From NCBI RefSeq assembly GCF_032854445.1, contig NC_088297.1, forward strand, positions 2,853,991 to 2,917,990: a stretch of 64,000 nt of DNA, in the 5' to 3' direction. Made by a program: the position numbers and the translations under genes. A model generated the notes under the pieces. The model saw only the letters and a program-made list of their open reading frames with translations. It was not told where the DNA came from and did no database searches. Source of the stretch: Liolophura sinensis. Lineage: Eukaryota > Mollusca > Polyplacophora > Chitonida > Chitonidae. Shown here one piece after another: positions 1 through 64,000 of this stretch (positions are counted from its first letter, which is position 1; every line of letters begins with the position of its first letter).

Positions 1-187
1 ACCCTATAGCTTTTTTGTACGCCCAATGGGCATATATGATCATGCTTAGAACCTAAAAGAGCGCCCACTGACTACATATATGCACTACAATAAGGCTGCA
101 CGTGCAATTCAAGACTATAGCACGACACTCGAACAAATGTACACATTGGCAGCTACACCTTTTAACGACAAACTACATGCATAAACG

Positions 188-427
188 GGGCCTCCGTGGC
201 CTCGTGGCACTGTTAGCGCAGCACAACACTCTCTCATTAACACGATCCTTGTGAATTCAAATCATGAATCCAGCTGATGTTGGATTCCTTTCCGGTCGTA
301 GTGGGAAGTTCTTCCAGCAACCTGTGGATGGTGGTGGATATCCCCAGGATCTATAATAGGGCCTACTGGATGCCATTGTACAAGTGAAATATTCTTGAGT
401 AGGGCGTAAAGCACAAATCAAATAAAC
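188..427 (+). mobile_element. SINE A copy
   Basis: Full-length but diverged copy of the dominant tRNA-headed SINE: head ggggcctccgtgg, body cctgtggatggt, tail caaatcaaataaa. Confidence 0.7.
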
Positions 428-1160
428 ACACACATGTATAATTCATCCTACAAAGTTACGTCCGAGTATGGGCAAAAGACCTGGAAAACCCCGCGGGATT
501 TAGACTGTTAAGGCTGAAAACACTGTATTTTCTTTCCACATTACGTGATAAAATTATATTATTATTATTATTATTGATCACAATAATAAATCAATGTGAT
601 GAACTCGCCAAGTTTCTGCTTTAGTAAATTATTTACCAAAGTCATGTGGTTTACCCCTATTTCTTCCACCCACAAACCGCCATATCAGATAAATCTCCAA
701 TATGATCTCCAATCAAATAAATAAATCAGTCAGTAAATAAATATTATTTGCCAGAAGTATCTTCTGACTTAAACAAGAACAGATGTTGGTGAGAAGCCAA
801 ATGAAAGTTGGTCTATACATACGTGACATGTATATTATTGTGGTGTTTTAACAGTATGAAATAACACTCTCTTAAGGGGCCTTTGTGCCGGAAATCCTGG
901 TTCTTAACCGTTATATACAAACATGAGGCCAAATTCTGAATATGTTAAAATGTTAATCGTTTTTCTCTAAGTGTGGGAATTATACATGTACATGCATCAC
1001 ATTCAAATACCGTAAAATGAGTGTGAATGTGTTAATGTTTAATGTCAGATTACACGATTTGTTACACTTATAACACGAAACACAACACTCTAATGTATGA
1101 ACAAGGCTGTATATAGTCCCCATGGATTAGCTTTCTGTTTGAAACGTACGGAAAATGCAT

Positions 1161-1628
1161 GTGTTAATTTCAAGGGAACGTCTGCTGTCTGAGTGATGAC
1201 ACAACGTATGCTGCTAGTGCAACAGATTATCCTGTTAAATACAACATTCTATTACTTCAACATAAAGGTTCTATTAGGCTAACACGTGTTAAGAACGGCT
1301 GCTGTCTGAGTGATGACACAACGTATACTGCTAGTGCAACAGATTTTTCTGCTAAATACAACATTCTATTACTTCAACATAAAGGTTCTATTAGACTAAC
1401 ACGTGTTAAGAACGGCTGCTGTCTGAGTGATGACACAACGTATGCTGCTAGTGCAACAGATTATTCTGTTAAATACAACATTCTATTACTTCAACATAAA
1501 GGTTTTATTAGACTTACACGATAGTATGTTGAATATGACACAGTATTATGTTATAATAACAGAATACATTTTAGCATCACTCAGACAACAGACTTTCTGT
1601 TCAAATTAACAGACTAACTTTTTAAGTG
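1161..1628. mobile_element. MITE-like element with internal triplication
   Basis: Ends resemble the terminal inverted repeats of other copies in the window (gttaattt...ctgctgtctgagtgatg at left, catcactcagacaacagact...aagtg at right). Inside, a 117 bp block occurs three times from about 1180 to 1530. Confidence 0.55.
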
Positions 1629-1768
1629 GAGCTGATGTTAATCCGTGATTATAGTCACATAATATAATTACAAAGATTTATTTGTTTGATTGATGATTAC
1701 TCTCTGAAATCCAGAGAGGTTTTATTTTGGCTAGTGAATTTCTTTAAGACTCATTCAATTGATGTTTA

Positions 1769-1968
1769 CACTCAAAAAATTAACCTGTTAATTTTACCAG
1801 AAAGTCAGAATGTATTCTATTATTATAACAGAATATTCCGTTAGCCTAATAGAATCTTTGTGCTGAAATAACAGAATATGTGTTACATTTAACAGAATAA
1901 CATGCTGCTATAGCATCACTCAGACAACAGATTTCCTGTTAAATTTAAACAGATCGTTTCTTTCAGTG
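1769..1968. mobile_element. MITE-like element, about 200 bp
   Basis: Starts cactcaaaaaattaacctg and ends catcactcagacaacag...ctttcagtg; the two ends are imperfect inverted repeats with the ttttaacagaa motif. No coding capacity. Confidence 0.6.
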
Positions 1969-2080
1969 CCGCAAATATTTAAACATTATAAATTCCGTTC
2001 CTTTAGGTTTTACGTAGAACACAAACTGAGGGAAAATATGGGACGCGATTTGAAGAAACAGAAAGTACAGCGTGTGTACG

Positions 2081-2208
2081 GTTGCCTGTACCATAACAAT
2101 TCTGCACAGCTAGTTGCCTGTACCATAACAATTCTGCACAGCTAGTTGCCTGTACCGTAACCCTTCTGCACAGCCAGTTGGCTGTACCGTAACCCTTCTG
2201 CACAGCCA
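2081..2208. repeat. 32 bp minisatellite, four copies
   Basis: gttgcctgtaccataacaat-tctgcacagcta repeated four times; copies 3-4 share cgtaaccc variants. The region 2280-2570 after it shows nothing recognisable. Confidence 0.85.
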
Positions 2209-2754
2209 GTTGCCGCTCCCTTTGAGCTCCTGTATTTACAAAAGCTATAAAATATTTATCGCTATTGAGAAACACTTACATACAGGTCATGTCAACCCTT
2301 AAGTGCATCTCCGCCCATAAGTCATTACGCTTGCCGTTGGCGGGCTCAGTTATCTAGGAGTGGGGGATTCACCGCAGAAATCACGGGACGCTCGACTCGG
2401 ATTAACCCATTACTGACACGCATACTTAGAAACTGACCCACACACACGTCCACATTTTGACCCATTTACCACATGTCATCTGACTAGGTCCTATTCAGTC
2501 CCGGATGTCGCATATATAGCTCAAGACCAGATCCCAACTCCCGCGGTGTGAAAAGGGCTTTCAGGAATACAACAGAATATATTCATGCATCGCAAAAGAT
2601 TTTCTGTTAAATTTAACAGTAAATATTTGAGAGTCACGCTTGTTTTTTTTTTTTTACAGGATCTGAAGTTAATTACTGTCTTCTCCATGTGTTTACACAC
2701 ATTCGTCTATACACTGATCGATGGACAAAGACACACACTCAATACAAAAATGAT

Positions 2755-3075
2755 CTGTTTTTTCTTTCTTTTAACAGAAAGTGTGATGTTGGAATGGTGC
2801 TAGCATGTATACTTTTATTTTAACGTAAAACTGTGCCATACTCAACATAATATCCTGTTAGTCTAATAGAATCTTTGCGCTGTACGCGGGAAGGTCTCTC
2901 AGCAACTTGCGGATGGTCGTGAGTTTCTCCCGGGCTCTGCCAGGTTTTCTCCCACAATAATGCTTGCTGCATATGTATTTAATAGAATAATTTGTTTCGC
3001 TAACATAATACATTCCAGCATCACTCAGACAAGAGACTATGTGTTCAATTCAAATAATTATGTTTGAGAGCACAT
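2755..3075. mobile_element. MITE-like element interrupted by a SINE fragment
   Basis: Left end tttaacagaaagtgtg near 2772 and right end catcactcagacaagagact near 3018 belong to the same family as 1769-1968. A SINE fragment (about 2886-2975) sits inside. A further stray end lies at 2570-2633. Confidence 0.4.
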
Positions 3076-3152
3076 TGCACCTAACACAACATTCCACTAC
3101 GTGCATGTACACACGAAATGTCTGATACATGTTGTACAGTTTCAGAAAAGAT

Positions 3153-3230
3153 TTAATTGGTGTTTTACGCCGTGCTCAAGAATATTTCACATATAAGACG
3201 GTGGCCAGCATTATGGTGGGAGCAAACCGA
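3153..3230 (-). mobile_element. SINE A fragment
   Basis: Tail half only (ttggtgttttacgccgtgctc...cagcattatggtggg). Confidence 0.6.
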
Positions 3231-3773
3231 AGAAAGCCTTTGCGGAGATAATCACCGACTTTCGCTAATATTCCGTAATATTCGGAAATAAATCGATATG
3301 AGATTAACCTATTTTCTGGCATCTATATACGTGCTATCAATACTGTCTTGGCACATCTGGAATTACAAGCTTGCATGGATACAGACTTACGAATAACCCA
3401 TCAAAAGAACTCATCTCCCTGAACGATTGACGTCGACATTTACATGGCTGAATGTTTTTTTTTCCTTCTTCGAATAATCTACAAGATCATCACGTCAGTT
3501 CCTGAGAATGAAGTCTTAGGTTTCGTTCCATACAGCCAGTTTACTGCTTAGGGTAAAATCCCACAAAGCCATTTCTGTCCTAGGCCAAAATTTAAAACCT
3601 CGTCACAATGTTAAGTTTTTCGTACTGGAGGTTAACACGCATCTGTTTTCAGATAGCACTTAAGAAGTGGTTCCAATTTGAATTAAGGCCCAAAACTAAC
3701 CACCAATATAGCATATCAAATTTTCAATACCATCAGAAACGGCTTGGTGAACTTTGTAATTTATTACTTATAA

Positions 3774-4043
3774 TGTATTTATTTATTTATTTGATTGGTG
3801 TTTTACGCCGTGCTCAAGAATATTTCACTTATACGACGGCGGCCAGCATTATGGTGGGAGGAAACCAGCCACAGCCCGGGAGAAACTCACGACCATCCGC
3901 AGGTTGCTGGAAGACCTTCCCACTTACGGCCGGTGAGGAAGCCAACATGAGCTGGACTTGAACTCACAGCGACCGCATTGGTGAGAGACTCCTGGGTCAT
4001 TACACTGTGGTAGCGCGCTAACGAACTGAGCCAGGGAGGCCCA
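3774..4043 (-). mobile_element. SINE A copy, full length
   Basis: From the atttatttattt tail through ttttacgccgtgctcaagaa, cgaccatccgcaggttgctgg, to the tRNA head gaactgagccagggaggcc. Confidence 0.85.
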
Positions 4044-4363
4044 CTTATAATGTATGATGTGTGGAGAAAGACCCAATCAACTACAAACGACAGTATCTAC
4101 GCAGTGTTCATTGACACATCTAAGTCTAGGTTCACGGCTGATACTAAAAACACGCTCACATACGGAGGCACATATCTAGACCTACTCTTAGTTTGGAACC
4201 GACTTCCATTCGCATTTCATATTATCCCATGTATCACATTGCTTCAGAAAAAAAATCTTCTTCAAAACACTTACGAGGACTTAAACGAAAGAGCTGCAAA
4301 ACAAGGGGAAATAGCCACCCATGATTAAAGTCAGGGTTCGCTCGCACCAAGCTCTCTTAACGT

Positions 4364-4588
4364 TATATGTTTATTTATTTTTTTATTTATTTATTTGATT
4401 GATGTTTTACGCCGTACTCAAGAATATTTCACTTATACGACGGCGGCCAGCATTATGGTGGGAGCAAACCGGGCAGAGCCCGAGGGAAACCCACGACCAT
4501 CCGCAGGTTGCTGGCACACCTTCCCACGTACGGCCGGTGAGGAAGCCAGCATGAGCTAGATACGAACCCACAGCGACCGCATTGGTGA
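4364..4588 (-). mobile_element. SINE A copy, lacking the head
   Basis: Same family as 3774-4043, ending inside the tRNA-like B-box region. The segments between and after these copies (4044-4360, 4590-5720) show no recognised gene. Confidence 0.8.
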
Positions 4589-5729
4589 ATGTTATATAAG
4601 ACCATGTATAAATGCATATATCATGACAACCAATGACAGTATGTCGCCATTGAGTTTACTTAAAAGGCCTTCGTCTAAGCGGACTTATAGTCGTGTATTG
4701 TTTAAACAAAGCATGACCTTTACCAAAAAGATGTGGAGACCAATCCAGTGTCGACAGATACTCAACAGTCACAAATTAGGACAAACAACGCCAATTTCAT
4801 TAAGGCCACACAATCCTCTTTGACACTTTTTGGATAGTCTTTATTTGATACTTTTTGGGAAAAAAAAATTAATCGAAAACACACAAAAAGCAAGTTCCTT
4901 TAATAGTATTATAATTCTTTCAAACAAAACAAATGTACATTTTACATACGAATGGATTTTCCTAGAAGTAAAACAAATACAAACCAAGTTTATTCAAAAT
5001 TTCCAAAGATATAAATCATCATTTGATTTCAACTGCTTTTTGTCAATTGGATCATTTCCATAAGTCCTTTTGAAGGACACATCGAGACAATGGAAAGAAT
5101 ACCACAGGTATACTTCCACAGATACAACGAAAATAATTTCAGATATTATTAACATCGGAGGATGACACGTTGGTCAAGCCAACCCAACCCGCAAAAATGC
5201 ATACACACCGAATAACGCTAACAGCGATGTATAGGTCGCTTACCACACAAATGGCAATCAGATGGCACGTGACAGCACGGGAAGTTATTTATTGATTGTA
5301 TATCTTTGCCAAAAGTTTTCAGACGAATACAAACAAAGAAGTACAGATTATCTCTCCAGGGGAGAACGAGATACCGATACATTGGAAGGATTTGTATAAT
5401 GATATACTAGTATAGCGGCCATTCCTTTTCATTGTATATACACAATTAAACTCTGAACAGGATACATATATTTATGCATACAAGCGTTTAAACTGTTTTC
5501 TAAAACGTTGTTACCTCGTCGATGAACTCAGACTTGAGGTCATTCACATTTTTTACAAAGCCTATAACTCTAAGAGTTTTCTAGATGCAACCCGTTCACG
5601 TTTAACATTGATAAAGTCCAAGATGTTTTCTCTGTGCAAAACTCTAACACATAAAAATGTCTTCTTGATTATTTGTTATAAACTTATTACTTTTATCAAA
5701 CATATCACAGCAGAAGCTTCAAAACATTC

Positions 5730-5732
<3 letters not shown>

Positions 5733-5787
<55 letters not shown>
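5733..5787. repeat. (AT)n microsatellite
   Basis: About 27 AT units. Flanking 4830-6380 has no recognised feature. Confidence 0.95.
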
Positions 5788-5790
<3 letters not shown>

Positions 5791-6469
5791 GAAGTTATTT
5801 ATCAAAATTGCGTCTATGCAATTCCAGGTATACTCGATTACATGACTGATTCAAACAATATAATTATCAACAGATCTCAGGGAGTATATTAGTCCACATT
5901 TTTCTCACATGACTTAGTGATGAGTCACATGGAATTGGTTAACAACAGTAAAATGGTCAATGAGTAAAACATCAGCGGAGGTAAGCTCTGATTAACGTTG
6001 ATTAGCCTTGCAGGGGTTCAGGGAATACATGCTTTTGAACAGTATCATAATTATTTGCGAGTTACACCTTCTATGTGGTGCACAGATTTTTAGAGTACAA
6101 GTTAGAGGCGACCACTGCGGGCTCTCAACCAGCTACCTTAGAGTCCGGTATATGTTTGCCAGCAATACATGAGAACAGAACTACCTATCCTGAACAGCCA
6201 ACAGGCATCTAAATGACACCAGCTTACCTATATATAATATAGGTTTATTTGCAGATAACCCTGTTTATTTGATTTGGTCATTTAGTGATGATCTTACACA
6301 TATGTATATGAAATAGCACTATTGATATGGAACGCATGACAGGACATTTCAGCCCTGTTAAGAAACGGTGTGCCAACGCATGAAAAGTTTATGCTCAAGT
6401 CACAATAGCGGAGCTTCCCGATAGAACTCTTTTATCGCTGAAGATAAATACAGTCACGATGTACCATGT

Positions 6470-6765
6470 GACCGGTCAAAGATGTTTGACAAGAGCTATA
6501 AATTACGCTTACGGCAACATTGGCGTCTAAAAACAGATTCACAAGGAAGTTATTTAGACTAGATGAACTATGGAGAAAACTGAGGGTAGCAGACCGTTTG
6601 AAAACGTTAAGAATTTACAGATGGAAAGGGGTGTCACTTGTGTCTCCAGAGCATGGCGGAAGCAGGTTACCGGCAGCTTGGTCTCCACAGAAGCTGCGTA
6701 ATATTTTTGACGTGATACAGTATAGGTCTGTTTTTACCTTCAACCAAAAAAAAAAAGAGCTCTAA
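6470..6765 (+). repeat. Dispersed repeat with SAP-like coding relic
   Basis: catgtgaccggtcaaag at the start and gtctgtttttaccttcaacc at the end match 11310-11600 (catgtgaccagtcaaaa...ctgttttcacctttgacc). The second copy reads CELQKFLKERGVICAYGKG in one frame, reminiscent of a SAP-type DNA-binding helix pair from mobile elements. Frames are broken in both copies. Confidence 0.35.
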
Positions 6766-7409
6766 CCCTAAACTTCATTACCTTCTGGTCAATAATTAGA
6801 AGGATCATGCGTAGAGAACTATGAACGATCACAATTTTTTTTTTTTTTTTTTTTTTTTTTGCTGCAGTGTAATGATTGTAAATATTCGCAGCATTCGCAC
6901 CCGTGAACTATACGGCTTCGGCCAGGTATCAACTCATCAATTTTGGCTAGAAACTGCGTCTTTAGTTTAGCGCACCTATCTGATACATGGCAGCCCTGCT
7001 TTTCAACAACATGGTATATCTAATATAAATAAATTTATCATTATCATTGCGAATATTATTCTAATGTGTATCTATTATGACTGAGTATCTTGAAGTATTC
7101 TACACAAAAAATAATTTACACAGCAATGCACCTTAAGTTAACACACAGTGTCAATACATAATTATCATAGCCCCCGCCCTTCAACAAACATACAGATTAT
7201 ATGCAGCTTGTGGACATAGATGTGGGCAGGGCCTTTGTTGAGCGAAGATTCAACGCTATCTTCGTTAAAGCAAACACAAAGCAGGCGATCAACATGCAGG
7301 CATTTTGAGCAATAATTTCATCAGCACTTTTAACTTTAAAAATATACAAGTAAATGTAACGCAGTGTGGGTTGCACTGATACGGCTTAATGTGATTTAGG
7401 AAATTGTTT

Positions 7410-7503
7410 TGGTTTCTTCCCACCGTAATGCTGGCGGCCATCGTACACGTATCCGTGAAATATGTTTGAGCATGGCATAAAAACACTGATCAAATAAATA
7501 CAT
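7410..7503 (+). mobile_element. SINE A tail fragment
   Basis: tcccaccgtaatgctggcgg through aacactgatcaaataaata. Confidence 0.6.
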
Positions 7504-7519
7504 AAATTTATTTCTGTCG

Positions 7520-7735
7520 TTGTTTAAAGCCTCGCTCAAAATTTAATCATTTATATGATGGCAGTCAGTTTTACGGGAGAAGGAAAGGGCAATGGCCCAG
7601 GGTAAACCACCTGCCTCTGCACAGTTACCAGCGTTATGCAGACCACACCGATGAAAGACGAGTACAAACACCCAGGTGAGCGTCAACCCTTTTATACTGG
7701 CACCACGGGCCCAGAAGCAGGCCAAGGTAGCCAAA
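7520..7735. repeat. Dispersed repeat D
   Basis: Shares gtcagtttta(t/c)gggagga and agggtaaaccacc(t/g)gcctttggcaagttac with segments at 8395-8500, 11665-11850, 26085-26290, 30424-30540, 40970-41240 and 56915-57150. Non-coding; probably an older SINE-like family. Confidence 0.5.
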
Positions 7736-9253
7736 CGGAATCACAAAATTTTCTTTTTTTCTACAGCTGCCTAACACACAGTATTTGCATATGGTATATG
7801 TCGTATCTGTTAACTGCACATGTAGACATATACTGAAGTCATTATTGTGGTAATTTGTGAAAATTACCCTCCTTGTCATAACCCTGCCGTGCATCATCAA
7901 ATACTGACTACAAATAACTTATCTACAAATGTTCACGTATGGAAGCGAGAAAGTCCGAAAGAAGTTGTGTACTGATACATGTATATGTGTATATGTGGTT
8001 GAGCTATGCTTCTATAGAAACACATCCTTTAATAGTATGCAAGAGAATTTACAAAACCTTTACAAAAAATATATGACCAGATTTTTCGCTGTTATGCTAC
8101 ATGGATAATTTTCAATAATCAACAATTCTTTGTACACAAGGCAATAAGGAATTGGAATTCTTGCTCCTGCATAGATCACTAGTATATTTAATAAGTACAT
8201 TGCCTTTGTACTCTGTACATTTAATTTCTTACAAAATTTATGCATGTATAAGTATACATTAAGTTACCAACATTAAACATCAGTTGCCGCTGCGGAGACA
8301 ATTAGCAAATATAACACCATACCAGTCACCTTTGACATTTTAATTAATTCCTTGATGGTCATTTAATGCCATATATGTTCAAGAGTTTTTCATTTCATGA
8401 TGGTCGTCCGTTTTATGGGGGGAGGAAACTGGAGACTCCTTGGGAAAAAAACCCTAGCCTTTGGCAAGTTACTAATAAGCAGCCCCACATGTTATGTACA
8501 GCCCTTCACGACACCTTGGTGTAAGATATGCAGCCTTCAAGGAATGCAAAACTGTGTGCAGGCACAGCCGACCGCTTATTCTCCGGCACCATTGTCCCAG
8601 GTATATCCAGACCCCTGCGTTCTGCAAATTTCCTGCAAAAAGCTGAGACTTGTGGTGCATGGTTTCTGCAGGACATCAAACACTGGAGTAATTTTCATTA
8701 CTGTACACAAAAAAACAGCTGTTAGTTCATATCTGGCATCTGGATCAGATGCTGTAAAGTACATATGTAAAACTCCAAGTTGTATCTCCAGTTATCTCTA
8801 AGACGACTGTACAGACTTCCTGGGAAAGTGTCTAGTCAGGATGACAATGTCACAAGTTTGAAACTGTGATCATCTGTGTGACGTGCATCACAACTACCAC
8901 AGAGTAATAGCTGAACAACACAAAAATTAACAATCCTCGGCATACAAAATATCACATGGAATTTCATAGTATCACTTATTCATCTGGCTAGTAGATGGTA
9001 AATGAGTCTTTATGTCACACCATGATATTTGGGCTGTACATGAAGACGGCTCTGGATTTGAGCTCACTCTCCAAAACTCCAATGCTACACAGTCTCAGGT
9101 AGAGCTTTTAACAAAGCAGCTGAAATTTCAACTTTGCTTTCTATGACCACGATGTTTTTGTCCAGAGCTACAACAAACCTATCTTACAAAGTTGCAAACT
9201 CTCACCACAGAAGTCTTGATTAGCACGGCACACAAAATACCCACTGAAGGTTT

Positions 9254-10036
9254 TTAACTGCTGAAACCGAAGTTTTCATAAACGGGTGCAGCATCCGGAG
9301 GTAGCACTTCTTCGTAATCCTCCCTATCTGAATCAGCGCTCGTCACATCAACTGCCTTTCCCTTGTACATCCTCGGTTTAGTTCCCTTTCGGCCTGTGAG
9401 CTGCGCCTGCTGTCTATTTTCAGCAGACCCTGTCACAGAATGGTTTTCATAAGGTTCCTCACCTGCTTGGTAACGTGGGCCTTTCATGAGCCCAGATGGG
9501 CTTTCTCCTTCTTCGCTAGGCTTATAGGCTGGCCCTCTCAGAATACCCGCTTTAGTTGACGGTGCAGTGGACTTTGGCTTCTTCTTTTTCGTGTATCCCT
9601 TAGGCTGGCTCACCGCAGGAAGTGTTGGAATTTTTATGCTGACACCTTCGGCGTCCTCGCCTTCTTGATACCCTGGACCCTTCATTAGGCCAGACTCCGA
9701 TAAGCGTGAAGGTGACGCACTTTGACCTTGTGGGGAGTTCGGATAATCACCGTCACCTGCCACATACGCAGGCCCTTTGTAAAGGCTGGTCTCTACAGGA
9801 GGGGACACACTCTGGGGCAAGGGAGGAGCCGGTGCTATGGGTAACATGTCAATTTCTTGTGTTTCTTCACTAGCGTTCACATAGATGGGATCCGCCTTAA
9901 TGGCTTTCTTCTTTTTTCCTTTTGTTACATGTTTGGGCTTTGTCGGCTTCTGACTGAACAATTTTTGTACCAACTCCACAGACCTCTGGTTCACGTACAT
10001 CCCTGATTTCCGATCGTCCTCAGGCTTTTGTGGTCT
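9254..10036 (-). CDS. Receptor-like gene terminal exon, KGPxY tail
   Basis: Acceptor taatatttttcag; 260 codons ending TAA at 9254-9256. The tail is hydrophilic, Lys/Pro/Ser rich, and repeats a Tyr motif four times: YKGPAYVAG, MKGPGYQEG, LRGPAYKPS, MKGPRYQAG. It also has IYVNAS near the start and PVYENFGFSS at the C-terminus. Basic patches (GKKKKAIK, KKKKPKS) are present. The downstream 3' UTR is not resolved; no clear poly(A) signal was picked out. Confidence 0.78.
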   Translation of the reverse strand, partial: RPQKPEDDRKSGMYVNQRSVELVQKLFSQKPTKPKHVTKGKKKKAIKADPIYVNASEETQEIDMLPIAPAPPLPQSVSPPVETSLYKGPAYVAGDGDYPNSPQGQSASPSRLSESGLMKGPGYQEGEDAEGVSIKIPTLPAVSQPKGYTKKKKPKSTAPSTKAGILRGPAYKPSEEGESPSGLMKGPRYQAGEEPYENHSVTGSAENRQQAQLTGRKGTKPRMYKGKAVDVTSADSDREDYEEVLPPDAAPVYENFGFSS

Positions 10037-13000
10037 CTGAAAAATATTACCCCATTTTTCATTTATTTATTTATTTATTTATTTGATTGGTGTTTTAGTC
10101 CATACTCAAGAATATTTCACTTATATGACTGCGGGAGAAAACCGAGCAGAGCCGGCTTTCCTTACTATATATATATATATATTATTTCTTACATATTCCT
10201 TTGGGAATTCCTGGTGTTTTCGGTTGTATTTTGGTAATGGGTCTCACGACCTTGGAATGACCTTTAAAGGTCAACAAGTGGCATACCCTATACTGTACAC
10301 TTTTATACACAAAATGGGGCCTGGAGCTTAGACTCTAACAATATAACAATATATATATATAACAATATGTATATATATATATATCACATAATAATATATA
10401 ATAATAGCTTTATTTGTAAAAAAAAAAAAAATGTATAATACAATGTACTTATGCATCCTGTTATCTCACTGGAAACAGCTATAATTTATATATTTATTTG
10501 ATTAGTGTTTTACACATTACTTGTACAACTTGTAAAATTTTGCTAGTACGACAATGGCCAGCATTATGATGGGAGGAAACTGGGCCAAGCCAGAGGGAAA
10601 CCCACAATCGTCTACAGGCTGCTGGCAGACCATCCCATGTAGAGGGGAAGAAAGAACCTATAAAGGGTCAACTCTACAGTCAGTAATATGGTCTTGCTAG
10701 GGCATGAATTGGATGAAATGGCCATGTTGGCTATACAAACAGTTGTACCCAATTTGATACTGATTCAATTTTACGAACTCTTGATTGCTTCTCTTTACAT
10801 GACCATGTCCTGATTTCTATTAAACTGTTTACACAAGTTCCTACATTTAGTTCTTCTATATGCAATAAAACCTTGGAACCTGGAGTCACTGGATTTTTTC
10901 TGTAAGAAATAAGATGTACCCACCTGTGGAATATTCTCAGTAGGGTCAGGTGTGTAACGGAGGATTCTGTCATGATTTTGTGAGATCTGCTTCATAAGAG
11001 ACTCTTTGGGTTGAACATCATTGTTGTGCATATTGTCACGGTCATCTTCTTCATACTGAATCCGTCCATCTTCATACTGAATCCGTCCATCTTCTTCATA
11101 CTGAATCCGTCCATCTTCATACAGAATCTGTCCACCTTCCTGTGAAATTAAAAAAAAAAAAAACATACCATACATTGTGAGTCCTCTTTAAGTCTGGATG
11201 ATTAAAAGACTACTTGTATGTCTAAGACCAGCTCAAAAATGCTAGAGAGCTGTCAGCTAATTGGGAGTTTGGGGACCAAAATCTTTTATCCATGAAGGTA
11301 GAAAAAGACCAAATGTGTCATGTGACCAGTCAAAATTGTTAGGAAACTATTTTTTATCACATTCACCATAACAGGGGAATTTGAAAATAAAGAGTCCTCA
11401 AAAGCAATTTAGAGGAGACGAATGACACAGAATTGAGAAACTGAACATTTGTGAACTTCAGAAGTTCCTGAAGGAAAGAGGTGTCATTTGTGCCTATGGA
11501 AAAGGTTGAGACAAGGTGATCAGTAAATTAATGTGAACAAAGGTTGCCTAACATTTTGCACGTGACACAGTTGGACTGTTTTCACCTTTGACCACAAAAG
11601 AGTTACAAACTCCCTACTGCCCTACTGTACTAGGCCATCAATTTCATCTATGATTGGCCTGGTTGATAATCAGTTTGCCTGATACCCAGTGATATCAGTT
11701 CTGTGGGTGGAGGAAAGTTGAGCACCAGGAGTAAGCCACTTACCTTTGGCAAGTTACAGATGAACATATTGGTGGAAAATCAGTGGTCTTTTATGATTGT
11801 GAGACAGCACAAACATCCACGGCGCATGAGCACCATCAAGGGTTTATTATCACCAAGGCACCCCATGAAGTGAGAGTGGGGAAATCTACAAATTCCCTAC
11901 ATGCATGTACTCACCTGAGCTGAAACTTCCACTGTAGCCTGATCCAAGGAGTTCCGTGAGCGAAACTTCTTGCACAAGAAGATGCCAGCCACGATGACAA
12001 GAACGATGAAGACAGCTCCACCCACCGTCGCTCCAACAATTATATTAACGGGTAGCGCATTGCTGCAGGTGCTGTTTTCCCCATGTGCAAAACAATCTTC
12101 GCAATTTGGTCCACTGCAACCTTTGGAAAATACACAGTCCTCATGACATATGTTGCAGATGATCCCAGTCCAACCATCATCGGTGCCAGAGCTATTTGTC
12201 AGATGCCCAGTCGCATTGCAGCCTCTGCCTGTGCTCTCGTAAAATCCCACGGGGCAAGTGACATTGGCACAGCATTCCACCCTAAAGCTTTCTTCATCAG
12301 TCTCATCAGACGTACTCTTCTCCGGACAAATATCCGTCGTCTCGGTTTCGTTCTGCATACCACTGCATACGTGTACCTGGAAGTAGGACAAGCAGTGACA
12401 ACAAATGATTCATATTCCTGAATTCTGAGAGCACAGAGCTTTTGTCGCTGAGAGGATTAGCATGCCAGCACGGTGCAATCTTTGTGAGTACAAGTCCAGC
12501 TCATGTCAGCTTCCTCTCTGCCCTTATGTGGGAAAGTCTGGCACCAACCTACGGATGGTCGTGGGTTTTCCGCCAGACTCTGCCCAGTTTTTCTCCCATT
12601 ACAATGTTGGCTGCCGTAGTACAAGTGAAACAATATTATGGCCTAGAACACCAATCAAATAAACAAATAAATAAATAATGTGATAATGCGCATGGAAACA
12701 CAAATACAGAACTGTGATGACATATGCCACATATAATGTACAGTAAGTCTATTATAGCATTAGCGTTTCATGTGGTGCTGTAGCTGGGCCTGTTTTTAGG
12801 TGAGTGAGTCATGGTCTTAAAAATTATACCAACCTCACAATGTTATTTATTTATTTTTTTATTTTTTATTTTCAGAGCATACCTACATGCAAGTCTAATA
12901 TATTTCACATATACAGCGGCAGCCAGCATACTATGGTGGGAGGAAACTGGGTAAAGCACGGGTGAAACTGCCATAATCATCTGCAGGTTACTGAAGACGG

Positions 13001-16000
13001 TCCCACGAACCACCCAAGAGGAAACCAGCATGAGCTGGACTTGAACTCACAGCGAACAGATTGATGAGACGCTATGTGGGTCATTGCATGTCAATGTTAT
13101 AAGATAAAATGGTATAAATCTTACCAACGCATACATGTTAAAAGATAGGACGGTAAAAAATCTTACAGATGGGTCAATGTTGAAGGATAGAACGCTAAAA
13201 AATCTTAGCAATCTGTCTATTTTAATGATAGAATGCTAAAAAATTTCAGCCATCTGTCCATGTTAAAAGATAGGACAGTAAAATTTCTTACCAACAGGTC
13301 TATGTTAAAATTTCTTACCAACAGGTCTATGTTCAAATTTCCTACCAACAGGTCTATGTTAAAATTTCTTACCAACAGGTCTATGTTAAAAAATCTGACC
13401 AATGGGTCAATGTTAAAAAATCTGACCAATGGGTCAACGTTAAAAAATCTGACCAATGGGTCAATGTTGATACCATGACGCTTGTGCCATAGCAGAGAGC
13501 CATTAACCACAGATGTTGATACAATGACGCTCATGCCATAACAGTCAGCTATTAACCACAAATGTTGATACACTGATGCTTGTGCCATAACTGGCAGGTT
13601 GAGAAGGTTAACATTACGTCTTCTTAATTAGTTCAAGTTAATTCATCCAGGCTTATACACAGTTGTTCATGTACACACACTTCATACACATTTTTAAAAA
13701 AAAAAAGCGCGTTAAATCTTACAGCGGAAAACATATACACCACGTGATCATTTGAAGTGGAGACGCACGACTTGGTCATACTTCCATACAAGTATATAGA
13801 ACAGGATGGGGTCTATACATATAATACACAAACAGATACAGTCAATGGAGAATTTTGTCCACTTATAAACTTTAACATGGTTTGTAGCATAAACAACGGA
13901 ACCATCTGAAGTAGGGTGGAAGTTTGGGGAGAGGTGAGGTTGTTCTACTTATGTAACTATATAGACTTTTATGCATACACACATTGTCTATTTACTGTGG
14001 AGGTTACTCACCTATAAATCTTTGGGCTTGAGATGCCCTTTAGATTTTTTTTTTGATTGGTGTTTTACACTGTACTCAAGAATATTTCACTTATACGACG
14101 GCGCCCAGCATTATGGTGGGTGGAAACCGGGCAGAGCCCGGTGGGGGGGAAACCCACGACCATCCGCAGGTTGTTGGCAGACCTTCCCACTCATGGCCGG
14201 AGAGGAAGCCAGTATGAGCTGGTCTTGAACTCACAGCGACCGCATTGGTGAGAGGCTTCTGGGTCACTATGCTGCGCGAATGCGCTAACCAACTGAGCCA
14301 CGGAGGCTCCGAGATGGCCTTTAGATGTAAATCCACTAAAACCTCATGTATTCAACTTACAGGATTTATTAAATTTCAATGATTTTTTAAAACTTAAAAC
14401 AGATGAAAATGACACTAAGATATTATCATGTTTTGACATAATTATAAACAAAAAAATAAATAAATTCGGCCGTTAAGCTTTCAACAGAATCGTATATACA
14501 TGTACAAAATGGCTGCCATAGGGATTTAGTACTGACCTTAAAAAACACTAAATTTTCAATCAAACCATATGTGCTCATTTAATAAACTGCTAAACTAAGA
14601 GCTATTTCCATAAACACCAAACTTGTATCGAAAATCATACACTGGCTCACTCACACTAAAAATGCCGAAAAAAACGAAACTTTCATTGAAATCACGTGCT
14701 GACTTAAACTAAAAACGCTCTTTGTCAAAAACCAAAACTTTCATTGAAATCATATGTGCTCACTTAAACTAAAAACGCTGGTTGTCAAAAAGCAAAACTT
14801 TCATTGAAATCATATGTGCTGACTTAAACTAAAAACGCTGGTTGTCAAAAATCGAAACTTTCATTGAAATCATATGTGCTGACTTAAACTAAAAATGGTG
14901 GTTGTAAAAAATCGAAACTTTCAATGAAATCATATGTGCTCACTTAAACTAAAAACGCTGTTTGTCAAAAACCAAAACTTTCATTGAAATCATATGTGCT
15001 CACTTAAACTAAAAACGCTGTTTGTCAAAAATCAAAACTTTTAATGAAATCATATGTGCTGACTTAAACTAAAAACGCTGGTTGTCAAAAAGCAAAACTT
15101 TCAATGAAATCATATGTGCTGACTTAAACTAAAAATGCTGGTTGTCAAAAATCGAAACTTTCAATGAAATCATATGTGCTGACTTAAACTAAAAACGCTG
15201 GTTGTCAAAAATCGAAAATTTCAATGAAATCATATGTGCTCACTCACACTAAAAATGCTGTTTGTCAAAAACCGAAACTTTCATTGAAATCATATGTGCT
15301 GACTTAAACTAAAAACGCAGGTTGTCAAAAAGCAAAACTTTCATTGAAATCATATGTGCTGACTTAAACTAAAAACGCTGGTTGTCAAAAAGCAAAACTT
15401 TCAATGAAATCATATGTGCTGACTTAAACTAAAAATGCTGGTTGTCAAAAATCGAAACTTTCAATGAAATCATATGTGCTGACTTAAACTAAAAACGCTG
15501 GTTGTCAAAAATCGAAAATTTCAATGAAATCATATGTGCTCACTCACACTAAAAATGCTGTTTGTCAAAAACCGAAACTTTCATTGAAATCATATGTGCT
15601 GACTTAAACTAAAAATGCTGGTTGTCAAAAATCAAAACTTTCAATGAAATCATATGTGCTGACAAACTAAAAACTCTGGTTGTCAAAAATCGAAACTTTC
15701 ATTGAAATCAAATGTGCTGACTTAAACTAAAAACGCTGGTTGTCAAAAAGTAAAACTTTCACTGAAATCATATGTGCTGATAAATTAAAAATGCTGTTTG
15801 TCAAAAATCGAAACTTTCAATGAAACCATATGTGCTGACAAACTAAAAATGCTGTTTGTCAAAAACCGAAACTTTCAATGAAATCATATGTGCTGACTTA
15901 AACTAAAAACGCTGTTTGTCAAAAATCAATACTTTCAATGGAGTCATATGTGCTGACTTAAACCTGGGACTATTGTATATAATAGTCCCCGCGTAAACTA

Positions 16001-19000
16001 AAAAAACTTTGTCAAAAACCTAAACTTTGAATGAAATGATATGTGCTCAATTAAAACTGCTAAGACTAAGTTCTGTTTTAAAAAAACACCAAACTTTCAA
16101 TGACATCATATGTGCTCAATTAAAACTGCTAAGACTAAGTTCTGTTTTAAAAAAGCACCAAACTTTCCATGAAATCACTTATCACTTAATTAAGCAGTTG
16201 CCAGTTAGCTGCTTGTTAAAAACATTTAAACTTTCAATGGAATTGTATGCTCACTGTAGTGAACAGCTAGTGTGGCTTGTCCCTTGTCACAAACATTTAA
16301 ACTTTCAATGAAATCGTATGCTCACTGTAGTGAACTGCTAGTGCGGCTTGTCGCTTGTCACAAACACTAAACTTTCAATGAAATTGTTTGATCACTGTAG
16401 TGAACAGCTAGTGTGGCTTGTCACTTGTCACAAACACGAAACTTTCAATGAAATTGTTTGATCACTGTAGTGAACTGCTAGTACGGCTTGTCGCTTGTCA
16501 CAAACACCAAACTTTCAATGAAATTGTTTGATCACTGTAGTGAACTGCTAGTGCGGCTTGTCGCTTGTCACAAACACCAAACTTTCAATGAAATTGTTTG
16601 ATCACTGTAGTGAACTGCTAGTGCGGCTTGTTGCTTGTCACAAACACTAAACTTTCAATGAAATTGTATGCTCACTGTAGTGAACTGCTAGTGCAGCTTG
16701 TCGCTTGTCACAAACACCAAACTTTCAATGAAACTGTTTGATCACTGTAGTGAACTGCTAGTGCGGCTTGTCGCAAACACCAAACTTTCAATGAAATTGT
16801 TTGATCACTTTAATGAACTGGTAATGCGGCTTGTCACAAACACCAAACTTTCAATGAAATTGTATGCTCACTGTAGTGAACTGCTAGTGCGGCTTGTCGC
16901 TTGTCACAAACACCAAACTTTCAATGAAATTGTTTGATCACTGTAGTGAACTGCTAGTGCGGCTTGTCGCAAACACTAAACTTTCAATGAAATTGTATGC
17001 TCACTGTAGTGAACTGCTAGTGCGGCTTGTCGCTTGTCACAAACAGTAAACTTTCAATGAAATTGTTTGATCACTTTAATGAACTGGTAATGCGGCTTGT
17101 CACAAACACCAAACTTTCAATGAAATTGTATGCTCACTGTAGTGAACTGCTAGTGCGGCTTGTCGCTTGTCACAAACACCAAACTTTCAATGAAATTGTA
17201 TGCTCACTGTAGTGAACTGCTAGTGCGGCTTGTCGCAAACACTAAACTTTCAATGAAATTGTTTGATCACTTTAATGAACTGGTAATGCGGCTTGTCACA
17301 AACACCAAACTTTCAATGTAATTGTTTCATCACTTTAATGAACTGCTAGTGCGGCTTGTCACAAACACCAAACTTTCAATGAAATTGTTTGATCACTTTA
17401 ATGAACTGCTAGTGGGGCTTGTTGCAAACACCAAACTTTCAATGAAATTGTTTGATCACTTTAATGAACTGGTAGTGCGGCTTGTCGCAAACACCAAACT
17501 TTCAATGAAATCGTATGCTCACTGTAGTGAACTGCTAGTGCGGCTTGTCGCTTGTCACAAACACCAAACTTTCAATGAAATTGTTTGATCACTTTAATGA
17601 ACTGGTAGTGCGGCTTGTCGCTTGTCACAAACACCAAACTTTCAATGAAATTGTATGCTCACTGTAGTGAACTGCTAGTGCGGCTTGTCGCTTGTCACAA
17701 ACACCAAACTTTCAATGAAATCGTATGTCCACTGTAGCGAACTGCTAGTGCGGCTTGTCGCTTGTCACAAACACCAAACTTTCAATGAAATTGTTTGATC
17801 ACTTTAATGAACTGGTAGTGCGGCTTGTCGCTTGTCACAAACACCAAACTTTCAATGAAATTGTATGCTCACTGTAGTGAACTGCTAGTGCGGCTTGTCG
17901 CTTGTCACAAACACCAAACTTTCAATGGAATTGTATGCTCACTGTAGTGAACTGCTAGTGTGGCTTGTCGCTTGTCACAAACACCAAACTTTCAATGAAA
18001 TCGTATGCTCACTGTAGTGAACTGCTAGTGCCGCTTGTCGCTTGTCACAAACACCAAACTTTCAATGAAATTGTTTGATCACTTTAATGAACTGGTAGTG
18101 CCGCTTGTCGCTTGTCACAAACACCAAACTTTCAATGAAATTGTATGCTCACTGTAGTGAACTGCTAGTGCGGCTTGTCGCTTGTCACAAACACTAAACT
18201 TTCAATGAAATTGTATGCTCACTGTAGTGAACTGCTAGTGCGGCTTGTCGCTTGTCACAAACACTAAACTTTCAATGAAATTGTATGCTCACTGTAGTGA
18301 ACTGCTAGTGCGGCTTGTCGCTTGTCACAAACACTAAACTTTCAATGAAATTGTTTGATCACTTTAATGAACTGGTAATGCGGCTTGTCACAAACACCAA
18401 ACTTTCAATGAAATTGTATGCTCACTGTAGTGAACTGCTAGTGCGGCTTGTCGCTTGTCACAAACACCAAACTTTCAATGAAACTGTATGCTCACTGTAG
18501 TGAACTGCTAGTGCGGCTTGTCGCAAACACTAAACTTTCAATGAAATTGTTTGATCACTTTAATGAACTGGTAATGTGGCTTGTCACAAACACCAAACTT
18601 TCAATGTAATTGTTTGATCACTTTAATGAACTGCTAGTGCGGCTTGTCACAAACACCAAACTTTCAATGAAATTGTTTGATCACTTTAATGAACTGCTAG
18701 TGGGGCTTGTTGCAAACACCAAACTTTCAATGAAATTGTTTGATCACTTTAATGAACTGGTAGTGCGGCTTGTCGCAAACACCAAACTTTCAATGAAATC
18801 GTATGCTCACTGTAATGAACTGCTAATGCGGCTTGTCGCTTGTCACAAACACCAAACTTTCAATGAAATTGTTTGATCACTTTAATGAACTGGTAGTGCG
18901 GCTTGTCGCAAACACCAAACTTTCAATGAAATCGTATGCTCACTGTAGTGAACTGCTAGTGCGGCTTGTCGCAAACACCAAACTTTCAATGAAATCGTAT

Positions 19001-22000
19001 GCTCACTGTAGTGAACTGCTAGTGCGGCTTGTCGCAAACACTAAACTTTCAATGAAATCATGAGGTCACATACTTTTATAACTCCCTAACGTGTCTATGC
19101 GCAGCTACTGCTGTTTGTTAAACTATTCACAATCAGGTAATCCACCCACTCAAACGCCTTCTAGAGAGAGGTGTGTTATGACCTTTCTTTTGACAAAATT
19201 TATACATCGAGCATGCGGAGAATAAATTATGCTTTTGTAATGTCCAATGACGATATTAATACATTTAGCTATAGTGTAGCTGTAGTTAAGTTTTCATAAA
19301 AATTTCTTTCATCCATAGACTTAAAAGCTCTAAGAAGGCATCATTTTGAGTTGCATTTATTTAATTTTTTTTATGCATAGTCACAATGTCAGCATTAAAG
19401 TTTGGCATCAGAGCCTTCAATGTTTTTCTAGATATGACCTTTGGGACCCGGGTGACAATAAGCAATCCACAATACTCGTAGGGCTCATGTTTAACTGGCT
19501 CTGTCTAATAAAAATGTTTGTTGAAGGCCACGTGTCTTTATCCCTATGTCATGGACGCATGTGAGAAAGTTTGTCACCAGCCTGCCAAAGGCTGACAGTT
19601 TATCACGGGCACACACTCCAACTTCCAACAACCATAAAAACTGACTGCCAATGTATAAGCGAAAAATTCTTGAGTATTAATAAATTTAAACAAAGAACAA
19701 ATCGAATAAATAAATAAATAAATAATAAATATATGTTATTTGGCAAAGATTCTTCATTATTCTTCACCACCGACAAATAAATAAATAAACAAATTACTTG
19801 ATCAGGTGAAGTTTTATTATCCAGATTTTTTTTAAAGTTTGAATTATTTTATTCAGTAAATTTATTTCAATTCGGTCTGTCAGCAACTTGCGGATGGTCA
19901 TGGGTTTCCTGCCTGGTTTCCTCCCACTGTCGTATAAGTGAAATATTTTTGACTCCGGCGTAAAACACCAATCAAATAAAAAAATATTTCAATTCTATTT
20001 GTAATATCATGCATAGTCAAGAATCTGTCACTTAAACGACCGCTGTCATGATTATGGTTGGAGAAATAAAGTATGTTGCAGCAAATAAGTAATGCTAAAC
20101 TGAAATCTGATTTATAAAACATACCTATAGCCTCAAATCCCCTCTGACTTCACTTCGCTATGTGTTAAAATTTTCATTATGTGTTGGCCCCAGGAGGTCA
20201 CTCATTATGTCATGTGCATGTAAAGGTAGTTTTTGAGCACACTATGCAGCACCCATTGGCGATGGCACTTTTCGCTTGTCTAACCAGCACACAATGAATG
20301 CAATACACAACCCCATGAGTAGTCAATGCCCGCTGTCGAGGGTTAACTCTCAGCAATACACCCGGCATTTGCCTTAATTCCCTTCACAGTACATTACATG
20401 TATCAAATATTAATAATAATATTATTACTATTAAATATTATTACTATTTATTATTTCTATAAAATATTATTACTATTTATTATTTCTATAAAATATTATT
20501 AATATAAAATATAATAATATATAAAATATAATAATATATAAAATATCTAAAAGGGCCTCTGAGGCCAAGGTGCTTAGCGCGCCAGGGCGGCACAATGACA
20601 TAGAAGCCTCTCACCAATATGGCTGCTCTGAACTCAAGTCCAGCTCATGCTGGTTTCCTCTCCATCCATACATGAAAATCTACAGACTGTCCCCCTGGTG
20701 TTCCCCTGGTCTATACTCAGTTCTCTAATCCACAATACTGCTGACTGCTGCTTTCATAGTAAACGAAAGCTAAAATATGAAGTAGCATTCATCACATAGA
20801 CAACTGAAAACTATGCAGAAAAGTACTTTTATTATTTTATCAAGATTTTTTTAAAGGGTGTTGAAAGGCATTCAAATATTTCAATACTGTGGTGGGCTTT
20901 ATAAGCCATATTGACAGTATCTAGGAACTCTGACATCACATCAGCTCTATGGTGGGCTTTATGAGCCATATTGACAGTATCTAGGAACTCTGACATCACA
21001 TCAGCTCTATGGTGGGCTTTATAAGCCATATTGACAGTATCTAGGAACTCTGACATCACATCAGCTCTATGGTGGGCTTTATGAGCCATATTGACAGTAT
21101 CTAGGAACTCTGACATCACATCAGGTCTATGGTGGGCTTTATAAGCCATATTGACAGTATCTAGGAACTCTGACATCACATCAGCTCTATGGTGGGCTTT
21201 ATGAACCATACTGACAGTATCTAGGAACTCTGACATCACATCAGCTCTATGGTGGGCTTTATGAGCCATATTGACGGTATCTAGGAACTCTGACATCACA
21301 TCACCTACTATTCCTGATTTTCACTAGAGGGAAGGAAGTTTTGGGAGTATTATTCCAGTAATCCTTGTTATGAGTTATTCCAAAGAGTTAAAAGAGTTAT
21401 TCCAACATTCAGTGTCGTAATTAAAGTTGGAAAAACTACCTGTGTCATCAGAGTTCCAAATTTCTGATAGTATGGTCCATAAAGCCCACCTCAGAATTCA
21501 AATGTTTGAAAGCCTTTAACTCTGTTCACAAAAATCTAAAAAAATAAATGGAAGTATATTTATGCATATCTTTTAAGTGGTCTATTTACTGATGCCTATT
21601 TCGGTTTTTAGAGGTCTTTACCTTTACGTGAAATATTCTTGAGTATACAGAGTAAAACACCAATCAAATAAATAAATTAAAATAAAAATTTTACAATAAA
21701 AATTTAATCCTATCAATTTAAAATCATAAAATTAACCTAAATCAGTTACATCAATTGAAGCCAGTAACAGCTGAGTCACAGCGACCAGAGTGGTGATAAG
21801 CTCCTGGGTTACTGTGATGCTAACCACCTCTGCCATGGAGCCTTTGAGTTGTGTAATATTATCGCAGTAAATTCTGGGTATGAACTGTGCACGTTCATTA
21901 TCACACCGAACGTATTTACAGCTCGTATTCAGACTCTGGATTGACCCAGCAACATGCAGATAACAAAACAGCTACATTACATATTTCCACTATTACACTA

Positions 22001-23591
22001 TCTAAGTCGGTCACCAATGTGGTCACTGTGAGTTCAACTCCAGTTCATGCTGGCTTCCTCTCTAGCCGTACGTGGGAAGGTCTACCAGCAACCTGCGGAT
22101 GGCCGTGGGTTTCGCCCGGGCTGTGTCCGGTTTCCTCCCAGCATAATGCTGGTCGGTGTCATATAAGTGAAATATTCCTTAGTACGGCGTAAAAGGGCCA
22201 ATCAAATAAATCAAATAGATCAGTCAGTCAGAATTATCATGTGAGATACCTGAGCTGTATTACTATGGTTTACACCAGTGATGGATACAGCGTCATGTCA
22301 TGTCTGTCATACACTCTCTTCTAAAAACACTAAATAGGCAAATATTTGAAAACATTTGCAGTATAATATACACAGAAATAGCTCAACATGTCTGAGAATT
22401 AGAAGTCATACATAAAAACTGTGCTCTTCGGTACCCCAAGCTATATGGGTTTCTTTTACCTCAAAGCGCTGGGCGAAAACTTAATGGTTAAAGCACTGGC
22501 CTCGAAGTCAGGAGAGCCGGGATCAAACCTGGGTCAGGTCATATCAAATATTTTACAAACAGTACTTGTTGATGCCCCACTTAGCGCTCGGCACTGAGAG
22601 CTTAGAGCAAGGAAAAAAGACTGGTTGGCCCTGTGTCAGTATGTGACTGGGCATGGTGTCATGTCTGGTGTCTTTGGCATGACACTTTTGCGGTGGCAGC
22701 ACTTTGGCGGTATGGACTCGCTCTGCCACAAGAAGACAAAATATATGTACACACACCTCGTCATTACATCACTGAACAGTTGTTAAGTCCGACATTAAAC
22801 ATTCATTAAATCATTCATTCCTAACTTTTCCCCAACACTGTACAACCCGAAAAACAAAACTGTAAAATCCCTAGAATGCATTTATATATTTCTGCATCCT
22901 AATTCAACCTTATTCTCATTTCAGGCCGCACAATAAATACATACAACACTCCATCGCCATCCTCGCCAAAATGGCGCACCCAGGGCACAGTGTCTTAATT
23001 CGCCACATTTTCATCACACAACTTCCTAAACTTCCTAACCACATTTCCATCGTGGCACTTAACCCAGACAACATCATTTCCGACAGAAGTTACAATATAA
23101 GAAGTCTGATTCTTGCAGTTTTGTGAACATGGCCCCAGATTAGCTAGCACTTGTACAGTTTTCACGAATCTAGTTTTAATAGGTACAAGTATATCTTACG
23201 CATAATTTCGAACCATGATTAATCATCTTAGATTCTGGTTTACTGGGGCTGATAATTTGTCATGGATTTACTTATTTCATTGGATTATTTATTTATTTGA
23301 TTGGTGTTTTACGCCATACTCAAGAATATTTCACTTATACGACGGCAGCCAGCATTATGGTGGGAGGAAACCGGGCAGAGCCCGGGGGAAACACACGACC
23401 ATCCGCAGGTTGCTGCAGACCTTCCCACTTACGGCCGGAGAGGAAGCCAGCATGAGCTGGACTTGAACTCACAGCGATATTTCATTGGTGTCTTACGCCA
23501 AAGAATGCTTCACTTATATGACGGCAGCTGGTGATATGGTGGGAGGAAACCAGGCAGAGTCCATGGGAAACGATTTTTCATGGTGCATGTT

Positions 23592-23640
<49 letters not shown>

Positions 23641-26600
23641 ATATATATATATATGTACTCCTGAAGAAAATGTGGCATGCAAGTGCCGCAGATTTATAGA
23701 AAACAGCAAGTACCTGTATATCCTAGGCTCTGCATAGTTCTACATAGTTCTACATAGTTATCATACTCCCCCTCCCCACCCCATACCCCATCCCCTTCCC
23801 CATCCCCATCCCCATACCGGCAAAACCAGGATTAGACTGATTATAGATTACATGTAAGTTTACATTAATGTACATTTATGTGAAATACAGCCTTACCCTA
23901 ACTCTCTTGTGTATACCGTCAATCCAATATGTAAATAAATATGTAATTTAATAGATGCAATTAAAAATCTCAATGCAATTCACAATAATGTACTCATTTC
24001 CATGAGAAATGAAACTTTACATAGAGAACAAATTTATCTAACTTCCTTCTTTGGCTCCCATTGTCCTAATTAAGCAATTTTAATTAGAAATTTGATGTTA
24101 AACTTCCCTGTAGTAAGAGTTGTTTATGGAAAATGTTTTAATGACAAAAATTCGCATTTAATATTTCAGATTAAATTATGAGCTCAACACATTTCATTGA
24201 TAAATTTTAACAGAATTGTTTAAAAGATAAGATAACTCTAGACCAAATGTATATGCACCCATTATTAGAATCCCATATGAAACATAAAAAGCAGAAGGTT
24301 TTATATTTGCGATGTTCAAAGTAAAGAAATCGCCACATTATTTGAAACAATCAAAATCGCAGCTATGTGATAAATTAGTTTCAACCAATCAGTGGCGAGC
24401 TATTTCTATGAACAGCCACATACTGTAATTTTTCAGCCGTTTCGCATGTTTGCAAGGTCGGTTTGCAAGCATATTCTGAGTGAGTGAGTGAGTGAGTGAG
24501 TGTTTGGGGTTTAACGTGGTACTTCACAAATCCTAAACCACGTGATTCTATCAGGGTTGCAGGAGTATCCTCCCCTGAAACTTCAAATATGACGTGTTGA
24601 GAGTAATGTTGTTGTAGCGTGAGGGAGTGAGTGCTTGGGGTTTAACGTCGTGCTTAACAATTTTTCAGTCATATGACGATGAATGAATCCTTAGAGTGCA
24701 TGTGATGTGCCTCCTTGTTGCAGGACAGATTTCCACCACTCTTTTATCTAGTGCTGCTTCACTGAGACGCTTACCCAGGGTAAGCCACCCTGCCTAAGCA
24801 ATTATACTGATAGGGGTCAACCAGTCATTGTACTATCCCCTTCATGCTTAACGCCAAGCAAGGAAGTAACAACTTCCTCTTTTAAAGTCTTAGGTGTGAA
24901 CTGACCAGGATTGACCCTGGATCTACCGCTCCCAAAGTATATTCTGAAGGCATTATTCTGTTTACACTGATTAAATTATACTTTTTACCAAGCCCTAAAA
25001 CTGGCCGATCTGACCAATGTAGTTTTATCTCCATAATCTAATTATAAATGTGCACAAATTGCAAAAAGGTTGAGGAATTAGGGTCGACATTTCTGTTGTT
25101 CCAACATATGGCAACAACCCATGTCCTCGTAAGGAATCCTGATTAACAGTTAAGTTACCAACCACATCAGAACAAAAGTGTCTATGGCCATTTAGGTCTG
25201 TTTCCGCCCCTCTTCCTATCAAGATAACTCAGCTTATATTATTTGAGGTCTTTTGTTTGTAAACATTACACAATTGTTTAACATCAGCCACATATCATAT
25301 ACCACCCTTATACTAGTCCACATCAAGACCGCTTACATGTAGGAATATTCCATTTTATGATAACATTTCTCGAAAATACAACCATGCATATGTGACTGAT
25401 TAAAAGTACCATTTGGCAGTTATTGGTTTATTTTGTTACATATTCATTTTTATTTTTTTTTTTGTAAAATCGAGCTACCTTTAAAGAACAGATATGAATC
25501 CCTTAAAGACAAAGAGGATACTAAAATGAAATATTTATATTTTTAGAATTTTTCAAACTGAGGAAACTGGTTTTAAAACAGCAGAATCTACAGCGGTCTG
25601 TAATGACCATTTATTTATTTTTTTATTTTTTATTTTTTGATTGTTGTTTTACGCCGTACTCAAGAATATTTCACTTATACGACGGCGGTCAGCATTATGG
25701 CGGGTGGAAACCGGGCAGAACCCGGGAGAAAACCACGACCATCCGCAGGTTGCTGACAGACCTACCCACGTACGGCCGGAGAGGAAGCCAGCATAGGCTG
25801 TTCTTGAACTCACAGCGACCACATTGGTGAGAGGCTTCTGGGTCACTACGCTGTGCTAGCGCGCTAACCGACTAATGACCATTTACAAGCTTTGAAAAAT
25901 AAAAACACAGTTTTATTCATACATCCTTTGAATTCATTACCTGGTTGATATAGTATTCCCTATTTTGCTAAGAAATTAAGTTCAATGAACCAGCTCCAGT
26001 TAAAACTGATTCACCTTAATAACCATGAACATAAATTTGAGCTTGCAAGAGCTGCAACCAGAGTTCAGGGTTAAAATATATTTATTTTACTTACTAGATT
26101 GTTGCTTAAAGCCATATTCAAGCATTTTCCACTTATACGCCTTGTCAGTTTTATTAATGGTACTGGTAACATAAACATTTTGCCTTTGGCATGTCACTGA
26201 CATGCCAAACTTGTCACTGACATGTCAACTTTCCCACGTTTGACACACAGATAACCACGTTCACAGCATATCGGTGACAGACAAGCGATCTTAAACAAGC
26301 GTAACACTGCGTGCTCAAACCGGTTTCCTAAACGTCCATTTGAGTGTATAGCTGACCCAATATTATTGACACCATGAAGAGTTTGATCAGGAGAATCATC
26401 AAATTCCCTGTCCATCCAAAGCCAGCTTTGGCCAAAATATATCATGTATATGCAGCTAAATCAGTTATATTTATTCATACATATATATATATATATATAT
26501 ATATACCTCACAATCTACATCAAGCTTAAGCTGAAATATTACTTCCTGCTGTGTTAAATGGGACATATATTGCTAACACAATTACCTGTATGTATATTTC

Positions 26601-27744
26601 CTCTGAAACAGCATATTTACACATGTAGGTGGTGTGTATTGTTTCCTCTTTGTGGCAGTATTTGATTGATTTATTTTCACTGGTGTTTAATCAAGAATAT
26701 TTCACTACCACGACCATCTGCAGGTTGCCGACAGACCTTCTCATTTACAGCCTTTGTGGCAGTACATATGTACACATATAACATGTATGCCAGTTCATGA
26801 AGGTATAGGTTATATATTCAACATATATTATCACTGAGAGTCACTACGTAACTCGGGATAGTATGGGAACTGGGGGAGTAACCCCGCTACACCTGCCCAT
26901 GTTGATCAGCAGGACTCTCATATGGCTGACGGGCTAATTTGTTCTGCTAGTGGAATCATCCTAGAAATTTCATCCACAAGCTGTCAAGCAACCAATATTC
27001 TTTTTCTGACGTTATATTCCATAAAGTTCATACAACATATCCCAACTCATACCACTTTAACATTTGCGCCTAATAAGGTGGAAAAGTTGGACATATATAT
27101 ATATATATATATATATGATGACCCAGTGCATTCACAATTCACATAATCACGTTTTGTAGTGAACCTATAAGGTTGATTTTGTGTAGACTTTGTTGAATAA
27201 TATCTTAATCTCTCATGACTGATTTCATCATGCAGTTAAAATAAACATGTAAGAGTCATCAATATATCATATCAATAAATATCACAGTTTTCATCCTATC
27301 AAAGCAATAAATCATAACATGTGTGTATTTATAATATATATTTATATTTATAATATATTAACAGGAGTACAGGAAACACAAACCATGTAGGTGTACTAGC
27401 TACACGGTAATCATAACCCAGTATGGAGTTTCACGTCCATACACAAGTAATATTAAGTGATCATAACATATTTAATAACGATGGGTAAGTTTATATCCTG
27501 AAACATGCCCCCCCCCCCCCCCCCCAGCCCCCACCCCCACACTAAAATCACATTTATTTTAAACCACCCCAACGCACCTACCAAACCTCAAGTACCAGTA
27601 ATCAAACCCTACAACTGACTAAGATGAACATATATATTTTGAAAAAGAAACAACAAAACTCACCACTGAAACGATGCCCACAAAGATTAAAAGTGACAAT
27701 TTGGTACATCTCGAACTGGAACAGGGGTAAACGGCAGTTGCCAT
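9254..27744 (-). CDS. Single-pass Tyr-rich receptor-like membrane protein (gene span)
   Basis: Four minus-strand exons (27664-27744, 11915-12376, 10924-11139, 9254-10036), all phase 0 at both ends, join into 513 codons plus TAA. Residues about 1-33 form a signal peptide; 34-137 a small ectodomain with about 14 Cys and several N-glycosylation sites (NET, NVT, NAT, NSS, NST); 138-161 one hydrophobic helix followed by KKFRSR; the remaining 350 residues a cytoplasmic tail. The Cys pattern CNICHEDC-x5-GCSGPNC resembles a furin-like/growth-factor-receptor Cys repeat. The tail has four DGRIQYE-type repeats, four (K/R)GPxY repeats and three YxN motifs (IYVNAS, PYENH, VYENF), expected phosphotyrosine docking sites for Grb2-like SH2 proteins. 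I do not recognise an orthologue. Exon 1 is linked by phase and signal peptide logic across a 15.3 kb intron, so an extra exon between is possible. Confidence 0.72.
10057..10157 (-). mobile_element. SINE A tail fragment in receptor intron 3
   Basis: ttatttgattggtgttttag...cgggagaaaaccgagcagagcc, then cut off by an AT microsatellite. Confidence 0.7.
10486..10655 (-). mobile_element. SINE A, diverged, in receptor intron 3
   Basis: tttatttgattagtgtttta...ctacaggctgctggcagacc; diverged copy without the head. Confidence 0.65.
10924..11139 (-). CDS. Receptor-like gene exon 3, DGRIQYE repeats
   Basis: Acceptor taatttcacag, donor CACAG|GTGGGT; 72 codons, phase 0 both ends. It starts EGGQILYEDGRIQYEEDGRI and has four acidic Tyr units of 7-8 residues (YEDGRIQ/YEEDGRIQ), a coding minisatellite of 21-24 bp. 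The rest (KQISQNHDRILRYTPDP) has no recognised domain. Confidence 0.75.
11310..11610 (+). repeat. Dispersed repeat with SAP-like coding relic, second copy
   Basis: See 6470-6765. It lies in receptor intron 2 and contains stops, so it is not an exon. Confidence 0.35.
11665..11850. repeat. Dispersed repeat D in receptor intron 2
   Basis: tgggtggaggaaagttgagc, gtaagccacttacctttggc, catattggtggaaaatcagt; matches the copy near 40970-41240. Confidence 0.45.
11915..12376 (-). CDS. Receptor-like gene exon 2, Cys-rich ectodomain and membrane helix
   Basis: Acceptor gtcctacttccag, donor CTCAG|GTGAGT; 154 codons in phase 0. It encodes VHVCSGMQNETET, a Cys-rich region (ECCANVTCPVGFY, CNICHEDC, GCSGPNCEDC), then a helix around IIVGATVGG-AVFIVLVIVAGIFL, a stop-transfer KKFRSR and the start of the cytoplasmic tail. 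Plus-strand open frames here are shadows. Confidence 0.8.
12452..12678 (+). mobile_element. SINE A copy in receptor intron 1
   Basis: attagcatgccagcacggtg through cctacggatggtcgtgggtt to caatcaaataaacaaataaa. Confidence 0.8.
12842..13095 (-). mobile_element. SINE A copy, diverged
   Basis: T-rich tail, cggcagccagcatactatgg, gagctggacttgaactcaca, head region partly lost. Confidence 0.7.
13120..13480. repeat. 27 bp minisatellite
   Basis: Eight or so 27 bp units (gttaaaatttcttaccaaca-ggtctat and gttaaaaaatctgaccaatg-ggtcaat) at 13270-13470, preceded by more diverged units. Open on both strands by chance of the 27 bp period. Confidence 0.85.
14048..14310 (-). mobile_element. SINE A copy, full length
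   Basis: tttgattggtgttttacact through gaccatccgcaggttgttgg to caactgagccacggaggctc. The tRNA-like A and B boxes are visible on the minus strand. Confidence 0.85.
14641..15955. repeat. 60 bp satellite array (satellite 1)
   Basis: About 22 units of exactly 60 bp in register for most of the array: cttaaactaaaaacgctggt, tgtcaaaaatcgaaactttc, aatgaaatcatatgtgctga. Near 15660 onwards units shorten to 54-60 bp. It lies in receptor intron 1. Confidence 0.95.
16010..19062. repeat. 60-79 bp satellite array (satellite 2)
   Basis: Roughly 45 units with core caaactttcaatgaaattgt, tgatcactttaatgaactgg, tagtgcggcttgtcgc and an optional ttgtcac insert. Shares aaactttcaatgaaat with satellite 1, and 15960-16260 is transitional. 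Blocks at about 16985-17588 and 18273-18876 repeat with an offset of 1288 bp. Confidence 0.95.
19871..19983 (+). mobile_element. SINE A tail half
   Basis: ctgtcagcaacttgcggatgg through gcgtaaaacaccaatcaaat; the middle ccataatgctggc block is lost. Confidence 0.7.
20400..20545. repeat. AT-rich tandem repeat
   Basis: attattactatttattatttctataaaat repeated, then ataatatataaaat units. Confidence 0.85.
20551..20690 (+). mobile_element. SINE A head half
   Basis: gggcctctgaggccaaggtg, gcttagcgcgcc, caagtccagctcatgctggt. Confidence 0.65.
20890..21303. repeat. 60 bp minisatellite, seven copies
   Basis: ctatggtgggctttatgagc, catattgacagtatctagga, actctgacatcacatcagct. The minus strand is open through all copies (unit EFLDTVNMAHKAHHRADVMS) because 60 is a multiple of three; a stray unit-like cataaagcccacc occurs at 21478. 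Probably not coding. Confidence 0.9.
21627..21680 (+). mobile_element. SINE A tail fragment
   Basis: gtgaaatattcttgagtata, taaaacaccaatcaaataaa. Confidence 0.6.
21757..21842 (-). mobile_element. SINE A head fragment
   Basis: gaagccagtaacagctgagt, cacagcgaccagagtggtg, ctctgccatggagcc. Confidence 0.55.
22000..22220 (+). mobile_element. SINE A copy
   Basis: accaatgtggtcactgtgag through ccagcaacctgcggatggcc to ccaatcaaataaatcaaata. Confidence 0.8.
22480..22825 (+). mobile_element. SINE C copy
   Basis: Third SINE family: gttaaagcactggcctcgaa, gggatcaaacctgggtc (B-box-like), ggtatggactcgctctgcca, tail gtccgacattaaacattcat. Confidence 0.65.
22995..23139 (-). other. Possible minus-strand coding remnant
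   Basis: A 47-codon open stretch ends in TAA at 22995-22997 and reads SGPCSQNCKNQTSYIV, then GNDVVWVKCHDGNVV and RKLCDENVAN. Four spaced Cys and protein-like composition suggest a C-terminal exon or decayed copy of a secreted-protein gene. No convincing acceptor precedes it and no family was recognised. Confidence 0.22.
23283..23575 (-). mobile_element. Two partial SINE A copies joined head to tail
   Basis: First copy 23283-23477 runs to cttgaactcacagcgat; a second tail begins at 23480 (ttcattggtgtcttacgcc...ggtgggaggaaaccaggc) and stops near an AT microsatellite. Confidence 0.75.
23594..23655. repeat. (AT)n microsatellite
   Basis: tatatatat runs broken by two acatat; followed at 23767-23817 by a C-rich ccccat repeat. 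Confidence 0.9.
23900..24470. other. No feature recognised
   Basis: AT-rich intron sequence without long frames, repeats or splice-flanked open stretches. Confidence 0.5.
24477..24563 (-). mobile_element. SINE B tail fragment
   Basis: gagtgagtgagtgagtgagt, ttggggtttaacgtggtact; an extra tail piece just upstream of a longer copy. Confidence 0.6.
24621..24932 (-). mobile_element. SINE B copy
   Basis: Second SINE family. Tail gagtgcttggggtttaacgt, body gatgtgcctccttgttgcag, tRNA-like head seen inverted as gattgaccctggatctaccg. Confidence 0.8.
25605..25875 (-). mobile_element. SINE A copy, full length
   Basis: tttgattgttgttttacgcc through gaccatccgcaggttgctga to gtgctagcgcgctaaccgac. Confidence 0.85.
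26085..26290. repeat. Dispersed repeat D
   Basis: gttgcttaaagccatattca, acttatacgccttgtcagtt, tttgcctttggcatgtcact. Confidence 0.4.
26660..26752 (-). mobile_element. SINE A fragment, internally deleted
   Basis: tgattgatttattttcactggtg, tcaagaatatttcactac joined directly to cgaccatctgcaggttgccg. Confidence 0.5.
27508..27540. repeat. C tract
   Basis: A run of 18 C followed by agcccccaccccc, 120 bp downstream (minus strand) of the receptor exon 1 donor. Confidence 0.9.
27664..27744 (-). CDS. Receptor-like gene exon 1, signal peptide
   Basis: Context taacATGG opens 27 codons beginning MATAVYPCSS and ending KLSLLIFVGIVSV, then donor GTG|GTGAGT. A basic residue followed by a long hydrophobic run is a typical signal peptide; the hydrophobic core continues into the first residues of the next exon (VHVCSG). 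Phase 0 matches the other exons. No other minus-strand partner in the window needs such an exon. Confidence 0.65.
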
Positions 27745-27854
27745 GTTACTAAATTGAGGAAATATCTGTCCTCTGACGACTCAATGGGTTTTCATCCTCT
27801 AAACTGAATCACAAGCACGAAGTTTTTGTCCGCTAGTTTTCACGGCACTTTTTC

Positions 27855-28049
27855 ATGGATTCACAAAAGTCAGGTAAATTTGGTCCCTTACAGATCGATG
27901 GCATGACGAATCGTTCACATCTTAGTCGGTCTTACGACACGTGTCGCTGTCACTACAAGGAAAGGTTTGAGGATAAATTGTCCTTTGCAGATAGGCTAAA
28001 TGTAATTCGTCTCCAAACTTCTGCCATACCCGCCTCAACCAGGAAGTAA
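27855..28049 (+). other. Weak open frame head-to-head with receptor exon 1
   Basis: A 64-codon frame starts 110 bp from the receptor start codon, on the other strand, reading MDSQKSGKFGPLQ. A donor-like CAG|GTAAAT occurs after MDSQKS. No homology recognised. Could be a divergent first exon sharing a promoter or just chance. Confidence 0.15.
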
Positions 28050-29730
28050 AACGCGATTGGCGGAAAGTTCGCTATCATTCTCCGCGATTCGGGGATCACC
28101 AACCCCGCATGCATGAAGACGGGCACCTTGAACCGAGGGACAAGAATTACATCCGCATAGGCTGTACACACGTACATGTATTTCTGAAAACCTGCTTTAC
28201 ATGACCGCAGTTAAATATTTGCACGACACTTGTTCTGGTTAAAAGAAAGAGAATTTAGCAGTTCACACCCAAAAATCACACCCACTGTATACACCCACAC
28301 CCACACACACACACACACACACACATCTGCATCTAAAATATACATATAAATAGTTAAATTGACCTCACCAATTCATTCACAAATGCAAATGTCAGTAATA
28401 AATATATAGAAATTTTGCACGGACCAGCAAGGCCATTTGAACGAACGCGAAACCACTTTGAGGCTTGGAATGAAAACAAAATAGAAGTGGCTTGAAATAA
28501 GAAATGTAATGACAAATATCTACAAAAAAGCGCTACATATACCGGTACTTATATGCCGAGAAATAAACAGAAAAAGAAAATTTAACCTTTTAAAGGCTTT
28601 ACATTAATCTCAGGTTGAAGTACCTGTACTTATAAAAGCAACATATAGATTTATAGATGAAATTGTGATCCCTTGCACACATGTAAGTATTGTAGAAGTT
28701 TATAAGTCTCTTGAATTACGACTTTAATTTTCTTTTGGTGGCAATAACATGATTCTATATGTAAACAACGAATTATAAATAGGCCCACACGCACGAGACA
28801 TGCAGTAAAAGGGATAACTCAAAGAAAAGTGACAATGATATAGAAATGGAAAGTGTGCTTCCCTACACCCCCCCCCCCTCCCCTCCCCAATCCGCTCCTC
28901 TACCCCCACCCCACGGCTTCCATGCACGCAGGAACACGTACATGAGTAGTTACTTTCACCCTACTTAACTAACAAGTTAATTACTACATGTATATGTTCA
29001 GATTTTCGAACCTTTTCTCAAACCAGGGTGAAATATAGAGGTTTTTTTTTTTTTTAAGTTGGACACCCTTTTACTATACGCTAAATTGAACTAAAATATT
29101 TTCAGACATTAAGAAACCCGGAGCCTGTGTGCCAAATTACAGTGTAAAAATTACTAAATCTTTCTACTGTCATGCAATTTTAAGGATTCTTTCAAATGTT
29201 GAGGTTCTATTTATGACACTTGTAATATTCTCCGTAATATGGGCTTTTCGGGATATACTCTAATTGGGCATTTGTAAATGGTATCAAAGTGTTGTTGTAT
29301 TTGACCCTGCAAGAACTGAATTCATTTTTCTCTCTCTATTTTTCGCTTTTGAAACTGAATGATATTATGCAGACGTCAAAGAAATTACAGTAACATAATT
29401 CAAACAGCGTACAAATCAGATAATTGAGACAAAACCCGTTTTAATTATCATATATAAGTAAGTTTCTTTTATTTAAAATATCGCTTTATACCGAGTCTGA
29501 CCAAATACGCATGATTACATGGACATGTATAAGTATATGTGTATACTGTTACAGCCATAACACTTTACCGTAATTATAGACCTAACCAAGGGAGGCCTGC
29601 CTATACATTCGAGAGTAAGATGAGGCCAAAATAAAGGCTCAAAAAAAAAAAACACAAACAAACAAAAAACATTTATTTATCGTGGATTCTTTCTCATAGT
29701 CATGCGAGAAATATATACCGTATATATATG
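28050..29730. other. No gene recognised
   Basis: Contains a (CA)n tract at 28295-28324, a C-rich tract at 28866-28915 and a T tract at 29041-29055. No splice-flanked open frame was found. Confidence 0.5.
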
Positions 29731-29739
29731 TAGGGGATC

Positions 29740-29885
29740 GTGGTGGCTTCCTCTCTGGCAGTACGTGGGAAGGTCTTCCAGCAACCTGCGGATGGTCATG
29801 GGTTTCCTCCCACCATAATGCTGGTCACCGTCGTATAAGTGAAATATTCTTGAGTATGGTGTAAAACACCAATCAAATAAGTAAA
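29740..29885 (+). mobile_element. SINE A, headless
   Basis: gtggcttcctctctggcagt through cagcaacctgcggatggtca to aaaacaccaatcaaataagt. Confidence 0.8.
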
Positions 29886-30147
29886 TATATATATATGTAG
29901 GGGCTAAATACATGCACGTGCAGTTTTCTGACACATTCAGCTGTAGGACAACAGAACCCGTCTCCGCCAACACGTAGTACACATTCCCCGAGTCTATGTA
30001 TACGACGTATCATATACAGTCCCTATAGCCTGTATGATGGGCGGCATACGTGATACTTGTGCTGGTTTTCTGGCACAATACAAAACATAGGCTACTTAAA
30101 TAACGTTATATGTAAGAATTTCTCACTTACATAGACGATGAAGGCAA

Positions 30148-30423
30148 CACTAAAAAAAAAATAATCTGTTAATTTTAACAGAAAATCCGTTGCCTGGGTG
30201 ATGCAATAGAATGTATTCTGCCATCGCAACAGATTATTCTGTTAAAAATAACACACATTCAACATATTCATATTCAACATATGAATTCAACATAAAGATT
30301 CTTTTAGACTAACAGAACATTATGTTGAGTATGACAGAATATTGTGTTAAAATAACAGAATATACATTCTAGCACCATAGACAACAGGCTTTCTGTTAAA
30401 ATTAACAGATGTCTTTTTCAGTG
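30148..30423. mobile_element. MITE-like element
   Basis: cactaaaaaaa...ctgttaattttaacagaaa at left and ctttctgttaaaattaacag...ttcagtg at right form terminal inverted repeats; internal motifs attctgttaaaa and aacagaatat are shared with the copies at 1769 and 57886. Confidence 0.6.
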
Positions 30424-30594
30424 AATGCAGTTTTATGTACATGGAGGAAGTAAACCCGGCATAAACCACCGACTTTTGGCAAGTAACTGGCGAGGTTACT
30501 CAAGTGTGACAAACGTCACATATAGTGTATACTTCATGTAAGATCAGACAACAGAACACTGTCAACCACTTTTTGCCATGATAGAAGGCCGCCG

Positions 30595-30920
30595 GTTTCT
30601 GGAGCGGTAGATCCAGGGTCAATCCTGGGTCGAGTCTCACCTAAGGTTTTAAAAGAGTAAAGCGTAACTTCCTCGCTCGGCGTTCAGCATGAATGGGATA
30701 GTGCAACGACTGGTTGCCCCGTATCGGCATAATGGCTTGGGCGGGGTGGGTTGCTTGCCTACGGTAAGGGGTCTTCGTGAAGCAGCATTAGATAAAAGAG
30801 TGGCGAAAATCCGTCCTGCAACAAGGAGGCATGTTACATGCATTCTAAGGATTCCTTCGTCGTCACGTGAAAAATTAAGCACGACGTTAAACCCCAAGCA
30901 CTCACTCGTTCACTCTAATT
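30595..30920 (+). mobile_element. SINE B copy
   Basis: ggtagatccagggtcaatcc, cttcctcgctcggcgttcag, ccgtcctgcaacaaggaggc, cgttaaaccccaagcactca. Confidence 0.85.
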
Positions 30921-30924
30921 GAAT

Positions 30925-32215
30925 GTTATTGAAATCAGCAACAAATGACGATTTCGGCAATAATATATAAAGTTGGTGTGGTAGTGTGGTCGTTTACACT
31001 CAGCTTTCTAGGAGAAACTCAAAATATGCCGAACACCAATTCCGCATCACATTTTTCTCAGGGTCATATATGTACTGAATCCACGGTCTTCGTTCCATCC
31101 GTTCTTTTAGAAATGAACACTGGTGCCCGTGCAGTAACACTGAACGTCGTTAAACGAAGAACAAAATCTTCTTCCAGTTCACAAAAATAGAAAGAAGCTT
31201 AACAGTTAAGCGAAACAGATACACTCGTTTATAACGACATGCAACCCTACCAAAATATTTCCTAGCCAAAGAGGACTAGTAGCTTTCGAATTTTACCAGC
31301 TCGTCAGTTTTTTTTACTCGCCACGAGCCCTGTCCTTACCCACAATGAACTTTTTTTTCATCATGGCCTGGCCGAATCCCTGCAATTAAATGCGACAATT
31401 TCCATCATGAAGCAATAAAGAGTGCGAACAGACAACACTAGAATTTTATTGTAAAGCAAAATATAACTTGACCAGTATTTTATGAACTAGGTGTTACGCT
31501 TAACAATAACGATGCCGTAGTTTAAAGGCTCGGGTGGGTAGGGTTTACATACTCAAATAGAAGAAAACCTCACGGAAACGCTAAAACACACCACGGCAGT
31601 AGGCCTACACTCGATCTAAACGTGGAACTACTCCGGTAAATCGGTGACAAATTTCAACACCTTGGAAATACCATCTTACAATGAAAAAATAAATGTTTAA
31701 CATTTAAACATCTCTTTGCAAGAGATAATAAACGTACTTAATGTTTAATTATAACATGTTTTAAACTTTACCACTTAAACGTGTTTACCCAACAAATGAT
31801 AATAAGGACGCTGTATAATGTTGATCATACACATTGGAAACTTTAAATCACTCCGTTTAAGCAATAAACCCATTCAATTTGTATTTATTGCATTTATACT
31901 ATAAATGTGACTATTGATAAAATACTGCATGTATTTATAGGGCCTACAATAAATCAATATATTTATGAAACATGCGTGTATTTGCAAAATAAACACACCT
32001 TGAGCATGTTAAACGTAAGCATTCGTTACAGTGTGTGCACGTGCTACCGTTCAAAATAGTTTATGAATTTCCTAAAATGTATAAAACGGATCAAATTATT
32101 TAGCTTTTTGAAGCACTTTGGAATCATTTTAACGTTCTGAATAGTAGGCCTATAGGCACGAGTCCGATATTTACTGAAAGGCATTAATTTGTTAAGCACA
32201 CATAAGCATAAGTTA
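30925..32215. other. No feature recognised
   Basis: Open frame 30945-31190 has no recognisable protein motif. The rest is AT-rich intergenic sequence. Confidence 0.45.
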
Positions 32216-32217
32216 TT

Positions 32218-32382
32218 ATCTGTTGCAGAGATATGTTAAAAATGATGAACATCTGTTGCAGAGATATGTTTAAATGATGAACATCTGTTGCAGAGATATG
32301 TTTAAATGATGAACATCTGTTGCAGAGATATGTTTAAATGATGAACATCTGTTGCAGAGATATGTTCAAATGATGAACATTA
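32218..32382. repeat. 33 bp minisatellite, five copies
   Basis: ctgttgcagagatatgttta-aatgatgaacat repeated five times, 700 bp upstream of selenoprotein J exon 1. Confidence 0.9.
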
Positions 32383-33078
32383 TCCAGTATAGGACTTTTA
32401 GGTAAAGAATTCTTTCTAGAAAAGTAATCAGATTGTATTTAGCCTTCAGATATGATATAGTTTCAAGGTCCTGTAGTACTTTAAACGTGAAGAATAGGCA
32501 AAAATCAGCATTTCGCCCATTTAGCTCCATGTTGTTTATCACGTCCCGCTCCTTGAGAGGACCCCGGGTACTCGATACAGTGAATAGTAGCGCCTAGCGT
32601 TATCTACTGCGTTCGCACGAAGGCTTTGTCAAAGTCGTATATATTGTCAGTGAGCATTGCGTAATCAGTGTGAATTTATGCGTAGCGGGTTGTGTAGGCC
32701 TTTTGTTTGACTTATATAGGCTGGGGGGAGGGGGAGAGGGAGGGGGTCATTACGTACATGAAGATTTCCTAGGTCTATATACAAACACAGGCCAATATAG
32801 ACCTTGATACGTCACAGGCTTATAAAAGAAAACTGACTATAATTCAAGCACAATTGGTGCTATTATCATTAGGTCTAGTATTTCTATGCTGTGCAGTGTA
32901 ACTGTACGTACTTTGTCCAGCAGTATATTGAACGTGAATTCACCTTGCACAGACCCATCAACAAAGCATGCGTGTATAGGCCTTAGGTCTGATCCGGTTG
33001 CAAAACGTGTTCCTACTGACTTCTGGGCTTACAAACCAGGTAGCCTGTGTAGGCTACCAGCGTGTTTTCACCAACAAA

Positions 33079-33142
33079 ATGGCGACGATAGCAGACCGGA
33101 GGGTAGCTGCGGTCGTTGGTTGCGCGGTAGCGGACGCTGCTG
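33079..33142 (+). CDS. selenoj: Selenoprotein J exon 1 (start codon)
   Basis: ATG in a good context (aacaaaATGG) opens a 21-codon exon starting MATIADRRVAAVVG and ending VADAA plus one base, followed by the strong donor G|GTAAGTG. Phase 1 joins to exon 2 to give ADAAAQPLHW, the characteristic N-terminus of ADP-ribosylglycohydrolase/J1-crystallin proteins. I chose this start because it is the only ATG whose exon supplies the missing N-terminal helix in the right phase. It lies 22 kb upstream of exon 2, so the link is inferred from motif and phase. Promoter elements are not obvious upstream; no clear TATA box was found. Confidence 0.85.
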
Positions 33143-36100
33143 GTAAGTGTTGCCGTTGTTAATTAACTCGCACTAAGTTAAGTTTATGTTTATTGTTTTC
33201 TGAAGATGACAACTTCAAAACAGCTATCTGGTAGCTGCGACATTGCAACGGCCACATTGCGCACGTCACCTGTAGATAGCCTAGTTGTATAGCGTCGTTC
33301 AAGAGGTGTTTAGCCTAGGTATCAAGCCCTGTACCGTATTCAGAAGCGACTGGGACATGTACTGAGCTAATCGTGTTATAATACAAGCATGGTAAATATT
33401 GTGGGTTTCCTACTTTTTCCCTCAAAATATGTACCATGATTTTTTTCCATAAGGCTAAACGCATTACTTGTCCTCTATGTTTTTGTACTCTGGTTATATC
33501 GAACCACTGACCATTTGGCAAGTTACATACATGACAGACGAACTTTCCCCATCTTGCGCATTGGCCTATATGCATGTAGATGTGTTAAATTGACGATTGG
33601 CCTATACGCAGAAGATAGGCCTATGTACATATAGATGTGTTAATTGACGATTGGCCTATACGCTGAAGATAGGCCTATGTACATGTAGATGTGTTAAAGT
33701 GACGATTGGCCTATACACTGACGATAGGCCTATGTACATATAGACGTGTTAAACTGACGATTGGCCTATACGCTAAAGATAGGCCTATGTACATATAGAT
33801 GTGTTAAAACTGACGATTGGCTTATACGCTGAAGATAGGCCTATGTACATGTAGATGTGTTAAATTGACGATTGGCTATACGCTGATGATAGGCCTATGT
33901 ACATATAGACGTGTTAATTGACGATTGGCCTATACGCTGACGATAGGCCTATGTACATATAGATGTGTTAAATTGACGATTGGCCTATACGCTGAAGATA
34001 GGCCTATGTACATATAGATGTGTTAATTGACGATTGGCCTATACGCTGAAGATAGGCCTATGTACATATAGATGTGTTAATTGACGATTGGCCTATACGC
34101 TGACGATAGGCCTATGTACATATAGATGTGTTAAATTGACGTTTGGCCTATACGCTAAAGATAGGCCTATGTACATATAGATGTGTTAATTGACGATTGG
34201 CCTATACGCTGAAGATAGGCCTATGTACATATAGATGTGTTAAATTGACGATTGGCCTTCACGCTGACGATAGGCCTATGTACATATAGATGTGTTAAAT
34301 TGACGATTGGCCTATACGCTGAAGATAGGCCTATGTACATATAGATGTGTTAAACTGACGATTGGCCTATACACTGACGATAGGCCTATGTACATATATA
34401 TGTGTTAAATTGACGATTGGCCTATACGCTGAAGATAGGCCTATGTACATATAGACGTGTTAATTGACGATTGGCCTATACGCTGATGATAGGCCTATGT
34501 ACACATAGATGTGTTAAATTGACGATTGGCCTATACGCTGAAGATAGGCCTATGTACATATAGATGTGTTAAATTGATGATTGGCCTACACGCTGATGAT
34601 AGGCCTATGTACATATAGATGTGTTAAATTGACGATTGGCCTATACGCTGAAGATAGGCCTATGTACATATAGACGTGTTAATTGACGATTGGCCTATAC
34701 GCTGACGATAGGCCTATGTACATATAGATGTGTTAAATTGACGATTGGCCTATACGCTGAAGATAGGCCTATGTACATATAGATGTGTTAATTGACGATT
34801 GGCCTGTACGCTGAAGATAGGCCTATGTAGATATAGATGTGTTAAACTGACGATTGGCCTATACGCTGACAATAGGCCTATGTACATATATATGTGTTAA
34901 ATTGACAATTGGCCTATACGCTGAAGATAGGCCTATGTACATGTAGACGTGTTAATTGACGATGGGCCTATGTACATATAGATGTGTTAAATTGACGTTT
35001 GGCCTATACGCTGAAGATAGGCCTATGTACATATAGATGTGTTAATTGACGATTGACCTATACGCTGAAGATAGGCCTATGTACATATAGATGTGTTAAA
35101 TTGACAATTGGCCTATACGCTGACGATAGGCCTATGTACATATAGACGTGTTAAACTGATGATTGGCCTATACGCTGAAGATAGGCCTATGTACATGTAG
35201 ATGTGTTAAATTGATGATTGGCCTATACGCTGATGATAGGCCTATGTACATATAGATGTGTTAAATTGACGATTGGCCTACACGCTGACGATAGGCCTAT
35301 GTACATATAGATGTGTTAAATTGACGATTGGCCTACACGCTGACGATAGGCCTATGTACATATAGATGTGATCTGTTGTTAGCCTACAAAGACAATTTGC
35401 AACTTCCTCATGTCACTAACTTGACGTTTATTGCGTCTGTACATTATTCTCGCATTAATTACGGTTTAGGTAAATCATTATTGCAGCCCATTTCATGTAT
35501 TCATTGCCATTTGCGCCATGCAGTCAAGTTTTGTCATCTTTATGTCACATGTGTGAGTTTATATATATATATATAACACTTTAGTGTATATTTGGATGAC
35601 CATATATAACACTTTATTGTATATTTGGATGACCATTCCTGAAAAATAGTCATTTGGGGAATCATTCTTTCATAAACTGATATATTTGCTCAAAAAGCAT
35701 CTTTGATAAAGAAAGTTTTCTATTTTCCTCCTAAACCACTTACACATCAGACAGCATAGAAAAATAATTCATCATGTATCAAATAACAAATATACACAAT
35801 TCACTGCATATATCTGGCCACCCAAAAGTCAATGCGTCATTTAGGCAACCGCATATATGTCGCCCAAATGACATATTACCTTGTGCACAAACATTTTGTG
35901 CATTTAGGTGACCACATCTGTATATGTCGCCCAAATAACAAATTTTCATGTGATATTTGAAAGGTGACCACATCTGGTCTCCCAAATGACACATTACCTT
36001 GTGCACAAACATTTTGTGCATTTAGGTGACCACATCTGGTCTCCCAAATGACACACTACCGTGTGCACAAACATTTTGTGCATTTAGGCGACCACATCTG

Positions 36101-39100
36101 TATATGTCTCCCAAATGACACATTACCTTGTGCACAAACATTTTGAGCATTTAGGCGACCACATCTGTATATGTCGCCCAAATAACAAATTTTCATGTGA
36201 TATTTTATCTATTACAAGACATTGTATTTAGGTCTCAATATGTCGCCCAAATGACAAATTTTCATAGATTTTAAAGACAACGTTGTATAGATCAAAGTTG
36301 TTAGAAATATAGGATTCCCCATAAACACCAAGAACTTTTGGAGAGAAATGTGTACCTTTTTAAAAGACGTGTAGATTTCCTAAAGCCACCACTTATTTGG
36401 AGTGGTTGTCATCCCTTCAGTGGATAATTATGCATATTTAGGTAATGAAATATTCATGTCACCGAAACACCATTTCGGGGATGACTGCATGTTACAGTTA
36501 TTTTCAAAGTGGTGGGCAATGGCAAGCCTGAATATCTCTTATATCTCTTAATACCTGAATGGTAACATTGTGGTGGAAGTTCAGAAAATTCTGGAAAGGC
36601 AAACCATGTGACCTTAAAAAGCTACTGACAAGAAACATACACTTGTCCATGTTACTGAATACTTCTCTGTGTTAAAGGACGTGATCTTCAGCAAATGGGC
36701 CCTCAAAAGAAAACGCCATTCAGTAGGCAACAGAAAATAATAACTGAAGAGAAAGCAAAAGTTGGGATTGTAAGGGGTAACATTTATTTTGCATTTCATT
36801 AGCTCCATATGTAACCGACACTCAGGACATTCCATATACATGTGTAACAAAAGTGTAAGTCACTTTTTAGCTTACCAAGCAAACGTGCATTATTAAACTC
36901 ATTGTAAAATGAAGCCCTAAAGGAATTAACCAATTCAAAATCATTAACATTCACAACCGATCAATTTTTGTTTATATACATGTAGTCATTTTACAAGAAT
37001 CTGAGTCCAATGAAGCCCGAGTCATGTATTAATCAGAAAGGTATGAAGTTAAAACCTCTCAGTTACTATGAGTTAAGGTATCAATGTATTCATTCATGGA
37101 ATTATACTACATTACTGTGCATGCAAGATATTACATAAATGAACACTTCAGTGGTCACACAAAGTGTATTTTGTACATAATATTTAACTGAAAAGACATG
37201 CCAAGGTTGCTGCGTTCAATACCCTTATTCCGTTAGTCAACCACAGCCATGTAAAGAGATAGTGTTCATAAGGAAACACATAGAGGAATTTATTTATTTA
37301 TTTTGATTGGTGTTTTATGCTGTACTCAAGAATATTTCACTTATACGGTATGGTATTCCAGAAATTAGTTTTTAATACTGGGTGCCACGTGAAGCCAAGT
37401 CTTGGAGATAGGAATCTATCCCAGAAATTAGTTTTTAACACTGGGTGCCACGTGAAGCCAAGTCTTGGAGATAGGAATCTATCCCAGAAATTAGTTTTTA
37501 ACACTGGGTGCCATGTGAAGCCAAGTCTTGGAGATAGGAATCTATCCCAGAAATTAGTTTTTAACACTGGGTGCCACGTGAAGCCAAGTCTTGGAGATAG
37601 GAATCTATCCCAGAAATTAGTTTTTAACACTGGGTGCCACGTGAAGCCAAGTCTTGGAGATAGGAATTTATCCCAGAAATTAGTTTTTAACACTGGGTGC
37701 CATGTGAAGCCAAGTCTTGGAGATAGGAATCTGACCCAGAAATTAGTTTTTAACACTGGGTGCCACGCGAAGCCAAGTCTTGGAGATAGGAATCTGTCCC
37801 AGAAATTAGTTTTTAACACTGGGTGCCACGTGAAGCCAAGTCTTGGAGATAGGAATCTGTCCCAGAAATTAGTTTTTAACACTGGGTGCCACGTGAAGCC
37901 AAGTCTTGGAGATAGGAATTTATCCCAGAAATTAGTTTTTAACACTGGGTGCCACGTGAAGCCAAGTCTTGGAGATAGGAATCTGTCCCAGAAATTAGTT
38001 TTTAACACTGGGTGCCACGTGAAGCCAAGTCTTGGAGATAGGAATTTATCCCAGAAATTAGTTTTTAACACTGGGTGCCAGGAGAAGCCAAGTCTTGGAG
38101 ATAGGAATCTGACCCAGAAATTAGTTTTTAATACTGGGTGCCATGCGAAGCCAAGTCTTGGAGATAGGAATCTATTCCAGAAATTAGTTTTTAATACTGG
38201 GTGCCACGTGAAGCCAAGTCTTGGAGATAGGAATCCATCCCAGAAATTAGTTTTTAACACTGGGTGCCACGTGAAGCCAAGTCTTGGAGATAGGAATCCA
38301 TCCCAGAAATTAGTTTTTAACACTGGGTGCCACGTGAAGCCAAGTCTTGGAGATAGGAATCCATCCCAGAAATTAGTTTTTAACACTGGGTGCCACGTGA
38401 AGCCAAGTCTTGGAGATAGGAATTTATCCCAGAAATTAGTTTTTAACACTGGGTGCCACGTGAAGCCAAGTCTTGGAGATAGGAATCTGTCCCAGAAATT
38501 AGTTTTTAACACTGGGTGCCACGTGAAGCCAAGTCTTGGAGATAGGAATTTATCCCAGAAATTAGTTTTTAACACTGGGTGCCAGGAGAAGCCAAGTCTT
38601 GGAGATAGGAATCTGTCCCAGAAATTAGTTTTTAATACTGGGTGCCACGTAAAGCCAAGTCTTGGAGATAGGAATCTATCCCAGAAATTAGTTTTTAATA
38701 CTGGGTGCCACGCGAAGCCAAGTCTTGGAGATAGGAATCTATTCCAGAAATTAGTTTTTAATACTGGGTGCCACGTGAAGCCAAGTCTTGGAGATAGGAA
38801 TCCATCCCAGAAATTAGTTTTTAACACTGGGTGCCACGTGAAGCCAAGTCTTGGAGATAGGAATCCATCCCAGAAATTAGTTTTTAACACTGGGTGCCAC
38901 GTGAAGCCAAGTCTTGGAGATAGGAATCTATCCCAGAAATTAGTTTTTAACACTGGGTGCCATGTGAAGCCAAGTCTTGGGGATAGGAATCCATCCCAGA
39001 AATTAGTTTTTAATACTGGGTGCCACGTGAAGCTAAAGTCTTGAGGTTACTTACTGGATACCATACTTTTCAAAGCCACATTCGATTTCTATGCTTGTGT

Positions 39101-42100
39101 CCGGCGAGAGTGCAAGTGAACCATTAGATGCAGGTTCAAACCTACGATTTGCAGAGCCCATGTTGGGTAAGTTTAATATCAGTAATTGCGTTCGCACTTG
39201 TTGAGGTGGACCGTTTTTCTGTGCAAACCTCTTTAAGGAGCCTTCAATACTTTATTCACAGATGCAGATTTTGATCCGTCTTCATCTTCGGAGATATGTG
39301 TGCCTATGACAACACCTTGTGTGCAGTCTTGGGGTCACTCTCAGTTACACTTTTTCTAAGTTATGAAAAATGAAGGCCTTTTGCCACAATCAAGACTAAC
39401 TCTTACACAAAAGGTAAGTTTAGCTACAATTTCAATCAAGTTTCATCCCGACGTCGACAAGCGTGACTTCTACTTAGGGGGAAAAATTCGTACTGACTTC
39501 TGAGATAGATTCCTATTTCAGCTGGTTTGCAGAAGTGTTGAAACTAGGGAGAATTACATTTATTTTTTACAGCCTTTGTTGATGGACAGAATATTTCTTA
39601 GATAAAATGAAAAACGTAAAAGATTACAAACCCGAACTTATCTCTCTCTTCGTTCTTGGTAGCTGCCGTCCTATAATCAAATTAATATCATTATATTTGT
39701 TATGAAGAATGTAACTACTATAAAGAGAGTTAACTAAAATGCTTTGAACAGATTTTGTTTTAACACTGACAGTCAAAATTTAATTAAAATGCTTTCAACA
39801 ATTTTTTCTTGCTTCTGAATCAGGTACATTTTAAGGGGTTGGTGGGTAATACGTGACAACATAGGTCATATACATTTCTTTCAACAAATGATATGAACTA
39901 AATGCATGTATATGAGCACATAAGACAACAATGTTGTCTTACTTTTTCGTGGTATTTCCTCTTCAGTGTCATTTTCTCTGTCCCCTGTAAAAAAAAAATA
40001 ATAATAACATGTATGTAGTGGAAGACTGTGCTGTGGTCTTGGTTTGTCTTGATTTAGTTACCTTTGGTTTTTACTTATATATTTTACAAACAAATAACTT
40101 GGCCAACATTTTTTGATCCCATGTCTCTGGACTTCAAGGCAGATGCTTTAACCATTAGGCTACCAAAGAGGCGACTGATAGCTTCATGAATTCAACACAT
40201 CAAAGGCTTCAGACAAAACCTTGCATTATCTAACAGCAAAATGATGCAAATTGCTTTTAGTGACCTCCTTCTATTTCCAAACTGTTAATGGAGAAATTTC
40301 AGTATTTATAACGATGATGTCCACGGAAACATTTCATCCAGCTACCTTGGCCTGCAAGAAAAGGCATGGTTACTGGTTGGAATGCCAGTGATAACATGAA
40401 AATTATTGTAAATAAAGAGTATAAAAATGTTTGCATGGAATACCCCGCATCACTCTTGAATGCCTACTAATTATATTTTTGTGAGGGATGACAGAAGTAA
40501 GAAACTGTCTGCAGACAAATATATGTAGCTGGGAAAATTACAGGTCAGACAACATCCAGACAAACCTTTCATGGTGCACAAATAGGGAACTAAATCAGAC
40601 ATTACCATGGGAAGTTTCATTCCACTCTTCATCTTGTATGACAGCTGGTCCTTAAAAGTATCAAATGAAAAATTAAGCTAACCATTCATACAGGATTTTA
40701 ATGCTTTGATGTATCCGTTTGATTTTGTTTCTGCCTTCCCAGAAATAATACCTTATTTTGCACAGCTTACCTTGCCCAGTCCATCTTCATAATTACCGGC
40801 TAATTGAGAGCCATATTAGTCTTCATTTCAAGATTTTTCAGGAAACACCAAACACAAACTAAATTTTTTAGTTTCAGACTGTTCAATCCACTTGAATTTC
40901 ACAGATTAGTCAAGATATAATATCAGAGGAAGTCCCCTAACATGTTAAATCAAGAACTACTACGATCTATTTGATTGTTGTAAAACACCATACTCAAGAT
41001 GTTTTCATTTATAGAATGACATCGATTTTACAGATTAAGGAAATAGGATTGCCCTGGGATAAACCGCCGACTTTTGGCACTTCCCCACATGTGATGCACA
41101 CATATGCACACAATATTGGTGGAAAACAAGTGGTCTTCAGCAAATGTTTGACACAACACATGGCCACATGAACGTTACTGAACGCTTATTGTTACCAATG
41201 CAGGACGTGCACTGAGAGTATGTGAATCTAAATATTTCCTCTTGAAGGCCTTATTTTTCAACTTGAACAGTTTGGGTTATTGGAACTCAGAGACAAGTAG
41301 ACCTATCTTTGACCACTAGGCTACTATGCTCCCATAGGGGTTAAGGAACATATACAGTCAGCGTCTGTGCCCCCTATGCTTTTCAAGAAGCAATACAAGT
41401 TGTCATTTTGCACCACACTAAGCGAATGGTCCACGTTAAATGATAAGATGTCAAAAATTTGACTGAGAGATTGACCTACTGCTAAAAGCCACAATGTCAG
41501 TAGCATCTAGCTCTAAAATAGGCTCTCAATACATGTACTAAAATGTTTCTACTCCAAAGTTATCTTACTTCTGACAAATTGTCTCCTCTCTTCCTCAATG
41601 TCATTTTCAGTGTCCTCTGTGAAATAAAATAAATCATCCCTATGTAAATTTATACACAGATAGGCAAAAGTATAAATCATAAATAAAAGCTCACTGCTGT
41701 GTTCTTGAAAAAGAAGAAAAAAAAAAGATTTATAGTAGACAGTAACAGTAAATAAGTGCAATGTGTAACCTAAACAAGTTTTATGTTAATATACAGCTCA
41801 GAAAAGAACACCTGTTTATTTAAAAACAGAATTTGTGAAAGGTAAGAAAAAATAAGACCACTGTAGTGTACACTGGAAACCTATAAGCTATGATCAACAA
41901 ATGTTTTGGATACATGCCCCATAAGGAACACATACATATATATAGAAAAGGAGACTAACTTACAGAGAGATTTTGGGAAATTTTAGAAACAAGAGCCCTA
42001 CTGAAAGAAGCTCCCAGCTGATATGCAACTGTAGGTTCAGCTGAGATAAAAACACAAAAGGAGAGCATAAAGACTTTCAGAAAAAAGTGAGATACAGTGG

Positions 42101-45100
42101 AACAGTCAATTTGACAAGAGCCCATGATCAATATCTTAATTACCTAACAAAACAGTTTCACTTAAAAACGTTCTACGAACACACCTCGATATAGACCATA
42201 AATGTAGAGTATATCAGACTATTTATTTATTTGACTGGAGTTTTTACGACGTAGAATATTTCACTTATACCACAGCGGCCAGCATTATAGCAGGTGGGAG
42301 TAAAGCAGGCAGAGCCCAGGGGAAACCCACGACCATCCGCAAGTTGCAGGCGGACCTTCCCACATGAGGCCAGAGAGGATGCCAGTATAAGCTGGAGTTG
42401 AGTTCAAAGCGACCGCATTGGTGAGGCACCCCTAAGTCATAAAGGCTGCGCCAGTGTGCTAATCAACTGAGCAATGGAGGCCTCCGATTACACTCTAAAA
42501 CTTAACTGATAAAAGTTCTAAACTTAAGATATTAAACTTACCATTCCAATCTTCTGCAGTGTCAGGAATGGCTGGTCCTACAAAGAAATTAAGCGACTTA
42601 ACCAAAGAACTGAATGGACTATTTTCCTTTTACTACACAACCTTCCATTATCAGTCTGTACTGCCTTCAAATAAGAGCATGGTTTGCAACATTCTTAAAA
42701 CTTTTCTTCCAGTTCTTCAAGCACCTGTGAAACCTGAATTCCAAAATTATTGTTCTTTCCTAAAAATAATATTTACAAAAAGACCAAGCTCTATATGTTA
42801 ACGTCTTGACTACACCCCCATTAACTAGATTCTCATCAAAAGATTTTCCGGAAACCCGAATTTCACAACTTAAATTCACTTCTTTCATTTGACTGGTGTT
42901 TAACACCATGCTAAAGATAAACTGAATCTAATAACTTTCAATATAACATATCAAGGCCTTCTGCAAACCTTGTAATAAGTAAAGGTGGAAAAGAACAACC
43001 TACAATTTTATAATTTCAATCTAGATTACCAAATATACAAAGATACTTACCAAATATAAAAAAATGCTTACTGTATGATCCTGTTTTCTTTCTTCTATTC
43101 TTCCTAAAGTCAGATTTCTTCGTAAATTCCTCCTGCATAGGAATATCTGCTTCTACAAAGAAATGAAAGATCGAAATTATGCAAAATATACAACAGAATT
43201 TCCAGATTACATGTCACATTTCCATGTTCACAATTTAAATATCCTGATCAAGAAAACACTGGTCTTGTGCTTGTTTGCAGGCTGCATATCCAAATTGTAC
43301 CGTGACAATGCAGAATACAGCAATTTCATCTCAAAACAGAACTATAAAAGAGAACAGATACATATTAAATTATTACTGCCATTACCTTTACCACTTTCAA
43401 CTTGCACACTTGTTAAATAAAATGACTTCAAAGTAAATACTGGATGTAGATAGCGATTATTTTCTGTATCTATGACATGATATTAAACTGCATACATGTA
43501 TTTGTACGCCTTCATGCTGTAAATATACTGATGTAAACATACTGATGTAAACAATATACTGATGTAAACATACTGATGTAAACAATATACTGATGTAAAC
43601 ATACTGATGTAAACAATATACTGATGTAAACAATATACTGATGTAAACATAGTGATGTAAACAATATACTGATGTAAACAATATACTGATGTAAACATAC
43701 TGATGTAAACAATATACTGATATAAACATACTTATGTAAACAATATACTGATGTAAACATACTGATGTAAACAATATACTGATATAAACAATATACTGAT
43801 GTAAACAATATACTGATGTAAACAATATACTGATGTAAACATACTGATGTAAACAATATACTGATGTAAACAAGAGGGTTAAGTCAATTTGAAATGATGG
43901 ATTACCTCAGTGGTCACAGCTGAGCTGTGACAGCACATACTGCACATTCTGACATTTTGTATTTTTTTGGTTTTACATGTGTAGTGTACTTGGGGTAAAG
44001 AATATTTGACTCGTGATATTACGGCAGTCAAGGTATTCGTGGACAGCAGACAAAAACAGACAGAACCAAAGGAAACCTCCTTGAAATGCCAGTAAACACA
44101 CACTGTACATGTATATACACATGTATATACACATGTACAGGTGGTTACAGTGCACCAGGAAATGGTGTAGACAGAACAAACGAATTTAGGGTATAAAATA
44201 CATGCAGATACGCTGGTCCATTTGATGGAGCTGTTTTCCCACTTTTGTGACTGCCATGATGGCAAGTGGGCTCTGGTAAATATCCCTATTAATTCTTTCA
44301 GAGTGGCCCATGTGGGTGTAGAACCATCTTCTCTCCTCAGATGGAATATCTAACAATTCGTACAATGTACTGACTCTATGGCACATTTTTCTGGCAATCA
44401 GTCCTTGCACATCGACTTTTGCTGACTCACATACATCCTGTATACACTGCCACCCAGACACATGGCATTCAGAGTGTTGGGTAAGGGCAAAAGGATACTG
44501 ATTATCCCGGTGTACACCAGCTGAATTCCTCACTTCTTTATCCGCAAGAATTCTCAAGGCAGGAGCAGTATCTGAATTGAAACAAGTCTGTTGTTACCTT
44601 TCCCTGATTGATAGGCTATTTTTGTCTCTTTTAACAATTTCATCTCCAGAGGATCTGTTACACTGTGCAGCCTGCTCTTGTCTAGCCAAACTTCATTTTC
44701 AGCATCCCTCCATTCTGATAAACTAAGTCTTCTGGGTTCACCACCACGTCTCCCATTAAATAATGTCAAACGAGATACTGCTAGGCGGCGAAGTTCTACA
44801 AATTTTGCTTCTGTCCAATACTGATATTTGTCTGACAGAATCTCCTCCATGCGCTTCACAATGTAATTCCGAAGTTTCTTAACTTCCAACTCCATAGGCA
44901 ATTCTTCTGGTTTTCTTAATCTTGTTTGTTGCCCTTTCTGGATGAGGTAGTCAGCATCACCAAATAGGAAGCTTTTGTGGAGTTCAAAAACCTGTAAAAA
45001 CTGTTCAACCTCCTTTGCCTGTTCATCACAACTGTCCATTAATAAAGTTGCATGCACGATCTTAGCAGCTTTAGTGATGTGATAGTACAGGTTTTTCTTC

Positions 45101-48100
45101 AGGCCAGCTTTTATTTCAGACCCAGAAGAGTCCCCAGAGGAATCACGAGAGGTGTAGGATATAATAGCAGATTTCAAGGCTCGAAAATTACAGCGCTTGA
45201 ACGTGGCACCAATACTTTCAACACCTTTTTCTGAACCCAACTTTGTCTTAAAATAAAGGTATAAGTGTGCTAGAATTCGCATGATACTCATGACATTTTT
45301 CCTCATTTCTTGCTTTTTGTCCCCTTTTTTCCTCAGTTTGTCCCAAAAACGTTTGCCAATCAAGATCAGAACATCATGGGAACGACAGGTGTACCAACAA
45401 GATCACTATCAAATCGGGCCAAAATCTTCTCTGTGAACTCTGGATCCTCTTCATTCTTTTCCAACAACCGAGTAGGAATTGCTGTTGGACACATATGTGG
45501 AGTGGATCCTACAGATGTCTGACAAAGACCACGACACTTGATTTGTGACGTGAAAAATACTTCGTGGAGTAAAATCCATTACACACTGTGCCTTTCACCA
45601 GGTTGTCCATCTGCTTCACTCTTTCACACAAATATACTGGGGTATCCTCCTCAAATTTTAACATGTGCATATTAACATTAAACATGCCCTGCTTACAAAA
45701 CCTGTCAAAAGCAAGCAATTGTTTTTCTCTTGGCAAGGATAAAGCATGTTTGACTTCTGGTAGTTCTGTATGTCGCCTTGACATATACCTTTTCAGCTGT
45801 TTGTGGAGCTTCCTATCAGTACAAAATGGACATGGTCTTCCAGGTTTGGAGTAATGCCCTTTATGATTCTCTTTCCCTGTCACAAAAAAGTTAAAAATAT
45901 TAAAGTAGTATGACAAATATGCACCGTATAAAGCAAAAACATAGCAATATACTTCAACAAAGCAAGGTCACAAATCTTTACCTAAAATTTTTCACTTCTG
46001 CTGATGCACAGGTTTGTACACGCTTTATAAAGTTACAATAAAACAAGCGTGAATTGGAGATAGTTGCAATTTCCCCAGCTTCGTCAATGCTACAGCAAAA
46101 CCCATGTTAAAAATATGTCAAATACTTGAATGACCGCCCGACCAGCAGACAGGGCTTCAGATAAACACAGCTGCTCATCGCAGATAAAAAACTGCTTTTG
46201 TATACATTCACAAATTTAATGAAAGTATGTTTTAATGCACGAGCACCACAATTGGCCAGCATCACATCATGTGTTTAACACACACAAAACTTCAACACAG
46301 ACCGGTAGATCCAGGATCAATCCTTGGTTGAGTCACACCTAAGACTTTAAAAGAGGAAGTTGTAACTTCCTCGCTTGGCGTTCAGCATGAAGGGGATAGT
46401 GCCACGACTGGTTGACCCATATCAGTATAATGGCTCGGGCGGGGCGGCTTACTTGCCTTCGGTAAGTCGTCTCAGTGATGCAGCACTAAATAAAAGAGCG
46501 GTGGAAATCCGTCCTGCAACAAGGAGGCACATTACACGTGCATGCACCCTAATGATTCCTTCGTCGTCATATGACTGAAAAATTGTTGAGTACGACGTTA
46601 AACCCCAAGCACTCACTCACTCACTCAACACAGTAAATTTGTTCTCCAAAACTGTCTCATTGTGAAGAAGTGTACAATTGCTCTGAGCTGCAGCAACTTC
46701 GGGCACAGGACATACAAAGTTGCTAATTTTCTCTCAATCGTTTTGCTTCCATGTACAGACAGATAATTGTCCTAAATCTGGAACCATTTTGATTATTTAA
46801 CCCCAAATTCAAATACAACTTATACATACAAATAATGTTGTCATGGAGCTGAAAGTTTTTAAGTGGAATGAGTCACTGTAGCACTTCATAACAATCATAA
46901 AATTACTTGTCTAGACCTTGTCATACTCCCCCAAAAAGTCAATTTATGTTGCTTATGTTGATTATTATTACTCCGGAAATCCGCATACCAGATTTATTAT
47001 CCGACGAAGTCTCAGTTACCATATCATGTGACAAAGCACATGTATGTGTGTCCTCCTGGGAGGAAGAAGACACTGGCATGCCGTCAGTCAATGAGGAACA
47101 GGCTGCTGTGTCAACCTGCAACACAGTGGAAGCTGAAAGGTGGTTCTGTGCACAGGCAGGCTCTGGCATAAGATAATCCAAGGAGGCCAGTGCTGATGTG
47201 TCATCACCATCAGGCCATGAAGCACAAATGTCCTAGGCTATGTGTGACATTTGGTCACTAGTGGAATAGTTTTAGACATATCACGCTCACAAACCCTAAC
47301 GGTAACTGTAATGCCTTATTACAGGCAAATTAATGTACGGATAAGTTTGTGATGGTCAGAAGGCATATCTAAGAGTTGCAATGACCTTCTGTACAAACTT
47401 CATGAATTTCCTTTCAATAAGCTCATTGATGTAGTGACGACAAATTGCAGATGTGCAAGCACTGATAGTAATTTGAATCATGCTCACGGATATGCAAATA
47501 ATTACATGTATTTACTTAAAATAGCCATAAGTCACATCTATAAGTTACAATGACATATCTAGAAAACTTCATGAATTTCCTATCAAAATGTTCACAGATA
47601 TCATAAAGCCAAAGGAGCAATCATTACACAAACTACCCTGATTAATATGCAAATTTATTTATGGAACGATTTGAAATAGGCCAAAAGCCAAGTCTGTAAG
47701 TTACAATGATCATTTTCCCTTCTATGTTCAGAGATATACTGATGACAAGAAATGAAGACAGACAGACATCAATATGGACCCACTCCTTAGCCCGAAGTGG
47801 GCTAAGGTTTAAACTAATTATTTAATTGTTGAAGTTTATGGAAGAATATCAGTGAAAATAGCTGAGCAATGAATGAGGAATAATTTAGGGTCTGCAAGAT
47901 TTGTGAAGTATTACATTACAATAAGTCCTGAAATAATACTTCTGAATAACTCCAATTAACATAAGGAACATCCAAAAGATACAAACGGTATGAATTTGAC
48001 AAAACTTCAAAAACCACAAAAAGCTGAATTTCCCATCTTACCATCCGAAGAAATATTTTGACTCTGAAAGTTAATTATTTTAGGTGGTTTAAAGACAGTG

Positions 48101-51100
48101 GGAAGGGGGATCTTCTGAAAAAGTGAGTAAAGGCAAGATTTTTATTACAATTTGGAGTTTGATTTGATGATACTATGATCAAATTGACCGTGTCTGCTAC
48201 AAAATCTGTGAATGTTCTAAGGCTTTCATGGTTAATATGATTACAAAAACCATGACTGTACTAAAGGTGGGATGACTGTTGAATGGAACACAAAAAATTT
48301 TAGGTTCTACACCTAAAAAAAAGGAAGGGGAGTATTTTGGCCTGAACATGTTAGGGGGAAGATGCATAAAGTAGTAAATTGTACATACATAATATATGTT
48401 TCAATTGCTTGAGACATACCTCATTCCTCCGCCACAAGTCGTCAACACCATAATCATTTAAAATTTCTTCTCCCAACATGAATCTGTCTTGAAGCAAAGA
48501 GACATAGCCTAGCCTTGCTGCCAACAGTAGATCAACTTCATCTTGGAGTTGCATGTGTAATCAGATGAAGCTGCATCGTTCACCGTATGCCCAAGGCGAC
48601 CAGTGGTGTAAGTAGCATCAATGCTGTTTGGTAAACATTCAACATACAAAACTTAATGTACAGTTGCCATGACTGAAAAACTAATGAGCTGGTAAAGTTC
48701 ATAGATCAAAGTGAAATCAAGATCTGTTTTTCTGGCACCAACAAAAACCATCAAAAAGTAGGATTTCAGAGAATCCCAACACCTCACATGATTGAGCAAT
48801 TACAGGCTGAGAAGCCGCAAAACGTGTAAGTGGTGATGTCTTTATAAAATATTGACACAGAAATGCTTTCTGTATGTAACCTATCCCTTTATGTGTCTAG
48901 GAATTGAACAGTAAAGGTTGATCTCAATCCCATGCAAAATCTGCTTCTATTAAAAGTACATGATAGCTAAGCAGAAAAGCTTAACCTTTATCACATACAC
49001 ATACTAATAATCAGAGCTAAGCAGAAAAGGTTAACCTCTGCCTTCTATACGTAAGCCATCCCATACGTCTGGCATCTGCATGAACAAACTGGGCATTACA
49101 CACAGCTCACCTGATAGGTCAGTTAGTAAAGGTGCAAAATGTTTAAGTGGTGAGACATTAAAATATTGATACAGAAAAGCTTAAATTTTGCTTTGTATAC
49201 CTAAGGTATCCCCATTATATGGGAGCTAAATATAAAACCTTAACCATGACACCAACACTGCACTTTCTCCCCCCTACTATTTCCCCACCTGAACTTCATA
49301 CAGTTGTCATGAAGTTATACTTCTCATAAAGGTGTAGGTTGGCAATCATTGAGACAGTTAGGAGTCTCGTGTGAAAGGAATTTATAAAGTTTTGATACCA
49401 GATAATGCCATGGCAACCAGATTTAAGGCACGATGCCAGGCAATTGTAGCTAAAACTCAGAATTTCTAACACAGAGATTTAAGAAACAAACCATCAAACC
49501 AGGCAAATAAAGGCCAATAATCACAGGCAGAATAATTCACAATTTTTGTCACCAAGCCTCAAGGCCAAATGTTTGAGCAATAATAAATGTGTGAAATAAA
49601 TTCACCACAAGACAATCTACATTACATACAGTGTACTGCGTTATTTCTATGTTTATTGACACCTATCATGTACTCGAAGAAAAAGCCAAGGTATGAACTT
49701 GTGCCAAATTTTTAAAATGGGAAATCTAACCTTTGTAAGGCTGTAATATCTTAATAAATCTTTGCAGAGAGAGTGGCACAGAAAATGTGTATTTAGACTT
49801 ACCACTTTTCACCATTTGATTAAAAGAAATACAGAAATGACCTTCGCCCTCTGTATTTATTTTCACGGAGTAAAGCTTCTTTCTTGTTGATACATTCTCT
49901 CCAGCATATTTCAGTAAGAATTCCCCCTTTTGAAACTCTTTTTCTGCAAAAAACTCATACCTTGTTAAGTTTACAAATACAACAAATGTGAACCATTTGA
50001 AACATAACATATCTTAGTTTTGGACCAGACTGAAACAAACATCAGTAAAATATGACTTTATCATGTCACATTTTTCATGAATACTATTGTTTGTTCACAG
50101 CAAAGGAAAATGATACCAGGAGAACTTCTGGATTTCTTTTCTGACAATAATTCCACTTTATAAAGCAAGTCAGCCCAAAGACAGTAATCATTTAATTAAT
50201 GGATAAAACTTGTGACAGAATGTGACATTTCATTTGTGATACAAGGCAAGGTTAACACAACCCCCCCCCCCCACCCCCCCATGAAGTCAGAAATGGCTCT
50301 ATAAGGTAGCTTGGAATTGGAATATAGCATTTACTGTTTATCCCTGATGATAATATAACATGCAGCTACCATAGCTTCTTTCAGAGGCATTTAGGAATTG
50401 GGATGGTATAGATTGACAGAGGCATTACTTATGGAAAACAATAAATCCAGGAGTTGTTATCCATAAGTAATGCCTCTGTCAATGTAGCTACCTTACCAAA
50501 GAGTTTCATTTCACCCCATCACATGCATGCACATGATCAATGACTTACCTTTGTCACATGCATGCACATGATCAATGACTTACCTTTTGTCACATGCATG
50601 CACATGATCAATGACTTACCTTTGTCACATGCATGCACATGATCAATGACTTACCTTTGTCACATGCATGTACATGATCAATTACTTACCTTTGTCACAT
50701 GCATGTACATGATCAATGACTTATCTTTGTAATCATTAACATATCTCAACTGCATGCCATCCTTGTTAGCCAGTGTCTCATCATCACTGACCTCTAGAAA
50801 AGGCCAATAATGAAGCATACACTTATTCACTTGTCGGCATGCGCTTGTCTTTTTCATGTGATGGATTAGTTAGAATTTTGCAAAGTGTCTTCTGAAGAAA
50901 TTCACTTTCAACATCATGTTAAAAACCAGGCAGTCTTTTTTGTGAAGTGACCAGTTTGCACACCTATTCTGTGAAACTAAATGAAACTTCTACACTACAA
51001 CTACATACTTGTTACCCTGCTTTCAAGGCTTTACAGATGTGTGTATCAATAGCAAGTTAACACTGCATGTGAGTTCAAGTCCAGCTTATGCTGGCTTCCT

Positions 51101-54100
51101 CTCCGGCCGTAAGTGGGAAGGTCTGACAGCAACCTGCGGATGGCCGTGGGTTTCCCCCGGCTGTGCCCGGTTTCCACCCACCATAATGCTGGCCGCCGTC
51201 GTATAAGTGAAATATTCTTGAGTACGGCGTAAAACACCAATCAAAAAAAAAAAAAAATCATTGGATTCTTTTTCATAAGACTGGTTCAGAGCTGTAAAAA
51301 GAAATGGAGTTGGCTAACTCATTCATATTTTCAGAAGGTATCAAGCCCTTAGCGTTACAGACCAAAAATAATAATACACTAAAGCTGGCATTCCAGATAA
51401 TGGACTTTATAAAATACATTCATTGTACAGATATTCTAAGACAAACTTCAGATCAAAACCACAAAATCAGTACAGAACTCTTACCCGGGTTGCTGTTGCG
51501 CCACAACACACAATGACGGAGTAGTGGCGAGTGTAACAGTTATGGCAACGCATTTGCATGTTTATCATGGGGCTGCCGCTTCACTCTTTGTCTTCACGAA
51601 TCCCCATTTTTGTAGCTGTCAGAGTAACAGCTAAGGCAACAACAGAACAAATCCGTCACAATTTCATAAAAAAGGAAATAAGCGAACCAAACTGAACAAG
51701 ATATGTAACCTGTCATGGTGAAGCCATGATCAAACGTTTTAAAAAAAGAAGTCTGAGGGACTGAGAACGGGGTGTAAAGGTGTAGAACCGGTAGGGGAAT
51801 AGTTAGCAAAATGGATGAAAAGAAATCAAACAATGGACCAAGGTAATCTGACTTACCAACTGCTTTCCTCGGGTCAACATGGTTCATCTAAGAAAACTGT
51901 CCTAAAAAAGCTTAACTTTCTCTCCCTTGGCTCTAATTTCGTCTTCGCGCCTTTTGGGTACCATCCATCCTTCAAATGCTTAACCGAAAGTTTCGCGAGA
52001 ACGAAATTGTCAAAATATTCTGTTCGTTTCACTCAAGCATGTGAAATGCAAAAACACGTTGTTCTTGAATAAATAAGAGATAAAGAAAAAAATAGATTTG
52101 TGCCATAAGTTAAATTTTACAGGAATAATGTACTGATAAACACAGTAGAATAGTCACCATCCCAGTTAACATTTTGCTTCTTCGTTTTAATATCCCCTTT
52201 GACTGGAACATTTCCTGTATCACTTTACTCATTCCGCATACTTGTCCGCGTTGTCCCAAAATGACAAAAATGTCCGCTGCCGAAAAATACTGGCATATAT
52301 TTTAGCGATTTGGAAATAAAAAGAAATATCCCCACTGTTTGATGTAACCTGGACAGAGCACTGTGAATTTACGACCACCCCAACATGCTTTTAGGTGAAT
52401 ATACTATTGCTAACTTATTTTTTTCAACAATAATGAAGACGCTATTCGCCTGAATGCATGTTTTCACCGCACGGTACAAATGTGCGATGCTGAGCCATCC
52501 AATTTATATAGGGTCTTGGTTCACCCTCACATGATCATGTATCCAAATCTGAAGATCCTATCTCAACTGATTTGGCTTCTATTGACAGCATGTCATTGAA
52601 GTGGCTATTGTATTTGGTTGCTATAGAAACCAGACTTTTGAAATGAACCCAATTTAAATAGAAAATCCTCAAGTGAATAGCCTTCTCGTCTGAACACATT
52701 CAAAATTTGAAGTTCCTATCTCAAGAACTTTTGCTTCTATGGTAAGGAAGTCCTTCATGCGGCTACTATAGAGTTAGTTGCCATAGAAACTAGAAATTTA
52801 ATCGAAAATATCCCAATCTATAAGAACAGACAACACTAAGCCAGTGTACATATGCAAACGGTAAAGTTTTCACACCAGAACCAGGTAACTCTGAGAAAAT
52901 CGCAAGTACCACCATGTTGTCAGATCAGCCGAACCAATTCATAGTTTTAAGTACTCAGTCATGTACAACTTATTTGTACAATTCGGAACGGCCCGTGTCA
53001 ACTGTGAAGTCACCCGATCCTTGTGTGCCTTCAGTCAAGCCCAACAGAGGGCTCGCATGCCGCGAAACCGTGCCTCTGGTTTCTTTAATTTGCAACATAT
53101 CATATACTCATAGGGATTTAAGATTACTATATCCTCTATAGACTTACAAAGCATGTTATACAACAGTGGCCGTTATGAATAACCTCAACTGCAATTCCTC
53201 TTTTAAAATAACACGCTCACAGGTCGTGTTATATGCACTTGGATCACCCTATCCTGAACGCATATCTAAAATTTTACGTGCATCGCTCGAGCGGTTTGGC
53301 TATTGCAACCTGAAATGGATGGGCTAACTGACGAAATATATTTGTGGGGGAGGTTGTAGGGAATAAGCTGGTGTCTCTATAATTCATTCATGTCACTGTT
53401 TTTTGATGCCTAGCATTGAAAATGCGATTGCTAGGTTGGCAACCCACAACTACAATAGCTCCTCAGAAACTGATTAATTGATTGAGTGACTTTATTTAAC
53501 GAATTTTCATGATAGTGAAACGAAAGACAATGGCATCGCATGAATGAAATGCGGAGACAGCAACTTATTCCCTACAAACTCCCAAGTGCTAGTTTTGGCG
53601 AGCACTCTCGGCGACTTTCAGCTTCTTCTTCTTGTGACGTCGCGGGAATGTGATTCGCAGATTGTGAAGCAATTAACCGCTTAACTGTCTATAATAAAAC
53701 AAGTATACCTGTTCCCAATTTGTAACAAGCTTTACAGTCATTCGGTTTTCAAACAATTTTAAGTAGTTATACAGAGTGACACTTAAAAGGCTTACCTTAG
53801 ATCATTTTTTCCCCGATCCAAACTCTTCGCAACTCTAAGACAGACTCGTATCTTGTACACCGCGTCATTAAACCTGGCTGTTGCAAAGTACGAGACAGCC
53901 TTGTGACAGCATTGCCAATAGTCGTTGCACGGTGCCGTGTTGTACCCCCGATAACGTATATATGTTTAAAAAAAACTTAGACAAGGGACTATATATATGT
54001 ATATATATATATGAATCGTCGGTCGGCCTTTTTATGTGAATCTGTGCACATGGGTTATATATCTGCTGTGATATACGTCCAAGTTCAAAATTGTAGATAA

Positions 54101-57100
54101 GATGATGATTGGGGTTTTTTCTGTGTGTTTAGTTACTGTTGCATTTTAGTGGCATTTAGGGGCGCTAGATCCAGGGTCAATCCTGGGCGTAAGACATTAA
54201 AAGATGAAGTTGTAGGTTCTTCGTTTGGCGTTCAGCATTAAGAGGATAGTGCAACAACTAGTTGACCCGTATCAGTGTAGGGCTCGGTGGGATGGCTTAT
54301 TTGCCCCCAGTTGTCTCAGTGAAGCAGCACTAGATAAAAGAACGGTGGAAATCCGCCCTGCACCAAGGAGGCACATCACGCGCACATGCACTCTAAGGAC
54401 TCTTTCATCGTCACATGACTTAAAAATTGCTACGTACGACGTTAAGCTTAAGCACTCACTCACTCACTGTGGTATTTTTTGGACTTGACCAATTTCACTC
54501 AATATGCATATATGCATAAATTTTTTTTCAATGTAGCACATTTTATATAAAGTTATGAAAATTTCAGTGTGATGTTGGTCATGCATTACCAGTTTAAAAT
54601 TTTTGTTCACGATTTGTGGTTAAATACCACAGTAATAAAAATTAATGTACGCCTACTTTTTCCTTTAATAATTTACCTTTAAATTTCATTTTAATTTGAC
54701 TATTGGGACTATGTATTGCGCATGCGTGCAGCGTGCGGAGTTTGTTAGCATGCCAGCGCAGCGCAATGTCCCAGGAGCTTGCCGCCAATGAGATCGCTGT
54801 GAGTTCATACTGGCTTCCTCTCCGGCCGTACGTGGGAAGATCTGCAGCAAACTGCGGATGGTCGTGGGTTTCCCCCATGGTTCTGCCGGTTTTTTTCCCA
54901 CCATAATGCTGTCCACCATCATATAAGTGAAATATTCTTGTGTCAAGTCAAATAGATAAATAAATAGTAATTGTACTAATTGTGATAATGCAGTAATTAA
55001 CATATATGTTTAATCGTTGTAAGGTTTGTTTCATTTTTTAGAGCACAATTAACACAGCCGTAAATGTTTACGCGAATTTATTGGTTGTTAAATGTATTTT
55101 TGAATGGTTAGAAAACGTGAAAACCTTTACTTTCCCATATGTGTTTAAGCAGATCACATGGATAACTATGTAGATTTTGTAACGGTGATATGTTATTTCT
55201 AGGGTTTTTGTAGAAAATGTGTTGACTGATTTGACTGATAAACAAAAAATGCATTTTTTATTGTTTGCTTGTTGTTGTTTTTTTGTTTTTTGTTTTTTTT
55301 TTTCGCTTTATGTTACTGTACGATTATCTTTTCTTCAGCTCAACCATTACACTGGAATTACCGGAAGGAGAAACTGGACGCACTCTTGGAGGGTAAAGAG
55401 GAAATTGAATTTTGGGAGCCTTCCCAAAATCCTTTTTATTGCATTCCGACCGGAAGACACAGTTGCTATGGCGATCAAGCCCAGGCCATTCTCGAGTCTT
55501 TAGTCGAATGCAAGGGTAAAGATAACTTGTTGTTTTGTAAACAAAGTCAAGTTGAAACAAATTTGTTTAAAGAAATTATTTCTGTATTTTTACATATTTC
55601 TCTAGTATTTGGACATATTGATTGATCTTGGGGAATCCTTTTGGGGATAGATATTTGCAGTTGTCGACATTAAGGGTGAAACCCATACATTTAAATGCGA
55701 AAAACTCTTTTAATTCAAAAGATACTGCACTTTGTACAGGGCAGCAAAAGGTAACTATGGTCTCAAAACTCTCGAAACTCCCCTCGAAGTCGGGAAACCC
55801 TGGATCAAACCCAGTTCGGGCCTTACCATGTAAGGACTTAAAAAATCGTACTTGTTTCTGCCTTGCTTGTCACTCAGCACTGTCAGAGAGGTTCTAGCAA
55901 AGAAACAGCACTGGTTGGTCCCGGTGTCAGGATATTGTGACTGGGTGTCGGGGGCATTTTGGCGGCATGGACTCGCCCTGCCACAAGAAGACCTAATATA
56001 TATGTACACACACCTAATGACTACTCGTTGCCATATGACAGAAAAATTGTCAAGTACGTCGTAAAACCCCAAACATACATCGACAACCCTTGGAATATTA
56101 TGAAACCCAGCCTCTTCTTTTTCCTACACGTTTACCCGCAGGCGTTAACGTAGAGGACTTGACAAAAAGACACTACAAGAAGTTTGGTCCCGACTCCGAC
56201 TACGACAAGAGCGAGATAAACAAATACATGGGCGAAGAGCGTAAGAAAATTCCCCTTTTATTTACACCGATATTCTGTTGTCAGATTTGTGTGTTATACA
56301 CGTGCATTTGTATTTCTGTTGAAGGTGCGATAAGCCGAATCGGTATTTTAGGAATCCCGCAAGTTCACGCAGATATGGACGAGACAGGGTGAAGGCTCTT
56401 GCAAACTAACGCAGCTATAAAAGGCGAGATTTTACGGTACTTGCTAGACTGAATACGCATGGCCGGGTTTATTAGCACAAAGGCACCGTTGGCAGCTGCT
56501 GTTAATTCGCGAAAAACCCCAACCTATCTCTTCTCAACCTGCGTGAACTCGCGATATTTCCTGACATGCCGACTCGGGTTACGTGTATTATAATTCCTCA
56601 GTTCCTTTAGAATGCCCATGCATGAGAGCAGCCACTATGACACATAGCCTATTGGTTGCTTTAACAAATGACTGCTTTCACATAAAGATCAAATACTAAG
56701 AACAGGAAAAGTTTGTCTTTCAATGCAGCCACATTAGTTTTTGCAGAAAGTATAAAATATCATTTCCTGCTTGTTGATTCATAATGTTAAAAAATAGTGG
56801 AGGAACTTTACAGTCTTTATTTATGGAAACATAATACGGAAGGTTTGTGCTTATTTTAGTGGCTTTTAACGGATAGTCAGGCTTTTATTGTTTAACTTAC
56901 ATGCCGGCATTCAGGTTGATTGGTGGAGGAATCTGGGGTGACCTGCACTCATAATATCAGTGGTCTATCTCGTCATGCTGATCGACTAAAGAATGACGAG
57001 ATAGGCCTCTGATATAATAAGTGTGTAGGGGTGACCGGGTAAACCACGGAATTTCGTCAGGTATATACGTTACCTTGCAAACCTCCGGACTTAAAAAAGC

Positions 57101-60100
57101 CGCTGACGAGACACCGAGAGCTGGACTGGAACCCGTGGCATCAGTAATCGATCAAAGACCTGATGGTGGCCACCGTTGGTTCATCTAAGCCAACTTGGCT
57201 CCCAGCAGTTATAGGAGCCATGCATGAGCTGTCGAGGATTTATACTCACAATTATAACTATAGATTAACGATATAAGTCATACTCCTCACAGTGCATTCG
57301 CCTCCATCAGCAAATTTTATACAGCCTTGAATAAATCCGAGGTCACTGGGGTCACGGTGATGAACAGAAACTCTCAACCATTGTTTCTAATAATACTTTA
57401 TACACATGGATTCCACTTGTCTAAAGTTTGCTCAACATGATTCTGACTAATACCCGAAACAGCTTTATTCACGAATGCTGATTAAATAGTTCCGCTCGAT
57501 TGCACCAGTGGTGAGGCTAAGCCTGCGCAAACCTACGTGCGTCTCACAGGCCCCATAGGTCAAGCTTGTCTAGTTGTGGCAGCGATGAAAAACGAGAGTA
57601 CAGAGCGGCGCATGCGCTGTAAAGAGTATTGGTATAAGTAAGCCTTTCTGCTGGAAATATTTTGAAAGCTCTGAAGGTACCTTATCATAATGGCTATACC
57701 GGTTATCTGGGACACGTGCCTATGTGATGTCTATATTTCTGTAGATGGCAAAGTGCAGCTGCCCATCCCCGTCCCCTGGAGACATGCGAGCATTAAGCAT
57801 TTCCTCAAGAATTATGAGACCAAGAAAGAAGAAACAGGTAAAGGAAACAAATGGGTTTGAAAGCAAAAAGCCAATAATACACACACAAAAAATTAACCTA
57901 TTAATTTTAACGCAAAGTCTGTTGTCTGAGTGATTCTAAAATGTATTCTGTTATTATAACACAATATTGTGTCACGTTCAAGATAATATCCTCTTAGAGT
58001 AATAGAACGGTTATGTTGAATTAATAGATTTATTTATGTATTTATTTTATTTGAATTAATAGAATATGTGTGTTATATCTAACAGACTAACCTGGTACAA
58101 TACATTCCATCGTCACTCAGATAACAGACTTTCTGTTAAATTGAACAGATTAATTTTTTGAGTGTATGTATGTTGAGGCTGCTTATCGAAAAATCAAAAC
58201 TGTAATCAATGACTGATCACATACATTAATACCCTCAGGTATGAAGTACAGGTATGTAAAGTACGCATTTCCTTTCGCAGTGAGGATTATTCGTGTTCGC
58301 GTTATTTTTCGCAAACACGGTACATTTCTAGAAAATACTGTGCATGTATGAAACACAGTCCTGTATAAAACTTGAGGAATACACTTTGTTTGCACGCGAC
58401 ATCTCGCCGTGTAATCACCAAAATAGAAACCAGAGAAGAAAAAAAAAGGCTAATGACGCACAGGCCATTTCATGACATGCACGCGAATCTGATTGGAGGA
58501 ATTTTTTGAAATTTGCATACAGTCTTGTCCTTGGGATTCCATACATTTGACTGATCAAACTACGACCAAAACTTGTCCGTGTATGTCATTTTCTATACAT
58601 TAGATGCCTCGGAGTTGTAGACCGTTTACCCAAAAGAATACTTGTATGACTGTTTTATAGATTGTCCCTTAGTAAGTAAAGATAATCAATCTAGACTATT
58701 TCTTTTTGACATCACACTGAGGTATAGGCTCTGATACTGGAATGAAATTACACCCTATGTTATAGGCTCTGAAACAGATAGCCAGGTGGACTGTGCAGCG
58801 AAAATTGCGCCGGTGGTGGCGCTGTACGCCGGGCATCCGGAACTGTTGGAAAAGGTGGAAGACGTCATCCGCCTGACGCAAGCGTCTGACGTCCCAGTTA
58901 CCATTGGATTGGCAGCGGCAAGGTAAGATATCAGATGTTCACGAATAAAACATACAGTTTGTTTTTTGCTTAAACACATTAGTGAGGGAATAAATTTAAA
59001 TTAGAATGCATTCCATGATGTGTTACAATACTTGAATAGCTCCTTAGGCTTCAAAAGGCCCCAGGGCGAGGATCTTGTTCTTGTTCGAGGAGTTGTCTTT
59101 AAGTCTCTGGGATATACGAGGTGCAGGTTCAAACCCGGCCTTGGCCAGCCAATTGTTTTAATTCATCTGGTCTTACAGTTCCTGGGTACTGATGACAGTA
59201 TAAGGTTGGGTGACTATTTGCACATTCTAATGTTCGTTGAAGATCACTTGTCCTCCACTTATATGGTGTGCTTCTACGTCAGAGGTAAGAAAGTAGGTAG
59301 TTTCTTTAATAACTTCCCGGGGCCTCCGTGGCTCAGTCGGTTAAAGCGCTAGCGCAGCGTAATGACCCAGGAGTCTCTCACCAATGCGGTCGATGTGAGT
59401 TCAAGTCCAGCTCATGCTGGCTTCCTCTCCGGCCGTACGTGAGAAGGCCTGTCAGCAACCTGCGGATGGTCGTGGGTTTCCCCCGGGCTCTGCCCGGTTT
59501 CCACCCACCATAATGCTGGCCGCCGTCGTATAAGTGAAATATTCTTGAGTACAGCGTAAAACACCAATCAAAAAAAAAAAAAAATAATAACTTCCCAAAG
59601 ATCGGCAGTGTATTCCAATCACCCATTCTCCATTAAACGGACAGCCATCCTTTAAATGAAACATTCTTAAGAATGGTGTCCAACAACAATCGAAGACAGT
59701 TAAATTCTGCAAATAAGTGAAAGGATTATGCTTCAACCGTAAGGTCAACTCCCCCACCCCCAACCTCTCCGCCCAACCCTGGCTCGTTGAGGCTGTTTAA
59801 TCCTTTCAACGAAAGCGGGGTGAAACAGAGAGCATTCGCCCAGGAGACAATACATGCCGATTAATTCCATTGACCGCAAACATGCAAGTAATTTGCAAAA
59901 ATTTCTGTCTCCGACAGGCTACTTGAACATTACATACTCCATGGACCGGATCCGAACGCATTGGAGGCTGTCATAAAAGAGTTGTCTTCCCCTGGTAGGA
60001 AAAACCCACAGGATTTGGACAAGGCCGTGGCAGGTTATCTACGACAAGTTCTGGAGAAGAGAGAGGTCCCTCATTACAACGCTGTGGCGGAGAGCTTTAG

Positions 60101-63100
60101 AAAAGACTGACGTAGGTCAATGTTATAATGCTCCTGTGTTTGTGAAACTGACGTCCGATGTAAAGGTCAAAAATTCCAGAGCGTGCCGATAATTTATTTA
60201 CTTGATTGGTGTTTTACGCCGTATTCGCGAATATTTTACTTGTACGATGACGGTCAGTACAATTGTGAAAGAAAACTTGGCAGAGCCCGGGGGAGTAGGG
60301 GGGAGGGTGGAACGACGACTATCCGCAGGGTGTTGCAGACCTCCTCACGTATGAGCCGAGGAGAAGCCACGTGAGTTTTATTTGAACTGGAACTCAGAAG
60401 TATCAGAAATTTTGTTATTTTATTTATTTATTTGACTGTTTAAAGCAATACTCTAGAATGCCGACAAACCATTGACTACATATAGTTTATGGCGAGTCCT
60501 AATCGAGAGTGAGGGAATTTGGATATTCGGCGTTTTTCAAGCCCAAACAGGGATAATGCAACCTCACTAAAGACCTTACCTCTATCCTGTTGAGGGCAAA
60601 GTATAGCTTTTGAACGGTACTGAAAAAATGCCGAAATGATTAAGTGTCACATACATCGCAGCAACGTGATATCGAGGGCATCTTTGAAATTATTGTTCGG
60701 TTTCATCCACAGCACAATTTCACATCGTCCAGGAGGATGTTTGATTCTGAAAAGTCGATGGTTTAACGGTCAAACAACCGACATCAATCTAAAAAACAAC
60801 TTATCATGTAGTCTTGGAGTTAAACTTGTAAAAAACCATTAAGAACAGTTGCCTGATACTGAAAGAAGAAACGACCATTATTAGTGGTGTCCTTTTTAAC
60901 TTGTCCGAGTGAGTCAAAGTAGGACTGAAGTTGAACTCCACCTTGCAAGACAACGAGTATGAAACTAGAATACCATGGAATATCAGTGCTTGTTTAGCAG
61001 CCTTGTCTACATTCTCGTTTGCCCCTACCGTGACATGAGCCGGAACCCAGACCAAACAAATCTCCGTTCGCTGTGAATATAATCAAGTGATAAGCGACAA
61101 TAACTCCAACACAACAAAGGAAACGGTTTGCGAACAAAAGTTCTCAATTGTCTGAAGAGCTGCTACTGAATCACCAAAAATTACTGTCCTCACCGGTCGA
61201 TATTCCTCTAGAAAACGTACAGTCTGTTTCTACCGAGAATGAAACTTCTCAAGGCATTGTCATATCACCTCTTTTATTCAATTTAATGATAAAAGGCTGA
61301 TATGGTACAGCCCAAAAATAAATGTGGTCTGTTTATAGACGACAAAGCAGTCTGGATATCGTTCAGATGTTTTGAACTGGAGCATAAATACACCCAGCAA
61401 AGTCTTAATTCATTGTTTAATTGGGGCTCGAAGAGGGGCTTTAAGTTGGGCAGATAAAACAGGTTTGCTTATGTTATCCATTCCAGACTAGATTACTGTT
61501 GTGAAGTGTACGATTCAGCTTGTATGGATGATTGCAGAAACCGACTGGACTACTTACAAAGACAAAACTCTCACACAAAACGTTAGCTTTTTCCACATTA
61601 GTGACAAACGTGTCGCCGTCTTTTATAAGTGTGGGAATTGAACTGCTGTAGTTGTTTCCTGGAACAACATTTACTTTACTCCATGCAGATTCAGAATTTA
61701 CAGTAGAGCAACACAAGCGCTAAAAAGGCTTCTGAGTTCTCTTAATTCTTTTTAGGGTTGAGCTTTTTCACCCTTATAGTTAACAATTTTAATACGTAGT
61801 AACGTACGGTTAGCTCTGGTTTTTTTTTTTTTCGGTCTTACCGTCTTTAATAGCCTCTTCACAGTCCTCAAATTTGTCCTTTATCGACGATATTTTAACG
61901 AGCACCTCTCCCACACCTCTTCGCCGTTCACGCTTTCAGTCTTAAACCGACGGCTGCCAATATGTACGCACAAATTCCTTACGCCATACGAATCGTAGAC
62001 ATCGCCCCGAGAACATACGGACAAACACGAGGACTGCTGACAAAAAAAAAAAAAAAAAAGCCTTGGCGGACAGAGACAGATTATTGAAGCGGAACAAATC
62101 ACCAACAACAGCTCCAAGAAAGATAAAGCAGAAAATGCTTGTGTTTGTCCAGATGTTCTCGGGGCGATGTCTACGAACTCTGCATCATGCCGTCGGGCCT
62201 ATCATAATATCTGCTGCAAGTTTTAGTCCAGTTCAAAATATATTATATTGTTCATGGACAAATACTGTTTGATTTCATTTTCATCGAATTCATCAGCCAA
62301 ACCATAAGTCACCCTTTTCACAACTGTTTTCGGAAAGCATTTGACGTCAATTCCCATAATGTTCGTACATGCGAGTATGGACTGGATATGTCTAGTATGA
62401 TTACGTTCAATATGCAAATTTCCAGCAAACAATCAATCGCTTGACAGATTTTATGGTGCCATTTTTAATAACCTGCTGCAGAGATTCGCCTAGCCTCAGT
62501 GGGTTTAGTTTGCCCAAACCCTGATAGTTGTTCCCTTGATAGCAGAAACAGATGAAGCACCAGACGGCTTTTCTTACGTATATCTGTCACATCCTTAGCT
62601 CATTGACTTAACTCGACGTTTACCCGATTGGAGAGTGCTTGGGCTGACATTCCATGTAAGATTCAAGATTAGCTGATTTCACAGAATCCTCGGACTTTTC
62701 CACTGTAAACAAGCAGTAAGAGTGGGACAGCTCACAGCAATTGGCATTAATAATTGGAGCCTATGTTAGTAGTACTGAAAGACTGTATATACAATCAAAA
62801 CAGCCTATCTCCTAAATATTAGCCTATGCCTACATAAGTGTATACAATCTAAAGAGAAAAAAAATAGAGCTAACCTACAAACTCTACACATTGGGGAAAA
62901 AACAAAAAAAAAAAACAAAAACATACACACACACAATATGTACAATTAAATATACAAAGCGACTCTTCAAATCATCATACACCAACAAAACACCAAAGCT
63001 CAAAAGCACTTCTTTACTCTACCACATACAAGTCGAACTCGCTCTCCTACTTGTGACATACTAGTATGTTATTCAAACCGGTAGAAGTCATATGGTTTCT

Positions 63101-63838
63101 TGAACTTAATGAACGACCACACAGAAAAGCATTGCCGACCTTTGATTGCTACTAAAGCCAAAATCTAGACAATTCCCTGTCCGAGAAGGGATTGATCTCA
63201 CCGTTTGTCGGAAGCAATCAGTGATGGATTTATTTAGTTCATTGGTGTTTTAAGCCATACTCAAGAATATTTCACTTGTACCACGGCGGCCAGCATTATG
63301 GTGGGAGTAAGCCGGGCAGAGCCTGGGGGGAAACCACGACCATCCGTAGGATGCTGGTAGACTTCCCCACTTACTCTAGCGATTGAAATAGGTTAATTTG
63401 TATACATGTGCACACGGGCCTAGTTGTATTTGCAGGGAGCCCTTCTTTTCCTTTGACTTCAGATATGACGTCATTAATTCGTGTGCTGCCCATCTGCTTT
63501 TTGACGCCGCCTCCTGTGTGCCTTGAAGCGATTAGCTCCATCTGACGTTAGAGAAAGGGAAAGAACTGCTGAAACACGCTTACGTTATAGTGACCTCGTG
63601 TTTGAAGCTACTGGAACTGAAGAACGGCTTCCAACAGTTCCGTCTGTTGAATGGGATGAGAAGATTTGTTATCATTCGTCTGTTTTGTATTGTTTCAGAC
63701 TTGCCTGGGTCCTTCCAGTCGGCATGTCACGGCATGCTGACAGGAACGGACTTCGTCTCTGCCGTCAGGCTGACAATCAGAGCTGGTGGGTGTACCTGCT
63801 CCAGAGCCTCCTTCATCGGCGCTTGCTTGGCCGCCCAG
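33079..63838 (+). CDS. selenoj: Selenoprotein J gene, J1-crystallin/ADP-ribosylglycohydrolase fold (span; 3' end outside window)
   Basis: Seven coding exons (33079-33142, 55339-55515, 56142-56240, 57745-57837, 58766-58922, 59918-60111, 63699-63838) join with matching phase at every junction (1,1,1,1,2,1) into 308 codons. Recognisable J1-crystallin motifs run in order: VADAAAQPLHW, FYCIPTG, CYGDQAQAILESLVE, HASIKHFLKNYE, KIAPVVALYAG, GLAAARLLEHYILHGPDP, RKNPQDLDKAV, LPGSFQ, AGGCTCSRASFIGACLAA. An in-frame TGA is codon 261, next to LPGSFQ, where relatives have Cys or Sec. The family shares the ADP-ribosylglycohydrolase fold, but the Asp-rich metal sites appear replaced (AGGC-C-S at the C-terminal site); its activity is unknown to me. 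SelJ is known from ray-finned fish and sea urchin, with Cys forms elsewhere. About 15-20 C-terminal residues and the SECIS element are missing because the window ends. Intron 1 is 22.2 kb and contains an antisense gene. Confidence 0.88.
33585..35368. repeat. 55 bp hairpin satellite in selenoprotein J intron 1
   Basis: About 32 units: gacgattggcctatacgctg, aagataggcctatgtacata, tagatgtgttaaatt. Each unit contains the inverted pair ggcctat / ataggcc around a 9-base loop, and the palindrome ataggcctat. It begins about 440 bp after exon 1. Confidence 0.95.
35570..36250. repeat. Loose tandem repeats
   Basis: A 33 bp duplication (tatttggatgaccat) at 35573-35633, then repeats of about 60-120 bp with gtgcacaaacattttgtgca, tttaggcgaccacatctgta, tatgtcgcccaaatgacaca at 35815-36250. 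The stretch 36260-37285 shows nothing recognisable. Confidence 0.8.
37288..37346 (-). mobile_element. SINE A tail next to minisatellite
   Basis: tttatttattttgattggtg...aatatttcacttatac; the SINE body is abruptly replaced by the 63 bp minisatellite. Confidence 0.65.
37360..39030. repeat. 63 bp minisatellite, about 26 copies
   Basis: Unit ccagaaattagtttttaaca, ctgggtgccacgtgaagcca, agtcttggagataggaatct. Because 63 is a multiple of three, both strands stay open for over 500 codons (plus unit QKLVFNTGCHVKPSLGDRNL). No start context, splice sites or domain support translation. Confidence 0.95.
39076..39359 (+). other. Possible plus-strand coding remnant, two exon-like blocks
   Basis: Block 39076-39166 reads PHSISMLVSGESASEPLDAG then NLRFAEPML plus one base before donor GTAAGT. 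Block 39262-39359, after acceptor tttattcacag, reads DADFDPSSSSEICVPMTTP and stops at TAA 39357. The phases agree (1/1). No family recognised; the Asp/Ser-rich text resembles linkers of transposon-derived proteins. It may instead be chance, since the minus strand of the first block is also open. Confidence 0.25.
39624..39670 (-). pseudogene. SET/recombinase locus terminal exon 13
   Basis: Acceptor tttgattatag; in phase 1 it encodes RQLPRTKREISSGL then TAA at 39624-39626. A short basic C-terminus. Chosen because it is the first acceptor downstream of exon 12 giving an in-phase stop; low support on its own. Confidence 0.4.
39943..39984 (-). pseudogene. SET/recombinase locus micro-exon 12
   Basis: 42 nt, phase 1 both ends, acceptor ttttttacag, donor AAAA|GTAAGA. 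Encodes DRENDTEEEIPRK, a diverged copy of exon 10. Confidence 0.5.
40606..40650 (-). pseudogene. SET/recombinase locus micro-exon 11
   Basis: 45 nt, phase 1 both ends, acceptor acttttaag, donor CATG|GTAATG. Encodes PAVIQDEEWNETSH, a diverged copy of exon 9. Confidence 0.5.
40970..41240. repeat. Dispersed repeat D
   Basis: gttgtaaaacaccatactca, ctgggataaaccgccgactt, attggtggaaaacaagtggt. Confidence 0.5.
41569..41616 (-). pseudogene. SET/recombinase locus micro-exon 10
   Basis: 48 nt, phase 1 both ends, acceptor tatttcacag, donor AGAA|GTAAGA. Encodes DTENDIEEERRQFVR. Similar to exon 12. Confidence 0.5.
42220..42484 (-). mobile_element. SINE A copy, full length, near micro-exon 9
   Basis: tatttatttgactggagttt through gaccatccgcaagttgcagg to caactgagcaatggaggcct. 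Confidence 0.8.
42542..42577 (-). pseudogene. SET/recombinase locus micro-exon 9
   Basis: 36 nt, phase 1 both ends, acceptor tttgtag, donor AATG|GTAAGT. Encodes PAIPDTAEDWN. Similar to exon 11. Confidence 0.5.
43072..43152 (-). pseudogene. SET/recombinase locus exon 8
   Basis: Acceptor tttctttgtag, donor TACA|GTAAGC; 81 nt, phase 1 both ends. Encodes ADIPMQEEFTKKSDFRK then NRRKKTGSY, a basic segment. Confidence 0.55.
43513..43872. repeat. 14/17 bp minisatellite
   Basis: Mixed units atactgatgtaaac and aatatactgatgtaaac, about 22-24 copies, between exons 7 and 8 of the SET/recombinase locus. All three minus frames are open in it, an effect of the repeat. Confidence 0.92.
44213..45876 (-). pseudogene. 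SET/recombinase locus exon 7, zinc fingers and tyrosine-recombinase-like domain
   Basis: Acceptor tttttgtgacag, donor CAGC|GTATCT. The start KENHKGHYSKPGRPCPFC and SRRH give a C2-H finger; CNGFYSTKYFSRHK and KCRGLC give a second. A long helical region follows. Near 44726-44758 NGRRGGEPRRLSL matches the first catalytic Arg box of tyrosine recombinases, YQSGKG the Lys hairpin, and near 44275-44320 THMGHSERINRDIYQ the GH-x-Y box. The second catalytic Arg (LRK in relatives) appears as MCH, that is Cys. Frameshifts lie near 45540, 45375 and 44573; the last is consistent with one lost base in a Pro codon before DTAPALRIL. Confidence 0.75.
46300..46625 (+). mobile_element. SINE B copy inside the SET/recombinase locus
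   Basis: ggtagatccaggatcaatcc, cttcctcgcttggcgttcag, atccgtcctgcaacaaggag, gttaaaccccaagcactcac. It lies in the intron between exons 6 and 7. Confidence 0.85.
46989..47232 (-). pseudogene. SET/recombinase locus exon 6, Ser/Thr-rich linker
   Basis: Acceptor acatagcctag, donor TCTG|GTATGC; one open frame of 81 codons beginning DICASWPDGDDTS and ending SSDNKS. It is Ser/Thr/Asp rich, like the disordered linker of such proteins. Phase 1 out matches exon 7, but phase 0 in clashes with exon 5, so either an indel or another exon intervenes. Confidence 0.5.
47330..47812. repeat. Dispersed repeat ending in a hairpin
   Basis: Repeated internal phrase acttcatgaatttcct (twice) and gttacaatga (three times), a gacagacagacatc stretch and a terminal 9 bp stem ccttagccc-gaagt-gggctaagg. 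Probably a non-autonomous retroelement in the intron between exons 5 and 6. Confidence 0.45.
48042..48114 (-). pseudogene. SET/recombinase locus exon 5, linker
   Basis: Acceptor cactttttcag, donor GATG|GTAAGA; phase 0 in (matches exon 4) and phase 1 out. Encodes KIPLPTVFKPPKIINFQSQN then ISSD. No domain; a linker following the SET domain. Confidence 0.6.
48420..48623 (-). pseudogene. SET/recombinase locus exon 4, SET-C with frameshift
   Basis: Acceptor tttaccaaacag, donor GAG|GTATGT. One frame reads IDATYTTGRLGHTVNDAASS then CNSKMKLI, matching the SET core (DAT-x-GRLGR-x-ND). A second frame then reads RLGYVSLLQDRFMLGEEILN and DYGVDDLW, matching the SET end GEExxYDYG with Tyr replaced by Asn. 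The switch of frame lies near 48520-48540. The exon must therefore be frameshifted. Confidence 0.7.
48640..49800. other. Intron with diverged internal duplicates
   Basis: gcagaaaa(a/g)g(c/g)ttaacct occurs at 48970 and 49020, and ttaagtggtga...aaatattgacacagaaa recurs at 48830 and 49145. No coding signal. Confidence 0.4.
49803..49943 (-). pseudogene. SET/recombinase locus exon 3, SET-N
   Basis: Acceptor agttttttgcag, donor AGTG|GTAAGT; 141 nt, phase 1 both ends. It encodes EFQKGEFLLKYAGENVSTRK, the N-terminal strand pair of SET domains (GEF-x-Y-GE). The residues usually found just before (GVFA-like) seem displaced, since the intron end itself would read EFFAEKEF. Confidence 0.65.
50413..50482. 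repeat. Perfect 23 bp inverted repeat
   Basis: ttgacagaggcattacttat-gga at 50413-50435 is the exact reverse complement of 50460-50482, with a 24-base loop. Outer arms aaggtagct (near 50304) and agctacctt (near 50487) extend the symmetry. Confidence 0.85.
50517..50732 (-). repeat. 35 bp tandem repeat carrying a 5' splice site
   Basis: Six copies of acatgcatgcacatgatcaa-tgacttacctttgtc. On the minus strand each copy ends ACAAAG|GTAAGT, a good donor, except the exon-proximal one, which is AAAG|ATAAGT. GT positions (minus) are at 50688-50689, 50653-50654, 50618-50619, 50582-50583 and 50547-50548. Confidence 0.88.
50725..50793 (-). pseudogene. SET/recombinase locus exon 2 with mutated donor
   Basis: Acceptor ccttttctag; 69 nt, phase 1 both ends, encodes VSDDETLANKDGMQLRYVND then YK. 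The expected donor reads AAAG|ATAAGT, lacking the GT, while five 35 bp copies just downstream keep AAAG|GTAAGT. Confidence 0.6.
51065..51256 (+). mobile_element. SINE A, headless
   Basis: catgtgagttcaagtccagc through gcaacctgcggatggccgtg to aaaacaccaatcaaaaaaaa. Confidence 0.85.
51857..51887 (-). pseudogene. SET/recombinase locus exon 1
   Basis: ATG followed by AACCATGTTGACCC; encodes MNHVDPRKAV plus one base, donor TTG|GTAAGT. VDPRxAV is the typical start of KMT5A-like SET proteins of this type. Phase 1 out matches exon 2. Confidence 0.6.
52543..52805. repeat. Diverged tandem duplication, two units of about 130 bp
   Basis: aagatcctatctcaactgat...ttggttgctatagaaaccag and aagttcctatctcaagaact...ttagttgccatagaaactag. 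No coding signal. The stretch 52810-54150 shows nothing further. Confidence 0.6.
54160..54469 (+). mobile_element. SINE B copy in selenoprotein J intron 1
   Basis: gctagatccagggtcaatcc, ttcgtttggcgttcagcatt, atccgccctgcaccaaggag, agcactcactcactcactg. Confidence 0.8.
54740..54965 (+). mobile_element. SINE A copy
   Basis: tttgttagcatgccagcgca through gcaaactgcggatggtcgtg; tail partly lost (gtgtcaagtcaaatagataa). Confidence 0.75.
55339..55515 (+). CDS. selenoj: Selenoprotein J exon 2
   Basis: Acceptor ttttcttcag at 55338, donor AAGG|GTAAAG at 55516. The 177 nt exon is phase 1 on both sides. It encodes QPLHWNYRKEKL, an acidic stretch EGKEEIEFWEP, then FYCIPTGRHSCYGDQ and AILESLVECK. The FxIPTG...CYGDQ block is the J1-crystallin version of the first ADP-ribosylglycohydrolase signature. 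Confidence 0.9.
55770..56082 (+). mobile_element. SINE C copy in selenoprotein J intron 2
   Basis: ctcgaagtcgggaaaccctg, gatcaaacccagttcgggcc, gcggcatggactcgccctgc, ending cgtcgtaaaaccccaaacat. It ends about 60 bp before exon 3. Confidence 0.65.
56142..56240 (+). CDS. selenoj: Selenoprotein J exon 3
   Basis: Acceptor tttacccgcag, donor GAGC|GTAAGA; 99 nt, phase 1 in and out. It encodes VNVEDLTKRHYKKFGPDSDY and a charged tail ending YMGEE. The DLT-R-YKKFGPDS-YD block is typical of J1-crystallins. A SINE-like copy ends just upstream at about 56082. Confidence 0.88.
56915..57150. repeat. Dispersed repeat D in selenoprotein J intron 3
   Basis: gattggtggaggaatctggg, ctcataatatcagtggtcta inverted later as ctctgatataataagtg, gaccgggtaaaccacgga. 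Confidence 0.35.
57745..57837 (+). CDS. selenoj: Selenoprotein J exon 4
   Basis: Acceptor tatttctgtag, donor ACAG|GTAAAG; 93 nt, phase 1 in and out. It encodes GKVQLPIPVPWRHASIKHFL then NYETKKEET. WRHASIKHFLxNYE is a conserved family block. An ATG at the exon start is in another frame and is not a start. Confidence 0.9.
57886..58164. mobile_element. MITE-like element in selenoprotein J intron 4
   Basis: aaaaaattaacctattaattttaac at left and ctttctgttaaattgaacag...ttttttgagtg at right are inverted ends of the same family; a short T-rich SINE-tail-like insert sits at about 58025-58060. Confidence 0.6.
58766..58922 (+). CDS. selenoj: Selenoprotein J exon 5
   Basis: Acceptor ctatgttatag, donor CAAG|GTAAGA; 157 nt, phase 1 in and phase 2 out. 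It encodes SETDSQVDCAAKIAPVVALY, then AGHPELLEKVEDVIRLTQ and ending in GLAAA. These helices are highly conserved in J1-crystallins and in ADP-ribosylglycohydrolases generally. Confidence 0.92.
59028..59165 (+). repeat. tRNA-like segment, possible SINE head
   Basis: Contains gaggtgcaggttcaaacccgg, a B-box-like sequence, but no good A box or cloverleaf. Probably a SINE relic rather than a tRNA gene. Confidence 0.3.
59319..59583 (+). mobile_element. SINE A copy, best preserved, in selenoprotein J intron 5
   Basis: Full tRNA-like head (ggggcctccgtggctcagtc, B box gagttcaagtccagc), body ccggccgtacgtgagaag, cctgcggatggtcgtgggtt, tail gcgtaaaacaccaatcaaaa. Useful as the reference copy for the family. 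Confidence 0.9.
59918..60111 (+). CDS. selenoj: Selenoprotein J exon 6, contains in-frame TGA (Sec)
   Basis: Acceptor gtctccgacag; 194 nt, phase 2 in and phase 1 out. It encodes LLEHYILHGPDPNALEAV, then GRKNPQDLDKAVAGYLRQVL and NAVAESFRKD, followed by TGA and one C, then donor GTAGGT. Reading through the TGA, the split codon C+AC gives His and runs straight into LPGSFQ in exon 7. A weaker alternative donor, CAG|GTTATC with the last exon base at 60033, would also be phase 1 and would avoid the TGA. It would delete 26 codons, including the TGA and a conserved helix, so I consider it unlikely. Confidence 0.88.
60108..60110 (+). other. selenoj: In-frame TGA, predicted selenocysteine codon (residue 261)
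   Basis: The TGA is in the exon 6 reading frame (63 codons after the split first codon) and is followed by C, a context that tolerates readthrough. Conserved coding sequence continues in exon 7 in the same phase. Relatives carry Cys or Sec immediately before the LPGSF motif. A TGC or TGT to TGA nonsense mutation in a dying gene is the alternative, but every other codon and splice site here is intact. Confidence 0.82.
60190..60400 (-). mobile_element. SINE A, diverged
   Basis: ttgattggtgttttacgccg, gcagagcccgggggag, gactatccgcagggtgttgc. A second short T-rich tail follows at 60415-60455. Confidence 0.7.
60850..61230 (-). mobile_element. LINE RNase H domain remnant
   Basis: Minus-strand reading VIFGDSVAALQTIENF then ICLVWVPAHVTVGANENVDK and AAKQAL are RNase H motifs (D-S, WVPAHxG-x-NE-x-D-AAK) of LINE retrotransposons; the Gly after VPAH is replaced by Thr. 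Broken by a stop. Confidence 0.6.
61225..61570 (+). mobile_element. LINE reverse transcriptase remnants, inverted relative to neighbours
   Basis: Plus-strand fragments in shifting frames: SQGIVISPLLFNLMI (RT motif QG-x-SP-LF), CGLFIDDKAVWIS (the F/Y-x-DD box with first Ala lost), then LDYCCEVYDSACMDDC near 61490-61530 (post-RT region). Stops and frameshifts show it is dead. It faces opposite to the flanking minus-strand LINE pieces. Confidence 0.5.
61590..61716 (-). mobile_element. LINE ORF2 linker fragment
   Basis: Minus-strand reading WSKVNVVPGNNYSSSIPTL then KDGDTFVTNVEKANVLCESF matches the segment between endonuclease and reverse transcriptase in non-LTR retrotransposons (IP-L-KDG-x-V-x-EKA-L-x-F). 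Degenerate fragment. Confidence 0.5.
61988..62182. repeat. Inverted repeat around an A-rich tract
   Basis: The segment near 61990-62030 (tagacatcgccccgagaaca) recurs inverted near 62139-62182 (tgttctcggggcgatgtcta), flanking an 18-A tract at 62041. It could fold back on itself; probably two copies of a LINE end inserted head to head. Confidence 0.6.
62230..62432 (-). mobile_element. LINE ORF1 (gag-like) fragment
   Basis: Minus-strand open stretch with GIDVKCFPKTVVKRVTYGL and DEFDENEIKQYL resembles the RNA-binding region of Jockey/RTE-like LINE ORF1 proteins (pattern GV-x-D-x-DE-E-I). It is the upstream part of a broken LINE that continues at 61720 to 60850 on the same strand. Confidence 0.4.
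63222..63378 (-). mobile_element. SINE A, headless
   Basis: tttagttcattggtgtttta through ggcggccagcattatggtgg to cgaccatccgtaggatgctg. Confidence 0.75.
63699..63838 (+). CDS. selenoj: Selenoprotein J exon 7 (penultimate or near-last coding exon)
   Basis: Acceptor gtattgtttcag, donor CCAG|GTACGT; 140 nt, phase 1 in and phase 0 out. It encodes LPGSFQSACHGMLTGTDFVS, AVRLTIRAGGCTCSRA and FIGACLAAQ. This is the C-terminal signature; AGGCTCSR replaces the GGDTDT metal site of active ADP-ribosylglycohydrolases. The presence of a donor means at least one more exon lies beyond base 64000. Confidence 0.9.
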
Positions 63839-63941
63839 GTACGTCGTGTCAGCGTCAAACTGTTGGCAAGTTCAGACCGTTCAGATAACGTGTGACAGAA
63901 CAATCTCACATTGTTCAGACTTTTGTTCTCTGTTTATCTGT

Positions 63942-64000
63942 TCGGTAGATCCAGGGTCAATCCTGGGTGAAGACTTAAAAATAGGAAGTAGTAACTTCCT
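63942..64000 (+). mobile_element. SINE B head, cut by window end
   Basis: cggtagatccagggtcaatcctgggt is replaced here in part by a shortened spacer, then aggaagtagtaacttcct. Only the head is present. Confidence 0.6.

Follow-up and report, generated by a model that had tools for sequence, protein, structure and literature searches.

The window analysed here, a stretch of 64,000 nucleotides on a contig 27 Mb long, in a genome of 609 Mb, carries exons 1 to 7 of a gene for a J1-crystallin-like protein, the eighth exon lying about 0.8 kb past the window end in flanking sequence. Joined in phase by script, the eight exons give one open frame of 340 residues, counting a TGA at codon 261 that is the only in-frame stop ahead of the terminal TAA. 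All seven introns are GT-AG with agreeing phases, and the first is 22 kb long. The features are as follows, with window numbering continued into the flank.

Exon 1: 33079..33142, plus strand; start codon, MATIADRRVAAVVGCAVADAA and donor gtaagt, from an upstream motif search and an in-phase GT-AG join to exon 2.
Exon 2: 55339..55515, plus strand; in-phase join and genome search with the protein (C3:2909331-2909510).
Exon 3: 56142..56240, plus strand; in-phase join and genome search with the protein.
Exon 4: 57745..57837, plus strand; in-phase join and genome search with the protein.
Exon 5: 58766..58922, plus strand; in-phase join and genome search with the protein.
Exon 6: 59918..60111, plus strand; carries the TGA close to its 3' end and has donor gtaggt; the genome-search match holds one TGA.
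TGA, candidate selenocysteine (Sec) codon, residue 261: 60108..60110, plus strand; joined frame, and a column that is Cys in the bacterial relatives described below.
Exon 7: 63699..63838, plus strand; contains HLPGSFQ and the J1-type motif AGGCTCSRA; in-phase join and genome search with the protein.
Exon 8 with the TAA stop: 64806-64904, TAA at 64902-64904 (L003:1797-1895), plus strand; flanking sequence, genome search and join.
Possible 3'-UTR intron: 64936-65451 (L003:1927-2442), plus strand; read from the sequence, with a strong acceptor.
SECIS-like element: 65469-65536 (L003:2460-2527, C3:2919459-2919526), plus strand; Rfam SECIS_1, pattern scan, and outer helix by eye.

An earlier sequence-only reading had described seven exons joined in phase, with a single TGA at the end of exon 6 and LPGSFQ next. 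Within the window this stands as described, and the joined frame confirms 261 as the residue number, but the gene has an eighth exon. At the exon 6/7 junction (60111/63699) a split codon, CAC, encodes His262 ahead of LPGSFQ. Past the TGA, 79 codons stay open across two further introns to the TAA, which is more than would be expected by chance. When the whole genome was searched with a draft protein, each of the seven matches at E <= 0.001 proved to be an exon of this gene; the draft lacked exon 1, which thus falls outside its matches, and had a wrong exon 3/4 join. No second copy was found in the genome at E 0.001 or better with this query lacking exon 1.

Several repeats were seen around the gene by eye. 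SINE-like copies (tccgtggc...ctccggccgtacgtggga...) occur at about 59320-59570 and 51060-51255 in the window and at about L003:2022-2270, the last sitting within the possible 3'-UTR intron. A tandem array with units of about 60 bases (tatacttgggaggacctgtaggctggg...) extends over about L004:2330-7060, downstream of the gene. An HDV-like ribozyme match (RF02682) was found on the minus strand at L003:7540-7608 (C3:2924539-2924607), with 39.6 bits and E 0.00037, against a gathering score of 44. It may belong to a retroelement; by eye, similar sequence lies near L003:8880-8925 in opposite orientation.

Selenoprotein J (SelJ) resembles J1-crystallin and belongs to the ADP-ribosylation enzyme family. 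Compared with Pfam, a 285-residue draft of the mollusc protein (lacking exons 1 and 8 and with the wrong exon 3/4 join) matched ADP_ribosyl_GH (PF03747, E 2e-28) across draft residues 3-284. Among solved structures, the draft lacking exon 1 had weak matches (best E 5.2e-5) to ADP-ribosylglycohydrolases and to ARH3. TDDT and GGDTDT are the canonical metal-binding motifs of ADP-ribosylglycohydrolases; these Asp motifs are absent from the mollusc protein, which has YGDQ and AGGCTCSRA in their place. The motifs shared by the mollusc protein and 17 bacterial relatives, and absent from three canonical relatives, are here called J1-type, a label of this analysis for a purely bacterial comparison set. 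At E values of 10 or less, Pfam ADP_ribosyl_GH matches the mollusc's own genome at 17 places, the SelJ gene among them; the genome thus has other family members, none of which was recovered with the protein as query. One of these (L077, C8:30362525-30363454) is an ADP-ribosylglycohydrolase match of 419 residues in one uninterrupted frame, covering nearly the whole domain at 202.8 bits, and the rest are matches in pieces.

Bacterial relatives were gathered in three ways: by tblastn against plasmids, by pattern scanning of genome contigs and by searching one phylum, represented by 398 genomes. The plasmid search, with the draft lacking exon 1, gave six matches, of which four were used (H2 and H6 were left out). 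The genome-contig scan relied on two patterns, both far from the TGA, and in its alignment-based form 9 of 151 stretches were relatives; the alignment behind it and behind a viral-contig scan was built on the draft with the wrong exon 3/4 join. The corrected protein matched in eight of the 398 genomes, one being the genome of L019. From this search L066-L072 were used, while L028, which repeats the L019 genome, was left out, as were L073 and L074, additional stretches from G253 and G103. No relative was found among the 24 pattern matches of a single-protein genome-contig scan (draft query), by tblastn against phages (draft lacking exon 1) or among the 74 stretches of the viral-contig scan. The gene neighbours of seven bacterial relatives, compared by eye, had no common partner.

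Twenty relatives were aligned. Three (L016, L018 and L072) were set aside as canonical after the alignment had been seen, because they lack the YG and GG..(C/S).RA motifs and have TDDT- or SDDT-like ones. The remaining 17 (L015, L017, L019-L027 and L066-L071) are J1-type, and are unevenly spread, five of them being close Vibrio relatives. All 17, which form nine clusters at 70% identity, have Cys at the column of the mollusc TGA, as anticipated by the sequence-only reading, which had expected the TGA to fall on the Sec/Cys column; the check holds here against bacterial Cys forms. No other column has Cys in all 17, which makes a random stop at this place unlikely. The Cys of the GGDSC motif, for example, is kept in 12, and is Ser in the five close Vibrio relatives. 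In the three canonical relatives the TGA column is Gly. The segment VAESFRKDU of the mollusc protein aligns without gaps with VAES.GMHC of the Vibrio relatives.

Upstream of the TGA the mollusc protein is 22-30% identical to the 17 relatives, and downstream of it 25-33%. The downstream figure is the higher one in 15 comparisons, equal in one and slightly lower in one (L071), so the coding part past the TGA is not decaying. These comparisons bear on the possibility that the TGA truly ends the protein, as a genuine stop codon or a recent nonsense mutation, in a J1-crystallin homologue that is truncated or decaying. TGA is a stop in most genes, but here it is followed by a long open frame crossing two more introns, by coding sequence at least as conserved as that before it in 16 of the 17 comparisons, and by a SECIS-like element, and it occupies the single column with Cys in every J1-type relative. 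Taken together, these make termination at codon 261 a very improbable account of the gene.

A second possibility is that an in-phase donor after 60033 is used in place of that at 60111, skipping the TGA and giving a Sec-free protein 26 residues shorter, in which case the SECIS-like element would be incidental or belong to another isoform. Both donors leave phase 1, so that the skip keeps the frame, and the exon side at 60033 reads CAG. The intron side, gttatc, has neither A at +3 nor G at +5, however, whereas the donor at 60111 is gtaggt and the other coding donors are gtaagt, gtaaag, gtaaga, gtaaag, gtaaga and gtacgt. The skip would also remove the segment that holds the relatives' invariant Cys, and would leave the SECIS unexplained. 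We give this route very little credence.

The sequence-only reading had called for a SECIS element beyond the final exon, and a SECIS-like element is present there, beginning 564 bases beyond the TAA in genomic distance. Rfam SECIS_1 matches at L003:2466-2526, on the sense strand and downstream of the TAA, with 24.6 bits, which is below the Rfam curated gathering score of 35 for this family. The E-value is 0.11 for 3,121 bases from just before the stop searched against 4,227 families, or about 3e-5 for one family by division. By eye, a helix I of 8 bp, AAAGAGAA/UUCUCUUU, flanks the match. The core is GUGA...UGAA, with GUGA and not AUGA; helix II has nine of ten positions paired, with one A-A mismatch, and AAA lies near the start of the apical loop.

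The score may be set beside those of other elements in the same genome. In a joint Rfam search of nine 401-base stretches, SECIS_1 was found in five, at 34.9 bits (the L013 element), 24.6 (SelJ), 22.2 (about 1.3 kb past a deiodinase match), and 21.4 and 18.1 (past two glutathione peroxidase matches). The SelJ element is thus second, above the deiodinase match and both peroxidase matches. The eight control stretches had been picked via a second folding scan or Rfam; L091, L093, L095 and L097 gave SECIS_1 and L089, L090, L092 and L094 did not, which suggests either that the model misses real elements or that some of the picks are not SECIS. With our own pattern scanner the element is the top hit over 92.8 kb on both strands (score 15, the next being 10), and ten shuffled copies reached 14 at most. 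A larger shuffle gave 282 hits of at least 15 in 316.6 Mb of single strand, about 0.9 per Mb, a rate that is a rough guide and no blind test, since the scanner was written after the element had been seen.

Other searches did not single the element out. It is absent from the matches listed in a 30-kb Rfam scan and from those listed in a whole-genome SECIS scan in which 150 of 13,032 candidates were scored. Folded without constraints, the stretch gains no stability over its shuffles (z -0.22) and lacks helix I. MAFFT aligned the 3' side of eight own-genome elements poorly, and no covariance model was built from them. A pattern scan of 17 loci, on the contig strand and so with minus-strand peroxidase genes outside it, had hits in L013 and L035 only, with none in L014, and an Rfam search of seven peroxidase loci gave no SECIS. 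Among the matches listed in the whole-genome scan (150 of 13,032 candidates scored), the best SECIS_1 match is at L013:1501-1568 (C12:2217677-2217744; 34.9 bits) and the second is in L014 (23.8 bits).

The position of the element in the mRNA depends on the possible 3'-UTR intron, the removal of which is suggested by its sequence. With the intron spliced out, the element would follow the stop by about 50 bases and the UGA by about 290; with it retained, by about 560 and 800. The TAA would lie 31 bases before the 3'-UTR junction if the intron is real, and the UGA precedes two coding junctions, so a ribosome stopping at the UGA would, by what is established about such termination, be expected to expose this mRNA to decay.

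An assembly or base error, the codon really being TGC or TGT in a plain Cys J1-crystallin homologue, would need a change of one base, but the SECIS-like element downstream would be purposeless in a Cys form, and the chance of such an error is negligible.

The genome has a tRNA-Sec and further genes with in-frame TGA, as in an organism that decodes UGA as Sec. The tRNA-Sec search gave 32 matches, five of them over the cut-off. The two top-scoring ones (80.4 and 79.1 bits) are called tRNA-Sec, anticodon tca, by ARAGORN. Around the third (59.3 bits) only the 80-bit gene next to it was called, and the fourth proved to be a tRNA-Ser. In-frame TGA, counted wherever in the match it fell, was found in matches to glutathione peroxidase at 7 of 15 places and to deiodinase at three of four; a search for the Rdx family gave one place, without TGA. 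Four of the glutathione peroxidase matches with in-frame TGA, together with a fifth without, form a tandem cluster of about 20 kb (C1:34845391-34865606). The C-terminal domain of molluscan haemocyanin, a marker of molluscs, occurs in eight copies in 11.4 kb, and all 14 hits listed for one functional unit against solved structures are haemocyanins.

The reading that we hold with high confidence is that the mollusc gene is a Sec form of SelJ, in which UGA 261 is read as Sec by means of a 3'-UTR SECIS and tRNA-Sec. It is supported by the gene model with its open frame past the TGA, the column with Cys in every J1-type relative, the SECIS-like element, and the tRNA-Sec(UCA) and other genes with in-frame TGA. 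The UGA very probably encodes selenocysteine. With the 3'-UTR SECIS element and the genome's tRNA-Sec directing it, the ribosome would insert Sec at codon 261 and go on for 79 codons to the TAA; the product would be a J1-crystallin-like protein of 340 residues in the ADP-ribosylglycohydrolase family. Residue 261 may have a redox (selenol) role. The proposal of the sequence-only reading that this genome keeps a Sec form, extending SelJ to another lineage, is supported by the column and the SECIS-like element.

As an additional member of the known family SelJ, the mollusc Sec form places SelJ in lophotrochozoans, and a rare, patchily distributed selenoprotein gains an animal lineage. This makes one early origin with many losses likelier than separate origins in a few lineages. 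That Sec stands where distant bacterial relatives have their only invariant Cys speaks for a chemical role of residue 261 in a family often filed as crystallin-like. Sec in place of the one invariant Cys of the bacterial branch suggests thiol or selenol chemistry across the J1-type branch. We put forward tentatively, and with more doubt than belief, that this branch may consist of thiol/selenol enzymes and be not merely a lens-protein offshoot, with the invariant Cys/Sec as the working residue and the canonical metal motifs rebuilt. If so, the Sec form would be at least as old as the bilaterian ancestor and would have disappeared more than once, limpets being one case.

Comparison with known systems may begin with the canonical ADP-ribosylglycohydrolases (DraG, ARH3, MJ1187 and the haloarchaeal L016 and L018), which belong to one Pfam family with the mollusc protein. 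They differ in their TDDT- or SDDT-like motifs (L016, L018 and L072) and GGDTDT (L016), none of which the mollusc protein has. The bacterial J1-type proteins (Vibrio, Endozoicomonas, Salinisphaera, Alisedimentitalea and others) share with it the YG and GG..(C/S).RA-type motifs. They have Cys where the mollusc protein has Sec, mostly GGDSCGRA or GGDSSGRA where it has GGCTCSRA, and GADD.Q where it has GSETDSQ. The jellyfish J1-crystallins, which are Cys forms and lens proteins, would belong to one subfamily with the mollusc protein. Castellano et al. are said to have described, in 2005, a Sec form of SelJ in sea urchin and Cys forms in cnidarians.

The distribution of SelJ given in the sequence-only reading, ray-finned fish and sea urchin, was too narrow, since SelJ is reported from amphioxus (PMC3473315) and algae (PMC7539508) too. 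Of the six invertebrates of Jiang et al. (2012), amphioxus alone had SelJ, with none in Lottia gigantea (their Table 1) or Capitella teleta (PMC3473315). Among vertebrates it was found only in fishes, according to a 2012 survey (PMC3316567), and algae have both Sec and Cys SELENOJ, as stated in another paper (PMC7539508). In Ensembl, fewer than 1% of the genes for SELENOJ (along with SELENOE and SELENOL) were well annotated, according to a 2026 study (PMC12822975). Gene callers handle genes of this type badly, so other mollusc copies may hide in present annotations. The literature searched, available in part, held no report of a mollusc SelJ, and an earlier publication is possible. The SelJ proteins of fishes, amphioxus, algae and sea urchin resemble the mollusc protein in having one Sec and a SECIS in the 3' UTR; the new case differs in its occurrence in a mollusc, and is likened to them by family features.
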